From positions 1 through 64,000 of the forward strand of contig QZJS01000053.1 of the NCBI GenBank assembly GCA_003597945.1: a stretch of 64,000 bases of DNA, in the 5' to 3' direction. The translations under genes and the position numbers were made by a program. The notes beneath the pieces are model-generated. The model had not been told where the DNA came from. It did no database searches and was given only the letters and a program-made list of their open reading frames with translations. Positions 1 to 64,000 of the stretch are shown here, piece by piece. The first letter of the stretch is position 1. The number at the start of each line of letters is the position of its first letter. Source of the DNA: Desulfobacteraceae bacterium. Lineage in GTDB: Bacteria > Desulfobacterota > Desulfobacteria > Desulfobacterales > Desulfosalsimonadaceae.

Positions 1-1340
1 AGTTTGGCGTTGCGCTTGTCCACCATGGACGCCCGCACATCAATGGCCTCGCTGGAATGCCCGTCCGGCCGGTGCTCGTTTCCGGAAACCATGACAAGGG
101 TGCGGCCGTTGCAGGGCAGGGCCCGGGGCGAAACCCCGTCCGATGCAAGAGCGTATCGCTTATAGGATGCGGGATCGTCTAAATCCGCGTCGGTGACGAT
201 ATACCGGTTAATCGCCGCAGGTATTAACAATGTTGAAGCCGTTACAAAAACGGAATCATTGAGATACTGGTCGGTCAGGATGACCACCGGCGTCTGGTAT
301 TTATCGGCCAGTTCAAATGCCCTTTGGGTAATCTCAAAGGCATCTTCGACCGTGGCCGGCGCAAACACAAACCGGGGGAACTCATCAGGGGCGGCCCGGA
401 TCACAAATAAAAGATCTCCCTGGCCGGTTCGGGTGGCCATGCCCGTGGCCGGTCCCGGTCGCTGGGCGTTGATGACCACGATGGGGGTTTCGGTGATGCC
501 CGCAAGCCCGAGCGCTTCGGTCATGAGACTAAATCCGCCGCCGGAAGTGGCGGTTATGGAACGCGCACCGGCAAATGAGGCCCCGATGATCATATTGATG
601 GCGGCAATTTCATCTTCGGCCTGTTCCACCACCAGATTCAGGTCTCTGGTAAATTCGGACAGATGCTGAATAATCCCCGTGGCCGGCGACATGGGGTAAA
701 ACGCGGCAAACCGGCAGTCCGCCGCAACCGAACCCAGGGCAAAGGCTTTTGCGCCGGTTAAGAGTTTGCCTTCGGGTTTTGTCGGAAATATCTCGGGAAT
801 TTTCCATTTAAAAGCGATATCAGCCGCGGCCTTAAAACCGAGATCAGCGGCCTTGATGTTGTCGGCCGCGACGGATGGGTCCTTTTTCTCAAACTGTTTT
901 TTCAACACGGCGGTAAGCAGATCAAAGGGCGCGCCCAGCAGCGAAAGGCAGGCCGACGCGGCAACGGTATTGGCCATGATCTTTCCCCCTGCCTGCTTTG
1001 CCAAAGCGTTTATGGGCAGACGCACCGCCGATTCGGCCGACGCGGATATCTCCTCATCCATGAGCATCAGACCGTCGGTTACAACCTCATGCCGGTGCAG
1101 ATCGTATGTTTTTGCATCCATGCATACCAGAAGGTGAACCGGCCGGCGCGGGGCCTGTATCGGCCGGTCGCTGATGCGGATCTGGAAAAAGCTGTGCCCG
1201 CCCCGGATGCGCGATTCAAAATCATTGATGGCCATGACGTAAAGGCCGGCCCCGTGACAGACCAGGCCCAGAAGATCTCCGACGGTCTGAATCCCTTGGC
1301 CGGCTTCGCCGCCGATGGTGACGGTGACATCAAAAGACAT
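1..1340 (-). CDS. korA: 2-oxoacid:ferredoxin oxidoreductase, fused gamma-alpha subunit (KorA-like), 3' end cut off
   Basis: The frame is open from an ATG at 1340 to the window edge and so is missing from the ORF track. A GGAGGAA ribosome binding site precedes the ATG. The first ~180 residues are the gamma domain, with the signature GGEAGQGIQT near the N-terminus. The alpha (pyrimidine-binding) domain follows, with FYPMSPATGI in place of the usual YPITPATP, and a stretch AINMIIGASFAGARS typical of the family. Such enzymes oxidise 2-oxoglutarate or related 2-oxoacids to acyl-CoA with ferredoxin as acceptor. The TPP-binding beta subunit should lie just outside the window, because this gene reads off the left end. 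The substrate (2-oxoglutarate or branched 2-oxoacid) cannot be fixed from this part. Confidence 0.88.
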   Translation of the reverse strand, partial: MSFDVTVTIGGEAGQGIQTVGDLLGLVCHGAGLYVMAINDFESRIRGGHSFFQIRISDRPIQAPRRPVHLLVCMDAKTYDLHRHEVVTDGLMLMDEEISASAESAVRLPINALAKQAGGKIMANTVAASACLSLLGAPFDLLTAVLKKQFEKKDPSVAADNIKAADLGFKAAADIAFKWKIPEIFPTKPEGKLLTGAKAFALGSVAADCRFAAFYPMSPATGIIQHLSEFTRDLNLVVEQAEDEIAAINMIIGASFAGARSITATSGGGFSLMTEALGLAGITETPIVVINAQRPGPATGMATRTGQGDLLFVIRAAPDEFPRFVFAPATVEDAFEITQRAFELADKYQTPVVILTDQYLNDSVFVTASTLLIPAAINRYIVTDADLDDPASYKRYALASDGVSPRALPCNGRTLVMVSGNEHRPDGHSSEAIDVRASMVDKRNAK

Positions 1341-1390
1341 ATTTTATTCCTCCTTTGGTCCGGTGGCGACAAAACGCCGGGTCTGTCAGG

Positions 1391-2155
1391 CTACCCGAAT
1401 AGATTGTCAAGGGCCATCATAATGATAAAACCGATCATAACGCCGTATGTCGCCTGCCGCGATTTTCCTCTTGAATGGGTTTCGGGAATAATCTCATCAC
1501 TGATGACAAAAAGCATGGCGCCGGCCGCATAGGCCAGGGCAAAAGGCAGAATCGGCTGAAAGACCGTCACCGCGCCGGCCCCCAACAACCCGCCCACCGG
1601 CTCCACCAGACCGGTCAGGGTCGCAATCCCGATGGCCTTCCAACGGGAATACCCCAGGCCGATCAACGGCAGGGCAACAGCCAGTCCTTCGGGCATATTC
1701 TGGAGACCGATGCCGATGGCAAGAGTGGTGCCGGCAGCGATATCGCCGGTGCCGAATCCTACGCCCACGGCCAGGCCCTCGGGAAAATTATGTATGGCAA
1801 TGGCGAAAACAAAAAGCCAGATCCGCTTTATATCGGACGCCGGTCCTTCGGGTCCTTTGAAAAAATGCTCATGGGGGAGCCATTTGTCAACCAGATCGAG
1901 TGAAATCGCGCCAAACAGGATTCCGGCCATGACCACGAAAACACCGTATCCGGGCCAGAGCAGATTGCCGGATTCAATACCGGGAACGATCAGAGAAAAC
2001 GCGGTAGCCGCCAGCATCACGCCGGCGGCGGCGCCGAGCATGATATTGAGCAGATTGCGGGAAACATCCTTGAAAAAAAGAACCGGCAGGGCCCCGATCC
2101 CCGTTCCCAGACCGGCCAGAAGACTGGCGATAAACCCGTAGATAAAAATCGTCAT
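1391..2155 (-). CDS. ZIP-family divalent metal transporter
   Basis: This 254-residue protein has about eight hydrophobic segments. It carries both ZIP metal-site motifs: HNFPEGLAVGVG in the fourth helix and QNMPEGLAVALP in the fifth. Another conserved stretch, SDEIIPETH, lies near the C-terminus. ZIP proteins move zinc, iron or manganese into the cytoplasm; the metal is not predictable here. The ATG at 2155 has an AAGGTGAG ribosome binding site. The gene lies 50 bases upstream of korA on the same strand, so the two may be cotranscribed, though no functional link is obvious. Confidence 0.9.
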   Translation of the reverse strand: MTIFIYGFIASLLAGLGTGIGALPVLFFKDVSRNLLNIMLGAAAGVMLAATAFSLIVPGIESGNLLWPGYGVFVVMAGILFGAISLDLVDKWLPHEHFFKGPEGPASDIKRIWLFVFAIAIHNFPEGLAVGVGFGTGDIAAGTTLAIGIGLQNMPEGLAVALPLIGLGYSRWKAIGIATLTGLVEPVGGLLGAGAVTVFQPILPFALAYAAGAMLFVISDEIIPETHSRGKSRQATYGVMIGFIIMMALDNLFG

Positions 2156-2263
2156 GTCTCACCTTTCAGGAAAACGGATACTGGTGTCCGCACAAATAAT
2201 ACTATTTGAAACAGCTTCTAAAAAATAATTATAATGCGCCCGATAAACAGCGGTAAACGGTAT

Positions 2264-3955
2264 CTATTCCCCGAGCCACAGCGGGGTCCCGGGTGATTCG
2301 GCCATCAATTTTTCCTGGGCGCCCATCAATGTCTTGAACCCGCCGCTCAGATTCCGGGAATCAAAACCGCTCTGTATTAAAATCCGGTGAGCGATATATC
2401 CCCGAAGGCCCACGGCGCAAAAGGGGATGTAGCGCTTTTTCGAATCCAGACCGGAAAGACGGCTCCGAAGCTCATGCAGCGGGATATGCAGGGCGCCGTT
2501 GATTTTACCCGATTGTTTCAATTCATCCCTGTTTCTGACATCCAGGAGAACGTCATTTTCCGGATCAAGCAGAGTAAACTCCTCCCAGTTGATATTGCGG
2601 ACATCGCCCCTGATCAGGTTGGCCGCGGCGAATCCGGCGATATTGACCGGGTCTTTGGCCGAGGAGTACGGCGGCGCATAAGCCAGTTCCAGCTCTTCGA
2701 GATGGAAAACCGTCATGGAACCATGAATGGCCGTGGCGATCACGTCGATGCGTTTGTCAACCCCTTCCCTGCCGAAGATCTGGGCGCCCAGGATGCGGCC
2801 GTTGTTGGGGGCGAACAGCAGTTTGATAGCCATCATCTCAGCGCCGGGATAGTATGACGCGTGGGACCCCGAATGGGTGTAGCTGACCAGGTACGGAATG
2901 TCTCTGGCCTTGAGGATTTTCTCGCTCAGCCCGGTGGATGCCAGGGTCGCGTCAAAAATCTTGACCACCGACGTCCCCAGCGTCCCCTTGAAGGTCGAAG
3001 AACGGCCCATGATATTGTCGGCCGCAATTCTCCCCTGTTTGTTGGCCGGACCCGCAAGGGGGGTTGTGGTGCGCCTGCCGGTAAGATAATCGAAAATTTC
3101 GGTTGCATCTCCCACCGCATAGATATCCGGGTCCGATGTGCGCATGGACGCGTCCACCCGGATGCCGCCCATGGGGCCGATCTCCAGGCCGGCATCCTTT
3201 GCCAGCCGGTTCTCGGGCCGGATGCCCACGCACACAATGGCCAGGTCGCAAACAAGACGACGGCCTTTTTCGGTTTCCACCGCCAGCCTTTTGCCGTCTT
3301 GCGCAAAGGATTTAATGCCGTCGGACCGGATGCAGTCCACCCTTTTTTCCTCCAGGTAGCCTTGCACCAGGCCGGCCATTTCATGATCCAGCAAGGGCAT
3401 GACGTGCTCCAGTCGCTCCACGATGGTGACGCCGACGCCCCGGTGGACCAGATTCTCGGCCATTTCCAGGCCGATGAATCCGCCGCCCACCACCACGGCG
3501 GATTCCGGCTTATTCCGGTCCACAAACGCCTTTATCCGGTCCATGTCGGGAATATTGCGGAGATTGAAGATATTTTCCAGCTCAATGCCGGCAAGCGGGG
3601 GCTTGACCGGCTCAGCCCCGGGGGCGAGCATCAGTTTATCGTAGGTCTCGGTGTAAGTCTTTCCGGATTCCAGATTTTTCACGGTAACGGTTTTTGCGGA
3701 TCGGTCAATGGACGCGACCTCGCAAAACACCCGGACATCAATGGCATAACGATTCCGGAAATCATCGGCGGTGGTGACCAGCAGATTCTGCCGTTTTTTG
3801 ATGATATCGCCGATATAATAGGGCAGTCCGCAATTGGCGAACGAGATGAATTCCCCTCTTTCAAACAAAATGATTTCCGCATGCTCATTAAGGCGTCTTG
3901 CACGGGCCGCGGCCGTGGCGCCGCCGGCCACGCCGCCGACAATCAAGAGTTTCAC
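2264..3955 (-). CDS. CoA-disulfide reductase / FAD-dependent pyridine nucleotide-disulfide oxidoreductase with C-terminal rhodanese domain
   Basis: The N-terminus has the FAD-binding motif GGVAGGATAAARARR. The single redox cysteine of the CoADR/NADH-peroxidase group lies in FANCGLPYYIGD (about residue 43). A central NAD-binding motif reads VVGGGFIGLEMAENL, and a second FAD motif ends in DIYAVGDA. The last ~100 residues are a rhodanese domain with the catalytic loop FCAVGLRG. Known members (CoADR-RHD, Npsr) reduce CoA disulfide, CoA persulfide or polysulfide with NADH, which fits a sulfur-metabolising anaerobe. The start is a GTG with AAAGGA upstream. 563 residues is the usual length for the fusion. 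Which sulfur substrate is used in vivo is inference. Confidence 0.9.
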   Translation of the reverse strand: MKLLIVGGVAGGATAAARARRLNEHAEIILFERGEFISFANCGLPYYIGDIIKKRQNLLVTTADDFRNRYAIDVRVFCEVASIDRSAKTVTVKNLESGKTYTETYDKLMLAPGAEPVKPPLAGIELENIFNLRNIPDMDRIKAFVDRNKPESAVVVGGGFIGLEMAENLVHRGVGVTIVERLEHVMPLLDHEMAGLVQGYLEEKRVDCIRSDGIKSFAQDGKRLAVETEKGRRLVCDLAIVCVGIRPENRLAKDAGLEIGPMGGIRVDASMRTSDPDIYAVGDATEIFDYLTGRRTTTPLAGPANKQGRIAADNIMGRSSTFKGTLGTSVVKIFDATLASTGLSEKILKARDIPYLVSYTHSGSHASYYPGAEMMAIKLLFAPNNGRILGAQIFGREGVDKRIDVIATAIHGSMTVFHLEELELAYAPPYSSAKDPVNIAGFAAANLIRGDVRNINWEEFTLLDPENDVLLDVRNRDELKQSGKINGALHIPLHELRSRLSGLDSKKRYIPFCAVGLRGYIAHRILIQSGFDSRNLSGGFKTLMGAQEKLMAESPGTPLWLGE

Positions 3956-4225
3956 GATGGGTTATCCTTTCGCAATGAATTTACAAACAGAGGTATCGGT
4001 CACTGCCATGTTTTCATATTTTCACAAATGATGGTTCCTTAAGAATGATATGGCCAAAATAACAGTTATCGCGTTGAAAAACAAGGCGCCTCTATTCCAC
4101 TCTTTGTTTTTCCGCCGAGACGGACGTATTTGGTTTAACCCCATCGGGAAAAAACAAATGCGGTGTTGCGCTGAAACCATCTTTTTGAGGGGTTTTTACA
4201 AAAAATTTGCCGAAGAGGAGCGCTC

Positions 4226-4813
4226 TTACTCTTTATCGGCGGTTTCAGACAGGATCAAGCCTTCGCCCGGGAAAACCTCGCGTTCGGATACGGGTGTTTT
4301 CCGGGTGGGCGCGGGCCATCGGCCGGGCTGCATGTCCGGGCCTTTTTCGGCTTCAGCAGACGGATATTTGTCTTTGATGGCGGGATGCTTTCGCAGGTCG
4401 ATGTTTCTGATCTCCACGGAAAACTCAATGGGAATGTTGTTGGGATCAAAGGTATAGATGGAGCAGATAAAGCCGTGGTCAATGACTTCCGAAACCCAGA
4501 ATCCGGCGGCTTCGATTTTATCCTTTAACTCCCAGAGGTTATCGTAATCCGAAACACCGAAGGATACGTGATCAAAGGAAAACGGACCGGCAACCGGGAC
4601 CCCGTGATCTTTTAATACGGCTTTTTTTGTGTCCGGCCATTCAAAAAACGCGACCATGTCGGTTTTAGATAATTCAAAAAAATAATGCCGGTACTTGCCG
4701 TTTCCGAGGCCGGCCACCAGCCGCATGCCCAGCAGGTCCCGCCAGTAGCGGATGGTGCCGTCCATGTCGCCGGTGGCAAACGCCAGATGATGAACGCCGG
4801 TAAATTGTGCCAT
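4226..4813 (-). CDS. VOC-family (glyoxalase/dioxygenase-like) protein
   Basis: The first ~135 residues form a vicinal-oxygen-chelate fold: it starts GVHHLAFATGDMDGTIRYWR and contains the second-module stretch DHVSFGVSDYDNLWEL and a late metal-side stretch ICSIYTFDPNNIPIEFS. The last ~55 residues are polar, proline-rich and not recognisable. The family includes glyoxalase I, ring-cleavage dioxygenases and metal-thiol resistance proteins, so no reaction can be named. The gene follows yedF by 3 bases on the same strand and is probably translated from the same mRNA, which may tie it to selenium or thiol chemistry. Confidence 0.78.
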   Translation of the reverse strand: MAQFTGVHHLAFATGDMDGTIRYWRDLLGMRLVAGLGNGKYRHYFFELSKTDMVAFFEWPDTKKAVLKDHGVPVAGPFSFDHVSFGVSDYDNLWELKDKIEAAGFWVSEVIDHGFICSIYTFDPNNIPIEFSVEIRNIDLRKHPAIKDKYPSAEAEKGPDMQPGRWPAPTRKTPVSEREVFPGEGLILSETADKE

Positions 4814-4816
4814 AAT

Positions 4817-5434
4817 TCAAAAACCCATGACCTTGTCGGCCAGCTGCATGGCGGTGACGATATCGAGCATGTTGGTGGTCTGACCGATTGCTTTTTGGTC
4901 CATAAGATCAAAATGGGTCAAACAGGTGCCGCACACCAGAATAACTATGCCTTCTTTTTCAAGGGCCGTCAATTCCGAAAGTACTTCAGAACCGGATACG
5001 GTCAGTTTGACGCCGTTGTTTAAAAACACCAGACGCCACAGTTCCCGGCCCAGTTCCCGGCAGGTTTTGATAAAGCTGATCATCAGTTTTTTGCCGAGTT
5101 CATCATCTCCGAATCCGATCCGGTCGGTGGTGATCATGACCATGATTTTTTTTTCGGTGCTTTCCGGACATATGGCCGGCCCCGCCTCTTTAGCGGGTTC
5201 TGAAGATAGTTTTGCCGGCGATCCGGAACCGGTGCGTCCCGTGATCCGGAAATTTTCGCCATCCCGGTCAATATCTGTTTCATAGGATCGGGATTCAAGA
5301 AACCGGGTGACATTCTGCTTTGCCGCGTCATTATCGACGATGATTACGATTTGACCGGGTTTTTCCTTTTCAAGGGCATCGCGTGTCAGCAGGACAGGCG
5401 CCGGGCATGCCAGTTTTCGTGCGTCAATTTCCAT
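4817..5434 (-). CDS. yedF: Sulfurtransferase-like selenium metabolism protein YedF
   Basis: The N-terminal ~75 residues are a TusA-like domain with the conserved active-site motif LACPAPVLLT. A linker follows, then a C-terminal DsrE/DsrF-like half (IMVMITTDRIGFGDDELGKK onward) with an internal Cys in VCGTCLTHFDL. This two-domain layout is that of YedF, a marker of organisms that make selenophosphate and selenoproteins, although its exact reaction is unknown. The gene is divergent from a LysR regulator of the type found next to selenium-metabolism genes, separated by a 208-base AT-rich promoter region. No SelA/SelB/SelD gene is inside the window. Confidence 0.88.
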   Translation of the reverse strand: MEIDARKLACPAPVLLTRDALEKEKPGQIVIIVDNDAAKQNVTRFLESRSYETDIDRDGENFRITGRTGSGSPAKLSSEPAKEAGPAICPESTEKKIMVMITTDRIGFGDDELGKKLMISFIKTCRELGRELWRLVFLNNGVKLTVSGSEVLSELTALEKEGIVILVCGTCLTHFDLMDQKAIGQTTNMLDIVTAMQLADKVMGF

Positions 5435-5580
5435 TATGATTTTTCTCCATTTTTTTTACCGCTTCGCAAAATGATTCGCTGTCGTTTTTTTTGCTACCGT
5501 CTGTTTCGTTACCGTCTTGTCATATTAACGGTTTCATAATAAAATATTATATGCTATACATCTATATTTCAAATTCAAAA

Positions 5581-5610
5581 TTTCAATGATATTTTTAGAA
5601 ACCATTGAAA
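5581..5610. promoter_or_regulatory. Candidate LysR operator (inverted repeat) between yedF and the LysR gene
   Basis: TTTCAATG and CATTGAAA form a perfect 8-base inverted repeat separated by 14 bases, within an AT-rich divergent intergenic region directly upstream of the LysR gene. LysR proteins typically bind such dyads between themselves and a divergent target. The assignment is positional inference only. Confidence 0.4.
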
Positions 5611-5642
5611 ATATCAATTATTGACGTTGGGGGAGATTGTTT

Positions 5643-6569
5643 ATGGATGTGTGGCATCTGAAAATTTTTAAAGAGGTGGTGGAACGTAAAAGTTTTTCCC
5701 ATGCGGCCAAAGCGGTTAACCTGACGCAGCCCACGGTGAGCAGCCATATCAAGGAACTGGAAAACCATTTCGGTTGCCGTCTGCTGGATCGTCTCGGCAG
5801 GCAGGCCCTGCCGACCCGGGCAGGCGAATTGCTCTATACCCACGCGGCAAAAATACTGGCGCAGTTTGCGGAAACCGAGTCAGTCATGGCCGGATTTTTA
5901 GGAAAGATCAGCGGCCAACTGACCATCGGCGGGAGCACCATACCCGGCGGTTACATACTGCCACGAGTCATCGGCCGGTTTCTCAACCGACATCAGAACG
6001 TTCATATTTCATTAATTGTCGGCGATACGGAGCAGATTATCGAGGATATTCTCTCGTCTAAACTCGAAATCGGAATCGTGGGCGCCAGAATCGAAACCGG
6101 GCGAATCATCCAGACCCGGCTGATCGAAGACGACATGCGACTGATTGTGCCGGAAAACCATAAATGGGCGGGCAAAAAACAAGTCAGCCTGAACATGATG
6201 CTCAGGGAACCGTTCATCATAAGGGAAAATGGGTCCGGAACCCGAAAAACCCTCCAACAGCGTCTGACGGAAACCGACGGTGACATCAGTAGGCTCAATA
6301 TCATTGCCGAAATGGGAAGCACGGCCGCGGTGATCCAGGGCATCAAGAACAACATCGGCATCTCCATTCTCTCACCCATTGCGGTGGCTGAAGAATTGGC
6401 CGCCGGCACCCTCAAGGCCCTGACCGTAAACGGCATGCGCTTAAAACGGCATTTTTATCTGACCGTCCACCAGGACCGCGCCGCATCCCCGCTGTGCGCG
6501 GCGTTCACCGATTTTCTCAAACAAATGTTTTCAGCGGAAAAACAGGAACGGGCTTTATCATATGACTGA
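5643..6569 (+). CDS. LysR-family transcriptional regulator, selenium-metabolism-associated type
   Basis: The N-terminal winged HTH is clear (MDVWHLKIFKEVVERKSFSHAA, then LTQPTVSSHIKELE), followed by the periplasmic-binding-like effector domain of LysR proteins. The ORF track begins at a TTG two codons upstream, but a GGGGGAG ribosome binding site is best placed for the ATG at 5643. Its divergent position next to yedF matches the LysR subgroup that accompanies selenium genes. It probably controls yedF and the VOC gene. The effector is unknown. Its stop codon lies inside trmJ (8-base overlap), so the two are translationally coupled. Confidence 0.85.
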   Translation: MDVWHLKIFKEVVERKSFSHAAKAVNLTQPTVSSHIKELENHFGCRLLDRLGRQALPTRAGELLYTHAAKILAQFAETESVMAGFLGKISGQLTIGGSTIPGGYILPRVIGRFLNRHQNVHISLIVGDTEQIIEDILSSKLEIGIVGARIETGRIIQTRLIEDDMRLIVPENHKWAGKKQVSLNMMLREPFIIRENGSGTRKTLQQRLTETDGDISRLNIIAEMGSTAAVIQGIKNNIGISILSPIAVAEELAAGTLKALTVNGMRLKRHFYLTVHQDRAASPLCAAFTDFLKQMFSAEKQERALSYD

Positions 6570-7332
6570 AAAAATAAATCCGGATCATGTCGCCATCGTA
6601 TTAAACCGACCGCGATATCCGGAAAATATCGGTTCCGCGGCAAGAGCCATCAAAAACATGGGTTTTTCCCGTCTTATGGTGGTGGATCCGGAAAATTACG
6701 ACATGGGAAAAATTCAACGGCTGGCCACCCACGCGGCCAAAGATGTGGTGGAGGGCATCAAGTTGTTTGCGGATCTGGGAACGGCGCTGTCGTCTTTTCA
6801 TTATGTGGTTGGCACCACCGCACGGATGGGCGCACAGCGGCAGATGGTGTCGTCGCCGACGGAACTTGCGTCAAAATTGATCGCGGTTGCCGCAGAAAAT
6901 CAGGTGGCCGTTGTTTTCGGTTCCGAGGATCGGGGGCTAACCAATGACGACATCCGCCTCTGCCATGCCCTGATCAATATCCCCACCGCGGATTTTGCTT
7001 CCCTCAACCTGGCCCATGCCGTCATGATCGTGTGTTACGCATTATTTAACGCGAGCCGGCCCGCAACAAAGACCTTTGTTCCCCGCCTGGCCACCCGGCA
7101 CGAACTCGACGGCATGTACGAGCAGGTCCGGGAGATCCTGGTTCGCATCAATTACATTCTGCCCGAAAACCCGGATTACTGGATGAACAAGATCCGGTTT
7201 TACCTCTCCCGGCTCCCCTTGAGGGCCAGGGAAGTCGCCGTGATCCGCGGCATCTGCCGACAGATCGACTGGTACGGTAAAAAATGCTATCAGGACGGCC
7301 GGGACGACCGAAACCCTGAATCCGCTTCATAA
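6562..7332 (+). CDS. trmJ: TrmJ-type tRNA/rRNA 2'-O-methyltransferase (SPOUT family)
   Basis: A SPOUT methyltransferase of 256 residues. It has the N-terminal signature VLNRPRYPENIGSAARAIKN, the SAM-binding knot motif VVFGSEDRGLTNDDI and the second knot motif INIPTADFASLNLAHAV. TrmJ methylates the 2'-O of nucleotide 32 in tRNA using S-adenosylmethionine. The C-terminal ~75 residues are a helical extension, as in TrmJ. The start overlaps the LysR stop (ATGACTGA). Function as TrmJ rather than another TrmH-like enzyme is likely but not certain. Confidence 0.85.
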   Translation: MTEKINPDHVAIVLNRPRYPENIGSAARAIKNMGFSRLMVVDPENYDMGKIQRLATHAAKDVVEGIKLFADLGTALSSFHYVVGTTARMGAQRQMVSSPTELASKLIAVAAENQVAVVFGSEDRGLTNDDIRLCHALINIPTADFASLNLAHAVMIVCYALFNASRPATKTFVPRLATRHELDGMYEQVREILVRINYILPENPDYWMNKIRFYLSRLPLRAREVAVIRGICRQIDWYGKKCYQDGRDDRNPESAS

Positions 7333-7347
7333 CCTTTCATACCCCAT

Positions 7348-8370
7348 TTACGCCCCGTAATATTGTCGATACCATGCGATAAATCGCCTGATGCCTTCTT
7401 CAATGGGCGTTTGCGGCCGGAACCCGACCGCTTCATATAAATCATCGATATCCGCATAGGTCGCCGCCACATCCCCGGGCTGGAGATCAAGAAAAACCTT
7501 GTCGGCTTTCCGGTCCAGGGCTTCCTCGATGGTCTCGATAAATTTCAGCAGGCCCACGGGCCGGTTGTTGCCGATATTGTAGATGCGATACGGCGCATAA
7601 GAGGTTCCCGGGTCGGGTGCGTCTCCGGACCACCCAGGATCAGGGGCGGGGAGTTGTTTCATGACCCGGGCAACACCTTCCACAATATCGTCGATATAGG
7701 TAAAATCCCGCTTCATGTTGCCGTGGTTGAAGACCTGGATGGGTTGCCCGGAAAGAATCGCCTTTGTGAAAAGAAAAAGCGCCATGTCCGGCCTCCCCCA
7801 TGGTCCGTAAACCGTGAAAAACCGCAAACCCGTGCAGGGAAGACCATAGAGGTGACTGTAAGTGTGTGCCATCAGCTCGTTTGACTTTTTGGTGGCCGCA
7901 TACAGGGATACCGGATGATCGACATTATGATGTACGGAAAATGGCATGGCGGTGTTGGCCCCGTAAACCGAACTGGATGAGGCGAACACCAGGTGTCTGA
8001 CGCCATGATGCCGGCAGCATTCCAGGATATTGACGAATCCGGCAAGATTGGCGCTGACATAGGCATGAGGATTGGTCAGGGAATATCTTACCCCGGCCTG
8101 GGCCGCCAGGTTGACCGCCACGTCCACGGGTTCGGATGCAAAGATTTTTTCAAGCCCGGAAAGATCACACAGATCCGTCCGGAAAAATGTAAACCCCTTG
8201 TAAGGTTCAAGCAGCGCCAGCCGATTCTCCTTCAACCCGACATCATAATAGGCGTTCATATTATCGATGCCGGTGACGCGCACCCCCGCCTCAAGCAGAT
8301 GCCGGCTCAGATGAAAGCCGATAAAACCGGCCGCGCCGGTCACCAGTGCATGGTTAACATTTAAATCCAT
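7348..8370 (-). CDS. NAD-dependent epimerase, UDP-glucuronate 4-epimerase-like
   Basis: An extended short-chain dehydrogenase with the Rossmann motif [14 protein letters not shown], the catalytic triad element [15 protein letters not shown] (YxxxK), and the substrate-loop stretches [14 protein letters not shown] and [14 protein letters not shown]. These are characteristic of UDP-glucuronate 4-epimerases, which make UDP-galacturonate for surface polysaccharide. Length (340) is normal. The ATG at 8370 has AGGTG upstream. It is convergent with trmJ (15-base gap) and downstream of pepA. No glycosyltransferases surround it, so the polysaccharide served is unknown. Confidence 0.85.
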
Positions 8371-8411
8371 TGATCACACCTGCCTTTGATTAATGTATCC
8401 AGTAAAAAGGC

Positions 8412-9902
8412 TTATGTCAGACGCCTTAGGGTTTCCACCACCAGGCGGACCCCGAAACCAGTGCCGCCGGCGGGACAATAAGGTCCTTCTTTCCGGGCAT
8501 AAGCCGGACCGGCGATATCAATATGCGCCCAACGGGTAGTACCGACAAAATCCGCCAGGAACAGGGCAGCGGTTATGGCGCCTCCCCACCGGTTAGCGGC
8601 GGCATTTTTCATATCAGCGAAATCGCTTTTCATCATTTCCTTGTAGTCATCCGGCATGGGCAGGGCCCAGCAGCGTTCGTGGGTGGATTCTCCGGCGGCG
8701 ACAATGGCTTCGGAAAGCGCGGGATCGGGTGAGAACACGCCGGCGATTTTTTCCCCGAGGGCCACCACGCACGCGCCGGTCAGTGTGGCAAGATCGATCA
8801 TCAAGTCCGGTTTGTAATTTTTTATGGCATAAGCCATGGCGTCGACGAGAATCAGACGGCCTTCGGCGTCCGTATTGGTGATTTCCACGGTTTTTCCGGA
8901 ATAGGTTCTGATGATATCTCCGGGTCGGGAAGCATCGCCGGATACCATGTTTTCCACCACCGGAATCACGCCGATGACCCGATATACGACCTTAAGCCGC
9001 GCTATGGCAATCAGGATCGCGGCAACCGCGGCCGCGCCGGCCATGTCCATTTTCATGTCCTCCAACCCGGAAGAGGACTTGAGGTTAATGCCGCCGGAAT
9101 CAAAGGTCACGCCCTTGCCCACCAGGACGACGGTTTTGATATTTTCAGATTTTTTCCCTTTTTTTCGCGCATGATGATCCAGAATCAGCATCCGGGGCCG
9201 GCTGCGGCTGCCGGCGCCCACGGCCAGAATGGCGCCCATCCGGTTTTTTCTGAGGGTCTGCTCATCTAAAAGGGTAATATTGATGTTTTCTTTTTCCACG
9301 GCTTTGTGAATCGACCGTACGAAACGATCCGGCCGCTTTTCATTGGGCGGCATGCTGACCCACTCCCTGGCCATGACGGTGGAAGAACAGACGGTTTCGA
9401 TCCGCCCCACCAGGTCGGAGAATGCCTGGCCGTCGGCATTGTTGGTATAAACGGCGATTTCTTTCAACGGCCTGTTTTTCTTGTCCTGTTTGTAGTGATC
9501 AAACAGATGATTGGCCAGATATGCCCCTTCCAGCAATGACGTCAGCATTGACGGTAAATTCATGGATATTTTTCCGGCATCCGGGCTGCAAAAAACCATG
9601 TCTTCGATATTTTTCCGGATGCATTCCTTAACGGCCTTACCCGTTGCCCGGCGCAGGCATTCCGCATCGATTTTTTCGCTTTTGCCCAATCCGATGAACA
9701 TGATCCGGTCCGCCTGTATGCCCAGGGGACGGTGAAAGATGAACTCATCTTCTTTGCTTCCCTTGAAATCACTGATGTTTTCGACAAAATGCATCAGCCC
9801 GGCAACAGCCGGATCAGAGTGGATATCAACATCCTCGCAAACGGGAATCACTATGCATCCCGTCTGAATGTCTGTCGGATTTTCAGATCGTATCTTTAAC
9901 AA
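8412..9902 (-). CDS. pepA: Leucyl aminopeptidase (M17 family)
   Basis: The C-terminal half carries the M17 signature NTDAEGRLILVDAMAYA, with metal ligands also in VGKGVTFDSGGINLK and KMDMAGAAAVAA. These enzymes remove N-terminal residues from peptides with two metal ions; some also act as DNA-binding regulators. The ORF track starts at ATG 9929, but an AGAGGTG ribosome binding site sits 5 bases before a TTG at 9902, and the ATG has none, so the TTG start (about 496 aa) is preferred. The gene follows the J-domain gene closely. Confidence 0.9.
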   Translation of the reverse strand: MLKIRSENPTDIQTGCIVIPVCEDVDIHSDPAVAGLMHFVENISDFKGSKEDEFIFHRPLGIQADRIMFIGLGKSEKIDAECLRRATGKAVKECIRKNIEDMVFCSPDAGKISMNLPSMLTSLLEGAYLANHLFDHYKQDKKNRPLKEIAVYTNNADGQAFSDLVGRIETVCSSTVMAREWVSMPPNEKRPDRFVRSIHKAVEKENINITLLDEQTLRKNRMGAILAVGAGSRSRPRMLILDHHARKKGKKSENIKTVVLVGKGVTFDSGGINLKSSSGLEDMKMDMAGAAAVAAILIAIARLKVVYRVIGVIPVVENMVSGDASRPGDIIRTYSGKTVEITNTDAEGRLILVDAMAYAIKNYKPDLMIDLATLTGACVVALGEKIAGVFSPDPALSEAIVAAGESTHERCWALPMPDDYKEMMKSDFADMKNAAANRWGGAITAALFLADFVGTTRWAHIDIAGPAYARKEGPYCPAGGTGFGVRLVVETLRRLT

Positions 9903-9932
9903 TTTTTCACCTCTTTGGCAGCGCAGCATCCG

Positions 9933-10316
9933 TTAGGACTGCTGCTGAGTTCTTTCCTTTTGGATCATATCATAGGCATTGCGGATTTCCGTGAACTTGT
10001 CATGGGCGATCCGGATGAATTCTTCCGGCAACCCCCTGGCGGCAATGGCATCCGGGTGAAACTCCCGGACTTTTTGCCGGTATGCCTGTTTGATCTTTGC
10101 ATCGGAATCCGCGGGCACGCATTCCAGAACCGCATAAGCATGATCCGAAGAACGCGCGGAACGCGCGGAAGGAATCCTTTCAGATGTCGCATTTGCCCCG
10201 TCGAACATATGACCGAAGAGCGCCCCGGCAATGGCGCCCACCGGTCCACCCATGGCAAAACCCACGGCGCCGCCCACAAGTTTACCCTTATTACTCTTAT
10301 TACCCTTAAGCCCCAT
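9933..10316 (-). CDS. Short J-domain (DnaJ-like) protein with glycine-rich N-terminus
   Basis: Residues ~58-125 are a J domain with the HPD motif in REFHPDAIAARG and a helix-II lysine-rich face. The first ~45 residues are glycine/alanine rich (GGAVGFAMGGPVGAIAGALFG), resembling the membrane-associated segment of DjlA, but the TerB domain that separates the two in DjlA is absent. At 127 residues it is a minimal J protein that could recruit an Hsp70, perhaps at the membrane. Two unusual Hsp70-family genes lie at 31.8-36.5 kb, but partnership is speculative. An AGGAACATAA ribosome site precedes the ATG. Confidence 0.8.
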   Translation of the reverse strand: MGLKGNKSNKGKLVGGAVGFAMGGPVGAIAGALFGHMFDGANATSERIPSARSARSSDHAYAVLECVPADSDAKIKQAYRQKVREFHPDAIAARGLPEEFIRIAHDKFTEIRNAYDMIQKERTQQQS

Positions 10317-10334
10317 TTATGTTCCTATTCTTTT

Positions 10335-11582
10335 TTAGACCGCCAACAGTTCCTTACGCAGCAGATCAAGGGTACCCATAGCAAAAATCTGTTTATTATA
10401 CAACCGATCCTTAAACGGAGATTGATGTTTTCGGGAAAAAACCCCTTTCGGCCCGGCAATGCCGATGCAGACACATCCCACGGGCTTGCCTTCCGTGGCG
10501 CCCGAAGGGCCGGCAATGCCGGTGACCGATACCCCGTAATCCGCGCCCGCGATTCGTTTTACGCCTTCCGCCATCTGCATGGCCGTTTCTTCGGAAACCG
10601 CCCCGAACGCGGCGATGGTATCTTTAGAAACACCTAATAAATCGGTCTTTGCGCGATTGGCATACGTAACGGCGGAAAGCAAAAAATAGGCCGAACTGCC
10701 GGCCACGTTGGTGATCCAATCCGATATCAGACCGCCCGTGCAGCTTTCCGCCACGGCCAGGGTCGCGCCATTTTGGCGCAGCAACTGCCCCACGGTTTCT
10801 TCCATGGTCTGCCCTGTAGATGAAAACAGATGATCCCCGATTTGAGCCATTACCCAGGCATGGGCATTTGCAAGATCGCGGTCCGGATAGCCGGACCCAT
10901 GGCCGATGGCCGATAATTTCACATAAATTGCGGGAAAACGGGCAATTGTGCCGATCCTGACACCGGGATGCAGGTCTTTAAAATGTTTCAGTTTGTCATT
11001 GATGCGCGCCTCCGGGACGCCGAACACGGAGACCGAACGTGTCAATAGAACAGCGTCGTCGCTGCCCGATCGGGCCAGTAGATCCGGGATCACCGCGGTG
11101 GCCAGCATATGCGCCATTTCCACGGGCACGCCGGGCAGAAAATAGAACCGGCATCGATTGACGGTCATCAAAAAACCCGGCGCGGTGCCCCGGGAATTTA
11201 AAAGCGGGACCGCGCCCTGGGGAAGCAGGGCCTGCTTATGGTCCGACGGGGACATGGAACGGGAAAATCGCCTGAAAAATTCAGCAATACCGGCCAGGGC
11301 AGCCGCGTTTTCCAGCAGCGGCACGCCGGCGGCCAGGGCGGCGGCCTCTGCCGTCAGATCATCCATGGTGGGACCCAGACCGCCCGTGACCACGGCAATA
11401 TCGGCCCGAGTCGCGACTTCAAGCAGCACCGCCGCCAGCGTCTCCAGGTCGTCGCCAACGCAGGTATGCCGCGAAATCTTTATTCCCGCATCAGCGAGCG
11501 CGGCCGCAATATGGGCCGCATTGCTGTCAACTATGGTTCCCTGGCACACTTCATCGCCCGTAGACAAAAGTTCGGCAATCAT
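10335..11582 (-). CDS. cinA: CinA-family protein (nicotinamide-nucleotide amidohydrolase / pyrophosphatase)
   Basis: The N-terminal half is a MoaB/Mog-like domain (TGDEVCQGTIVDSN at the start, VTGGLGPTMDDLTAE in the middle). The C-terminal ~160 residues are the PncC amidohydrolase domain, with AESCTGGLISDWITNVAGSS and SVTGIAGPSGATEGKPVG. CinA salvages pyridine nucleotides by deamidating NMN, and the N-terminal domain hydrolyses ADP-ribose-type compounds. Length (415) is normal for the full two-domain form. An AGGAGGA ribosome site precedes the ATG. It sits in a minus-strand run between the SPL-like gene and the J-domain gene. Confidence 0.92.
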   Translation of the reverse strand: MIAELLSTGDEVCQGTIVDSNAAHIAAALADAGIKISRHTCVGDDLETLAAVLLEVATRADIAVVTGGLGPTMDDLTAEAAALAAGVPLLENAAALAGIAEFFRRFSRSMSPSDHKQALLPQGAVPLLNSRGTAPGFLMTVNRCRFYFLPGVPVEMAHMLATAVIPDLLARSGSDDAVLLTRSVSVFGVPEARINDKLKHFKDLHPGVRIGTIARFPAIYVKLSAIGHGSGYPDRDLANAHAWVMAQIGDHLFSSTGQTMEETVGQLLRQNGATLAVAESCTGGLISDWITNVAGSSAYFLLSAVTYANRAKTDLLGVSKDTIAAFGAVSEETAMQMAEGVKRIAGADYGVSVTGIAGPSGATEGKPVGCVCIGIAGPKGVFSRKHQSPFKDRLYNKQIFAMGTLDLLRKELLAV

Positions 11583-11637
11583 TTATCCTCCTGAGGCGGC
11601 TAAGTAATAGTGGGCATGAAAACTAAAGACTGAAACA

Positions 11638-12744
11638 TCAGATATCATCGGCCGCCAGGTCGCAGCATTTTATGGCGCTTTGATCGAGCATGCGCGGCAG
11701 CCCGCCGCGGTCGGACGGGATAAAGCCCATGGATTTTCGCCACACTTCATCATCCTCCATGCAGAAATAGATCAAGACATCCGGCGCATGGGACCGGATC
11801 CGGTCGATCATCCGACGGTACATGGCAATGCGCAGCGGCTTGAAATAGCGCATCTTCCCATCCAGCCCCTTGACAAACTCTCCGCAGGCAATGGCTGATC
11901 TCGGGAACCGCTGTTCAATAACGGTTTTAAGCGCGGGCATAAACCTCAAGGTGCCCAGGCTGATCCATACGACATTGCTTGGGTCCACGGATTGAAACAA
12001 TCGATCGATCACAAATAGATAATCGGTTTCACACCCCGGGTAAATGATGATGGGATCAAAATGAAACGCCAGCGGATATCCTTTTGCCTGGGCCTGGGAT
12101 GCCGCGACCAACCGGGCCTGCAGCTTGGTTGTCCGCCTTTCCTCGCCGGAGATGATGGTTTCCGTATTTAATGACCAGGCCAGGATGGTTTTGCGTTGAT
12201 GCCGGATCGGCAGCAGGTGCCCGATATTGACGGTCTTTGTTTTTAATTCGAGCACCGCGCGTTTCTGTTCGGCAAAACGACGGATCAACCGCTCTGAAAA
12301 CGGCAGAATATCATCCCAGATCAGGCTGTCGGTGAATTCGCCAGTACCAATGCGCGTGACGGTGTTTTCACCAAACAGACGGTCAAGGGCCGCAAACAGA
12401 TCCCCGTGGTTGACGAAATACTGGAGCACGGGCGGATGAAAATAGGATTGCAGGATGCAATAGGCGCAATCCATGGTGCAGAAAGTGCCGATATGCAGAA
12501 TCCGGTACCCGCAGCAGGTGTAATGACTGGTTCCGGGACAGTCCCGGACAAAGGCGCCCCTGTTCCGGGTGAGATAAAGGACGGTTTTGGCCAGACCCTC
12601 GGGATCGGGCGCATTGGAAAGAATGTCATGGATATGGCCGGCCCCGTCCACCACCCGGCACGGCACCTTCATCTTGTCACGGATCGCTTTGGTTTCCGGC
12701 AAATCCGCGACATCGCTGTCAATGTAGAGGGTCGAAATCTTCAA
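11638..12744 (-). CDS. Spore photoproduct lyase-like radical SAM protein
   Basis: The radical SAM cluster motif CTMDCAYC (CxxxCxxC) is followed by SYFHPPVLQYF, and the overall plan (368 aa, SAM-barrel, N-terminal Rossmann-like part) is that of the SplB family. In true spore photoproduct lyase a conserved Cys supplies the hydrogen atom within an ACTSD-like stretch; the matching place here appears to be GTGEFTDSL, with no Cys. Repair of spore photoproduct is therefore doubtful, and the organism shows no sign of sporulation. The start is a TTG that overlaps the ParB-like gene by 26 bases, implying coupled translation. The call as SPL family is firm; the reaction is unknown. Confidence 0.75.
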   Translation of the reverse strand: MKISTLYIDSDVADLPETKAIRDKMKVPCRVVDGAGHIHDILSNAPDPEGLAKTVLYLTRNRGAFVRDCPGTSHYTCCGYRILHIGTFCTMDCAYCILQSYFHPPVLQYFVNHGDLFAALDRLFGENTVTRIGTGEFTDSLIWDDILPFSERLIRRFAEQKRAVLELKTKTVNIGHLLPIRHQRKTILAWSLNTETIISGEERRTTKLQARLVAASQAQAKGYPLAFHFDPIIIYPGCETDYLFVIDRLFQSVDPSNVVWISLGTLRFMPALKTVIEQRFPRSAIACGEFVKGLDGKMRYFKPLRIAMYRRMIDRIRSHAPDVLIYFCMEDDEVWRKSMGFIPSDRGGLPRMLDQSAIKCCDLAADDI

Positions 12745-13708
12745 AATCTTTATTGATCATCGACAAGAAATCCGGATCACGGGCCAGGGCATGCAAACCG
12801 GCAATCTGAATCTCGAGCTGTTCTAAAGATTGAAAATCAAGCACCACCCGATGCCGGTCCGCCTCAAAATCCTCGGGCGGGATCATTGACATGCCCTGGG
12901 GCAGAGACAGCTTTCGCATCTTCTGCCGGTACTGATCCCCGAAAGCCGCCATCACGGGAAACCGGCGGCGTCTGAGAATATCCATCAACCCGCGGATTTT
13001 CCGGGGACGATCAAGGTCCCCATCCGTTAACACACCCCGACATGCTTCATCAGACAACAGGGCTGCGTCCCCGGCCGGATCAATGCGCACAAGGTCCTGC
13101 ACCCATTGCAGAATGTCCTTCTGCTGGTTGAGGGTGGGTCTGAGCTGCTCAAAAACCGCGATCAGCCGTTTGGCCAGAGAGGGAGAAAAAATCGCATCAA
13201 GGCCAAGGGCGATGCTTAAGGGAATGGCGCCGGATAAAATGGCCTGCTGCAATGGCCCGGAAAGCGCGGTGATCCGGAGCAGTTTTTTGACCAGTCCGGG
13301 ATTCACCTCCATGCCGAGCCGCTTTGCGGCCTGACTCAGTTCAACCCCATCTCCGTAGAAAGCCGACAGCTTTGAAAGCGCGATGGATTGCTCGATCAGA
13401 TTGAGTTGACGATGAAACGTGTTGTCCGCGATGGCGACGCCGAGACAGTCGGATGCGGACGCATCACCGGGCATGATCCTGGCTTCGATTCCGGTCCGGC
13501 CCAGCATTCGGCACGCCAGTACGCGCTTAAATCCGGCCACGACAATACAGGCGCCATCCTCTGCTTCATAAAGGATCGGGGGATAAAGCAGCCCGATCCT
13601 GTCAATGGCGGCGGCAAGGTTATCGATGGGGCCCTGTGTTGATATCCGGAAACGCGCGTCTTTAACATCGATGCTGCGGAGCAGAATACTTTTAAAGCTA
13701 AATCGCAT
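12719..13708 (-). CDS. ParB/Srx-like nuclease-fold domain protein
   Basis: Residues 1-120 resemble the N-terminal ParB domain: [20 protein letters not shown], then [15 protein letters not shown] (GERR-like box) and an [15 protein letters not shown] stretch like the ENLQR-L motif of ParB. A helical segment follows. The remaining ~170 residues are not recognised. There is no ParA partner, so plasmid or chromosome partition is unlikely. It overlaps purC by 11 bases and the SPL-like gene by 26. A ParB-fold CTP switch or DNA-binding role with the SPL-like enzyme is possible but unproven. Confidence 0.7.
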
Positions 13709-14600
13709 CGGGGGTTCCGGTCAGCAGGGTGAGTGCTTCGCGGTATTTCAGACGGGTATTTTCAATGACCTCGGGCGGCAGTTCGGGCGCGGGAGGAGTT
13801 TTATTCCATTTGATGGATATGAGATAATCCCGCAGATACTGCTTATCGAAACTTTCCTGGGCGCCGCCCGGCTGATAGCGGTCTTTCGGCCAGAAGCGCG
13901 AGGAATCCGGAGTCAGGATTTCATCAATGAGAATCAGCCGGCCTTCAAAAATACCGAATTCAAATTTGGTATCGGCGATAATAATCCCTCGGGTCGCGGC
14001 ATATGCCGCGCCCTCTCGGTAAAGCGCGATGCTCAGGCGTCTGACATCATCGGCCGGCCCGGGGCCGATGAGCCGCACCACCTCATCATAATCGATATTA
14101 ATATCATGGGCGCCGAGTTCTTCCTTTGTGGAAGGCGTAAAAATGGGTTCGGGCAGTTGATCCGATTCTTTCAGGCCGTCCGGCAATGCAATGCCGCAGA
14201 TTGTCCCATCCTCAAGGTAGGACTTCCAGCCGGACCCGGATATATAACCACGGACCACGCATTCCACGGGCAACGGTTTGGCCTTGCGCACCAGCATGCT
14301 CCGGCCGCGCAACACATCCGCATAGGGCCGGCATGCTTCGGGATAGTCGTTGACATTACTTGAAATCAGATGATTGGGAACCAGATCGGCCATGCGGTCA
14401 AACCAGAACAGTGAAATTTCAGTCAGGATTTCGCCTTTCTGTGGAACGGGATTGGGCATGATGACATCAAAAGCGGAAATGCGGTCCGTGGCAACCATAA
14501 GAAGCGCGTCGCCCAGATCATAAAGATCTCTTACTTTTCCGCGTTTTATTAATTTTAAGCCTGGAAAATCGGTTTCATGGACGGTGGTGATTGTTTTCAT
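13698..14600 (-). CDS. purC: Phosphoribosylaminoimidazolesuccinocarboxamide (SAICAR) synthase
   Basis: PurC joins aspartate to CAIR with ATP in purine synthesis. Recognisable motifs are [15 protein letters not shown] near the N-terminus, [28 protein letters not shown] and [15 protein letters not shown]. Length (300) matches the longer bacterial/yeast-like form. The ATG at 14600 has a GGAAG ribosome site. It heads a run of overlapping minus-strand genes (ParB-like, SPL-like) and is the only purine gene in the window. Confidence 0.95.
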
Positions 14601-14663
14601 GTATCTTCCGTATCTTTTTAAAAAAAATTCAGTTATGGCGACGGCGACAGCATCAACGGTGTT

Positions 14664-15011
14664 TTATCCATACTGCTTTTCAAACGCCTGGATATATTTT
14701 TTCAGCAATTCCAGGTCATTGGGTTTAAGATGAATAAATAAAATCCCTGCCTCGAACTTGCCTTCATCGCCGCGATTACAGTAAACAACTTTTCCTTTTA
14801 AATCAACGACTTCATCCTCAATACCGATGGACAATAACACGATATACTTTGTCTCAATCGGTTCATGGGTCTCCAGCCGAAGCCCGCTTTCGCTGATATC
14901 TAATGTCCGGCCCATCCCCTGGGTCCATGCCTTGCCGTCGGTATCCACGCATACATACGTCAACAGGTTTAATGAATCATACCGCTCGTGCTTTCGCTTG
15001 TTGTCGGTCAT
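14664..15011 (-). CDS. PilZ-domain protein (probable c-di-GMP receptor)
   Basis: A 115-residue single-domain protein with both c-di-GMP-binding motifs of PilZ: an RxxxR box (RKHER) near residue 8 and DISESG (DxSxxG) near residue 42. PilZ proteins bind c-di-GMP and modulate motility, pili or polysaccharide output. AAGGAG lies just before the ATG. It is last in a block with a cyclic-nucleotide-binding protein, an MglA-like GTPase and a TPR protein, which suggests a shared motility or polarity pathway. Confidence 0.88.
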   Translation of the reverse strand: MTDNKRKHERYDSLNLLTYVCVDTDGKAWTQGMGRTLDISESGLRLETHEPIETKYIVLLSIGIEDEVVDLKGKVVYCNRGDEGKFEAGILFIHLKPNDLELLKKYIQAFEKQYG

Positions 15012-15125
15012 TGCCAGGCTCCTTGTCGGTTAAATAAAATACTTGCTGCCGAAACCACCATCACACATCGTTTACCTAAAAAATCAATACTGTTTGGAAT
15101 ATGCCGTGTGCCGGCGCATATCTAA

Positions 15126-16301
15126 TTATTCATCAGCATACTTTTTGTATATATCAACAACCCGCCGGGTCGTCACGGATGTACATGTTGCCGTGTGTTG
15201 GGCCATATTCATCAATGTATTTGAAAGATTATCATATTCTTCCTTGATAACGGCTATATCGATTTCAGTCGCTTCAAAAGCATCATCGATATAAGCTTCG
15301 GCTGCAAACGGCTCGTGGGATGTCTGTAAAAAAGGGATATTGCCGACAATATCTCCTTGGGACAAGTGACATAACTCGACCAATTGCCTGCCTTCTTTCC
15401 GGACGATTTTCACCTGCCCGGAGGTAATCATGAAAACTTTCTCCTTATTGAACTTGTCTGTGATAAACGGCTTCATACCTTTAACATCGGCCATGTGCAT
15501 ATGATTCATGAGAGCATCGGCGCAAAAGGTTGTGATCTGTTTAAACCGCTTGTCAAGGGAGCGCAGAATGATTTTGAGATGCTCCGATAAGTTCACGAAT
15601 TCACGATAAATGCGGACGAAATCAAGAACACCCAGCTGCACCCGCCCCACCGCGACAACCGTAGCATTCCGCATATACCCCTTTTCCGCTATGGATTCAA
15701 GGCTGCCGACAAATGCACCTTCCCCCAGTCGAACGATCCGCGAGACGCCCTCGGGCATCAAACGGATCACCTCCACCGTCCCTTTCAGGACCACCCACAA
15801 CCAATTGCCGTATTTCTCCTGTATAACAATCTCCCTGCCATTGGCAAACTCTTCTTCATCCACCACATAAATATAATCGATTAAAGGGCCACGGACCAGA
15901 GGCAGATCCGATTCATCTTCGGTAATCAGGTTTGACTGCTTCTGTACGGAAGCGCGGCCCAGTTTTTCAACAGCGCCGTCATCAACCATTCGCAATCCAT
16001 CTAGAATCAGTTCCATGCGATTTTTTTTAATCAGTTTCTGTGAGGAAATCGGTTCCGCCGAGAATTCGAACTGTGCATCCATCCAGCCGAAAAGCGTATT
16101 AAGCGCCTCCTGTCCCTGTAATTCGCCGTTCTCAGCATTAACGGGATTGCCCTCCTCAAGAAAAATGTAACCCGGGTGAGGTGCGTAAAGGCTCGTCAGT
16201 TTGAGAATGCCCGTACTCCCGTTGCCGCCGAGGATCTGAAGCATTTCACCGAGATTGATAAAGCTCAGGCTGCCCTTTAAAACCACATTCGACTTATTCA
16301 T
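15126..16301 (-). CDS. DUF4388 protein with two cyclic-nucleotide-binding-like domains
   Basis: Residues 1-~110 match the DUF4388 pattern (GSLSFINLGEMLQILGGNGSTGILKL; the domain occurs with gliding and polarity proteins). Two cNMP-binding-like beta-roll domains follow: one around WLWVVLKGTVEVIRLMPEG and GEGAFVGSLESIA, the other around VFMITSGQVKIVRK and LSQGDIVGNIPFLQ. Neither has an obvious full phosphate-binding Arg signature, so ligand binding is uncertain. There is no HTH. The ORF track starts 5 codons earlier, but the ATG at 16301 overlaps the upstream stop as ATGA and is preferred. It likely acts with the MglA-like GTPase. Confidence 0.75.
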   Translation of the reverse strand: MNKSNVVLKGSLSFINLGEMLQILGGNGSTGILKLTSLYAPHPGYIFLEEGNPVNAENGELQGQEALNTLFGWMDAQFEFSAEPISSQKLIKKNRMELILDGLRMVDDGAVEKLGRASVQKQSNLITEDESDLPLVRGPLIDYIYVVDEEEFANGREIVIQEKYGNWLWVVLKGTVEVIRLMPEGVSRIVRLGEGAFVGSLESIAEKGYMRNATVVAVGRVQLGVLDFVRIYREFVNLSEHLKIILRSLDKRFKQITTFCADALMNHMHMADVKGMKPFITDKFNKEKVFMITSGQVKIVRKEGRQLVELCHLSQGDIVGNIPFLQTSHEPFAAEAYIDDAFEATEIDIAVIKEEYDNLSNTLMNMAQHTATCTSVTTRRVVDIYKKYADE

Positions 16302-16918
16302 GATCCATCCGCCCATTTGAATTCTTTTTGAAGATGCGCAAGGATCAGCTTGATGGTATGGGTCAGAGTTTTGCCCACCCCTTCTCCGGTCAATGCGCTG
16401 GTGGGAAAAGACTGCACTTTCAACTGGCGGTTGAGTTCTTTTTCCATTTTTTCAATAGACATGATGGGCAATCCCGTATTTTCCAGGTCGCGTTTATTGT
16501 ATTGAAGCGACAGTGGAATTCTACGGATGTCGAGACCCATTTTCTTTAAATTCTCATGCAGATCTTTAAGCGACATCATGTTTTTTTCACGCCGGACCGC
16601 CAATGAATCAGCGACGAAAATGATTCCGTCCGCACCCCTCAATACGAGTTCTCGAGTGGCGCGGTATTTGACCTGGCCCGGCACGGTATATAACTGGACC
16701 CGAACATCACACCCCCTGATCTTGCCCAGCCCAATGGGCAGAAAATCAAAAAACAGGGTCCGGTCCCCTTCTGTGTCGATGGATATCATCTTGCCGGCCA
16801 CCTGTTTGGAAAAATTTTTATTAATATATTCTAAATTTGCTGTTTTCCCGCTCCTGCCGGGTCCGTAATAGACGAGCTTGCATTCAATCTGCCGGTTCTT
16901 TAAATTAATGACTGCCAT
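16298..16918 (-). CDS. MglA-like Ras-superfamily GTPase
   Basis: The protein starts with a P-loop GPGRSGKT, has the MglA-type switch II stretch LYTVPGQVKYRATREL, and the base-recognition motif NKRDL. MglA GTPases set cell polarity and control motility machines in Myxococcus and relatives. Length (206) is normal. A GGGAG ribosome site precedes the ATG; the stop overlaps the next gene as ATGA. No MglB (roadblock) gene is adjacent, which is unusual; the DUF4388/cNMP protein may stand in as the effector or regulator (inference). Confidence 0.88.
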   Translation of the reverse strand: MAVINLKNRQIECKLVYYGPGRSGKTANLEYINKNFSKQVAGKMISIDTEGDRTLFFDFLPIGLGKIRGCDVRVQLYTVPGQVKYRATRELVLRGADGIIFVADSLAVRREKNMMSLKDLHENLKKMGLDIRRIPLSLQYNKRDLENTGLPIMSIEKMEKELNRQLKVQSFPTSALTGEGVGKTLTHTIKLILAHLQKEFKWADGS

Positions 16919-16969
16919 CGCAATCCGACTCCCATCCCACTGGTTTTTTCCTTATATACCGCTCACTGA

Positions 16970-17887
16970 TCAGGATTTGATGTCGATAATTTTAATCGAA
17001 AAACTGTAGTCCCCCCTTTTGGGTCCCGCTTCAATGGCTTTTTTTGACGACAGGAATCCGGTGCCCGAAAAAATCGCCGCCGGCGAATAAAAAATAATGT
17101 CTTTTAACATATTTCCCGGATTCAGACCATTTATCAGATCCTTTTCCTTTTTGGGAATAATGATCTGGATGTATTTACCCGACTGAAAGCTCACCTCAAA
17201 CTCAACCCGTTCTCCTTTTCTGGGACCACCCGGCAAAGAAAATTTTGTGGCGCTGATATCGAGAATATCTTCATCATTGATTTCGGAATCCGGTTCGATG
17301 GTTTTCTGGAGTTCAACCCCGGCAATTTCCCGGGTGACGCCGGCGGCTGCTAAAACCTCCTGAAAATGACCAAGGACAATGGCCAGTTCTTCGGGTGGGA
17401 AAAACCGGGTTTTCTTCCATTTCTGAAAAAGGGAAACGGCATATTCCACGTAATTCTGCTGTATCCAGCACGAAAGAAGATTCTTGGCCGCTTCCACACG
17501 AAGCGACTCGTATTCCAGTAAACGCGTCAATTCCTCAATAGCTTTATCATATTGCCCGAACTTGGCCAATGCGATGGCGCCTCCTAATGAGGATGAACCT
17601 TTGGCCTCCGGATCATCATAGGTGAACATTTCCTTCATCAATGTCTGGGCGTCTTCGGAAACTTTAGGCGGCGGCGTCGGGGCGCTGATCCGTTTCATCT
17701 TCTTGTTCAACTCGTCGATCCTGGAGGCGATTTTTGCCAGAAGAGATTTTCTTTGCCGGATATTGCTGTTGGCTTTGATGAGGGCCTCGATAGCGGTATA
17801 TTTATCAATAGCCTCATCTAACAGACCCTGGCTGCGGTAAAGTTCGGCCTCTTTAAAATCCAGCTTGATTTTGCTTATCAGGTCCAT
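16970..17887 (-). CDS. TPR-like protein with C-terminal PilZ-like or beta domain
   Basis: The 305-residue protein opens with a TPR-like helix pair (EAELYRSQGLLDEAIDKYTAIE), followed by a short coiled coil and a second helical repeat region (AIALAKFGQYDKAIEELTRLLE). The last ~90 residues form a beta-rich domain beginning RKGERVEFEVSFQSGKY that I cannot assign; it has the general look of a PilZ-like barrel without the canonical motifs. It is the first gene of the PilZ/cNMP/MglA block and ends 52 bases before mglA. Probably a scaffold or adaptor for this pathway. Confidence 0.65.
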   Translation of the reverse strand: MDLISKIKLDFKEAELYRSQGLLDEAIDKYTAIEALIKANSNIRQRKSLLAKIASRIDELNKKMKRISAPTPPPKVSEDAQTLMKEMFTYDDPEAKGSSSLGGAIALAKFGQYDKAIEELTRLLEYESLRVEAAKNLLSCWIQQNYVEYAVSLFQKWKKTRFFPPEELAIVLGHFQEVLAAAGVTREIAGVELQKTIEPDSEINDEDILDISATKFSLPGGPRKGERVEFEVSFQSGKYIQIIIPKKEKDLINGLNPGNMLKDIIFYSPAAIFSGTGFLSSKKAIEAGPKRGDYSFSIKIIDIKS

Positions 17888-18137
17888 TAATCGCCCTTGC
17901 TTCTCCGGAAACCCCTTCCGGCCGAAAATAAAAAATAATGATCAGATGTCAGCAGATACCTTACCATATTTTCTTACGGCTGTTAATGATTAAGTTTAAT
18001 GTAATCGTAAAAAGTTTTTTTCTAACAGGAATCCGCATCCTCAAATAAAAAGACGGCGTTTTCAACAATAAACAAAATCCTTCAGAAATCAAAAAAGGCT
18101 ACCACTGCATGATAATTATCTCAAGAAAATTTTGCAG

Positions 18138-20861
18138 TTAGCTTCCCCGCAACAGCTCTTTGCGAACCGCCGTTCCCAGTTTTTCGATGCTGTACGGTTT
18201 TTTTAAAAATTCGCCCGCACCGGCCTGTCGGGCTGCGGCAACGTCCTCGGTTACGGAGAATCCGCTGGCAATGACCGCGCGCTGTCCGGGGCACTGCCGC
18301 GCAATCCGCTTATAAGTTTCCAGACCGCTCATGCCCGTGGGCATGATCATATCCAGCAGAATCAGGTCCACCGAGTTTTTACCGACATAGGTTAAGGCCT
18401 CGGCACCGCTGGAAACCGATTCCGCCTCATAACCTAAAGCCGTCAACATTTGCGTGGCGATTTCCCGCTGGTTTTCTTCATCATCCACCACAAGAATTTT
18501 TTCACCATGCCCCAGAAGCATATCACGGGGCAGACGGGATACGGAATCCTTGATGCTTTCCCGGGTGATGGGAAAATAAAGATCAAAACGGGTACCGTCT
18601 TCATTACTGATCACGTTGATATAACCGCTGTGGTCCTGGATCGTATTCCACACCACGGTCAGACCAAGGCCGGTGCCGCTGCGACCCATCACCTTCCTGG
18701 TATAAAACGGCTCAAAAATGCGTTCGATTTCATTCTTTGAGATACCCGGACCGCTGTCGGCCACGGACAAAAGGGCGTATTCGCCGATCTGGACATCACT
18801 GTAGCCCTTTAATGGCTTATCAAGATAACAGTTGCTGGTGGATATGACAATTTCACCAATGGTTTCAACTGCTTCGGCCGCGTTAATCACCAGGTTCATC
18901 AGGCTTTTACGGATATGCAGGCGGGAGCCCTTTACATTAAACACCTCTGTTTCAAGAACGGTTTTAACCTGAACATCAGGGTAATAATTTCTCAGTTTAT
19001 GATATTCCGGTGAAATCAGGTATTCCTTGACCACGCTGTTAATATTGAGCGGTTCCCGCGTACACGCGAACCCCCTGGAAATAGTGGTCAGATCATTGAC
19101 CACGGCAGCGGCGCGTTCGCCGGACTCCTGGATGGTTTTAAGTGCCTTTCGCGTTTTCTCATCGAGGCCCGGTTTCATCAGAAGCAATTCCGGATAACTC
19201 ACGATGCCTGAAAGGATATTGTTCAAGTCATGGGCAACGCCGCCGGCAAGAAGCCCGAGGGCTTCCATCTTTTTCGCCAGGGCCAGCTTTTCACGCAGGG
19301 ACTGGGTTTCTTCTTCAGCCGCCTTCCGGTCGGAAATATCTCTTACAACGGAAACCGCCACGCTTTTCCCATAATAAGCCATTGCACGATTCCGAATAAC
19401 AATAGGAAACCGTGAACCATCTTTCCTGATGCCCTCAACTTCTGAAAAGCGGAAAGCATTGACCATTTGTTTAAAATTTATCTCGTCGCGGTATTCCGGG
19501 GAGATGACATCCAGAAACTTTTTCTTTCCGATTACTTCCTTACGGTCGTATCCGAACATTTTTAAAAACTGCTCGTTGACCTGGAGCACAATGCCGTTAT
19601 CATGAATGGTGATCGCTTCCAAAGCGGCATCCGAAAGTTGACGGAAACGCTCTTCGCTTTCCCTCAGCGCTTTAACGGAACGTTTCCGATCGGTGACATC
19701 CCGGAAATTCCAGACGCGGCCGATGATGGCCCCGGCCTGCTTGAGCGGGCATGAAAACCGCTCGAAAACCCGCCCGTCCCGGAAAAAAATTTCATCCAGT
19801 ATTTCAGAGTCGGTTTGATAAAATTCATCCGTCTTTTGTTTGAAACTGCCGGGATTATTCATCTGTCCCGCCAGATAGTCAATCAGTTCCGACTCAAAAT
19901 GGTTCTTCTTAAATTCCTCCGGGAGTTTCAACATCTGATAAAATCTGTCGTTTGCATTAATGATGCTGCGGTTTTTATCCACCACGAGAATCCCACCTGC
20001 GGAACTTTCGAAGATAGCCCTTAGCTGAGCCTCGTTGCTGCGAATGGCAGCTTCACTTTTCTTCCGCTCCCGAATCTCGACCTCCAACTGCCGGTTCAGT
20101 GCGGCCAGCGTGGTTTCCCTTCTGCGAACCTGGCCGGCCATGTTCACAAAATTGCTGACGATCAAGTTAATTTCCTTCTGTTTAGCGGCGGGGAATCGAT
20201 AGTCGTAATTGCCCATGGAAATCTGGTGGATTCCCTGCATCAGCGACTCAAACGGTTTTCCCATAAACAATCTCAAAAAAAAGCTGGTCACAAGAATCAA
20301 CGATAAAATGATCAGTAACAGCGTTAGAAAACTAGATTGCAAAAGCTGTTCAAGATTGTCCTGATAAACTCTTCGCGTCAAACCGATCTCCACATGACCG
20401 ATGCTCCGGCCCTCATGTCGAATGTCGGATGATGCTATAATAATATCTTTTTCCCTTGACTTGGTCTTGGAAAACAGTACCTGCTCGGAAAAAGACCGGG
20501 GCGAAGCCTGATGTTTCTCGGATATCTTAAGGTTAGCCACGAGTGCGTTGGTAAAATAGGAATCCGCGATCTTGATGACGCTGTTGTGATCCAGTGTCCA
20601 GAGGGGCAGTTCAAGACTGTCGGCCAGATAGAGGATATATTCATCCGCCAGTTGCTTGAGGCGATTTTCTTCCTGCCGCAACAAATAAAGATAACTGGCG
20701 AAAATGGTGATCATGGAAACCGTGATCACCATCAATACAAGGCCGACGGTCAGATCTCTTGCGATGGTCCGTTCACCGGCGAACACATTCCCAAGACCCC
20801 TTTTGAATGATTCCGATTCCATCTGACCGTTGCTGTTGGATGTGATAAGGTGGTTGGCCAC
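18138..20861 (-). CDS. Membrane hybrid histidine kinase (sensor-HAMP-PAS-PAS-HisKA-HATPase-REC)
   Basis: TM segments at ~37-60 and ~172-198 flank a ~110-residue periplasmic sensor. A HAMP region, two PAS domains (~280-395 and ~400-520), a HisKA domain with the H-box GGVAHDLNNILSGI, an HATPase (SVADSGPGISKNEIERIFEPF) and a C-terminal receiver with phospho-Asp in LILLDMIMPTGMSG follow. The protein probably senses an extracytoplasmic signal and phosphorylates its own receiver. No output domain or partner regulator is adjacent. The listed start is a GTG without a good ribosome site; an ATG 13 codons in (20822) is an alternative. Confidence 0.9.
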   Translation of the reverse strand: MANHLITSNSNGQMESESFKRGLGNVFAGERTIARDLTVGLVLMVITVSMITIFASYLYLLRQEENRLKQLADEYILYLADSLELPLWTLDHNSVIKIADSYFTNALVANLKISEKHQASPRSFSEQVLFSKTKSREKDIIIASSDIRHEGRSIGHVEIGLTRRVYQDNLEQLLQSSFLTLLLIILSLILVTSFFLRLFMGKPFESLMQGIHQISMGNYDYRFPAAKQKEINLIVSNFVNMAGQVRRRETTLAALNRQLEVEIRERKKSEAAIRSNEAQLRAIFESSAGGILVVDKNRSIINANDRFYQMLKLPEEFKKNHFESELIDYLAGQMNNPGSFKQKTDEFYQTDSEILDEIFFRDGRVFERFSCPLKQAGAIIGRVWNFRDVTDRKRSVKALRESEERFRQLSDAALEAITIHDNGIVLQVNEQFLKMFGYDRKEVIGKKKFLDVISPEYRDEINFKQMVNAFRFSEVEGIRKDGSRFPIVIRNRAMAYYGKSVAVSVVRDISDRKAAEEETQSLREKLALAKKMEALGLLAGGVAHDLNNILSGIVSYPELLLMKPGLDEKTRKALKTIQESGERAAAVVNDLTTISRGFACTREPLNINSVVKEYLISPEYHKLRNYYPDVQVKTVLETEVFNVKGSRLHIRKSLMNLVINAAEAVETIGEIVISTSNCYLDKPLKGYSDVQIGEYALLSVADSGPGISKNEIERIFEPFYTRKVMGRSGTGLGLTVVWNTIQDHSGYINVISNEDGTRFDLYFPITRESIKDSVSRLPRDMLLGHGEKILVVDDEENQREIATQMLTALGYEAESVSSGAEALTYVGKNSVDLILLDMIMPTGMSGLETYKRIARQCPGQRAVIASGFSVTEDVAAARQAGAGEFLKKPYSIEKLGTAVRKELLRGS

Positions 20862-22106
<1,245 letters not shown>

Positions 22107-22196
22107 GACGGGGCCGATTCATCCTCTGTTGCTTATAACATAAAGCCGCACGGGCGGCGACACGGACCGACGCCCCGTATACCGGGGAATCGACAT

Positions 22197-24032
22197 CTAT
22201 TGGTTGTTATCCGTCAGGGAAAGGGCTGCCAGCACGCGGGATGCGATTTTCCGGTTCATTCCCGGAAGGACCGTTAGCTCGTCGATGGAAGCCCGGGCGA
22301 TTCCCGCGATGCCGCCGTAGGTTTTCAGCAATACCGCCTTTCGTTTCGGGCCGATGCCGGAGATAAAATCGAGCCGGGAGCGGAGGGCGGACCGGTTTCG
22401 GGCCTTGCGATGAAACGACAAGGCCAGGCGATGGGCCTCATCCCGGATCCCGGCCAGAAAATAACGCACCTCGGCCTGGCGGGTAAGATTAAGTGGATTG
22501 GCCCGGCCGGGTTTATAAATATTATCCTGCCCGGCTTTTTCCGTCCCGTCAGCCTTGGCGATGCCGATCACGTCCATCTCCTGGTCCAGGCTCAATTCGT
22601 TAAGAACCGATACCGCGATATGCAGCTGGCCTTTGCCGCCGTCGACCATGATCAGATCCGGCATCTCCGCTGATGAACGGGCCTTGTCGAAACGGCGGGA
22701 GAGCACTTCCTTCATGCACGCATAATCATCCTGAACGCCGATGACGGTTCGGATCCGATAGCGCCGGTGGGCTGACGGATCAGGCCTGCCGTTAATAAAC
22801 ACGGCCATTCCCGACACCATGTTTGTCCCGGAAATCCCTGAATTGTCGAAACATTCAATGCGCCGCGGAAAACGTGACAACTTAAGATGATGCCGCACGG
22901 AATCCAACAGTGCCTCTTCGGAATTTTCGGCGTCGGCGAACGCCTTCAACCGAAGCGCGGCATTTTCGGCGGCCATGGTGAGCAACCGCCTCCTGGCCCC
23001 CCTGGCCGGAGCGAGGATGACGACTTTGCGCCCCTTCAATTCCGACAGCCATTGACCGTAAATATCGCCATCCTCAGGACGGACCGGAACAAGGATCTCC
23101 CTGGGGATATCATGGGTCTGCTGGTAATGGTGCTTGCAAAACGCGCCGATGATCTCAGCATCGCCGGCCACGGCCTGCCGGACGGGATAATGCCGCACCC
23201 CCAGGAGGCGTCCTTCCCGGATAAACATGACCACCACCATGGCCCGGCCGTTGTCTCTTGCCAGGCCAACCACGTCACGGTCCAGAAAATCATTGGTCAC
23301 CACGTCCTGTTTTTCCACCACCTGCCGCACGGCAAAAAGCCGGTCCCGGAGCCGGGCCGCCTGTTCGAATTCCTGGCGCTCGGCGGCGGCCTGCATGTCG
23401 GCTTTTATCTTATCCATTAATATGCGGGGCCGGCCGCTTAAAAAAAGCCGCACCTGGTCTGTCATGTCAGCATAGACCGCCGGGTCCACCGGCAGGTTGC
23501 ACGGGGCCAGACAGAGCCCCATCTGGTGATTCAGGCAGGGCCGGGGCCGTTTTTGGACCTCCGGGGTCCGGCATTTCCGAAGTTTGAAGGCCTTATTAAT
23601 GAGTTTTAAGGTTTGACGAAGGGCCAAACCCGAGGCATAGGGACCGAAATAGAGCGCCCCGTCCCGCCGGGTTTTGCGCACGACCTGGAGGCAGGGATAC
23701 GGCGCGTTGATATCTATACGCAGGGAGGGATAGCGCTTATCGTCCTTTAAAATGACGTTATAGGCCGGCTTGTGGCGCCGGATCAGGTTGGCTTCCAGAA
23801 TCAGGGCTTCCTGGGCCGTGGCCGTGACAATGGTTTCCACATCCGCGATTTTTTCAACTAAAAGCGCGGTCTTGGCGTCCGGACGTCCATCGGCGCCGAT
23901 ATAGGAGGAGAGCCGGCTTTTGAGATTGACGGCCTTGCCCACGTAAATCACCGCCCCGCCGGCGTCTTTCATCAGATAAACGCCCGGAGCCGCCGGGATT
24001 TCAGGCAGCTTTTCCGCGATGACCGTATTCAT
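22197..24032 (-). CDS. uvrC: Excinuclease ABC subunit C
   Basis: UvrC makes both incisions in nucleotide excision repair. The N-terminal GIY-YIG nuclease reads PGVYLMKDAGGAVIYVGKAVNLKSR. A UvrB-interaction (UVR) segment, an RNase H-like endonuclease domain (IECFDNSGISGTNMVSGMAV) and a C-terminal helix-hairpin-helix tail (ISGIGPKRKAVLLKTYGG) follow. Two starts are possible: a GTG at 24044 overlapping the uvrB stop as GTGA, or the ATG at 24032 preceded by AGGATAGGA, preferred here. Directly downstream of uvrB in one operon. Confidence 0.95.
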   Translation of the reverse strand: MNTVIAEKLPEIPAAPGVYLMKDAGGAVIYVGKAVNLKSRLSSYIGADGRPDAKTALLVEKIADVETIVTATAQEALILEANLIRRHKPAYNVILKDDKRYPSLRIDINAPYPCLQVVRKTRRDGALYFGPYASGLALRQTLKLINKAFKLRKCRTPEVQKRPRPCLNHQMGLCLAPCNLPVDPAVYADMTDQVRLFLSGRPRILMDKIKADMQAAAERQEFEQAARLRDRLFAVRQVVEKQDVVTNDFLDRDVVGLARDNGRAMVVVMFIREGRLLGVRHYPVRQAVAGDAEIIGAFCKHHYQQTHDIPREILVPVRPEDGDIYGQWLSELKGRKVVILAPARGARRRLLTMAAENAALRLKAFADAENSEEALLDSVRHHLKLSRFPRRIECFDNSGISGTNMVSGMAVFINGRPDPSAHRRYRIRTVIGVQDDYACMKEVLSRRFDKARSSAEMPDLIMVDGGKGQLHIAVSVLNELSLDQEMDVIGIAKADGTEKAGQDNIYKPGRANPLNLTRQAEVRYFLAGIRDEAHRLALSFHRKARNRSALRSRLDFISGIGPKRKAVLLKTYGGIAGIARASIDELTVLPGMNRKIASRVLAALSLTDNNQ

Positions 24033-24040
24033 TCCTATCC

Positions 24041-26038
24041 TCACGACGCCATCAGGAACATGGCCCGCAGCTCCCGGATCCGGTCGCGCAACTGGGCAGC
24101 GCGTTCAAATTTCAGGCTCCGGGCCGCTTCCTTCATCTCTTTTTCCATTCCTTCGATAAGATGTTCCAGATCATCGGTGGAGGAATAGGCGGCAAGCTTT
24201 TCTTCCATCTCCAGCCGCTGCTGTTCGGCAGCCGGGTGATCGGCCACGATAAACGAAGAGGATATTTTCTTTTCAATGGATGCGGGCGTGATGTGATGGA
24301 CCCGGTTGAACGCTTCCTGAATTTTCCGGCGGCGGACGGTCTCATCCGCGGCGTTTTTCATGGAAGCGGTCACGGTATCGGCATACATGATCACCGTGCC
24401 GTTAAGATTGCGGGCAGCCCGGCCGCAGGTCTGAATCAAAGACCGGGCGGACCGGAGAAAGCCCTCCTTGTCCGCGTCGAGAATGGCCACCAGGGAGACC
24501 TCGGGAATATCAAGCCCCTCCCGGAGGAGATTGATGCCCACCAGCACGTCAAACTCGCCGAGCCGGAGGGAATGGATGATATCGATCCGCTCCAGGGTTT
24601 TAATATCCGAATGGAGATATCGCACGGCAACGCCGAGATCCGCGTAATAATCGGTAAGGTCCTCGGCCATCCGCTTGGTCAGTGTGGTGATCAGGACCCG
24701 CTCTTTGCGTTCCACGCGGAGCCGGATTTCTTCAAACAGGTCATCCACCTGGTTTTGGGCCGGTCTGAATTCAATCCTGGGATCGATAAGCCCCGTGGGC
24801 CTGACGATCTGTTCGACAACAGCGCCACTGGAACATTCAAGCTCGTAATCAGACGGTGTGGCGGATACAAACACGGCCTGGGAGACCCTTTTTTCAAATT
24901 CATCAAACCGCAACGGCCGGTTATCAAGGGCCGACGGGAGCCGGAAGCCGTATTGCACAAGGGTTTCCTTGCGGGAACGGTCCCCATTGTACATCCCCCT
25001 GATCTGGGGGACGGTGATGTGGCTTTCATCAATGAACACCAGGTAATCATCCGGGAAATAATCGAGCAGCACCGGCGGCGGCTGACCGGCTTCGCGGCCG
25101 GTGATATGCCTTGCATAATTCTCGATGCCGTTGCAATAACCGATCTCGAGAATCATTTCCAGGTCAAAAAGGGTCCGTTCCTCGATGCGCTGGGCTTCAA
25201 TGAGCTTGTTGCCGGAGAAAAACCAGTCGGTCCGTTCTTTTAATTCCCTTTTAACGCGGTCGATGATCTGCCTGCGGGTCTGCTTTTTGGTGACATAATG
25301 ACTGGCGGGATAGATGGTCATCCGGTTAAAGCTTTGCAGCCGCTTTCCGGTGAGGGGATCGAATTCATCGATGGTGTCGATCTCGTCCCCGAAAAAATCA
25401 ACCCGAACGGCCCGGTCTTCTTCGTATGCCGGAAAAATCTCCACTCGGTCCCCCCTTACCCGAAACACGCCCCGGTGAAAATCAATATCATTGCGTTCAT
25501 ATTGAACTTCAACGAGTTTTGAAAGCAACTGGCCGCGTGACATGGCCATGCCGGCTTCCAGATCAATGCGCAGGGCCAGGTAATCCTCGGGCGCGCCAAG
25601 ACCGAAAATGCACGATACACTGGCCACCACCAGGGTGTCACGGCGGGACAGGGCCGATCGCGTGGCGGAATGCCGCATCTTGTCGATCATTTCATTGATG
25701 GATGAGTCCTTCTGGATGTAGGTGTCGCTGACCGGCAAATAGGCTTCGGGCTGGTAATAGTCATAATAGCTGACGAAATACTCCACGGCGTTATTGGGAA
25801 AAAGTGATTTAAACTCACTGTAGAGCTGGGCCGCCAGGGTCTTGTTGGGGGCGATCACCAGGGCCGGCTTCTGGACCCGGGCCACGATATTGGCCATGGT
25901 AAAGGTCTTGCCGGAACCGGTGACCCCCAGCAGGACCTGGTGTTTTTTTCCGGAAACAAGACCGCCGACCAAAGCGTCGATGGCGGCGGGCTGATCCCCC
26001 TGGGGGATCATGTCAGTGACGAGTTCAAAATCAGGCAT
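24041..26038 (-). CDS. uvrB: Excinuclease ABC subunit B
   Basis: UvrB is the damage-verifying helicase of nucleotide excision repair. Visible are the Walker A motif [12 protein letters not shown], the beta-hairpin region [16 protein letters not shown], motif [12 protein letters not shown], helicase motif [16 protein letters not shown], and a C-terminal UVR domain for UvrC binding ([21 protein letters not shown]). Length (665) is typical. No strong ribosome site precedes the ATG at 26038. Linked to uvrC by overlap and to cysS by a 72-base gap. Confidence 0.96.
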
Positions 26039-26110
26039 GAATGATAAATACGGACGGGTTAAATGACGATGCTTCCCTAAAAAATCGAATTTTACAACCT
26101 TATCAACTAT

Positions 26111-27571
26111 CTATCGGATAAACTTCCAGCCGGTGCCGTCGGACCGGTCCTCCAGCACGATATTCATGGTCTTCAGCCGGTCCCGTATCTCATCGGCCTT
26201 CTTGAAATCCCGGTCTGCCCGGGCGGCTTCGCGTTCGCGGATCAACGCTTCGACGGCTTCGGGATCAACGGTATTTGCGGCCATGTCCATTTGCCGCCGC
26301 CGGGTCATATATTCCCCGGGAGATTCGGCCATGATCCCCAGAATACGCCCCATACGAAGCAGATCAATAATTTGCGATCCCAGGGCTGTCTTATCCTCTT
26401 CGCCGGCGCCCGCCTCCAGGGCGTCCAGACGCCGGTTAAAGGTTCTGACCACATCAAACAGGACGCCGGATGCCAGGGCGGAATTGAAATCATCGTTCAT
26501 TGCATCACTGAAACGTCGCCAATCTTTTGTTTGGGTCTCTTCAAGAACGGCTGCCGCCGTTTCAAGATCGGGCAGGTCAGCCGCACTTTTTTCAATCCGT
26601 TCCAGAAGGGCGTAAATCTTATCTAACGAAACGCCCGCGTCCCGGATGGCCTGCTCATTGAAATCCACGGGGCTCCGGTAATGGCTGGAGAGCAGAAAGA
26701 GCCGCAGGGCCTCAGGATGGCAGGTTTTGAGTATCTCCCGGATGGTGCGGAAATTGCCCAGGGATTTAGACATTTTTTCCTGGTCGATATTGACGAATCC
26801 GTTGTGCAGCCAGTATTTGACGAACGTTTTGCCAAAGGCCGCCTCGGACTGGGCGATCTCGTTTTCATGGTGGGGAAAAATCAGATCCTTGCCGCCGCCG
26901 TGGATATCAAAACTTTCCCCCAGATAATCGGCGCCCATGGCCGAGCATTCGATGTGCCACCCGGGCCGCCCCTTTCCCCAGGGACTGTCCCAGAAGGGCT
27001 CGCCCGGCTTGGACGCTTTCCACAACACGAAATCAAATGGGTTTTCCTTGCGGGTATCAATGTCGACCCGGGCGCCGGCCTCCATGTCGTCGAGCTTCCG
27101 ACCGGAAAGTTTACCGTAGCCGTCATGGGCGCTCACCCGGAAAAACACGTCCCCGTCCGCGGCATAGGCATATCCATTTTCAAACAGGCGCTGGATCACG
27201 ACGATGATCTGGGGAATATGCTCCGTGGCTTTGGGCTCAATGGTGGGCCGCAGATTGTTTAAGGCATCCATGTCCTCGTGAAACTCAATGATGTATTTTT
27301 CCGCAAGGGCCTGGGTGGTCATGCCCAGTTCATTGGCCCGGTTGATGATCTTGTCGTCGATATCCGTAAAATTGCGGACATAGGTCACTTCATACCCACA
27401 TGCAATCAGGTACCGGAAAATCATATCAAACACCACCACCGACCGGGCATGGCCGATATGGCAGGAGTCATAGACCGTTGGCCCGCAGACATACATCCGC
27501 ACCTTGCCCGGAATCATGGGCTCAAACGGTTCTTTGGCGCGGGTTAACGTATTGTAAACACGAATCGTCAT
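26111..27571 (-). CDS. cysS: Cysteinyl-tRNA synthetase
   Basis: Class I synthetase charging tRNA-Cys. It has GPTVYDSCHIGHARSVVVFD (zinc Cys and HIGH motif), the KMSKS loop EKMSKSLGNFRTI, and a zinc-site stretch GRPGWHIECSAMGADYLG. Length (486) is normal. It follows ispF by 27 bases in the long minus-strand run with uvrB and uvrC. Confidence 0.96.
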   Translation of the reverse strand: MTIRVYNTLTRAKEPFEPMIPGKVRMYVCGPTVYDSCHIGHARSVVVFDMIFRYLIACGYEVTYVRNFTDIDDKIINRANELGMTTQALAEKYIIEFHEDMDALNNLRPTIEPKATEHIPQIIVVIQRLFENGYAYAADGDVFFRVSAHDGYGKLSGRKLDDMEAGARVDIDTRKENPFDFVLWKASKPGEPFWDSPWGKGRPGWHIECSAMGADYLGESFDIHGGGKDLIFPHHENEIAQSEAAFGKTFVKYWLHNGFVNIDQEKMSKSLGNFRTIREILKTCHPEALRLFLLSSHYRSPVDFNEQAIRDAGVSLDKIYALLERIEKSAADLPDLETAAAVLEETQTKDWRRFSDAMNDDFNSALASGVLFDVVRTFNRRLDALEAGAGEEDKTALGSQIIDLLRMGRILGIMAESPGEYMTRRRQMDMAANTVDPEAVEALIREREAARADRDFKKADEIRDRLKTMNIVLEDRSDGTGWKFIR

Positions 27572-27598
27572 CGGTATTCCATTCTTTGAGTTGCAATT

Positions 27599-28066
27599 TC
27601 AATCCAGCAGGGCCACACACATGGCGGCAATGCCTTCCCTTCTTCCGATAAACCCCATCCCCTCCGAGGTGGTGGCCTTGATATTGACATCGTCCGGAGG
27701 CACGCCCAGCACCCGGCTGATGTTTTCCCGCATGGCCGGGATATGGGGCCACATCCGGGGAGCTTCGGCAAGGATGGTGGCGTCGATATTGGCAACGGCC
27801 AGGCCCCGGGAACGGACCAGATCCATGGTCCGCTCCAGCAGAACCAGACTGTCGATATCCTTGAACGCCGGATCCGTATCCGGAAAATGCCTTCCGATAT
27901 CCCCCATGCCCGCGGCCCCGAGGAGCGCGTCGCAAAGGGCATGAAGCAGTACATCGGCATCCGAATGGCCCGCCAGCCCCTGTTCATGGGGAATGGTCAC
28001 TCCGCCCAGGACCAGGGAACGGCCGTCCGCAAAGGCATGAACGTCATATCCGATTCCGACCCTCAT
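27599..28066 (-). CDS. ispF: 2-C-methyl-D-erythritol 2,4-cyclodiphosphate synthase
   Basis: IspF cyclises CDP-ME-2-phosphate in the MEP isoprenoid pathway. It has the metal-site start GIGYDVHAFADG (Asp and His ligands), AGHSDADVLLHALCDALLGA, and the cytidine-binding end IKATTSEGMGFIGRREGIAA. Length (155) is normal. The ATG shares one base with the stop of the HDAC-family gene (TAATG), so translation is coupled. No IspD is adjacent. Confidence 0.96.
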   Translation of the reverse strand: MRVGIGYDVHAFADGRSLVLGGVTIPHEQGLAGHSDADVLLHALCDALLGAAGMGDIGRHFPDTDPAFKDIDSLVLLERTMDLVRSRGLAVANIDATILAEAPRMWPHIPAMRENISRVLGVPPDDVNIKATTSEGMGFIGRREGIAAMCVALLD

Positions 28067-28809
28067 TATTCCGCCATCCCGCTGATAAACGCCGCCACGT
28101 TCCGGCCCAGAACCTGGTGATTGTATCCGCCCTCAAACACACCATAACAACCGCCCCGGTTTTTCCGGGCCGCGGCCCGCACCATGCGCCCGATTTCCTG
28201 ATAATCCTCGGTTTCCAACAGCCCGCCCCAGTCCTGGCGATGATGGTCGAAACCGGCGGAAACACCGATCATGTCGACTTTATGATGGGAAAGAACGGCC
28301 TCCACGTCGTTTAAATATTCCTGCCGCCGGTTTTTGGCCGGGTTGTGAATATGAACCCAGTCCCGGTCCCCCAGGATATTGACGGTGCCGTCGCCGTAGT
28401 GAAGATCGATATCGAGCACCAGGGCCGAATGGATCAGATTCTCGGTTTTCAGGCAGAGCAGCGCGATGGCCATGTTGTTGAAATAGCAGAACCCCCAGGC
28501 CGTATCGGCTGATGCGTGATGTCCCGGCGGGCGGATCAGGGCGAAGCAGGGCTCCTCCATGGCGATGCGGGCCGCCGTAACGGCCCCGCCCGCGGCCAAG
28601 GCCGCGATATCGTAGACACCTTCCCTTCTCACATCAGCGATATGACCGGAGGTATGGGCCAGTTCGATCTCCTCTGGCGTCGCCGGTTCGGGAGCGATCA
28701 GGTCGACATCCGGCGGCAGCAGCGATACGGCTGCCTGCATGCGGCCCATGGCCGCTGCCGGATCACCGGCATAGACCATATGGAACTGAGTGTCAAAAAT
28801 AACTTTCAC
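28066..28809 (-). CDS. Histone deacetylase / acetylpolyamine amidohydrolase family protein
   Basis: The zinc hydrolase core is intact: RPPGHHASADTAWGFCYFNN with the His-His pair, DIDLHYGDGT with zinc Asp/His, SAGFDHHRQDWGG with the second zinc Asp, and FEGGYN near the end. At 247 residues it is shorter than usual bacterial members (~340). Substrates in bacteria include acetylpolyamines, acetoin-type regulators and acetyl-lysine; none can be chosen here. The start is a GTG 2 bases after the FN3 gene's stop. It is embedded in an ispF-cysS-uvrBC operon. Confidence 0.85.
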   Translation of the reverse strand: MKVIFDTQFHMVYAGDPAAAMGRMQAAVSLLPPDVDLIAPEPATPEEIELAHTSGHIADVRREGVYDIAALAAGGAVTAARIAMEEPCFALIRPPGHHASADTAWGFCYFNNMAIALLCLKTENLIHSALVLDIDLHYGDGTVNILGDRDWVHIHNPAKNRRQEYLNDVEAVLSHHKVDMIGVSAGFDHHRQDWGGLLETEDYQEIGRMVRAAARKNRGGCYGVFEGGYNHQVLGRNVAAFISGMAE

Positions 28810-28811
28810 GG

Positions 28812-30545
28812 CTAAAATCCATAAAAAAGTCCAAGCCTTATGGTAACGCCGCCGATATCCTGACCATTGTCTCCGAATCGATCGATCTCGCTGTAGACCG
28901 CTTCAATAACGGCGCCGGTGTTCTCGTAGCGAGGGTCCATATTGTAGAGCGTCAGCCCGGCCCGGCCGTGCCAGCCGCCGACCCATTCTTCAATTTCAGG
29001 ATCACTGCCTTTGATTCTGGTTCTTTCCCGGCAATACCAGTAATCCGGTCCGGCGCCGACAAATCCCGAAACATAGGGGAATAACTTCATATGCAGTTTC
29101 AGGGAGGCCGTCACCGGCACCAGGGTAAACCTGGTCCCGATATCCGTTGGATCCCCGGATACGGTCAACCGTTTGCCCGTCTTTTTCATAAACCCGGATT
29201 CAATGCCCATGGAAACAAATTTCCCGAAGCGCCGCTCAAAAAATGCGAACACCGGATACGTATCGTCTCCATAATAATCCTCAAACTCGGATTCCGCGGG
29301 GATCAGCCAACCCGCGGACACGCCCGCGATATTGCCGGGCGCCTTGTCGCCGGCCCGGGCGTCGGATGGCGCCGTCCAGACAAACAGGATCATCGCCATC
29401 ATAACAATCAGCGTGCGGCGGCGCCGGCCATGCATCCCCGGCGCCGGGTCGACAATGCGCCGCGCAAACAGCAATCGATGCCCCAAAACGCATCCCGCAA
29501 TGAAAAAGACCCAGACCCCTGCAAGAATCCATCCGTAAGCCGGGCGCCAACTCCCGGCGGAAGCGATGAAACAGCCGCCTTCAAACGTGTCCGTATCGAG
29601 AAAGGAACGGGTATCTTCCACATCTACGGAGACTTCCGCCGAGCCCTGGCTCTCATTGCCGCCGGCGTCATAGGCGGTTACCGCAAAATACCAGGTGACG
29701 CCTTCGGGGACATCCGAGAACACATGGGACATGTTTTTGCCGATATCAAGGGATGCGGCGTAACGGCCCGTCTCCGTCCCGTAATGAATGATATGACCCG
29801 CGAAATCAACCATGCCCGAATTGCCGTTGTCAATGCGGACGGTGATCTCCCGGATACCGCTCATGCGCCCGGATACCCCGGAAGGCACATTGGGCGGTCG
29901 CGTGTCCGGCAGGGTATCGATGATGATTTCATCGGAAACATCGGACTCGTTGTCCGATTCATCCACGGCCGAGACGGCGAAGTAATACCGGCCTGACGGG
30001 CTCAGTCCGGTGACGGTAAACGAGGCTGGCGCATTTTTATCGGCTTGAACCGCGGCGCCGTAGATGCCCGACGCCGTCCCCTGGTAGACATTATAATGGC
30101 TCAGGTCGCTTCCCGAATTGGCATTCCATCGCAGGGTCACCGAGGTTCCGGTAACGGCGCTGAGCGCGGTCACGTCCAGTCCCGACGGTACCTCCGGGGC
30201 GAGCTTATCCTGGGTGGTGGTAATCGATTTCACCGAAGATTTCTGGGATTCGGTCCCGGCGGAAAATGAGGATACCGCCACATAATAGACTGTTCCCTGC
30301 AGCAGCCCTGAAATGGTATACGTGTTTGCGGAAGAATCGACCTGGTCCCGATTGCTGAGATTCCCCGATGTGGTTCCCCAGTAGACATAATATCCTTCGG
30401 CCAGAGTTTCCCGGGTCCAGGTAACGGTAATGGTACTGACGGTGGCGCTAAGGGTGACATTCTGCGGGATTTCAGCGGCCCGCAGCAGATGGCCCGGAAA
30501 TCCCGCCGCCATAATGATTAACAATGCGATAATTTGCTTTTTCAT
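28812..30545 (-). CDS. Fibronectin type III repeat protein fused in frame to an outer-membrane beta-barrel-like protein
   Basis: A signal peptide (MKKQIIALLIIMAAGFPGHL) is followed by three FN3 domains (~30-115, ~120-215, ~220-315). A short CFIASAGS stretch then leads to a hydrophobic segment (YGWILAGVWVFFIAGCVLG) and basic residues. This looks like a CFIATAAYG-type C-terminal sorting tail. The frame continues without a stop into a second signal-peptide-like stretch (RRRRTLIVMMAMILFVW ... DARAG) and ~180 residues of alternating beta pattern ending in a final Phe (LGLFYGF), as in beta-barrel proteins. The preferred ATG is 30545 with GGGGGA upstream. It precedes the HDAC-family gene by 2 bases. 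No function can be named. Confidence 0.7.
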   Translation of the reverse strand: MKKQIIALLIIMAAGFPGHLLRAAEIPQNVTLSATVSTITVTWTRETLAEGYYVYWGTTSGNLSNRDQVDSSANTYTISGLLQGTVYYVAVSSFSAGTESQKSSVKSITTTQDKLAPEVPSGLDVTALSAVTGTSVTLRWNANSGSDLSHYNVYQGTASGIYGAAVQADKNAPASFTVTGLSPSGRYYFAVSAVDESDNESDVSDEIIIDTLPDTRPPNVPSGVSGRMSGIREITVRIDNGNSGMVDFAGHIIHYGTETGRYAASLDIGKNMSHVFSDVPEGVTWYFAVTAYDAGGNESQGSAEVSVDVEDTRSFLDTDTFEGGCFIASAGSWRPAYGWILAGVWVFFIAGCVLGHRLLFARRIVDPAPGMHGRRRRTLIVMMAMILFVWTAPSDARAGDKAPGNIAGVSAGWLIPAESEFEDYYGDDTYPVFAFFERRFGKFVSMGIESGFMKKTGKRLTVSGDPTDIGTRFTLVPVTASLKLHMKLFPYVSGFVGAGPDYWYCRERTRIKGSDPEIEEWVGGWHGRAGLTLYNMDPRYENTGAVIEAVYSEIDRFGDNGQDIGGVTIRLGLFYGF

Positions 30546-30641
30546 GCCATCCCCCATCCGCTGGTGGTTTAAGATTTCAAAATTATTCCTTTATTCCTGA
30601 ATTTCTTCTCAAAAAAATAAACGATAATGATCTGTCAGATA

Positions 30642-31409
30642 TTAAGCCCGTTGCCGGATCAGGGAGAACATGCCGCCGGGATCATCGGTCATGATCACGT
30701 CAACGCCCCATTGCAAGGCCTGCTCAACGGTTTCGCGGGAATTGCAGGAATAGGTCATGATTTTAAGGCCGCACCGGCGGCTCAGCGCGACAAAGTCGGC
30801 ATTCAGACGAGAAAATTCAAGACCCCATCCACACAGCGCCGCCGCATCCATCCCGATCCCGGAAACCGTTTCGACGGCGTGCTCCAGATTTAAAACGCAT
30901 TTGCGGTCCGGATCATGTTCCAAAACGATGCGCAGCAATTCCGGATCAAAGGAAAGCACATACAGGTTATCCTGGAACTCGCCGGGCACGGACGTTCGCA
31001 TCTGAATAGCGACGGATCGGGCCAGTTTCCGATACAGCGCTTCATGCATCATGTCGGGCGCCGGCTTGATTTCCACCATCAGGCGGGTCCGATGGGCGTA
31101 TAACGCCAAAACCTCTTCAAGGGTCAGGAGTTTCTCGCCGGCATGGGCGGGAGAAAACCATCTTCCCCAGTCCATATCCGCCAGTTCATCAAACGTATAG
31201 TCCGCCGCCGAATCCCGGCTTCCGTTGATTTTTTGCAACGTGTCATCATGAAAAATCACCGGCATCCCGTCACGGCTGCTCTGAACATCGAACTCAATGC
31301 CGTCGACGGGAAATGACAGTGCCCTGTCAAACGCGGACCGCGTATTTTCCGGGGCCTCTGCCATGGCCCCGCGATGGGCCACCAGCCATGGCATCATGGG
31401 CGCGTCCAA
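30642..31409 (-). CDS. Glycerophosphodiester phosphodiesterase
   Basis: The TIM-barrel GDPD signature is clear: VAHRGAMAEAPENTRSAFDRAL at the start, then GIEFDVQSSRDGMPVIFHDDTL. MVEIKP (catalytic Glu/Lys) and the end VDVIMTDDPGGMF follow. These enzymes release glycerol-3-phosphate from phospholipid headgroup diesters. There is no signal peptide, so it is probably cytoplasmic (UgpQ-like). The ORF begins with a TTG that has GGGAG 5 bases upstream; an ATG at 31397 is an alternative start. Confidence 0.92.
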   Translation of the reverse strand: MDAPMMPWLVAHRGAMAEAPENTRSAFDRALSFPVDGIEFDVQSSRDGMPVIFHDDTLQKINGSRDSAADYTFDELADMDWGRWFSPAHAGEKLLTLEEVLALYAHRTRLMVEIKPAPDMMHEALYRKLARSVAIQMRTSVPGEFQDNLYVLSFDPELLRIVLEHDPDRKCVLNLEHAVETVSGIGMDAAALCGWGLEFSRLNADFVALSRRCGLKIMTYSCNSRETVEQALQWGVDVIMTDDPGGMFSLIRQRA

Positions 31410-31439
31410 AGCATCTCCCGCCGCACGCCGGATATTTTT

Positions 31440-31652
31440 TCAATAATTTCTGATATCGTTGACATATTCGGCAAAATTTCTTGTTTCCAGAAAACGGCTG
31501 ATCAGCTCATTGAGTTTTTCCGCGGTATCCACCCGGTAGCGCCCCTTTTCATCGGCGCCGGCCATCTGTTTGGCATTTTTTACCACCGTTTCGATTATCG
31601 CGGTGGAAATTTTTATATGGGTATTGATGGTAATCATTTCGGATGATCCCAT
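31440..31652 (-). CDS. Small conserved-looking protein of unknown function
   Basis: A 70-residue acidic/mixed protein, MGSSEMITINTHIKISTAII at the start, predicted mostly helical (KLNELISRFLETRNFAEYVNDI near the end). There is no signal peptide, membrane segment or Cys. A GGAGAT-type ribosome site precedes the ATG. It lies 30 bases upstream of the GDPD gene on the same strand. I do not recognise a family. Confidence 0.5.
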   Translation of the reverse strand: MGSSEMITINTHIKISTAIIETVVKNAKQMAGADEKGRYRVDTAEKLNELISRFLETRNFAEYVNDIRNY

Positions 31653-31841
31653 TATTTCCGGATCTCCTTTTCCTTTTTTAAAATTTATTTTACGAGCGCA
31701 TCAAAACCGACGAAATCGTATAAGGCCCATTAACGATTGATTCGTGAGTCTCTTTTACGAAAGCATTGATTCTGTTTATCTCATTACAAGACAGATCTCA
31801 AGAGCTTAACGGCATATACCTAAAAATAACGCAGCATCCCT

Positions 31842-34604
31842 TTATGCCTTAAGAACGATTCCCCATGGCAGGTCTTCCCCGAACATCAGGGCCTCGTCTT
31901 GCCGTGCAAGGGGGATCACCGCGGTCAGAAACCGAATTTTGTCCGCCATCTGGTTCTGTTCCAACCAGTCCGACACACGCTCATGGGTGTCCGGGTCAAC
32001 GTCCCGCACGCGATCTCCAGTTTTTCTGGCCATCTGAATCAATGCATTTCCAATCGGTAAAGGGTTGCGCGGCTGCATATCCATAAGACGGTCCATCCAA
32101 TACGCAACTTCTGCCGGAGGCACCACCCGGTCCACCGGACCGTAAAGCAGGTCCCTGGCCCCGATCCGTGAAAGCGCCCATACCATCTGGGGAACAATTT
32201 TGCGGGGTTGAAGGGCATCCAGCAACATTCTTCCGAATTCGATCTTGTCTCTTACCGCCAGGCGTTCCAAGTTGGCAATGGCCATCCAGATTTCATAATG
32301 TTCCTGTGTCGGTATCCTGGCCTTGCTTCCTTTTTTTGGAACCAGCCGGGAGCGGATATCCTGGATGAACTGCCGCTGTTGGCCGGATGAGAGCCCGCCC
32401 GCCACGCGGCGCCACAGTATCCACCATTCCTGGTTGACCTGGGGATTTTTGCCGAACAGAACCCCCGGCTTGTAGATCTTCCACAATTGCCTTATGCGCT
32501 GTTCATCCAGTCCGTCCCCGAAACCCGGACGCAGAAAGTACCCGGCCAGGTTCAGCCAGCGAATTTCGTGGTCAGCGGAAAAACGACGACTGCCGACCAT
32601 CGCAAGCAGGGTATCGGCCAGTCCGCGGATGAAACTCAGGGGCCATTTCTCACGGGAACGACCCACGATATCGGATATGGATTTGATGATCCGGTTCAAT
32701 GATGCCGAATCGCAATATTGGGAAAAAGCGTTTTCAAGCAGAGAAACCGATTCTTCAACCACGCCGGATTCATAGAATTCGCCATCCTGAACGCCGGTTT
32801 CGCCATTTACATTCCGGAGCTGAAACTGAAGCCGCCATCGATGCGGACTGGAAAGAGACCGGCACCAGACGGCCAATACGCCCATTTCCGTGTATTCCGC
32901 CTCTATTTGCACCGGAATCGTGGTTTTCACCCCCTTTCGACCAAACTGGATCACGGTCTGCACCGGGGGTAAAGGGGTCAGTGTATCGTCCACGGGGATC
33001 AGATCCCCGCATTTATCGCCGCTGCGGTAACTGGAACTGTAAAGCGCAAAATTAACCGCCTGATTTGCGAGCACGTCAAACACGCGATCCGGCAGGCTGA
33101 TCCTCACGCCTTCTTCGGTCCCGCGTTCCACCAGGCAGATGGCGGTAGCCTGGCCCCCGATTTTATCCGCTCCGCCGGCAAGGCCCAGGTAATAGGCCCA
33201 GGCACTGCCGCTGCCCACGCGCACTCCCTGCCCCGCCTTGACCAGGCCGTAATATCCCGCGCCCAGAGCCACCGCCAGATCCGGTTCCGGGTTTTCCAGT
33301 ACCCTGGGCGGGCCGGTGTCGGGTTCAGAAAACCAGTGACGGATCGCCTCACGGATCCGCTCCTGGACCACCCCGGCTTTCAAGGAGCCGCCGTTAAAGA
33401 GTATGAAATCCGGAAACGGTGCTTTCCGCAGGAGCTGGTGCACCGCCTCCCGGTGCTTTTCCAGAAACATGCCGATGTGACGGGTAATGGCCGGTTCCGT
33501 GGCATAGGGAAGGCCGAATTCGGAAATCCCCTTACGGCCGTGGGGCGGGGCGGCGGCATCCGGCTTCACAAGGGGGAAAAACCCGTTTAAAACGATGTTT
33601 TCAAGGGTCTGGCGGTCGATTTTGGCGCTCTGGGTCCCGCCGATGAGCCGTGTGCCCTCTCCCATCATGGTCACGGTATCGCTGCTGATGTCGGAATCGA
33701 GGATATTCTCCTTGGCCTGCCGGCACAAATGACAAAGGGTCTTCCATCGGTCCGTGGTCAGAGGTCCCTGCCGGGAAAACGTTTTTTCAACATGCCGGGC
33801 CAGGGCCAGGTCAATATTGTCGCCCCCCAGAATCAGATGGTCTCCCACGGCGATCCGGACAAAACGGGGTGCGCCTTCGGTTTCCTCCAGGGTGATGAGC
33901 GTGAAATCCGTGGTGCCGCCGCCCACATCGCAGACCAGGACAAGCTGGCCGGGCCGGATATGATCCTGCCAGTCGGATTCATGGGAAATCAGCCAACTGT
34001 AAAACGCGGCCAGCGGCTCCTCCAGAAGGGTGACATTTGCCAGACCGGCGATATTGGCGGCTTCAACGGTGAGATCCCGGGCCACTTCGTCAAACGACGC
34101 GGGAACGGTGATGATAATGGTCTGGTTTTCAAGATAGAGCGCGTCATCATCTGCCCGCATGCTGTTCCATGCCAGGCGGATATGTTTCAAATAGGCGGCC
34201 GTTGCCTGCACGGGAGAAATTTTGCGAACATCATCGCCCGATCCCCATGGCAGAATGGGCGCCCGCCGGTCCGCGCCGCTGTGACACAGCCAGCTTTTGG
34301 CCGAAGCCACCAGACGGCCGGGAACCCGGGAGCCGTGATCCCTGGCGAACCTGCCCACAAACCCGGGATCATCGCTTTGCCACGGAAGGCGGATCGCCGC
34401 TTCGGAAATATCATAGCCGCCGGGAAGATAGCAGAAAGACGGCAGCACCGGCAGCGGGCTGACCTCCCCCGGTCCGGTCAACTGTGGTATTTTAAACAGC
34501 CGGATGCCCCGATTTCTTCGGTTTTCCGCCTGAAGGTCGACATAGGATACGGCGGAATTGGTGGTGCCAAGGTCAATGCCGATGATGTATCGCTTTTCGT
34601 CCAT
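31842..34604 (-). CDS. Hsp70-family protein with large C-terminal extension (DUF3731-type)
   Basis: The ORF track starts 40 codons early inside the preceding gene; the ATG at 34604 has AAGGGA upstream and gives about 920 residues starting MDEKRYIIGIDLGTTNSAVS. The actin-like ATPase motifs are intact: DLGTTNS, VCDVGGGTTDFTLI and LFNGGSLKAGVVQERI. Before the second lobe there is a shared family insertion, SAKSWLCHSGADRRAPILPWG. The C-terminal ~330 residues are helical and unlike the DnaK substrate domain. It is last of three genes after a DUF2760 protein and a shorter Hsp70. Client and partner proteins are unknown; no dedicated J protein or GrpE lies beside it. Confidence 0.85.
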   Translation of the reverse strand: MDEKRYIIGIDLGTTNSAVSYVDLQAENRRNRGIRLFKIPQLTGPGEVSPLPVLPSFCYLPGGYDISEAAIRLPWQSDDPGFVGRFARDHGSRVPGRLVASAKSWLCHSGADRRAPILPWGSGDDVRKISPVQATAAYLKHIRLAWNSMRADDDALYLENQTIIITVPASFDEVARDLTVEAANIAGLANVTLLEEPLAAFYSWLISHESDWQDHIRPGQLVLVCDVGGGTTDFTLITLEETEGAPRFVRIAVGDHLILGGDNIDLALARHVEKTFSRQGPLTTDRWKTLCHLCRQAKENILDSDISSDTVTMMGEGTRLIGGTQSAKIDRQTLENIVLNGFFPLVKPDAAAPPHGRKGISEFGLPYATEPAITRHIGMFLEKHREAVHQLLRKAPFPDFILFNGGSLKAGVVQERIREAIRHWFSEPDTGPPRVLENPEPDLAVALGAGYYGLVKAGQGVRVGSGSAWAYYLGLAGGADKIGGQATAICLVERGTEEGVRISLPDRVFDVLANQAVNFALYSSSYRSGDKCGDLIPVDDTLTPLPPVQTVIQFGRKGVKTTIPVQIEAEYTEMGVLAVWCRSLSSPHRWRLQFQLRNVNGETGVQDGEFYESGVVEESVSLLENAFSQYCDSASLNRIIKSISDIVGRSREKWPLSFIRGLADTLLAMVGSRRFSADHEIRWLNLAGYFLRPGFGDGLDEQRIRQLWKIYKPGVLFGKNPQVNQEWWILWRRVAGGLSSGQQRQFIQDIRSRLVPKKGSKARIPTQEHYEIWMAIANLERLAVRDKIEFGRMLLDALQPRKIVPQMVWALSRIGARDLLYGPVDRVVPPAEVAYWMDRLMDMQPRNPLPIGNALIQMARKTGDRVRDVDPDTHERVSDWLEQNQMADKIRFLTAVIPLARQDEALMFGEDLPWGIVLKA

Positions 34605-34617
34605 TCTGATTTGTCCC

Positions 34618-36453
34618 TTATCCGGCCTGTTCCCGCACGTTGAATTCGAGTTTCCATTGCTTATCGTCGTCCGCGGGCACGCACCAGAGTTCAATGGTGC
34701 CGATTTCCGTGACCCGGATTTCAATGGTCACACGGATAATGCTGCCGGGTTCGCCGTCCAGGGATGTTTCAATGGTGGTGATCTCTTCGATATCACCCTG
34801 CCAGTCCTCGACGATATGGCCGATGGCGTCGGTTTTGCGCACGGAAGACCCCAGAAAATCGAAACGCACGGGCTCTCCCACCACCAGCACGAATTCCTTG
34901 TCCCTGATGTTGGCGTCGGTTCCCTCTTCCATGCCGAACGGCGCCACGCAAAGCGCCTTGACCGGCGCGGGCATGCCGGGAACCGCGGGCATGGATGCGG
35001 CCACGCCGATATAATAGGACTTGCCAAGACCGCCCCGGATCCGGATGCCGGAACCGCGGCGGGCCAGGCCATAATAGGCCGCGCCCCGTGCCACGGCCAA
35101 ATCCGTGTCATGGGTCGCAATTTCGCGGATGCCGGTCTTCGATCCGTCCGGATGCCAGGTACCCATTGCCCGGACAATACGGTCGCGCAGAGAGGCGGCC
35201 TTCATGACCCCGCCGTTAAACAGCACCGCCGTGGGAATGCGCCCGCCGGCGTCCTGTTCAATAACCTGCCGGTTTAAAAATCGGGCCAAGTGACGGGTCA
35301 CGGCCGGATCGGATTCATAAAAGAGTCCGGCTTCCTTGAGCCCGATCCGGGAATCTTTTTTCGGCTGCTCGTCAAATTCGCAAAAAGGGAAAAAGCCGTC
35401 CATGATGACGTTTTTTATCCCGTCGGATGTCAGTGACGTTTTTAACGTGCCGCCGATCAGGCTGCTGCCCCGTCCCAGGATGGTCACCGGATATTCGGAT
35501 GTGTCCGGATGGGATAAAATGGCTTCCTTGGCCGTGCGGCAGCTCTGGATCAGCCCCCGCATCTGCCATGGGTCCAAACGGGTCCCGGCATCGGCCATGT
35601 TTCGCGATACATCATAGGCCAGGGCAAGGTCCATGTTGTCGCCGCCCACCAACAGATGATCGCCCACGGCGATCCGCTCCAGGGCCAGTTCGCCATTGTC
35701 CTCGGACACCCGTATCAAACTGAAATCCGCGGTGCCGCCGCCGATATCGCAGACCAGAACCAGGTCGCCCTTGCGGACCTTTTTCCGCCAGGCATCGCCC
35801 GATGACGCGATCCATGAATAAAAAGCGGCCTGTGGTTCCTCCAGCAGCGTGATATGCGCCAGTCCGGCCATTTCCGCGGCCCGGACCGTCAGCTCCCTTG
35901 CCACGGCGTCAAAAGACGCGGGCACGGTCAGGAAAATCTCCTGATTTTCCATATTCAGGGACGGGTCATCTCCCGCCATCCGGAAGTTCCAGGCATTCCG
36001 GATATGGCCCAGAATCATGGCCGACGCGGCAACGGGCGAAAACCCCGGCACGTCATCCGGGCGCCCCCAGGGCAAGACATCCTTGTTCCGATCGATCATG
36101 GTATGGCAGAGCCATGATTTGGCCGAGGCGATCATGCGCTGGGGAACCTCGGCCCCGCGGTCCCGGGCGTATTCCCCGACGATTAGATGGTTTTCAGGGT
36201 CCCATGGCAGGGAAAACGCGTGATTCGCTGTTTCATGAGGGCTCGGTATATAGATAAAGGACGGCAACACCTGCCGGTTTTCCATGACACCGGCGCCGAC
36301 GAACTGTGGAATTTCAAGGATACTGATGCGATCCGATTTTTCCGGATTCTTCGGATACTCCTGATTCTCCGGGCTGTCGTCGATGGCGGTATAGGCCACC
36401 ACGCTGTTGGTGGTTCCCAGATCAATTCCGATAATATAGGCGGGTTTGTTCAA
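34618..36453 (-). CDS. Hsp70-family protein (second paralogue)
   Basis: A 611-residue DnaK-like protein. It has AYIIGIDLGTTNSVVAYT at the N-terminus, the same insertion as its neighbour (SAKSWLCHTMIDRNKDVLPWG), phosphate-2 motif VCDIGGGTADFSLI and adenosine motif LFNGGVMKAASLRDRI. The C-terminal ~110 residues are a short beta-rich segment. The start appears to be a TTG with GGAG 7 bases upstream. It lies between the DUF2760 gene (36 bases) and the larger Hsp70 (14 bases). Sequence similarity between the two suggests an ancient duplication and a heteromeric or sequential chaperone. Confidence 0.87.
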   Translation of the reverse strand: MNKPAYIIGIDLGTTNSVVAYTAIDDSPENQEYPKNPEKSDRISILEIPQFVGAGVMENRQVLPSFIYIPSPHETANHAFSLPWDPENHLIVGEYARDRGAEVPQRMIASAKSWLCHTMIDRNKDVLPWGRPDDVPGFSPVAASAMILGHIRNAWNFRMAGDDPSLNMENQEIFLTVPASFDAVARELTVRAAEMAGLAHITLLEEPQAAFYSWIASSGDAWRKKVRKGDLVLVCDIGGGTADFSLIRVSEDNGELALERIAVGDHLLVGGDNMDLALAYDVSRNMADAGTRLDPWQMRGLIQSCRTAKEAILSHPDTSEYPVTILGRGSSLIGGTLKTSLTSDGIKNVIMDGFFPFCEFDEQPKKDSRIGLKEAGLFYESDPAVTRHLARFLNRQVIEQDAGGRIPTAVLFNGGVMKAASLRDRIVRAMGTWHPDGSKTGIREIATHDTDLAVARGAAYYGLARRGSGIRIRGGLGKSYYIGVAASMPAVPGMPAPVKALCVAPFGMEEGTDANIRDKEFVLVVGEPVRFDFLGSSVRKTDAIGHIVEDWQGDIEEITTIETSLDGEPGSIIRVTIEIRVTEIGTIELWCVPADDDKQWKLEFNVREQAG

Positions 36454-36488
36454 ATCATTGCTCCAATCGTTACCATAACTTAAAAAAA

Positions 36489-37322
36489 CTATAAAATCTC
36501 AACTTCCGCCGGGGAAATCACCCGGGGATTATGGCCGGGATTGAGCACCGGCAATTCAATCCTGCCGGCCTGCCAGCCTTTGTGCCGGAGAATCCCCTTG
36601 AACGGGGGCTCGCCCGCAATATTTCCAGTCAGCTTGATGGCATCGGTATCAAAATTTTTCGGCACCAGGATTTCCTCGCCCTCCTGTTTTTCGATGACGG
36701 CCTTTGGTTTTAAATATTTTTGCAGGGTCTTGCTGCAATTTTCATGAATATTGCGGACCGCGACCCCGATCTGTGCGTCATCATAAGGGGTTAAATCCTC
36801 GGCAAAAAAATCTATAAGGCGCCCTTCCCGCTGAAAAACCGACAACAAATGCAGGTAAAGGCGCTGCATGCGGGCCTGCTGGTCTGCTTCGGACTCCCGG
36901 GCATCGGCTCCGGCATCGGCCGGCTCAGGGTATCCGGCCGGCATGGCCGCCTTTGTTTTTTGCTCCCGGGTTGCCTTTGTTTTTTCCGCTTTGGTTTCAA
37001 CGTCCACGCCAAAACGGTTTATGGCTTTGGCAACCGAACGGCGCAGGATCAACCAGAAGATCAGTGCCAGTAAGAAAAACACCGCGCCGGTAAGCGGAAT
37101 GAAAAAATGCCCCGCATAATCAATCCAGGGTTGTATCTGATCAAAACCCGCCTGAAATTCAGGCTGCCGGGCTGACGCATCCTGGAGTACCGGCAGCGGC
37201 AGCGCGGAAAAAAGGAATCGCCATCCCGCGTAACCGGCAAACACCACCATCAGGGCCATCATGGTAAAAAACACAAGGTTCCAGAGCAGAATCCGTCTGG
37301 AACATGATTTCATGACATTCAT
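36489..37322 (-). CDS. DUF2760 membrane protein of the Hsp70-pair operon
   Basis: Two TM segments (~12-35 and ~70-95) anchor a cytoplasmic part. A charged, Ala/Lys-rich linker follows, then the DUF2760 domain from ~150 onward (LYLHLLSVFQREGRLIDFFA, ending in LNPGHNPRVISPAEVEIL). DUF2760 genes recur next to exactly this kind of Hsp70 pair in other proteobacteria, but the role is unknown. A perfect AGGAGG precedes the ATG. It is the first gene of the operon and may recruit the two Hsp70s to the inner membrane (inference). Confidence 0.85.
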   Translation of the reverse strand: MNVMKSCSRRILLWNLVFFTMMALMVVFAGYAGWRFLFSALPLPVLQDASARQPEFQAGFDQIQPWIDYAGHFFIPLTGAVFFLLALIFWLILRRSVAKAINRFGVDVETKAEKTKATREQKTKAAMPAGYPEPADAGADARESEADQQARMQRLYLHLLSVFQREGRLIDFFAEDLTPYDDAQIGVAVRNIHENCSKTLQKYLKPKAVIEKQEGEEILVPKNFDTDAIKLTGNIAGEPPFKGILRHKGWQAGRIELPVLNPGHNPRVISPAEVEIL

Positions 37323-37663
37323 GCATTTCCTCCTGCATGTTGCGTTTTCCGTTGATTGACATCATCCTAAAACAAACTTACTTTGCTTATTAGCTTATTA
37401 AATGATATTTATAAAAGTTTTGCTATGGGAAAAGACTCATATCGCCGAATACCCGGCTGCAGAGGCAATTAATTAAAATCATTCGCTCCATGAGTCAAGG
37501 ATCTTTTAACCGATAAATATTGCAGATGGTACGCAACAGCGAAGGTTTTTCGCGATCCCCGGTCTGAAAGACCGGCTTATTTTAATTGTAAAATTAATTG
37601 ATCCCGGAAAAATATCATGATAATGTTTTCCTCTATTGGAAAAAAACTTCAGGAAAAGAAATC
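37323..37663. other. Intergenic region upstream of the DUF2760/Hsp70 operon
   Basis: This AT-rich 341-base stretch separates the Hsp70 operon from a small plus-strand gene. A tandem 8-base repeat (TAATAAGC on the minus strand, 37386-37401) lies ~65 bases before the DUF2760 start, near a TATAAA-like box. No clear sigma-32 promoter was found. A short hairpin (CCGGTC-TGAAA-GACCGG at 37559-37575, followed by CTTATTTT) may be a weak terminator on the plus strand. Confidence 0.4.
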
Positions 37664-37843
37664 ATGATCATCAAACGAGATAAATTTGACTTTGAAATCG
37701 GATACCTGGTAAAAAGCCCCTGCAGGGACTGCGCCCATCGGAAAAATCTGCCGCAGTGCGCGGACCAGTGCAGTCTTATCAATAAAGTTCGGATCATTCT
37801 GGCAAGGGGCATCTCCTGCGCCGGCCGTTATTCGACTTATTGA
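37664..37843 (+). CDS. Small Cys-rich (zinc-ribbon-like) protein
   Basis: A 59-residue protein starting MIIKRDKFDFEIGYLVKSPC with CRDC, a later CADQC and one more Cys near the end. The spacing CxxC...CxxxC suggests a single metal site. The ORF track begins 22 codons earlier, but AGGAAA precedes the ATG at 37664. No DNA-binding or enzymatic domain is visible. It stands alone between divergent and unrelated genes. Confidence 0.5.
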   Translation: MIIKRDKFDFEIGYLVKSPCRDCAHRKNLPQCADQCSLINKVRIILARGISCAGRYSTY

Positions 37844-38023
37844 CACCACATCTGAGAGTCTCCATCATGCAACAACACCGCCACTCGCTAAACACCCAGC
37901 CGACCGAATTCTCATGCACATTCACCAAGAGCATCGATAACGGCGGTGTATTTTCAAAACGAAGCTGATGTAATCGGGATATCCTTTATCGCGTTAAACA
38001 TAAACCCCATACAGGAAATGCAA

Positions 38024-38629
38024 ATGAAAAAAAGAATGTTTGCCATATGGTTTTTTGTGGGAATCACCTGCGGTTATCCATTAAATGCATGCCTTGCCCA
38101 GAGCTTTGACGTGCAGTTACTCGCCAACCAGTCGGCTCTTGACGGCGAATTCAATGCCATGATCGATCTGCCAGAGAGTATGCTTACCACAGGGATCGGC
38201 GGAGTATATAAGGATGATCATTACCGATACTTGAATGCCGGGCTTGCCGTCGGCAATGAGCTGATTACAGAGGGTCTGTCAGGAGAACTCGGCATTTTCG
38301 GCAATATCGGCCGGGTATTCCGGGCCGACCATAAAGCTACTCTGGCTAGTGCCGGATTTGCGATATCGGCTTCTTTTGATTTTGCCAAAGGCATCCAGGA
38401 GGACGTTCCGCTGATGCTGATGACACGAATTTCGCTGTCGCCCTCGCCGCTTTGTTTCCAGGATACGGATAAATTCGCGGAAATTATTGCGGAAATAAGT
38501 TGGATGGCGCTCAAACAGGCCGCGGTGGTGGCCCGATACCGCTATCTTGATGCGGATTTTGAGAGAAAAGACGCCAAGTGGCAGAAGACCGACAACGCGG
38601 GGTATCTGGGCCTGCGATTTATCTTCTAG
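38024..38629 (+). CDS. YfaZ-like outer-membrane protein
   Basis: A 201-residue protein with a signal peptide (MKKRMFAIWFFVGITCGYPL, cleavage after CLAQ). The mature part has alternating polar/hydrophobic strands and ends in LGLRFIF, a typical beta-barrel C-terminus with terminal Phe. The layout resembles the YfaZ family, whose function is unknown. AGGAA lies 5 bases before the ATG; the ORF track start is 26 codons upstream. A GC-rich hairpin lies just downstream. Confidence 0.6.
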   Translation: MKKRMFAIWFFVGITCGYPLNACLAQSFDVQLLANQSALDGEFNAMIDLPESMLTTGIGGVYKDDHYRYLNAGLAVGNELITEGLSGELGIFGNIGRVFRADHKATLASAGFAISASFDFAKGIQEDVPLMLMTRISLSPSPLCFQDTDKFAEIIAEISWMALKQAAVVARYRYLDADFERKDAKWQKTDNAGYLGLRFIF

Positions 38630-38650
38630 CACGGACGGCACGACAAAATA

Positions 38651-38692
38651 ATGAGAACCCGCGGCGGCGGATTAGCCGCGGCGGGTTCTCAT
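38651..38692 (-). terminator. Terminator-like hairpin after comEA
   Basis: ATGAGAACCCGC pairs with GCGGGTTCTCAT, extended inward past one mismatch (GGCGGC/GCCGCG). On the minus strand the stem is followed by TATTTTG, so it most likely ends comEA transcription. It may also act on the convergent yfaZ-like gene, though no T-run follows on the plus strand. Confidence 0.6.
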
Positions 38693-38792
38693 GAGCAGCA
38701 GGAACGGCATCATAGTCAACAATGTTTATTCGGCCGGATTCAAACCCGGCATGCGCTCATCCTTATTCAGATGCTTTTCCTTCGAGGACTTC

Positions 38793-39083
38793 TTACAACT
38801 TCCCTATGGTAATGCGATCTAAATTATCCGATAAAATTTTCGGACCGATCCCCTTGACGTTGAGCAGGTCCTGAGCACTTTCAAAAGGTCCCGATTCTTC
38901 ACGATAATCAATAATACGCTGAGCCAGCGACTCCCCGACCCCTTTCAGCAAAGTCAGTTCTTCCAGTGTCGCGGTATTAATATTGATTTTTTCTCCATGA
39001 TCATCGGCCCAGCCGGCACCAGCCATACTCAGCACAAAAGCAAAAACCATGAAAAACGCAGCAATTTTAATCATTCTTTTCAT
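38793..39083 (-). CDS. ComEA-family helix-hairpin-helix protein
   Basis: A signal peptide (MKRMIKIAAFFMVFAFVLSM) is followed by the tandem HhH of ComEA: KININTATLEELTLLKGVGE and DLLNVKGIGPKILSDNL. Such proteins bind DNA in the periplasm and take part in uptake or repair; many anaerobes carry one without a full competence system. Length (96) is normal. A GGAGGG ribosome site precedes the ATG. A good promoter lies about 115 bases upstream (39204-39231). Confidence 0.9.
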   Translation of the reverse strand: MKRMIKIAAFFMVFAFVLSMAGAGWADDHGEKININTATLEELTLLKGVGESLAQRIIDYREESGPFESAQDLLNVKGIGPKILSDNLDRITIGKL

Positions 39084-39513
39084 GTCGGCCCTCCGTTAGT
39101 CTTAAATGATAAAAACAATGATGCCATATTCGGAAAACGGCTTTTCCGGCTGCTACTCAATAATGGGACAAATATCATAACTACCGACAAAACATACGAA
39201 CGCATTTTACCCGAAAATGATTAAGTGTCAAGAACTAATTTTATATAAGATATTGAATACAGACATAAACTTAACGTTACCGTAAACTGTAACTTTAGCT
39301 ATGTATGAAGACAAATGCGGGTTAATAAGTCAGATGTTGTATATTAGTAGTCTATCTCATGATAGGCGGGGAGTGACAATATGAAGAAAAACGGCTGAAA
39401 ATATGTTAGCCGCCGGGGACTCCCGCACTGGACGCGGAAATCCCCGGACTTTGCGAAAGATTATGATGAATATGCGTGTTCGGGCGTAAACTCAACCTTT
39501 ATCAAGGTTGGGT
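39084..39513. other. 430-base AT-rich intergenic region with a GC-rich hairpin
   Basis: It contains the comEA promoter on the minus strand. Around 39404-39441 a GC-rich island in AT-rich DNA has CCGGGGA pairing with TCCCCGG across a ~21-base loop. At 39488-39513 an imperfect dyad (AACCTT-TATC-AAGGTT) follows the FMN-binding-like gene and may be its terminator. No ORF with a ribosome site longer than ~28 codons was seen, and I recognise no known RNA family. Confidence 0.4.
39204..39231 (-). promoter_or_regulatory. Sigma-70 promoter of comEA
   Basis: Read on the minus strand: TTGACA, a 16-base spacer, then TAAAAT. Both boxes are near consensus. It would give a leader of about 115 bases before comEA. 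Confidence 0.6.
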
Positions 39514-40107
39514 TTATAAATCCGCATCAGTTGCAACAAGCGTTTCAAAAGCCACCATGGCCTTAATCAGGCCCGTGATCACGGCGGTTGTGCCGGGAGT
39601 CGGCTCGCCGGTATAGAGTTGATCAAAGCTCATTTTCTCCCGGATGGACCGCCCCGCGAACAAATCGAGAAAGGAGCGGTCCTTGAAGGACTGGTCCCGC
39701 TCCCGTGCCCGCTGGATATAGAGATCCCTGACCACCAGGTCTGCATCCAGACCGAACACGAATTCCACGGCCCCGAACTGCCCTTTCTGTGTGGAGGGAA
39801 TGATGGTGCCGATGACTTGCCCCTTTTCGTCGGTCATTTCAAAATACTGAAACTGATCCTGCTGACCGGGCAGCAGCTCATATCCCACGATCTCCTCGAT
39901 GGTTTTCCGCTGGGCCGGCGTTATTCTGACATTGACCGTTTTATAATCCCGGGCGTCGGGGAAAATCCGGGTCATGGTCCGCTCGGGGTTCCGCCACACG
40001 CACAGGTAAATATCCTGGGCCGATCCCGGCGAAACGCTAAAGATTATAAGAAAACAGACGATAAAGCTGAAATATGACTTCATGATGCGATGGGCTGTTC
40101 CCGGCAT
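39514..40107 (-). CDS. Secreted FMN-binding-domain-like protein
   Basis: A signal peptide is followed by a mature domain of ~165 residues. Its layout recalls the FMN_bind domain of NosR/RnfG/NqrC: a central GTIIPSTQKGQFGAVEFVFG and a late GEPTPGTTAVITGLIKAM, where FMN would attach to a Thr. The match is suggestive, not certain. The preferred ATG (40107) has GAGGA upstream; the ORF track starts 34 codons earlier. It overlaps the end of the porin-like gene by 71 bases and is last of the ABC cluster. It may carry electrons outside the inner membrane for that system. Confidence 0.6.
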   Translation of the reverse strand: MPGTAHRIMKSYFSFIVCFLIIFSVSPGSAQDIYLCVWRNPERTMTRIFPDARDYKTVNVRITPAQRKTIEEIVGYELLPGQQDQFQYFEMTDEKGQVIGTIIPSTQKGQFGAVEFVFGLDADLVVRDLYIQRARERDQSFKDRSFLDLFAGRSIREKMSFDQLYTGEPTPGTTAVITGLIKAMVAFETLVATDADL

Positions 40108-41050
40108 AACGATATCCTCCTCTGATGGTAAACCAGGGTGGTTTGCCGGTGAATCCGGCAAACCACTCATCTTTAAATTCCGATCCATGCCAAACCAGAT
40201 TGGCGGCAAAGTTCAAATCGAACCGCGGCAGCAGGGCATAATCCATGGCGGCAAAACCCGCGGTCATTGAACGATGATCGACCCTGCCTGCGCTCAATTC
40301 CACTCTGCCAAGCCATCGGCCCAGATAAAGGGTGGCATCCAGGCCGCCCACGGCCCGCTGCAGGGCACTGTCCTTATCCATATTCATATCCGCATCCCCA
40401 TTGGGATCCGCAGCATGAACACGGATCGATTTTCCCACTGCCGCAGATACTCCTATGGAAAATTCCTCGGTATCTCCGGGAGTGAAACCGATCCGGGCCG
40501 TGCCCAGACTCAGGTTGAGGTCGTCCGGCGTACCCCGGGGACCGTATCCCTGGGTAATTGACGCCGCGTAATCGAGCGGACCGTTCACTCCGGAGAGCAT
40601 GAAGCCGTTGTCGACATTCATACCCAGAACCGCGCCGTGGGGCATATCATAGAGAAGCCGGGAAGCCGAAAACCCGGGCAGCAGTCCCCAGGGGAGGCCG
40701 AAACGTCCGGCGGTGATGTTCCATGCGCCCATGGGTCCTTTGTATTGACCGTAGACTTCGTGCAGCATCACATCGGAAAAATTATCTTCGGCCTCCACCA
40801 GTCCGAACAGGATGAGGCGATCCCCCTTGTTGTCGGAAAATGTCTTCCGGACGGAAGCGCCCACCAGGTGAATGTCAGCGTCGTGCTCCTCCCATTCGGT
40901 CAGACGATACCGCGCATCACCGTCAACGGAAAGGTTCCATGTGGCCTGGACTCCTCCGGGAATCAAAGCGAACAAAAACAGAACCATGGCGGCCATCAGT
41001 GATGTGCGCCTGACCCAAGGTGCCAGCGTAATAAATAAACGTGTTAACAT
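40037..41050 (-). CDS. Outer-membrane beta-barrel protein of the ABC/FMN cluster
   Basis: A long signal sequence (hydrophobic LMAAMVLFLFALIPGG, cleavage near VQA) is followed by ~300 residues of strands rich in aromatic and Gly residues, with a terminal LFSYNL. Regions such as VYGQYKGPMGAWNITAGRFG resemble porin-type barrels. I do not know a family. The ORF track start is a TTG at 41086; the ATG at 41050 leaves a 10-base gap to the ATPase gene and is preferred. Position between an ABC transporter and an FMN-binding-like protein suggests an envelope-spanning role. Confidence 0.55.
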   Translation of the reverse strand: MLTRLFITLAPWVRRTSLMAAMVLFLFALIPGGVQATWNLSVDGDARYRLTEWEEHDADIHLVGASVRKTFSDNKGDRLILFGLVEAEDNFSDVMLHEVYGQYKGPMGAWNITAGRFGLPWGLLPGFSASRLLYDMPHGAVLGMNVDNGFMLSGVNGPLDYAASITQGYGPRGTPDDLNLSLGTARIGFTPGDTEEFSIGVSAAVGKSIRVHAADPNGDADMNMDKDSALQRAVGGLDATLYLGRWLGRVELSAGRVDHRSMTAGFAAMDYALLPRFDLNFAANLVWHGSEFKDEWFAGFTGKPPWFTIRGGYRYAGNSPSHHEVIFQLYRLFSYNL

Positions 41051-41060
41051 TTCAAACAGA

Positions 41061-41729
41061 TCAAGTTTCAATTCGGCCGTCTTCAATGTGCACCTTCCGC
41101 CTGCAGCGTTTTACGATATCCTGGTTATGGGTGACCACAACGACGGTGACGCCTTCCTGGTTGAGCTGTTCGAATATCTTCATGATCATGTCCGCGTTGC
41201 GGGAATCCAGATTGCCGGTGGGTTCGTCCGCCAGGAGTATGGGCGGCGCGTTGATCAGGCTGCGGGCGATGGCCACCCGCTGCATCTCACCGCCGGACAG
41301 CTGATTCGGCAAATGATGCAGCCGGTTGCCCAGACCCACCATTTCAAGCAGTTCCCCTGCCCGGCCGTTGCTTGGCTTCCCCACAAACAGAGACGGCAGG
41401 GATACGTTCTCCAGCACACTTAATGTAGGTATCAGGAAAAACTGCTGAAACACGAAGCCGATGGCGCTCCGGCGAAGCCGCGTGAGGCCGGCTTCGGTTT
41501 TCTCGTGCACCTCCTGTCCATCAAGGATCACCCGACCGCGGGAGGGGCGATCCAGACATCCCATAATATTCATCAGGGTGGTCTTTCCCGATCCGGAATG
41601 ACCGACCACCGCAACATACTCGCCCGGTGTCACCGCCAGTGAAACATCCCGGAGCGCGTGAACGGTTTCCGATCCCCGGCGGTAATCCTTGGACACATTT
41701 TCGAGTTCAATCACAGATCCGTTATTCAT
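41061..41729 (-). CDS. ABC transporter ATP-binding protein (LolD/MacB type)
   Basis: An MJ0796/LolD-like ATPase of 222 residues. Walker A is GHSGSGKTTLMN, the signature is LSGGEMQRVAIARSLI, Walker B is ILLADEPTGNLDSRN, and the His switch lies in VVVTHNQDI. This class powers mechanotransmission transporters (LolCDE, MacB, FtsEX) that act on substrates already outside the inner membrane. Its start overlaps the stop of the permease gene. Confidence 0.93.
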   Translation of the reverse strand: MNNGSVIELENVSKDYRRGSETVHALRDVSLAVTPGEYVAVVGHSGSGKTTLMNIMGCLDRPSRGRVILDGQEVHEKTEAGLTRLRRSAIGFVFQQFFLIPTLSVLENVSLPSLFVGKPSNGRAGELLEMVGLGNRLHHLPNQLSGGEMQRVAIARSLINAPPILLADEPTGNLDSRNADMIMKIFEQLNQEGVTVVVVTHNQDIVKRCRRKVHIEDGRIET

Positions 41730-42897
41730 TTCTCAGCACCTCCATGGGAACGATTTTCGCCGCCCGGAACGCGGGGTAAAGAGAACATGCCACGCCGATG
41801 AACGTGCACAGCGCAAACGCCGTCAGGGCAATGCCCATATCCGGCCTGGCAATGGCTCCGGATGGAACGTAGGCCACCAGAAATTTCCGCAGCAGATTGC
41901 CGGACAGCGGGCTCAACAGCATGCCGACCGCGGCCCCGAAGGTGCTGCCCATAACGGCGATGGCCGCCGTTTCCAGGGAAATCAGGCGGATCAGATCGTA
42001 TTTGCCGGCGCCCACGCATTTGAGATAGGCGATTTCCCGGCGACGCTCCAGAACGGCCATGAGCATGGTGTTGATGATGCCGAATACGGAGATCACAAAG
42101 GCCACGGCCACCATAACAAACATGATGGCCCGGGTGGCGCCGAAGAATTCCAGTATCCCATCACTTAACTCCTTGGAACCGATTATGAAATAATCGGGCG
42201 GCATCATGGCTCTCAATCGCGTCTGGATGTAATCCATATTGCTGATGTCATTGAGTTTGATTGCCACGGCGGACAGTTTCCCCTCCCGGCCCACCATGGC
42301 CTGGGCCGTGTGCAGGGGAAGGAAAAACGTGCCGTCGTCCTGGCTGTAGTTGCGTTCAAGAAGGCCTGAAACAACAAATTCCCGGTCAAAATGCTCGCTG
42401 TACATCCGATCGCCCACGGCAAGATATTCGATACGGGCCATTTCCGCGCCGAGGATCACGGAATCGTCGGACGTGAACCAGCCGCCAGCCGCAAACCGCC
42501 AGTCGGGCTTGATGGAACGAACCGCCTCGGTGACGCCCATGAAGATATCGGTCCGGGATCCGTCATCGGTGGTGACCGCAAACAGCTTGAAAGGCATCAC
42601 GGCATCGAGCTCCGGCATCCCCTGGATTCGGGTGACAATATCCTCTTCCACATAAAGGGGACTCAGACCGCCCTGGGCGATGACGGAGGCGGCCTCAATG
42701 GGGCAGCCCTCCTTGGTGATGTAAAGATGGACGCCGGTGTTATTAACCAGGTCGTCGGTCACGGCGGATGAATATCCCTGGTCCAGGGAAAGCACCACGC
42801 TGAGGGTGGCCGCCGACACCGCCAGGCTCAACCCCGTGAGCAGGCTGCGGACGGGATTGCGCCGGAGATTGCTTAACGCAACTTTAAGAAAAGACAT
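41722..42897 (-). CDS. MacB/FtsX-type ABC transporter permease
   Basis: The 391-residue protein has one N-terminal TM, a ~220-residue periplasmic MacB_PCD domain (~45-265) and a C-terminal FtsX domain with three TMs (FGIINTMLMAVLERRREIAYL is the typical coupling segment). No ATPase is fused; it is encoded next in the operon. GGAGG precedes the ATG. Together they form a type VII ABC system; the substrate is unknown. Confidence 0.92.
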   Translation of the reverse strand: MSFLKVALSNLRRNPVRSLLTGLSLAVSAATLSVVLSLDQGYSSAVTDDLVNNTGVHLYITKEGCPIEAASVIAQGGLSPLYVEEDIVTRIQGMPELDAVMPFKLFAVTTDDGSRTDIFMGVTEAVRSIKPDWRFAAGGWFTSDDSVILGAEMARIEYLAVGDRMYSEHFDREFVVSGLLERNYSQDDGTFFLPLHTAQAMVGREGKLSAVAIKLNDISNMDYIQTRLRAMMPPDYFIIGSKELSDGILEFFGATRAIMFVMVAVAFVISVFGIINTMLMAVLERRREIAYLKCVGAGKYDLIRLISLETAAIAVMGSTFGAAVGMLLSPLSGNLLRKFLVAYVPSGAIARPDMGIALTAFALCTFIGVACSLYPAFRAAKIVPMEVLRNE

Positions 42898-42909
42898 GAC
42901 CGCCTCCTT

Positions 42910-43302
42910 CTACAGTTGCAGGCCGAGGGCCGTATACACGGTCTGGCCCTCACCGGCGATGACTTCGGTGTAAACGGTTACGGCGTCGCCGCGTTTCATT
43001 TTCGGCAATTTAAATCCCCGCGGATAAACGGCGACGGTATGAACCCCGTCCTGAAAATTAAAATGACAACGCGAGCCGCATATGCTTGATACCGTCCCCG
43101 TAAGAACAATGGTCTTCCCATCGTAATCAGCAGGATTTTCGACCACGGAAGCCAGCTTGACAACGGAGGCATGTTCCGGGATTTCCTGCCCAAGATGCTC
43201 CCCGGCAACAGCCGCGGAAATGTTGCAGCCAAACACCAGCGCGATCATGATCGTCAATGTAAAATATATATTAAACCATCTATTTTTCGATTTTCTATCC
43301 AT
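42910..43302 (-). CDS. Secreted OB-fold protein (tRNA_anti-like/DUF4920-like)
   Basis: An N-terminal signal anchor (YFTLTIMIALVFGCNISAAVA) with a Cys that could be a lipobox is followed by a ~95-residue OB-fold: DGKTIVLTGTVSSICGSRCHFNFQDG and later GDAVTVYTEVIAGEGQ. The pair of Cys in SICGSRCHF is typical of small periplasmic OB-fold proteins near redox and metal genes. AAAGGG precedes the ATG. It sits 12 bases upstream of the permease. Confidence 0.65.
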   Translation of the reverse strand: MDRKSKNRWFNIYFTLTIMIALVFGCNISAAVAGEHLGQEIPEHASVVKLASVVENPADYDGKTIVLTGTVSSICGSRCHFNFQDGVHTVAVYPRGFKLPKMKRGDAVTVYTEVIAGEGQTVYTALGLQL

Positions 43303-43391
43303 GTTAAATCCCTTTCATTTTTATATTCTTGGTTCCATGTTGAATGAGAATGCCGCAAAGAAGCAAGGTTCCGCCTGCTTTTCTCGAACGG

Positions 43392-43432
43392 CCGCGACGA
43401 ATCCTGGAAAAAATACAAATAAACCGTCGCGG
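43392..43432. repeat. Inverted repeat upstream of the OB-fold gene
   Basis: CCGCGACG and CGTCGCGG form a perfect 8-base dyad with a 25-base AT-rich loop; AATTTTTTT follows on the plus strand. It lies between two minus-strand genes, 90 bases before the OB-fold start, so it could be an operator, a leader hairpin or a plus-strand terminator. Confidence 0.35.
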
Positions 43433-43569
43433 AATTTTTTTACATTCAAGATGACATCCATACGCAGGAAAAAAACGACGCAGCTTTATCACCTCAACGC
43501 TGAGGAGCCGACGGCGCAACTCTTGCGGATGCCGGTTTCAATACAAATTGGAATAATTGGGGAAAGGGA

Positions 43570-44064
43570 TCAAATCAGAAGGATGGTGGAGGAAATATGC
43601 GGCGGAATCCGTTCCAGATCCCGCTCGAATGAAAAAGCGGCGCAAAACAAAAAATTATGGATCGGCGGCATGAATGCCGAAGGAAGGGACGGTTGAAACT
43701 GAACATCCGTAAATGACGGCCGGCGGTCATCCTTGATGAAGGACTGGGTCACGGCCGGCGGCGGGCTTTCGGAGGCGCAGCAGCAGACCGGATGGAAATC
43801 CATGCAATCCCGGTCAACGATTTCGGCAAGGAAAATACCGGAAACCGGCATCGGCGCACATGCATTGTCACAGCAGCATGCGGGCACAGGGTTCTCATAA
43901 GAGGCTGATGTTGCCGTTTGAAGGGGGTCCGCCTTACCTTCAATAGCGCAATCGCACTTATGGGCTTCAATGATCGATGGCCCAACCATGGAAAATACCA
44001 GGGCCGCCATCACCATCCATGCGCAAATAGGTTTATTAAAAGTCAAATGTTTCACCTGAACCAT
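43570..44064 (-). CDS. Cys-rich secreted protein at the head of the ABC/FMN cluster
   Basis: A 164-residue protein with a signal-like segment (CAWMVMAALVFSMVGPSI). It then has three Cys clusters: HKCDC, CCCDNAC and VCCCASE, ten or more Cys in about 65 residues. The C-terminal third has none. Such clusters suggest binding of a soft metal (Cu, Zn) or iron-sulfur chemistry in the periplasm. I know no family for it. A GTG at 44055 with AGGA at good spacing is an alternative start. It is 267 bases upstream of the OB-fold gene on the same strand, so cotranscription is likely but unproven. Confidence 0.55.
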   Translation of the reverse strand: MVQVKHLTFNKPICAWMVMAALVFSMVGPSIIEAHKCDCAIEGKADPLQTATSASYENPVPACCCDNACAPMPVSGIFLAEIVDRDCMDFHPVCCCASESPPPAVTQSFIKDDRRPSFTDVQFQPSLPSAFMPPIHNFLFCAAFSFERDLERIPPHISSTILLI

Positions 44065-44245
44065 TCCTGCCGTTTTTCACAAATGTACCCGTTTTGTGGA
44101 AAGCTAATTATCCGGACCATCAAAGTCAAGGGATTTTCCATCCCTGCCTGAAAGATCATATTCCCCTGCTATTTAAAACCAGAGGTCTATTCCATGATTT
44201 CATGACCATGGCGAGGACGATAAGGTAATAAGGCACTTGCGGTTC

Positions 44246-45085
44246 TCAGGCGTCAGGAAAGTAAATGGTTTCGCATCGTCCTTTTCCATCTATGCCCGCA
44301 TACCCGTCAAGGGGAAGGACGTCTTTCTCAATCACCCGCCCCTGGGGCAGAATGGCGTTTCGCTCCAGATAATATCGGGACAGCAGAGGTCTTTTGGCAA
44401 AACCCAGACCGGCGATGCCCTGGGCCACTTCATGATCCCCCAGCTTGAGATATGAGCCCTGGGGATTGACGGCCATGCGAAAACAGCCTTTGTTGGGAAT
44501 AACGGTTTCGATGAGGTTGCGGTTGCGGACCGAAAAAGTGGTCAGCGATTTTTCATCCCGAATGAGGAACCCCTGGCGGACCACATGCAAGGTGAGAATA
44601 TGGCGACCGTTTTCGGACAAGTCGCAGGTCATGGCTTCCGGTGTGATGGTAAAACGCATATCAGCGATAAATTTCGGGTATCCCCATTCCCCCCGGCCGG
44701 CATCCCGGGCGGTTTGGTTGGTCACCGGCAGATGGATGACCAGTGATCCGAATCCCGGATATCGCCCCTCCAGCAGCGCGGGAAGCAGGAGCGGCGGCGG
44801 CTTATGACCATGCACCACCGGCACGATGATGCCGACTTCCCCGTATGGACCGATGGATGTTTCCAGATAATTGAAGGCGACAACACCCACCAGCGCCCTG
44901 TTGCCCGGTAAACTGACCGGATGAAGGCGCTTACCGGGCATCAGTGCCTCAACGGCATGCTTATCGGCGGTATAAAAAAGCGCGAAAGCGTCGTCGCGGA
45001 AATACAGCACCGGACATTTGAAAGTAGCGACGCCATGGGAAAGAATTTTTCCGGGTCGCAAGGATGAAGCGAAAAAAGGATTCAT
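44246..45085 (-). CDS. Acetoacetate decarboxylase (ADC)-family protein
   Basis: The ADC fold is suggested by VGVVAFNYLETSIGPYGEVGI, then GRGEWGYPKFIADM, where ADC enzymes have the Schiff-base Lys in a GxPK context, and EVAQGIAGLGF near the end. In true ADC the active Lys is followed by another Lys; here a Phe follows, so the lysine pKa-tuning pair is not evident. Many ADC-like proteins are not decarboxylases. The ATG at 45085 has GGAAGG upstream. It stands alone between the ABC cluster and a HAD gene. Confidence 0.7.
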   Translation of the reverse strand: MNPFFASSLRPGKILSHGVATFKCPVLYFRDDAFALFYTADKHAVEALMPGKRLHPVSLPGNRALVGVVAFNYLETSIGPYGEVGIIVPVVHGHKPPPLLLPALLEGRYPGFGSLVIHLPVTNQTARDAGRGEWGYPKFIADMRFTITPEAMTCDLSENGRHILTLHVVRQGFLIRDEKSLTTFSVRNRNLIETVIPNKGCFRMAVNPQGSYLKLGDHEVAQGIAGLGFAKRPLLSRYYLERNAILPQGRVIEKDVLPLDGYAGIDGKGRCETIYFPDA

Positions 45086-45400
45086 GAGCACCTTCCATCT
45101 TTAAGCTATTCGGTCGATAAATTAAAATCGCCTGATTTTTTCTCGGAACAATCTATGTATTACGCTTTTCCAACAGGACTTTTTTATCCGTTTTACGAAT
45201 ACAAGTCAAATTCAAATCAAAGGATAACATACCCCTAACTGTTGAAATGATTGTTTTCCCATAATCGCACATTCACCAGATGTCAAAGACTTGACGTGAA
45301 GAGTAAAAGCGGCTCGCCAAAAAAACAGGATGCCGGTGATGTTGTTACGGTAACATCGGAACTGACAGTGGATGGAGCAATACCGGGCGCTTATGGGCAA
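45086..45400. other. Intergenic region between HAD phosphatase and ADC-family genes
   Basis: AT-rich 315 bases. A compact palindrome GTTACGGTAAC (45344-45354) sits inside a wider GATGTT/AACATC dyad and could be an operator. A 62-codon minus-strand ORF (45212-45400) has no ribosome site and no recognisable content. Nothing else was seen. Confidence 0.4.
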
Positions 45401-46228
45401 TTACGGCTGCGCTTCGTTTTCAACGCGGTCTCTTCGGGATAAAATGACATCCGGATCGATCTCTCCGATATGGTTGAAGACATAATCTGGCTGATAGGGA
45501 AAACGGTTCATGATTTCCCTGTCCGTCACGCCGGACAGCACCAGGCAGGTGGTCATGCCCGATTCCAGGCCGCCCATGATGTCCGTGTCCATTCTATCCC
45601 CGATCATAAAACAGTTTGCCGAATGCACCCCCAGTTTTTTGCGCGCCAGAAACATCATGACCGGGTTTGGCTTTCCGAGAAAATACGGAGACACCCCGGT
45701 CACTTTTTCAATGGGGGTTACCAGAGCGCCGCAGGCGGGCACCGGCCCCCGCAGACTCGGGCCAGTTAAATCCGGATTGGTGGCAATGAATTTCGCTCCC
45801 TCCTGAATCAACAGGGTCGCTTCAATGATTTTAGCGTAATCATATTCCTCGGTCTCCCCGATGATGACATAATCCGGTTTTTTGGTAGTGACTTCAATAT
45901 TGGCCTGCTCCAGTTCGTCCAGCACGCCTTTGCCGCCGATCACATAGGCCGAACAGCCCCCCGGTCGCTGGACCTTCAGAAAACTCGCGGTGGCCATGGC
46001 TGAAGTGTAGAAACAATCCGCATCGACTTTAATGCCCATGCCTTGCAGGCGGTCCTGTAATTCCAGCCGGGTGTGATAGGAGTTATTGGTTAAAAACAGG
46101 AATTTGTAACCGCCCTGAATCAGGCGGTCCACAAATTCACTGGCGCCGGCGATCAGTTTCGAACCGGTATACACGACGCCGTCCATATCCATAATAAAGG
46201 ATTTCCGGTAGCTTCTCTGTTCGCTCAT
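45401..46228 (-). CDS. HAD-IIA family sugar/nucleotide phosphatase (NagD-like)
   Basis: The HAD motifs are clear: FIMDMDGVVYTG (motif I nucleophile Asp), LTNNSYHT (motif II), and GDRMDTDIMGGLESGM (motif IV), with the C2A cap of NagD-type enzymes between. These act on nucleotide monophosphates or sugar phosphates. The ORF track begins 46 codons upstream; the ATG at 46228 with AAAGG is the likely start (275 aa). It is divergent from the DtxR-type regulator gene. Confidence 0.9.
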   Translation of the reverse strand: MSEQRSYRKSFIMDMDGVVYTGSKLIAGASEFVDRLIQGGYKFLFLTNNSYHTRLELQDRLQGMGIKVDADCFYTSAMATASFLKVQRPGGCSAYVIGGKGVLDELEQANIEVTTKKPDYVIIGETEEYDYAKIIEATLLIQEGAKFIATNPDLTGPSLRGPVPACGALVTPIEKVTGVSPYFLGKPNPVMMFLARKKLGVHSANCFMIGDRMDTDIMGGLESGMTTCLVLSGVTDREIMNRFPYQPDYVFNHIGEIDPDVILSRRDRVENEAQP

Positions 46229-46384
46229 GATAACGGCCTTTTCTATGTTTCTATGATTAATGATAAATGATGTTTTTTTAACGGCGCATAAAGCAAAAAG
46301 CAACGCCATTTTTTTGCCGTAATGATCTCGCTGGGAAACAAACGGCTTTAAATCAATCTTTTTCATCTCAATGATAAAAAACGC

Positions 46385-46413
46385 TTGACAACATATTTTG
46401 ACCCGGTTATTCA
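46385..46413 (+). promoter_or_regulatory. Candidate promoter of the DtxR-type regulator gene
   Basis: TTGACA, a 17-base spacer and TATTCA lie 44-72 bases upstream of the ATG. An A/T-only stretch (AAAAAATTATTATATATATC) follows, which might bind the repressor itself, but no DtxR-box consensus could be matched by eye. Confidence 0.4.
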
Positions 46414-46456
46414 GGGGTTAAAAAATTATTATATATATCTAACAATATGAGGTGTC

Positions 46457-47032
46457 ATGAAATCGCAACCAAATGAAAATACACAAGAAAAGCCCATTAC
46501 ATCGGTCATGGAGGATTATCTTGAAGCGATTTTTGACCTGGACCGGGAAAAAAAAACCATACGGGTAAAAGACATCGCAAAGAAGATGGACGTGAAGATG
46601 CCCACGGTCACCAGCATGCTCAAAACGTTAAACGACAGGGGTCTCGTCCATTACGAAAAATACGAATATGTGGAGCTGACCAGAGACGGCGCGAGCGTCG
46701 GCAGAGAAATGCACCGCCGGCATCTGATCCTGCGAAAATTTTTAACCACAATCCTGAAAATCAATCCCGCCGTGGCCGATGATGAAGCCTGCAGAACGGA
46801 ACACGCTCTCAGCGAGGAAACCCTGAAAAGCCTCACGGACTTCATGGCCTTTATCCAGTCCTGCCCGAGAACGGGTCAGAGCTGGCTGGAGCATTTTGAG
46901 ACCTATCGGACGCAAGGACGTGTGCCGGAAAAATGCCGCGACCGCGGCGATGGGTTTTCATGTGAATTCAAAGACTGCGTTGATTCTTCACAAAGTCCCG
47001 GATCAATCAGAACAAAGAATGAAATTAAATAG
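46457..47032 (+). CDS. DtxR/MntR-family metal-dependent repressor
   Basis: The N-terminal winged helix (VMEDYLEAIFDLDREKKTIR, then AKKMDVKMPTVTSMLKTLND) and the metal-binding/dimerisation domain (REMHRRHLILRKFLTTIL, DDEACRTEHALSEETLKSL) match the MntR/IdeR layout. The C-terminal ~50 residues have Cys pairs (VPEKCRDRGDGFSCEFKDC) in place of an SH3 domain. It lies directly before feoABC and a siderophore-type porin, so it is probably the ferrous-iron repressor. GAGGTG precedes the ATG. Confidence 0.9.
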   Translation: MKSQPNENTQEKPITSVMEDYLEAIFDLDREKKTIRVKDIAKKMDVKMPTVTSMLKTLNDRGLVHYEKYEYVELTRDGASVGREMHRRHLILRKFLTTILKINPAVADDEACRTEHALSEETLKSLTDFMAFIQSCPRTGQSWLEHFETYRTQGRVPEKCRDRGDGFSCEFKDCVDSSQSPGSIRTKNEIK

Positions 47033-47042
47033 ATTGTAATTA

Positions 47043-47082
47043 AACCGCTCTGCCGGCAACGCCGGTCAAGGCGGTTATTTTT
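47043..47082 (+). terminator. Rho-independent terminator after the DtxR-type gene
   Basis: AACCGC...GCGGTT encloses a second hairpin CCGGC-AAC-GCCGG and is followed by ATTTTTT. It separates the repressor gene from feoA, so the two are probably separate or partly read-through units. Confidence 0.75.
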
Positions 47083-47157
47083 TAACCTTTTTGTTAGAGA
47101 TATAAAACAATAAATGGCTCTTCTTATTCTTTTAAAAATTCAAGGAGAAAAGAAACG

Positions 47158-47397
47158 ATGGAATCAACACTCAAAGACATGGCCGTGGGAGAAACCGGAA
47201 CCGTTGCCGGTTATACAAAAGGGGTATCGGTCTACCGGGAAAAACTGCTGGCCATGGGCCTGACCCGGGGCACGGAAATCCTGGTGGAACGAATCGCGCC
47301 CATGGGTGATCCCGTGGAAATCAGAATGCGGGGTTTTTCCCTTTCCCTGAGAAAAGATGAAGCCTCCGCATTACTGGTGGAAAGGAGCAAATCATGA
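47158..47397 (+). CDS. feoA: Ferrous iron transport protein A
   Basis: A 79-residue SH3-like protein with the FeoA pattern MAVGETGTVAGYTKG, a LLAMGLTRGTEILVERIAP core and FSLSLRKDEASALLVE at the end. FeoA binds and supports FeoB in the cytoplasm. AAGGAG precedes the ATG. The stop overlaps feoB (ATGA). Confidence 0.93.
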   Translation: MESTLKDMAVGETGTVAGYTKGVSVYREKLLAMGLTRGTEILVERIAPMGDPVEIRMRGFSLSLRKDEASALLVERSKS

Positions 47398-49730
47398 AAA
47401 AACAAAAACAGGTAATCGGCGTTGTCGGAAACCCCAACTGCGGAAAAACCACCCTGTTTAATGCGCTCACCGGCTCCAGGCAGCGGGTGGGCAACTGGCC
47501 GGGAGTCACCGTGGACCGCAAATCCGGCGAATACATTCACAACGGGAAAAAAATCAAGGTGGTGGATCTGCCCGGCATCTATTCCCTTTCCGCGGCATCG
47601 GCGGACGAAGCCGTGGCCCGGGATTATATCCTTTCCGGCGAGGCGGATCTGATCGTCAATATCGTGGATGCCTCCAACCTGGAGCGCAATCTTTATCTTA
47701 CCGTACAGCTCCTGGAAATGAAAGCGCCCCTGCTGATTGCCTTGAATATGATGGATGCGGCCCATGAACGCCGGATTGAAATCGATATCCCCCTGCTGAG
47801 CGAACGCCTGGGATGTCCGGTGGTGCCGCTGGTAGCTTCAAGGGGAAAGGGAGTCAATGAGTTGCGCACGGAAATCAGCCGCCGGGCCTCGGAAAATGCA
47901 CGTCCCGCGCTTGAGGTGATCTATCCCGAAGAAATTGAGGAAGCGCTGGATGAATTAATTCCGCTGGTCCGGGAGGCGGGCCTGGATAAAAAAATGAATC
48001 CTCGGTATGCCGCGGTCAAATTGCTGGAAGGCGATGAATGGATCGGCGCGCTGGCGGGCGACCGGGCCCTTGAATCCCGCGACGGCTGCCTGAAAAAAAT
48101 CGAAGACAAGCTGGATGAGGAGGCCGATATCCTGCTGGCCGACACCCGCTACAGTCTGATCCGCCGGCTGACCCGGGAGGCTGTTACCATGGGAAGCCGC
48201 GTCGGCAAAACCGTTTCGGACAAAATCGACCGCATCGTGCTTAACCGGGCCATGGGAATTCCCGTCTTTCTGATCGCCATGTATCTGATGTTCATGGTGA
48301 CCATCAACCTCGGCGGCGCGTTCATCGATTTCTTCGACATTCTCGTGGGAACCGTCTTTGTGGACGGATTCGGCGAACTGCTGGCGGCCATGGGATCGCC
48401 CGAATGGCTGACGACCCTTCTTGCCGGCGGCATCGGCGGAGGTATCCAGACCATCGCCACCTTTATCCCGCCCATCGGGTTCATGTTCCTGTGTCTCTGC
48501 CTTCTGGAAGATTCAGGATACATGGCCCGGGCCGCCTTTGTCATGGACCGGTTTATGCGGTTCATCGGTCTGCCCGGCAAGGCGTTTGTCCCCATGCTGG
48601 TGGGATTCGGGTGCAACGTGCCGGCCATCATGGCCACCCGCACCCTGGAAAACCAGCGGGACCGCACCCTGACCATCATGATGAATCCCTTCATGTCCTG
48701 CGGGGCGCGTTTGCCGGTTTACGCGCTTTTTGCCGCCGCCTTCTTCCCGGTGGCCGGCCAGAACCTGGTGTTCGGGTTGTACCTGATTGGCATCGGCTTT
48801 GCCGTGCTTACCGGCCTTGTTCTGAAAAACACCCTACTCAAAGGCGACGCCACCCCTTTTTTAATGGAGCTGCCCCCCTACCATCGACCGACGTTCAAGG
48901 GTGTGGTGTTAAGGGCATGGGACCGCCTCAGAACTTTTATCTTCCGCGCAGGGAAAATCATCATCCCGGTGGTGGTGATCTTAAGTTTTCTCAACTCCAT
49001 GGGAACCGACGGATCTTTCGGCAATGAAGATTCTAATCATTCGGTCTTAAGCGCCATCGGCAAATCCATCACGCCAATCTTTTCGCCCATGGGCATTGAT
49101 CAGGAAAACTGGCCCGCCACGGTGGGTATTTTTACCGGCATTTTCGCCAAGGAAGCGGCGGTGGGGACCCTGGATGCGTTATACGGCCAGATGGATGCCG
49201 CTGCCGCCGGATCGAGCGGGGATGAACAATCCTTTGATTTCCTGGGCGGCATTACGGAAGCCTTTCTTTCGATACAAGACAATCTTATGGGAATGGCCGA
49301 TACCGCTCTTGATCCGCTCGGCCTTTCCATCGGAGATATAAGCGCCATTGAAACCGCCGCCCAGGAGCAGGGCGTGGGACTGGGCACCTTCGGCACCATG
49401 GCCGGTCTGTTTGACGGAAAAATCGGGGCCTTCGCCTACCTGCTGTTCATCCTGCTCTATTTCCCATGCGTGGCGGCCATTGCGGCCGTATACAGGGAAA
49501 CCGACCTGAAATGGACGGCATTCGCCGGGGCCTGGACCACCGGCCTGGCCTATATGGCGGCTGTGATCTTTTACCAGGCGGCCACCATCAGCCGGCATCC
49601 GGCATCTTCCCTGACCTGGATCGGCGTCATGATCGGCATTTTCGTCTGTGTGCTCCTGATTTTAAAACAGATAGGAACCAAAGAAAAACAATGGGGACAT
49701 CGTCTCGACCCCGCAAGGAGCAGGATATGA
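47394..49730 (+). CDS. feoB: Ferrous iron transporter B
   Basis: An N-terminal G domain with GNPNCGKTTLFNALTG (G1), VVDLPGIYSLS (G3) and LNMMDAA (G4) is followed by the FeoB helical domain. The membrane part contains the two Gate motifs, including MLVGFGCNVPAIMATRTLEN and FTGIFAKEAAVGTLDALYG. FeoB moves Fe2+ across the inner membrane, driven by nucleotide hydrolysis. Length (778) is normal. It overlaps feoA and the feoC-like gene by 4 bases on each side. Confidence 0.96.
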   Translation: MKKQKQVIGVVGNPNCGKTTLFNALTGSRQRVGNWPGVTVDRKSGEYIHNGKKIKVVDLPGIYSLSAASADEAVARDYILSGEADLIVNIVDASNLERNLYLTVQLLEMKAPLLIALNMMDAAHERRIEIDIPLLSERLGCPVVPLVASRGKGVNELRTEISRRASENARPALEVIYPEEIEEALDELIPLVREAGLDKKMNPRYAAVKLLEGDEWIGALAGDRALESRDGCLKKIEDKLDEEADILLADTRYSLIRRLTREAVTMGSRVGKTVSDKIDRIVLNRAMGIPVFLIAMYLMFMVTINLGGAFIDFFDILVGTVFVDGFGELLAAMGSPEWLTTLLAGGIGGGIQTIATFIPPIGFMFLCLCLLEDSGYMARAAFVMDRFMRFIGLPGKAFVPMLVGFGCNVPAIMATRTLENQRDRTLTIMMNPFMSCGARLPVYALFAAAFFPVAGQNLVFGLYLIGIGFAVLTGLVLKNTLLKGDATPFLMELPPYHRPTFKGVVLRAWDRLRTFIFRAGKIIIPVVVILSFLNSMGTDGSFGNEDSNHSVLSAIGKSITPIFSPMGIDQENWPATVGIFTGIFAKEAAVGTLDALYGQMDAAAAGSSGDEQSFDFLGGITEAFLSIQDNLMGMADTALDPLGLSIGDISAIETAAQEQGVGLGTFGTMAGLFDGKIGAFAYLLFILLYFPCVAAIAAVYRETDLKWTAFAGAWTTGLAYMAAVIFYQAATISRHPASSLTWIGVMIGIFVCVLLILKQIGTKEKQWGHRLDPARSRI

Positions 49731-49951
49731 TTCTTTCCGAAATCAAAAAATACCTGATGAAGAACAAGCGTGCGACCCTGGGCGACCTGGCCCTGCATTT
49801 CGATATTGACCCCGATGCCATGCGGGACATGCTCAATCATTGGATACGTAGAGGAAATGCGATGAAATCGGACCTGCGCGCCGCCTGCAATGCGACCTGT
49901 TCCCGGTGCTGCAATGCGTCCGCCATGGAAATATACGAATGGATTCATTAA
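49727..49951 (+). CDS. feoC: FeoC-like small protein
   Basis: A 74-residue protein with a winged-helix start (MILSEIKKYLMKNKRATLGD) and four Cys near the C-terminus (CNATCSRCC). This matches FeoC, a small cytoplasmic partner of FeoB with an oxygen-labile Fe-S cluster in other bacteria. The ATG overlaps the feoB stop as ATGA, which the ORF track misses by starting far upstream. The FeoC call rests on position, size and the Cys pattern. Confidence 0.78.
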   Translation: MILSEIKKYLMKNKRATLGDLALHFDIDPDAMRDMLNHWIRRGNAMKSDLRAACNATCSRCCNASAMEIYEWIH

Positions 49952-49993
49952 ACAAAAATCAGATCAAACACATAAAAAATGGAGGTTTGCAAC

Positions 49994-51145
49994 ATGAAGG
50001 AAATAAAGAAAATGATTTTGTCGTTGATGTTTCCGGTTTTGATCAGCCTGCCGCTGTTTGCTTTGGCACAGGAGCCCATTATCGGCGATATTGCCGATTA
50101 TACGGCATCCGGCGCAAGCACCGGCGGCGTCCGAAGCCTTGATCAGCGCGCCGCCCATCTGGAGACACTCACCGGAAGCGCGGTCGAGGGTGACAACTGG
50201 TATGACCGCGTCCGAATCGGCGGGCTGGTGGAAGTCGAGGCCGGGTATGAAAAAAGAAAGTTCAATGACCCGGCCGCCGAAGATGAAACAACCGGCGACG
50301 TGGACGTGGCAGCGGTTGAGCTGGATATGGATGTCAGAATTGTGGATCACGTGGACGGCCATGTGCTGATCAAATACGAAGAAGGCGATGTTTTTCTGGA
50401 TGAAGGTTTCATCACCCTGACCGGCGGCGACGACCTGCCGGCCTACCTGATCGCCGGCCGGCAGTACATTCCTTTCGGGAACTTCGACAGTCATTTCGTC
50501 ACGGACCCCACCACCCTGATGCTGGGAGAGACCAACGAAGGCGCCGTGGTGGCCGGATACCGGTTGGGCGACGACATGGCCGACCTGGCACTGGGCGCAT
50601 TCAAGGGGAAAGTCCGCAAGTCCGGCGATGACGACACCATCGACGGTTACGTGGCCAGCCTGACGGCAACCCCTTTTGAAGGGCTGGTATTCGGCGCTTC
50701 CTACACCTCCAGCCTGGCGGCCGCGGATGCGTTTGCCGATGAGGTCACCGATACCGAAAACATGGCTTCCCATGTGGCCGGCTTCAGCGCCCACGTGTCC
50801 CTTGAGTTTCTGGATAGCTTCAAGTTTATGGGAGAATACGTCGGCGCGCTGGAACGCTTCCGGGCCGGCGAAATTTATGACCCCGCCGACGACAAACCAC
50901 GAAAGCCTAAGGCCTGGAACGCGGAACTGGCATTTGCGGTAACCGATGCCGTGGAAATCACCGCCCGTTGCGGCGGATCAGAGGACGGCGCCGACCTGCT
51001 GCCCGAATCCCAATACGGCGCGGTGATCAACTGGAGATTCTTCGATAACACCAACCTGGCCCTGGAATATCTCTACGGCAAGTTCGAAAACGACGATCAC
51101 GGCAAAACCCATACGGTCACGGCCCAGCTTGCGGTTGAATTTTAA
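49994..51145 (+). CDS. LbtU-type outer-membrane siderophore porin
   Basis: A signal peptide (MKEIKKMILSLMFPVLISLP, cleavage after ALA) is followed by ~360 residues of barrel. LbtU-like stretches include GGLVEVEAGYEKRKF, ELDMDVRIVDHVDGHVLIKYEE and LIAGRQYIPFGNFDSHFVTDPTTLMLGET. LbtU imports legiobactin in Legionella without TonB. Placement right after feoABC supports an iron role. GGAGG lies before the ATG at 49994; the ORF track starts 5 codons earlier. Substrate here is inference. Confidence 0.82.
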   Translation: MKEIKKMILSLMFPVLISLPLFALAQEPIIGDIADYTASGASTGGVRSLDQRAAHLETLTGSAVEGDNWYDRVRIGGLVEVEAGYEKRKFNDPAAEDETTGDVDVAAVELDMDVRIVDHVDGHVLIKYEEGDVFLDEGFITLTGGDDLPAYLIAGRQYIPFGNFDSHFVTDPTTLMLGETNEGAVVAGYRLGDDMADLALGAFKGKVRKSGDDDTIDGYVASLTATPFEGLVFGASYTSSLAAADAFADEVTDTENMASHVAGFSAHVSLEFLDSFKFMGEYVGALERFRAGEIYDPADDKPRKPKAWNAELAFAVTDAVEITARCGGSEDGADLLPESQYGAVINWRFFDNTNLALEYLYGKFENDDHGKTHTVTAQLAVEF

Positions 51146-51168
51146 CAAAAGCATTTCACTTGAATTTT

Positions 51169-51183
51169 TGCATTTGAAATGCA
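51169..51183. repeat. Perfect 15-base palindrome downstream of the LbtU-type gene
   Basis: TGCATTT-G-AAATGCA lies between the porin gene and the aldehyde dehydrogenase gene. It could be a regulator site for the latter. No known regulator can be assigned. Confidence 0.3.
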
Positions 51184-51253
51184 TAAATTAAACCATGTGG
51201 GTATGGATAAAGGCCGATTTTCAAAAAGACCGGTTTAGAGAAAGGCATGTAAA

Positions 51254-52714
51254 ATGAGAAAAGCGCTGTTTCTGGCGGGCGATTTTATCGAAACGCCCGA
51301 TCAAATCGAAGTGACCGATCCCTATTCCGGTCAAATAATCGCCGCAGTCTGCGCAGCGAATGAAAAGATCACCGCTGAGGCCGTGGACCGGGCACTTGAT
51401 GCGCAGCCGGCCATGGACGCGCTGTCCTCGGGCGAAGTCAGCGTCATCCTGAACAATATCGCCAGCGGCCTTCAGGCACGATCGGCCGAACTCACCGACC
51501 TGATCATTGCCGAAGCCGGCAAACCAAGATTATATGCCCGAGGCGAAGTATCCAGGGCCATCGAAACCTTCAAGGTCGCCGCCGAGGAATGCAAGCGCCT
51601 TCCCCATGAGATTATCGACCTGGAATGGACATCCGCCGGAAAGGGAAAGCAGGGAAAGCTGATCTACCGGAGCGCCGGTGTGGCACTGGGCATTTCGCCG
51701 TTTAATTTCCCCCTCAACCTGGTGGCCCACAAGGCGGCCCCGGCCATTGCGGCGCGGTCACCCATCATCCTCAAGCCGTCTTCAGTCACCCCCCTGTCTG
51801 CCCTGCTTTTGACTGAAATCGTGGCGGTATCGGGCCTGCCCAAAGGCGCGTTTTCCGTGCTGCCCTGCTCGCGGGACGCGGCCCGGAAGTTGGTGGAACA
51901 CGATTCCATCGCCGTGCTTTCCTTTACCGGATCACCGGCGGTTGGCTGGAATATGAAGCAGCGGGCCGGCAAAAAAAAGGTGGTCCTGGAACTGGGCGGA
52001 AACGCGGCGGCCATCGTCCACAAAGACGCGGATATGGACGCGGCCCTGCAAAAGCTTATTATGGGCGGGTTTGCCTACAGCGGCCAGGTCTGCATTCACA
52101 CCCAGCGAATCCTGGTGCATGAATCCCTTTATCCACGGTTCCTGGAGCGTTACGCGGACATGGCTCGCGCCATCCCGGCCGGCGACCCGCGCGATGAACA
52201 GACGCGGATCAGCGTCATGATCGACGAAAAAAACGCCAGCCGCGTAAGGGATTGGCTGGCCGAAGCCATCGATAGCGGTGCAACGGCGGTTACGGGAAAC
52301 AAGGATACCGACGGCGACGCCCAAAAATCCGCGGCAATGAACATCGCCGTCGAAAAAATCAGCTCCTACGTGGCCCCCACCGTCGTCATCGGCGCCGGCA
52401 AGGGAATGAAAATCTGGGATGAGGAAGTCTTCGGCCCCGTGGTCTGCCTGCGGCCTTATGTTGACATCGACGAAGCCATTGAGCTGGTCAACGAAAGCCG
52501 ATTCGGGTTGCAGGCCGCGCTGTTTTCCGACAGCCGATCCGTCATCGAACACTGCTTCCGCCGGATCGAAGTTGGCGCCCTGATCGTCAACGACGCCACC
52601 ACTTTCCGGATGGACCACATGCCCTACGGCGGCGTCAAGGATTCCGGCTTCGGCCGCGAAGGCGTCAAATACGCCATGTTGGATTACCTGGAACCGCGCC
52701 TGCTGGTCTGTTAA
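51254..52714 (+). CDS. NAD(P)-dependent aldehyde dehydrogenase
   Basis: ALDH superfamily protein of 486 residues. The N-terminal coenzyme part has LGISPFNFPLNLVAHKAAPA, the Glu motif is ELGGNAAAIVHKDAD, and the catalytic Cys is in AYSGQVCIHTQRI. GPVVCLRPYVDIDEAIELVN follows near the end. It resembles the succinate-semialdehyde/lactaldehyde-like branch used in anaerobes, but the substrate is not set. AAAGGC precedes the ATG. It is likely its own unit after the iron block. Confidence 0.92.
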   Translation: MRKALFLAGDFIETPDQIEVTDPYSGQIIAAVCAANEKITAEAVDRALDAQPAMDALSSGEVSVILNNIASGLQARSAELTDLIIAEAGKPRLYARGEVSRAIETFKVAAEECKRLPHEIIDLEWTSAGKGKQGKLIYRSAGVALGISPFNFPLNLVAHKAAPAIAARSPIILKPSSVTPLSALLLTEIVAVSGLPKGAFSVLPCSRDAARKLVEHDSIAVLSFTGSPAVGWNMKQRAGKKKVVLELGGNAAAIVHKDADMDAALQKLIMGGFAYSGQVCIHTQRILVHESLYPRFLERYADMARAIPAGDPRDEQTRISVMIDEKNASRVRDWLAEAIDSGATAVTGNKDTDGDAQKSAAMNIAVEKISSYVAPTVVIGAGKGMKIWDEEVFGPVVCLRPYVDIDEAIELVNESRFGLQAALFSDSRSVIEHCFRRIEVGALIVNDATTFRMDHMPYGGVKDSGFGREGVKYAMLDYLEPRLLVC

Positions 52715-52767
52715 TCCGGCGGTCAGAGCTACAATATTGATATGTATTATAGATTTAAAGATTTATA

Positions 52768-52796
52768 TTGACAGTCTCCCGGCAAACCCTTATAAA
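52768..52796 (+). promoter_or_regulatory. Strong sigma-70 promoter before the rhlE leader
   Basis: TTGACA, a 17-base spacer and TATAAA give near-consensus boxes at optimal spacing. Transcription would start near 52803, about 90 bases before the rhlE ATG. Confidence 0.7.
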
Positions 52797-52838
52797 GGTT
52801 CATATCGCAATTTTTCCTGGACAACAAACAGACATGGC

Positions 52839-52870
52839 AAGCCCCGGAACAATTCCGGGGCTTTTTTTTT
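52839..52870 (+). terminator. Intrinsic terminator inside the rhlE 5' leader (possible attenuator)
   Basis: AGCCCCGGAA-CAA-TTCCGGGGCT is a perfect 10-base-pair stem followed by nine T's. It lies between the strong promoter and the rhlE ribosome site (AAAGAGGT). Transcripts that stop here would be ~65 nt. Either it controls rhlE by attenuation or it makes a small RNA. Confidence 0.8.
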
Positions 52871-52893
52871 GCCCATTTACTAAAAGAGGTTTT

Positions 52894-54138
52894 ATGATTT
52901 TTTCAAGTTTCAAGTTCAATCCATTTGTAGCGGCCGGTATTACCACCGCGGGATACACAGATCCGACGCCCATCCAAATCCAGGCGATCCCGCCGATCAT
53001 GGCCGGAAACGACGTTGTGGGCCTGGCCCAGACCGGCACCGGCAAAACCGCGGCCTTTGTGCTGCCCATTCTGCATCGCCTGATGGCCGGAAAACGGGGC
53101 GTCACCCGTGCGCTCATCGTGGCGCCGACCCGTGAACTGGCCGAACAGATCCACGACGCTATCGTCGTTTTGGGAAAAAAAACCGGTCTTCGAAGCATGT
53201 CCATTTATGGCGGCGTGGCCATCGGCCCCCAGATCAAGTCGGGCAAAAAAGCCGATATTATCGTGGCCTGTCCCGGTCGTCTTCTTGATCATATCAATCG
53301 TAGAACCGTGGACCTATCGGCCCTTGAAGTGCTGGTTCTCGATGAAGCCGATCACATGTTCGACATGGGGTTTCTGCCCGATATCCGCCGCATCCTGAAA
53401 CAGATCCCGGCAAAACGCCAGACCCTGCTTTTTTCAGCCACCATGCCCCCGGAAATCAGACGCCTTGCCAATGAAAGCCTCACCGACCCGGTCACCGTGC
53501 AGGTGGGGATCACCGCTCCGGCCGAAACCGTTTCCCACGCGCTCTATCCTGTGGCGCAACATCTTAAAACGCCGCTTTTATTGAAACTACTCCAGCATAC
53601 CCGGGCCACTTCAGTACTGGTCTTCACCCGCACCAAGCACCGGGCCAAGCGCCTCGGCGAACAGTTGAGCCGGGCCGGATACAAGACGGCTTCGCTCCAG
53701 GGCAACCTCTCACAGAACCGGCGGCAGGACGCCATCAACGGCTTCCGCGACGGGACCTACCAGATACTGGTGGCCACCGACATCGCCGCCCGGGGCATTG
53801 ATATCGCCAACGTATCCCACGTGATCAACTACGATATCCCCAATACCGCCGACGCCTACATCCACCGCATCGGCCGGACCGGACGCGCCACGTGCACCGG
53901 CGACGCCTTCACCCTGATCACCACCGATGACGCCCAGATGGTGCGCGCCATTGACCGGGTCATCGGATCACCGGTCGAACGCCGGACACTTTCCGATTTT
54001 AATTACACGGCGCCATGCGCCAAAGCCGACCGGACCGATCGATCCGAATCCCCACGCCCGATCAACCGAAACCACGCCGGCCGAAAACCGGCGATCCGCC
54101 GACCGGCTTCAGCAGCGAGGGCGTCCGGTATGGCATAA
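52894..54138 (+). CDS. rhlE: DEAD-box RNA helicase, RhlE type
   Basis: All superfamily-2 motifs are present: Q-motif (GYTDPTPIQIQAIP), AQTGTGKTAAFVLPIL (I), PTRELAEQI (Ia), VLDEADHMFDMGF (II), FSATMP (III), ATDIAARGIDI (V) and HRIGRTGRA (VI). A basic C-terminal tail follows, as in RhlE. It unwinds RNA in ribosome assembly and at low temperature. The ORF track runs 42 codons further upstream, through the terminator, but AAAGAGG supports the ATG at 52894. Confidence 0.94.
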   Translation: MIFSSFKFNPFVAAGITTAGYTDPTPIQIQAIPPIMAGNDVVGLAQTGTGKTAAFVLPILHRLMAGKRGVTRALIVAPTRELAEQIHDAIVVLGKKTGLRSMSIYGGVAIGPQIKSGKKADIIVACPGRLLDHINRRTVDLSALEVLVLDEADHMFDMGFLPDIRRILKQIPAKRQTLLFSATMPPEIRRLANESLTDPVTVQVGITAPAETVSHALYPVAQHLKTPLLLKLLQHTRATSVLVFTRTKHRAKRLGEQLSRAGYKTASLQGNLSQNRRQDAINGFRDGTYQILVATDIAARGIDIANVSHVINYDIPNTADAYIHRIGRTGRATCTGDAFTLITTDDAQMVRAIDRVIGSPVERRTLSDFNYTAPCAKADRTDRSESPRPINRNHAGRKPAIRRPASAARASGMA

Positions 54139-54180
54139 TCGATAGCCGCCACCCGCGCCTGTTGGCCTTTTAGCAGAGAT

Positions 54181-54300
54181 TTACGGTTTAAAAATTTTCA
54201 GCGTCAACTCTTTGATGCTTCGATAATGCTTGGCATTGCTCGAAGCCAGGGGAAGGTTGTTTTCCGCGACGGTGGCCGCCACGATGGCGTCAAGGGTTAT
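54181..54300 (-). pseudogene. C-terminal remnant of a PIN-domain (VapC-like) toxin
   Basis: The minus strand encodes, in one frame ending at a TAA (54181-54183), a stretch DAIVAATVAENNLPLASSNA followed by KHYRSIKEL. This is the usual C-terminal third of VapC-type PIN nucleases, with the last acidic residue and N(K)KH.. pattern. The upstream part of the toxin gene is missing; a different ORF (a membrane protein) starts immediately beyond it, and no antitoxin is present. It is a relic and too short for the ORF track. Confidence 0.6.
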
Positions 54301-54301
54301 C

Positions 54302-54571
54302 CTATCCGTCCATCCTTTTCCGGACAGTTCCGATAACAATCATCGCAATGCCCATGGGAACAATGGTAATCATGCTGAGCGTCGCCATCATTCCGTATGC
54401 ACTGGTATCGTGGGGAGTGGTGATGACCAGTTCATGGTAGACGCATGAACCGATAAAGAACAGCCCGGCAAGAAGCAGAACGGCGCCCGCGGCGGCCGCT
54501 GTCCGCGGCAGGAAGTATCCAATGAGCATTGCAATCAGGATACTTGTCAGAATGTAAAAGAAAAGGTTCAT
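54302..54571 (-). CDS. Small membrane protein of unknown function
   Basis: An 89-residue protein with three hydrophobic segments (FFYILTSILIAMLIGYFL, GAVLLLAGLFFIGSCVY and MATLSMITIVPMGIAMIVIG) and a basic C-terminus. I do not recognise a family. Its stop codon lies at the very edge of the PIN remnant. The ribosome site is weak. It could be part of a replaced toxin-antitoxin locus. Confidence 0.5.
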   Translation of the reverse strand: MNLFFYILTSILIAMLIGYFLPRTAAAAGAVLLLAGLFFIGSCVYHELVITTPHDTSAYGMMATLSMITIVPMGIAMIVIGTVRKRMDG

Positions 54572-54701
54572 CCAGGCATTTTTTCAGCAATCTGTTAACA
54601 CAGCTTCTGATTAAAATTGATGAAAGGCTCTAAAACCTGTAGAATTCGCTCTACCGTCTCGGTAATCTCCCAAACAAAAGGGTCGGGGTTTTCAAAACAC
54701 G

Positions 54702-55553
54702 CTATTTCTCGTGCTTGTAATACATGACGCCGATGGCTTCGGGGCCGGCGTTGATGCCGATGGACGGGCCGAAATAGGTACGGTAAACCTCGCGGCAGTC
54801 GAAGGTGTCGGTGAACACGGTCCGCAGATTGGCCACAAGGTCCAAATTTCTGCCGTGGGCGATGGCCAGACTGATGGGCTGGGAGCCGATTTCCTTCTTG
54901 ATCATGTCGAGCATGGAAAGGATCATGTTGGGCTGCTTGCCGAAAAGCCGGGTTTTCACCTCAAGCCTGCCGTCCTCGAACCCGAGCACGGGCTTGACGC
55001 CCAGGGTAAGGCCCAGCAGGGATTTGAATCCGCCGATTTTTTTTCTTTTCCGCAGGTATTTGAGAGTGGGAATGGCGAGGTATGAAGTCGTCCCATCCAG
55101 CATCCGCTTTACCTCGTAGACAACGCTGCCCAATTCCTTTCCGGCTTTAAACATCTTGGCCGCCTCAATGACGGCGACCCCAAAGCCCATGCTGCATGAT
55201 CGGGAGTCCATGATTTCGACCCGGCATTTGGCGTCCTTGAATTCTTCCGTCACTTTTTTAGCCGTGTTAAACGTCTCGCTCAAGGCGGCCGAACAATGAA
55301 TGATCAGGATTTCATCATAACGGGATGTCCACTGCATGAATTTAAGCGCATATTCCTGGTAGGGAACGGGCTCGGTATGCATGGTTTTGTATTTTTCATA
55401 GTTTTCATAGAACTCCATGATGTTGATATCGATCCCGTCTTTGTATGTTCTTCCATCCAGAACCACATTGACCGGTAAAACTTCAATTCCCAGCTTTTTT
55501 GCAATATTGGCCGGAATATCGGCGGTGCTGTCGGTGACGATCAGTCGTTTCAT
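54702..55553 (-). CDS. DegV-family fatty-acid-binding protein
   Basis: The DegV start (MKRLIVTDSTADIPANIAKKLG), followed by VLDGRTYKDGIDINIMEFY and HCSAALSETFNTAKKV, matches the family. C-terminal GPSIGINAGPEAIGVMYY is the second family box. DegV proteins bind fatty acids for the FakA kinase in Firmicutes; in Desulfobacterota the role is unknown and no FakA gene is adjacent. The ATG at 55553 with a GGGGGGAG ribosome site is preferred to the TTG in the ORF track. Confidence 0.9.
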   Translation of the reverse strand: MKRLIVTDSTADIPANIAKKLGIEVLPVNVVLDGRTYKDGIDINIMEFYENYEKYKTMHTEPVPYQEYALKFMQWTSRYDEILIIHCSAALSETFNTAKKVTEEFKDAKCRVEIMDSRSCSMGFGVAVIEAAKMFKAGKELGSVVYEVKRMLDGTTSYLAIPTLKYLRKRKKIGGFKSLLGLTLGVKPVLGFEDGRLEVKTRLFGKQPNMILSMLDMIKKEIGSQPISLAIAHGRNLDLVANLRTVFTDTFDCREVYRTYFGPSIGINAGPEAIGVMYYKHEK

Positions 55554-55709
55554 GTTTTCTCCCCCCTCTGGCGTCAAATCGTTTACGCTGTTATCAAACG
55601 GTTAAAACAGAAAAGTAAATTGGGTTGAGTATATGATCAACTCGTTAAAAATTCAATATATTTTGGATTTTTACGCGGAATGTCGACTGCGGCGGGCAAC
55701 CCGGTTCAT

Positions 55710-57107
55710 TTAATCGCGCCGGATGCCGTATTTTCGCATACGCTTCCAGACGGTTATGCGGCTGATCCCCATTCGCCTGGCGGTTTCGGATTGATTCCAT
55801 CCGGTCTCACGGAGCATGTTCAGAAGCATCTGCTTCTCATCGGCGTGGTTCGCCTGTGGGAAATGCGCTGCTTTTCGCGGGTACGCCGTCGGCGACATGT
55901 TTCCCGCGCCTGATCCGGAGGTGATCCGATGCGGCAGGTGATCGACGCCGATACTGTTGCCCGGGCATAAAATAAACGCGTATTCGATGGTGTTTCGTAA
56001 TTCCCTGATATTGCCCGGCCATGAATAATTAACCAGAACGTCCATGGCTTCAGACGTCACCCCGGTGATCCGCTTTCCGCTGGTTTTAATATTTTGCCGG
56101 ATAAGATGCTGGACGATGGCGGGAATGTCTTCAATGCGTTGATGCAGGGGCGGACAATAGAGAGGAAACACGTTGATACGGAAAAACAGGTCTTCCCGGA
56201 ACAGTCCCCGGGCAACCATGTTTTCCAGGTCCTTATTGGTGGCGGTGATGATGCGGACATCCACCGGTACGGGGTGATGATCACCGACGCGTTCAATGGT
56301 TTTTTCCTCCAGAACGCGAAGCAGCTTCACCTGTATGGATAAGGGAAGATCTCCGATTTCATCAAGAAAGAGGCTGCCCTCGTGGGCCGCCTCAAACCGG
56401 CCGATCCGATTTTTCTCGGCGCCGGTGAACGCCCCTTTGACATGACCGAACAGCTCGCTTTCCAGCAGATTTTCATTCAGGGCCGCACAGTTAACTTTTA
56501 TAAAGGCCTTATCCAGGCGAGGACCAGCCTCGTGAAGGGCCCGCGCCACCAGTTCCTTGCCGGTGCCGCTTTCACCCTGGATCACTACCGGCGCATCCGA
56601 CTGAGCCGCGATGTCGATCAGTTGGAAAAGACGGCGGGTCAGATCGGATTTGCCCACCAGTCCAAAATACCCTTCATCCAGGTGCAAACTCCGGCGGAGA
56701 GATTTGATTTCCTGCTCCTGCCGTATGATGGGGGACATGTCGGTCAGAATTTCAACAGCCCCGAAAGTTTCGCCGTCGGCATTCCGAAGCACCGTTGCAC
56801 TTTTAAGGATATGGACGATCCGGCCGTCTTTATGGGTGATCATGCATTTTTTCGCCCGCATTTTCCCTACGGAAAAAAACCGGCACCATTTTTCCACGGG
56901 CCCCTGGGCGATAATTTTACAGCCGGTACAGTTGAGAATGCGGCAATCATTGGCCTTCAGTTCTTCCTCGGTATACCCGGTCAATCGTTCAGCCGCGGGA
57001 TTGGCCGCCATGATCCGACCGCGATGATCAATGATCAGAAGCCCGTCGTTAACGGTGTCCACAATGGTACGCCAATGCGCGCCGATACTCTCCGAAACTT
57101 CGTTCAT
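55710..57107 (-). CDS. Sigma-54-dependent activator with Cys-rich PAS sensor
   Basis: Residues 1-130 are a PAS domain with five Cys at about 55, 60, 63, 75 and 88 ([13 protein letters not shown] is the core). The AAA+ domain has [16 protein letters not shown] (Walker A), [15 protein letters not shown] (the GAFTGA sigma-54 loop) and [12 protein letters not shown] (Walker B). A Fis-type HTH ([20 protein letters not shown]) ends the protein. A bound heme or Fe-S in the PAS Cys cluster would make it a redox sensor, but no receiver domain is present. It is divergent from the cytochrome operon and very probably activates it. GGGAG precedes the ATG. Confidence 0.93.
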
Positions 57108-57149
57108 GAGATCTCCCGTCCTGGTGCGGCGATAAAACGTTAATTGTTA

Positions 57150-57200
57150 TGTTAACCTGTTAAATAGTGTATTAACAGTTGTTAATATAACCATGTTAAC
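57150..57200. promoter_or_regulatory. Candidate enhancer (UAS) repeats for the sigma-54 activator
   Basis: Several copies of TGTTAA/TTAACA cluster here: TGTTAACCTGTTAA, the near-perfect dyad ATTAACA-GT-TGTTAAT (57171-57186) and GTTAAC at 57195-57200. They lie 130-200 bases upstream of the -24/-12 promoter, the usual distance for bacterial enhancer-binding proteins. Fis-type HTHs bind such dyads. Confidence 0.6.
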
Positions 57201-57330
57201 ACTTTTTGGCAATATCGATTTCTTGCTTTTCAATCATTTTCGTTCTATCATTTAAACGTTGCCGACAAATAAGGGCTTCTGAAAAAAGTCCTGAATCTGC
57301 GCCCTTCATTTTCAGAGGATGCATAATTTT

Positions 57331-57346
57331 TGGCATTTCAATTGCA
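57331..57346 (+). promoter_or_regulatory. Sigma-54 (-24/-12) promoter of the cytochrome operon
   Basis: TGGCATTTCAATTGCA matches TGGCACG-N4-TTGCW at all but two positions, with correct GG-GC spacing. It lies 103 bases before the DUF3373 start. Confidence 0.75.
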
Positions 57347-57448
57347 TATGTGATTCTTTCAAGCTGTACGGAAAATGGTTATCAGGCACGTGTGGGGCAT
57401 CCCCCCCGCACCATGAGTGATCTTTAACCGCTTTACAGGAGGAACGCC

Positions 57449-59149
57449 ATGCAATTATCCAAACCATCCTTAATCCGCCTTACCACGGCAATCATCATCG
57501 CGATTGCCGTTTTAACGGCATTCTACTTACCGGCCATCGCCGCTGATGATCTGGAATCCCTCAAAAAAGAGGTGGACGCGTTAAACCGGAAAATCGAAAA
57601 AATGGAAAAACAGGGCGCATGGGTCAAAGACGACGTTGATGAGCTTTCCACCCGAATGGATGCGGCCGAAATGCATACCGCCACGGACAAACTTTCACTC
57701 GGCATTGAATTTCGCACCAAAGCCGACAGCATCCATTACGAGGACATCCGGTCGGCCCCGCCGGCCTTGATCCAGACCTTTTTCACGCCCCCGCCGAACG
57801 GATTCAACGGCGCCACGCTCTCCCAGATTCAAACCGCCATCGGCGGAATGGCCATGAGCGGGAATATCCCGCCCCCCCAATCCTATGATGTCGACAACGA
57901 CATTATCTATACCAATAAATTCCGGCTGAATATGAAAGGGGTGGTTAATCCGCATCTGAAATTCGACGGCCGTCTGGCTGCCTATAAGGTTTTCGGCGAC
58001 AGTACCGGGGTCAAATTCAACCAGGGCAGCCTTGGCGATATCAGCTTTGACGGGAATTCATCCAGCCTTCCCCATGGAGACGTCATCCATCTGGAACGGG
58101 CCTATTTCGCGCTGAGTGATGAATACCGCAATGTTCCCGTCAGCCTTTCCCTCGGACGGCGGCCATCCACGGACGGCCCTCCTCTGGAATACGGGAATTA
58201 CAGTCTGGTCGGCGGATCTCCGGTGGCCACCATCATCAACTGGCAATTTGACGGCGCCTCCCTCGGTTTCGGGCTTGAAAATCTCACCGGCGTTCCGGGG
58301 GCATCGTTTAAAATCTGTTACGGCGTGGGATTTGAATCCGACTGGGGCAATTCCACATCCTTAAACTACATGGAGTCCGACCTGGAAGACGTGCATATGC
58401 TCGGCTTCATCTCCGATCTTTACGACAACGGCACAACCAACCTGATGCTCAATTACGCCCGGGCATGGGATATTACCGACGGATTCACCGGATTGTCGGT
58501 CATGCCCTTTATTGTGGCAAAAGCCGACAATAACGGCGACGGCGAGAGCGAGTACTATTTTGAACAAAACCGCGGCGGATACATCAGCCGCATGGAACCC
58601 CAGACCAATATCGGCGACTGGGATGCGGCCTCTCTGCTCCTTCGGACCAACCTGAAACCGTATGTTGCCGATATTGATTTTTTCCTGGCCGGATCATGGA
58701 CCCATACCGATCCTTCCCAGATATCGAAAAATCCTTTTTTTGAAATCATGGGCATGGGCCTGCTGAGTTCCAACGGCGACCTTATGAGCCGTCACGGATA
58801 TTCAATCTATACGGGTGCGCTGTTTCCCATGCCCCTGCAGGCAAGGCTTGGCCTGGAATACAATATGGGCACCAAATACTGGTTCAATTTCACCGGGGCC
58901 GAAGACTCCCTGATCGGAAGCAAGCTGGCGGCCCGGGGCGAGGTTTATGAAGCCTACTACATTCAGCCGCTGTTTGAACGTCACTTCTTTGTCAAGCTCG
59001 GCGGCCAGCACTATGATTACCGGTATACCGGCAGCGGAAATCCATTGGGGGAACCCGTCAGCATTGCCTCAGCCAATGCCCTGAATGCCATAAATCCCGT
59101 TACCGACAAGGTATATAATTATTATCTTTCCGCAACGGTCCAGTTCTAA
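57449..59149 (+). CDS. DUF3373-type outer-membrane protein
   Basis: A signal peptide is followed by a short coiled coil (DDLESLKKEVDALNRKIEK...) and a long beta-barrel-like region of ~500 residues with repeated aromatic-ended strands; the last residues are YYLSATVQF. The layout matches DUF3373 proteins, which are found beside multiheme cytochromes in Desulfobacterota and Campylobacterota and are thought to be porins. AGGAGGAA precedes the ATG. First gene of the cytochrome operon. Confidence 0.8.
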   Translation: MQLSKPSLIRLTTAIIIAIAVLTAFYLPAIAADDLESLKKEVDALNRKIEKMEKQGAWVKDDVDELSTRMDAAEMHTATDKLSLGIEFRTKADSIHYEDIRSAPPALIQTFFTPPPNGFNGATLSQIQTAIGGMAMSGNIPPPQSYDVDNDIIYTNKFRLNMKGVVNPHLKFDGRLAAYKVFGDSTGVKFNQGSLGDISFDGNSSSLPHGDVIHLERAYFALSDEYRNVPVSLSLGRRPSTDGPPLEYGNYSLVGGSPVATIINWQFDGASLGFGLENLTGVPGASFKICYGVGFESDWGNSTSLNYMESDLEDVHMLGFISDLYDNGTTNLMLNYARAWDITDGFTGLSVMPFIVAKADNNGDGESEYYFEQNRGGYISRMEPQTNIGDWDAASLLLRTNLKPYVADIDFFLAGSWTHTDPSQISKNPFFEIMGMGLLSSNGDLMSRHGYSIYTGALFPMPLQARLGLEYNMGTKYWFNFTGAEDSLIGSKLAARGEVYEAYYIQPLFERHFFVKLGGQHYDYRYTGSGNPLGEPVSIASANALNAINPVTDKVYNYYLSATVQF

Positions 59150-59190
59150 ATGCATTTATTCCCCATATTCCCAAAAAAGGAGAAAACGCC

Positions 59191-59520
59191 ATGATGAAAC
59201 CGTTTGTTTCCGTCATCTGCTCGTTTTGCTTTGTCATTGCCGCCGCGGGCATCAGCCCGGCCGCGGACGAAGGCAATGAGCGCAAAGGCAAGTACATGTT
59301 CCGTTCCAACTGCCGGGTCTGTCATAAAGACGGGGCTTCCGCACCGGCGCTCAATCCCAACAGCAAAACCCAGGCCCAGTGGGAGCGGGCTTTTGAAAAA
59401 TATGAGCGACTTGACTGCGCGGAGGAATGGAACAAGCTGTCCGAGCAGGACCGCAAGGACATTCTGACTTATCTGACCAAATATGCGTTTGATTCTCCGT
59501 CCCCGGCAACCTGTGAATAA
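59191..59520 (+). CDS. Periplasmic monoheme cytochrome c
   Basis: A signal peptide (hydrophobic VICSFCFVIAAAGISPA) is followed by a class-I-like cytochrome c of about 80 residues with one heme motif CRVCH. There is one further Cys in LDCAEEW and another at the C-terminus (ATCE). No clear distal Met box was seen. It probably carries electrons between the octaheme protein and the DUF3373 barrel or cytochrome b. AAGGAG precedes the ATG. Confidence 0.85.
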   Translation: MMKPFVSVICSFCFVIAAAGISPAADEGNERKGKYMFRSNCRVCHKDGASAPALNPNSKTQAQWERAFEKYERLDCAEEWNKLSEQDRKDILTYLTKYAFDSPSPATCE

Positions 59521-59546
59521 TTATTTCGAGATGAAGGGGCAGCATC

Positions 59547-61151
59547 GTGAACCATAGATTGATTAAGTTTGCGGCATGCATCATCGCCGGCGGCATTCTT
59601 GTTTCAGGGGCCGCCGGCCTGGCCGAAGACGCCGACTCGATCGCTCCGGGGCGCAAAATGGCCCAGCAGGCCATGCATATCCCCGAGCACTGGACCACCG
59701 CCGATCATTCCGCCTTCGAGATATTAAACCAGCCCTTTGAAAACGGAAACGATATCACAGCCGCCTGCCTTTCCTGCCATACCCAGGCCGACGCCCAGTT
59801 TCGTGAAACCATTCACTGGACATGGTTGTCGCCCTATGATGAAAGCGGTGAGACCGGAAAAGCCGGCTATTCCGTCAATAATTTCTGCATCTCGGCCAAT
59901 AAGATGGAAGACAAGGACTGTTCATCGTGTCATACCGGCTGGAACGGCAAACACGAATCCATCAACTGCCTGCTTTGCCATTCGAAAAAAGATATTAAAT
60001 GGCGGGATGAGTTCAAGGATTATCAGTATTTCAAGGAAACCGGGGAAACGGAGATCGCCGGCGAGATCCAGCAGACCATTCGGGAAGGCGTCACCTCCAT
60101 CGGACTTCCGGGCCGACGGCATTGCGGCAAGTGTCATTTTTACGGCGGCGGCGGTGAAGCGGTCAAACACGGCGACCTGGACGCGTCTTTGATCAGCCCT
60201 AAAAAGACCCTTGACGTGCACATGGGTTCCGACGGCCAGGCCTTCGAGTGTACCCGCTGTCACACCACCACCGGCCATCGAATCGCCGGCCGGGTCTATT
60301 CCACGCCGGCGTCCATCGACCGGAAAAGTCTGGTGGAGCATGATCTGGTGCCGAAAATCATGTGCGAATCCTGCCACACCGCCAGTCCGCATGAAATCGG
60401 AGACAAAATGAACGATCATACGGACCGCGTGGCCTGTCAGAGTTGCCATATCCCGACATTCGCCAGGGAGCATCCCACCAAAATGTGGTGGGACTGGTCC
60501 AAGGCGGGGAAACTCAAAGACGGCAAACCCTATCAGGAACTCGGCGAATTCGACCGGCCGGTTTACAAGTCCATCAAGGGAGAATTCCGCTGGGAAAAGG
60601 ACGTTATTCCTGAATATTACTGGTATAACGGCTCCATCACCACATTAAAGGCCAATGACACGATCGATCCGTCCGTCACCGTGCCGGTAAGCTGGCCCGT
60701 CGGCAGCCGGGACGATGCGAATTCCCGCATTTTTCCGTTTAAGGTGCACCGGGGAAAACAGCCCTACGATAAGGTTAACAAGAATCTTATCGCGGCCCTG
60801 CTTTCACCCACGGTTGACGGATACTGGAAAACCTTCGACTGGGATGACGCCATCCGGCGGGGCATGGACATCATGGGCCTTCCCTATTCCGGGGAACTCG
60901 GGTTCGTTGATTCCAAATACGTGTTTCCGTCCACCCATATGGTGGCCCCCAAAGACGACGCCGTAAGCTGCCGGGAATGCCATCGGCGCGAGAACGGCCG
61001 CATGGCCAATCTTTCCGGTTTTTACATGCCCGGCCGGGATTATTTCAAATTGCTGGATATGGGGGGATGGGCCATTGTGTTGGCGGCGTTTCTCGGGGTG
61101 CTGGTTCACGGGCTGAGCCGGATATTTCTCAATGGCGGCAAAAGGAAATAA
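59547..61151 (+). CDS. Octaheme c-type cytochrome, tetrathionate-reductase (OTR) family
   Basis: Eight CxxCH heme motifs lie at about residues 74, 125, 141, 193, 235, 273, 297 and 475 (CLSCH, CSSCH, CLLCH, CGKCH, CTRCH, CESCH, CQSCH and CRECH). A signal peptide (LIKFAACIIAGGILVSGAAG) precedes them and a TM segment (~505-525, GWAIVLAAFLGVLVHGLS) anchors the C-terminus. The heme spacing and overall length match the octaheme tetrathionate reductase family known from Shewanella; such enzymes also reduce nitrite or hydroxylamine. The start is a GTG with AAGGGG upstream. Substrate here is unknown. Confidence 0.85.
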   Translation: MNHRLIKFAACIIAGGILVSGAAGLAEDADSIAPGRKMAQQAMHIPEHWTTADHSAFEILNQPFENGNDITAACLSCHTQADAQFRETIHWTWLSPYDESGETGKAGYSVNNFCISANKMEDKDCSSCHTGWNGKHESINCLLCHSKKDIKWRDEFKDYQYFKETGETEIAGEIQQTIREGVTSIGLPGRRHCGKCHFYGGGGEAVKHGDLDASLISPKKTLDVHMGSDGQAFECTRCHTTTGHRIAGRVYSTPASIDRKSLVEHDLVPKIMCESCHTASPHEIGDKMNDHTDRVACQSCHIPTFAREHPTKMWWDWSKAGKLKDGKPYQELGEFDRPVYKSIKGEFRWEKDVIPEYYWYNGSITTLKANDTIDPSVTVPVSWPVGSRDDANSRIFPFKVHRGKQPYDKVNKNLIAALLSPTVDGYWKTFDWDDAIRRGMDIMGLPYSGELGFVDSKYVFPSTHMVAPKDDAVSCRECHRRENGRMANLSGFYMPGRDYFKLLDMGGWAIVLAAFLGVLVHGLSRIFLNGGKRK

Positions 61152-61155
61152 CAAG

Positions 61156-61809
61156 ATGTCGAAAAAAATGAAACCCGTTTATCTGTATACGCGTTATGAG
61201 CGATCCTGGCACTGGCTCCAGATGGCGCTGATCTTCATTCTGTTGATCACCGGCCTTGAAGTGCATGGCGTTTTCACCCTGTTCGGATTCAAGCGGGCCG
61301 TTGCCATACACAACTTTACGGGAATTTCGTGGCTGATCGCCTTTGCGTTTTTTATCTTCTGGCTGTTTACCACCGGGGAATGGAAACAGTATATCCCTAC
61401 CACCAAAAAACTGTTTGCCGTTATGCTTTATTATGGATACGGCATCTTCAAAGGCCAGCCGCACCCGGTGCCCAAGCGCAAGGAAGCCAAACATAACCCG
61501 CTGCAGCGCCTGACCTACCTTGGTCTGGCGGCCTTGCTGCTGCCGCTGCAAATGATCAGCGGACTGCTTTACTGGACTTACAACTCCTGGCCGGCCGACT
61601 GGCCCTTTTTCAACGCTCTGACCCTGGGAATGGTAGCATTTGTACATATGGCCCTGGCATTTGCCATTCTTGGTTTCATTATCGTCCATGTGTATATGAC
61701 CACAACCGGGCACACCTTGTTTGCGCACATAAAAAGCATGATCACGGGATGGGAGGAAATTGAGGAAGACGAGCCCATCGAGGCATGGGAATACAAAAAA
61801 CACGCTTGA
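61156..61809 (+). CDS. Membrane cytochrome b (b561-type quinol oxidase subunit)
   Basis: A 217-residue protein with four TM segments and His residues suited to two b hemes: YERSWHWLQMALIFILLITG, AVAIHNFTGISWLIAFAFF, and AFVHMALAFAILGFIIVHVY. It resembles the gamma subunits of formate dehydrogenases and thiosulfate/polysulfide reductases. It likely takes electrons from menaquinol to the octaheme cytochrome. The ATG at 61156 with AAAGGA is preferred to 61132. Last gene of the operon. Confidence 0.88.
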   Translation: MSKKMKPVYLYTRYERSWHWLQMALIFILLITGLEVHGVFTLFGFKRAVAIHNFTGISWLIAFAFFIFWLFTTGEWKQYIPTTKKLFAVMLYYGYGIFKGQPHPVPKRKEAKHNPLQRLTYLGLAALLLPLQMISGLLYWTYNSWPADWPFFNALTLGMVAFVHMALAFAILGFIIVHVYMTTTGHTLFAHIKSMITGWEEIEEDEPIEAWEYKKHA

Positions 61810-61834
61810 CAAGTTAAAAATATCCTGTTAGCGA
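61806..61834 (+). promoter_or_regulatory. Possible promoter of the ilv leader
   Basis: TTGACA overlaps the stop of the cytochrome b gene; 17 bases on is TAGCGA, a poor -10. It would start a transcript near 61841, about 33 bases before the leader peptide. The leader may instead be read from a weaker promoter nearby. Confidence 0.3.
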
Positions 61835-61873
61835 TTGATTCGTAAATAAAAATTCTTGTGTGCGGTCGGTAAA

Positions 61874-61957
61874 ATGAATTATAGAGCCAATTTCAACATC
61901 CTGATACTTATTCTCATCCTCATCGTCGCTGTAGGCGGCGGCGGGGGCGGGTGTTGA
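61874..61957 (+). CDS. Ile/Leu/Val-rich leader peptide of the ilvD-ilvB operon
   Basis: A 27-codon ORF too short for the track. After MNYRANFN the peptide runs ILILILILIVAV, so 11 of 12 consecutive codons are Ile, Leu or Val (61898-61933), then six Gly and a Cys. The stop (61955-61957) lies in the antiterminator segment. Such leaders sense charged branched-chain tRNAs. It has no strong ribosome site (GCGGTCGGT lies before the ATG), but codon content and position before the attenuator and ilvD are compelling. Confidence 0.85.
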   Translation: MNYRANFNILILILILIVAVGGGGGGC

Positions 61958-62032
61958 TAATGGCCTGATTTAAAACAGATAAAATCAAAAAAGACCGTTA
62001 TCAGCACCAAAGCTGATAACGGTCTTTTTTTT
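61886..62032 (+). promoter_or_regulatory. Transcription attenuator of ilvDB (1:2, 2:3 and 3:4 pairings)
   Basis: Segment 1 (GCCAATTTCAAC, 61886-61897) can pair with segment 2 (GTTGATAATGGC, 61953-61964) at 10 of 12 positions. Segment 2 (to 61966) can also pair with segment 3 (AGACCGTTATCAGC, 61992-62005) at 13 of 14 positions counting two G-U pairs. Segment 3 pairs perfectly with segment 4 (GCTGATAACGGTCT, 62012-62025), which runs into a T-tract. Stalling on Ile/Leu/Val codons would uncover segment 2 and form the 2:3 antiterminator; finishing the leader covers it and allows 3:4. This is the logic of enteric ilv/leu attenuators. Confidence 0.85.
61987..62032 (+). terminator. Attenuator terminator hairpin before ilvD
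   Basis: GACCGTTATCAGC-ACCAAA-GCTGATAACGGTC is a perfect 13-base-pair stem, extended by flanking A/T pairs, with an eight-T tail ending 17 bases before the ilvD ATG. Position just before the ilvD ribosome site indicates that it regulates the operon, not that it ends the upstream one. Confidence 0.9.
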
Positions 62033-62049
62033 CCATGGAGGGTCAGATC

Positions 62050-63717
62050 ATGCATAGCGACAAGGCCAAAAAAGGGATAGAACGCGCGCCGCACCGGTCT
62101 TTGCTCAAGGCCATCGGATACACGGACGAAGAAATCGGGCGCCCCCTGGTCGGCATCGCCAATTCGGTCAACAGCATCGTGCCGGGGCATGTGCACCTGG
62201 ACAGGATCACCGAAGCGGTCAAGGCCGGGATTTATATGGCCGGCGGGACCCCCGTTGAGTTCGGGGTCATCGGCGTTTGCGACGGCATTGCCATGAATCA
62301 TGTGGGCATGAAGTATTCCCTGGGCAGCCGCGAGCTGATCGCCGATTCGGTGGAAGTCATGGCAACGGCCCACGCCTTTGACGCCATGGTGATGGTTCCC
62401 AACTGCGACAAAATCGTGCCCGGCATGCTCATGGCCGCGGCCCGGCTGGATCTGCCGGCGATTTTCATCAGCGGCGGTCCCATGCTGGCCGGCCGGCACC
62501 CCTTTGATCCGACACGGAAAGTGGACCTGATATCGGTTTTCGAGGCCGTTGGCGCGGTGCGGGCCGGAAAAATGGCCGAGGAAGAACTGCTGGCCATCGA
62601 GGATGCTGCCTGCCCCACCTGCGGGTCCTGTTCCGGCATGTTTACCGCCAATTCCATGAACTGCCTGACCGAGGTTATCGGCCTGGGCCTTCCCGGCAAC
62701 GGGACGATCCCGGCGGTGATGTCGGCCCGATTGCGCCTGGCAAAACTTGCCGGCATGAAAATCATGGAACTGCTGGAAAAAAAGATTACCCCCCGGTCCA
62801 TCCTCACGCCGGCGGCGTTTGAAAACGCCCTGACCGTGGATATGGCCCTGGGGTGTTCCACCAACACGGTGCTGCATCTGATGGCCCTGGCCCATGAGGC
62901 CGGAACGCCCATCGCCCTGGACCTGATCAACGAGATCAGCGGGCGCACGCCCCATCTCTGCTCGTTGAGCCCGGGGGGCAGGCACCACATCGAGGATCTT
63001 CATAACGCCGGCGGACTGCCGGCCCTGATGAAGATCCTGCTGGAGAAAGGATTGCTTCATGGTGACGCCATAACCGTCACCGCCGGCACTGTACGCGATA
63101 ATGTCGCGTCGGCAAGGGTCCTTGATCCGGACGTGATCCGTCCCTTAGACAATCCGTATCACGAAAAAGGCGGCCTGGCTGTATTGTTCGGCAATCTCGC
63201 GCCCAACGGTTGCGTGGTCAAACAGTCCGCGGTGGTGGAACAGATGATGCGGCACCAGGGACCGGCAAGGGTTTTTGATTCCGAGGAAGACGCGAGCAAA
63301 GCCATCCTCGGGGGCAAAATCAATAAAGGCGACGTGGTGGTGATCCGCTATGAAGGCCCCATGGGCGGGCCGGGCATGCGGGAAATGCTGACCCCGACTT
63401 CGTCGATTGCGGGCATGGGACTTGACGCCCATGTGGCTCTGATCACGGACGGCCGTTTCTCCGGAGGAACCCGGGGAGCCGCCATCGGCCACGTGTCCCC
63501 CGAGGCCATGCAGCAGGGACCCATTGCCGCGGTCCGGGAAGGCGATATGATCGCCATTGATATTCCGGATAAAAAGATTACTCTGATGGTTGATGACGCC
63601 GAGATCAAAACGCGGCTGACCACATGGCAAAAACCCGCGCCCCGCATCACAAAGGGCTATATGGCCCGGTATGCCCGGATGGTTTCATCCGCGGACAAGG
63701 GCGCGGTCATGGAATAA
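62050..63717 (+). CDS. ilvD: Dihydroxy-acid dehydratase
   Basis: IlvD dehydrates dihydroxyisovalerate and its C6 homologue in Val/Leu/Ile synthesis. Fe-S ligands are seen in [11 protein letters not shown] and [19 protein letters not shown], and [16 protein letters not shown] is the family signature near residue 440. Length (555) is normal. The ATG at 62050 has GGAGGG upstream; the ORF track starts 5 codons before. First gene after the attenuator; ilvB follows. Confidence 0.97.
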
Positions 63718-63810
63718 AACAGGAATCATGAAAAACATCAATCACCCAAACCGTATCCGGCCGCTGCAATCTCCTGCTGGTCGGAAGCGATATTCTAAGG
63801 AAGAGTGAAT

Positions 63811-64000
63811 ATGAGCAAAATGACGGGAGCGCAGATCCTGCTGCGCATGTTAAAGGAAGAAGGGGTGGATACCATTTTCGGATATCCCGGGGGCGCGGTG
63901 CTCGATATTTATGATGAGCTTTACCGCTCCGATATGCGGCACATCCTGGTACGCCACGAACAGGGCGCCATTCACGCGGCCGACGGCTATGCACGGGTAA
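63811..64000 (+). CDS. ilvB: Acetolactate synthase large subunit, 5' end only
   Basis: The frame is open from an ATG at 63811 to the window edge (63 codons). [20 protein letters not shown] and [15 protein letters not shown] with [14 protein letters not shown] are the TPP-binding (PYR) domain start of AHAS. It makes acetolactate or acetohydroxybutyrate, two steps before IlvD in the same pathway. AAGGAAGAG precedes the ATG. It is probably in one operon with ilvD, 93 bases downstream. Confidence 0.95.

Follow-up and report, generated by a model that had tools for sequence, protein, structure and literature searches.

The genes at positions 57108–61809 of the window (the whole stretch of DNA analysed, 64,000 nt) form a genuine operon that probably serves the menaquinol-linked, porin-supplied reduction of a tetrathionate-like S–S bond at a Cys/Lys heme site of an octaheme cytochrome of the OTR family (estimated probability 0.58). 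Quinone-linked OTRs are already known; what appears to be new, as judged from gene content, is a sigma-54-regulated operon of Desulfobacterales with exchangeable porin, YTD (yedE-tusA-dsrEFH type II), and rhodanese modules. Verification of reading frames, gene order, and families bore out the initial annotation of a barrel protein, an octaheme cytochrome, and a cytochrome b in one operon. The following features were assigned.

55710–57107, minus strand: orphan activator with PAS sensor, sigma-54 AAA+ domain (GAFTGA), and Fis-type HTH (Pfam matches)
56844–56945, minus strand: Cys-rich stretch of the PAS domain, C55–C88 (alignment A2)
57139–57202, no strand: clustered TTAAC/GTTAA repeats, presumably bound by the activator (repeat counts)
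57331–57346, plus strand: −24/−12 sigma-54 promoter TGGCATTTCAATTGCA (GG–GC spacing 12)
57449–59149, plus strand: DUF3373 barrel of the outer membrane, similar to general porins, with a coiled coil at its N terminus (PF11853, E = 2e-117)
59191–59520, plus strand: small exported class-I-cytochrome-c-like protein (PF13442)
59547–61151, plus strand: octaheme cytochrome of the OTR family with signal peptide and eight CxxCH motifs (TIGR04315, 1SP3)
59886–59888, plus strand: active-site Cys114, equivalent to Cys64 of 1SP3 (alignment)
60165–60167, plus strand: Lys207, equivalent to Lys153 of 1SP3 (invariant in alignment A1)
61056–61121, plus strand: membrane anchor at the OTR C terminus, H521xxxR525 being invariant (HxxxR in 104 of 104 anchored OTRs)
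61132–61809, plus strand: di-heme cytochrome b561-type subunit, PhsC-like (PF01292, E = 8e-27)

The promoter is followed by the genes for the DUF3373 barrel, the small c-type protein, OTR, and cytochrome b, and the activator gene is divergent. The assembly, from a bacterium of the sulfate-reducing type (137 contigs, 3.72 Mb, 88% complete), has its nearest kin among Desulfobacteraceae/Desulfococcaceae assemblies.

The octaheme protein scored 511.5 bits against TIGR04315 (cut-off 375), compared with about 600–640 bits for the main anchored group in the phylum, and aligned with the Shewanella oneidensis OTR structure (PDB 1SP3) over residues 58–481 (E = 5e-96). Eight His residues outside the CxxCH motifs are common to both proteins (H90, H208, H225, H244, H282, H291, H401, and H464), and counting along the alignment equates Lys207 with Lys153 and Cys114 with Cys64. 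In 1SP3, Lys153 reportedly serves as distal ligand to the active heme, a finding ascribed to Mowat et al. in 2004. Comparison with the Shewanella OTR had been proposed as a check on this Lys ligand and on a possible loss of heme spacing or active-site residues; the eight CxxCH motifs, the distal His set, Lys, and Cys are all kept in the alignment, whereas the C-terminal anchor, which had also been claimed correctly, and a dedicated b subunit set the window protein apart from 1SP3. The CxxCK active-site heme of the TvNiR and NrfA type is absent from the window OTR. Among 115 distinct OTR homologues, the position of Cys64 was occupied by an in-frame UGA in 26 (L005, L008, L009, L013, L015, L017, L021, L022, L024–L030, L032, L046, L047, L084, L085, L097, L098, L101, L103, L106, and L115) and by Cys in nearly all others. 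A hairpin-forming sequence lies just 3′ of the UGA in many cases, often CTGGTGCAGGTGCACCAG, a perfect hairpin, and across the OTR tree there are at least six switches between the Cys and UGA labels. Thus, the exchange of Cys and selenocysteine marks this residue as catalytic (thiol/selenol). Selenocysteine OTRs have already been listed from GenBank annotation (PMC13188914). The window genome also encodes a distant OTR-like protein with 10 CxxCH motifs (28–32% identity, approximately) at G000:C37:14333-15589 (L038:9169-11343), with no cytochrome b match adjoining.

The cytochrome b, with a likely start at ATG 61156, has four His residues (H27, H60, H172, and H186) that are invariant in 86 of 86 homologues, as expected for a di-heme protein of PF01292. 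Its best NCBIfam match was the thiosulfate reductase b subunit, below the cut-off of that model. The four-His di-heme b561 fold is the one of PhsC and the formate dehydrogenase gamma subunit; the partner here is an octaheme cytochrome instead of a molybdenum-iron-sulfur pair. Anchor and cytochrome b gene occurred together in 73 loci, six loci had an anchored OTR without the b gene, and none had the b gene without an anchor; at least some of the six end before or just after OTR. This co-occurrence and the four invariant His residues indicate that the anchored OTR and cytochrome b form one enzyme. The initial suggestion of a self-contained, quinol-linked OTR is supported. The view that an OTR with a transmembrane segment and a dedicated b subunit was undescribed had to be given up: the pair was present in 73 of 85 loci, and in Thermosulfurimonas dismutans, OTR (TDIS_1882) was linked to a membrane cytochrome b (TDIS_1883) in 2016 (PMC4911364). 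That pair differs in having been reported without DUF3373, a small cytochrome-like protein, a sigma-54 activator, or YTD genes beside it. Two multi-membrane proteins resembling cytochrome bd oxidase subunits by sequence appearance are encoded 3′ of the OTR operon in six loci (L065, L066, L070, L078, L080, and L099).

The AF2 model of the DUF3373 protein (pLDDT 65, pTM 0.65) shows a coiled coil leading into a barrel of many strands. A Foldseek search with this model gave OmpF/OmpK36 porins as top matches (E ≈ 1e-8) at modest TM-scores, which define the fold class only; on this model, the protein looks like an OmpF-type porin rather than a wire. The small protein of the window carries a CxxCH motif (C41/C44) and a penultimate Cys108. 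Three Cys residues are kept throughout the family (alignment A5), the last being penultimate or, in two rows, one residue earlier; the CxxCH motif is kept only in the window and L034, L053, L054, L055, L064, L104, L118, and L179, and most other members keep the second Cys alone. The designation as a monoheme cytochrome thus fits the window copy and fails for most of its orthologues. A fold search gave nothing significant (best E 0.34), the top matches all being cytochromes c. As far as these motifs tell, the small protein is no general electron carrier, and a thiol role is our guess. The invariant C-terminal Cys is reminiscent of sulfur-carrier tails.

The window OTR falls into a group of 42 Desulfobacterales rows on the OTR tree (support 100). 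The comparison of the operon across genomes, proposed earlier as a check of conserved order, revealed the small cytochrome-like gene in 39 of the 42 rows and, between activator and OTR, DUF3373 in 14 of 28 complete operons; 16 of the latter contained a gene for a triple rhodanese and 10 contained YTD genes. YTD genes (complete or partial) and/or the triple rhodanese stood beside OTR in 23 of these 28 operons versus 2 of 43 loci outside the clade (L088, weak; L103, with the gene at the far locus end), with the caveat that phylogeny and gene-neighbor counts are linked. DUF3373 and rhodanese nearly exclude each other: rhodanese was present in 2 of 14 operons with DUF3373 and in 14 of 14 without it (Fisher 6e-6, approximately four independent switches on the tree). 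After correction for phylogeny, the four independent pairs were opposite or equal each time, too few for significance. By description, the pairing of a quinone-linked sulfur reductase of the periplasm with an exported protein of three PF00581 domains also occurs in the Psr operon of Desulfurivibrio dismutans, which includes a secreted triple rhodanese and is strongly upregulated during S0 disproportionation (PMC12142623); the reductase there is the molybdoenzyme PsrABC, whereas here it is the multiheme OTR-b.

The entire YedE-TusA-Chp1-Chp2-DsrE set was found inside the OTR operon in four distinct genomes (L034, L035 = L073, L060, and L093), and two further operons with YTD genes (L054 and L064) have yedE cut by the contig end. 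L034 lies in a genome of the same family (G134), and its OTR is nearly identical to the OTR of Desulfobacteraceae bacterium Tobar14m-G18 (L054). Pfam confirmed DsrE, rhodanese, and Sulf_transp (YedE), and TusA was identified by its DARGLSCPMPMLKTKKALK-type sequence. A Chp1 profile search was positive in 65 of 395 genomes of the phylum; most of the neighborhoods retrieved contained YedE-TusA-DsrE-Chp1-Chp2, whole or in part, without OTR. Hence, the genes found within the OTR operons are members of the YTD cluster, re-read in PMC13293266 as yedE-tusA-dsrEFH type II. Their families are those of the described cluster (PMC12998232, PMC13293266); the sister copies differ in lying inside the OTR operon and in having DsrE moved to the end. 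A full-text literature search, to which subscription papers and supplements were not open, retrieved two papers that mention DUF3373 and none that describes an operon with both an octaheme OTR and YTD genes.

The window operon itself has neither YTD nor rhodanese genes. Five sister operons (L033, L077, L079, L086, and L118) likewise lack both modules, and neither their assemblies nor the window's contain Chp1, indicating that the relay is optional. In total, seven genomes with a DUF3373-only operon, the window's included, had no Chp1 of DsrEFH-II in the assembly. By its genes, the window copy is a stripped version with core enzyme and porin and without a sulfur relay. Relocation of the YTD genes within the window genome was rejected: no Chp1 match was obtained, and a YeeE paralogue on contig C12 is remote, with no other YTD gene adjoining. 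Neither dsrA nor dsrB was detected in the window assembly (88% complete), and a loss of YTD via loss of Dsr was considered and rejected, because aprA is present and DUF3373-only relatives have dsrB. Since dsrB was found in all relatives tested, the DUF3373-only ones included, an assembly gap is the likelier explanation for the missing dsrAB.

The site TGGCATTTCAATTGCA is the only exact match to TGGCAY-N5-TTGCW in the 64 kb (0.09 expected). The 14 of 16 consensus positions originally counted included four N positions; the promoter itself stood, with 10 of 12 defined positions of the strict TGGCACG...TTGCW form matched. Of 39 divergent regions from relatives, among which two pairs each stand for a single genome, 37 had a top-scoring site of at least 13.4 of 15.9, and 24 gave the full score (mononucleotide shuffles). 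The clustering of TTAAC dyads was confirmed with eight TTAAC/GTTAA in 223 bp versus 0.9 expected; summed over 29 loci, 138 were counted versus 29.5 expected, and TTAACAC was present in 19 of the 29 regions versus 1.5 expected (both by dinucleotide shuffles). Promoter and repeats recur in orthologous loci and are therefore conserved rather than due to chance; both are probably functional. The divergent activator has the AAA+ domain with GAFTGA (PF00158, E = 3e-70) and the Fis HTH (PF02954) of a sigma-54 enhancer-binding protein, next to PAS matches (PF13426/PF00989), and orthologues with 50–63% identity adjoin the same operon in relatives. Its PAS domain contains five Cys residues (C55, C60, C63, C75, and C88), of which C55, C63, C75, and C88 are almost invariant. 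The divergent GAFTGA-type activator with a Cys-rich PAS domain was thus found as annotated, and the accompanying proposals of sigma-54 control and of expression set by a sensor are supported. The PAS domain may sense a redox or reactive-sulfur signal, upon which the activator would switch on the operon from the TTAAC sites.

In the mechanism proposed, the substrate anion would enter via the DUF3373 porin, and menaquinol would be oxidized by the four-His cytochrome b, which would dock on the C-terminal OTR helix that carries the His and Arg residues. Along the heme chain, electrons would reach the Lys-ligated heme, near which Cys114 would help to cleave the S–S bond of tetrathionate or another polythionate or sulfane compound. 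In relatives, sulfane sulfur would be handed to the periplasmic triple rhodanese or would reach the Dsr system by way of YedE-TusA-DsrEFH type II. The YTD and rhodanese neighbors in the clade point to a sulfur substrate and not to nitrite or hydroxylamine; as the window operon and assembly lack the sulfur module, the assignment rests on the relatives. Sulfur compounds are further favored over nitrogen compounds by the Cys/Sec site, by the 36-fold upregulation of otr with tetrathionate in Ca. Sulfomarinibacter (PMC8528874), and by a separate NrfA in the window genome (intact gene on contig C68). A second NrfA-like gene (G000:C6:20339-21609) is seemingly split or frame-broken.

The initial annotation had named tetrathionate, nitrite, or hydroxylamine as substrates and had missed the YTD and rhodanese genes; the sulfur option gained from these genes and the other two are disfavored. 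According to the account in PMC4911364 (citing Atkinson 2007), the in vitro activity of the Shewanella OTR extends to nitrite and hydroxylamine, which could suggest a reductase or detoxification enzyme for these compounds. This role is quite improbable here, as sulfur genes occur in 23 of the 28 complete clade operons and no recognized nitrogen gene does, NrfA is already encoded, a CxxCK heme of the nitrite reductase type is absent, and Cys and Sec are exchanged at the active site. Electron transfer to extracellular acceptors through a porin-cytochrome conduit of the MtrCAB type, the outer-surface option considered earlier, would account for a barrel and a multiheme cytochrome within one operon. 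It is highly improbable and not supported: OTR is predicted to be tethered to the inner membrane with its b subunit, the modeled barrel resembles OmpF-type general porins, half of the complete operons have rhodanese instead of the barrel gene, and the small cytochrome-like protein has no heme motif in most relatives.

A sulfur enzyme might also operate in reverse, with OTR oxidizing sulfide, persulfide, or thiosulfate, cytochrome b reducing menaquinone, and the rhodanese or the YedE-TusA-DsrEFH-II relay feeding sulfane sulfur to a reversed Dsr. For sulfate reducers, the YTD genes, here in the same operon, have been interpreted as a module of DSR-based sulfur oxidation, DsrEFH-II being proposed to serve sulfur oxidation (PMC13293266), and the presence of dsrB in all relatives tested is in line with this. 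We regard it as unlikely, because the known OTR activities are reductive, the step from thiosulfate to tetrathionate would be uphill with menaquinone by the values given in PMC9751629, and Chp1 is missing from the DUF3373-only genomes mentioned above. As to direction, known OTR activity and quinone potentials favor reduction, and the proposed role of DsrEFH-II favors oxidation.

The crystal structure of OTR dates from 2004, and no physiological role has been agreed on since; YTD/dsrEFH-II is widely used to recognize sulfate reducers that disproportionate or oxidize sulfur, a use that is contested. The sulfur-transfer genes in the sister operons are a strong genetic clue to the natural role of OTR, and the occurrence of OTR and YTD in one regulated operon links two open questions and makes both testable. 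Tentatively, OTR-cytochrome b of the clade may be dedicated to feeding (or draining) the YedE-TusA-DsrEFH type II relay as its quinone-linked converter in the periplasm, with exchangeable modules (porin plus YTD, or triple rhodanese) that answer to a single sigma-54 switch whose sulfur or redox sensor is rich in Cys. If true, this would provide a physiological role for OTR and the missing upstream partner of the YTD cluster. The cultured relative Desulfospira joergensenii carries the rhodanese form of the operon.

No known RNA elements were found at 54000–62200. A leader-peptide-like reading frame rich in Ile, Leu, and Val (MNYRANFNILILILILIVAVGGGGGGC) and a terminator hairpin of 19 pairs directly precede ilvD (window positions 61876–62035) and are likely to form a branched-chain amino-acid attenuator.
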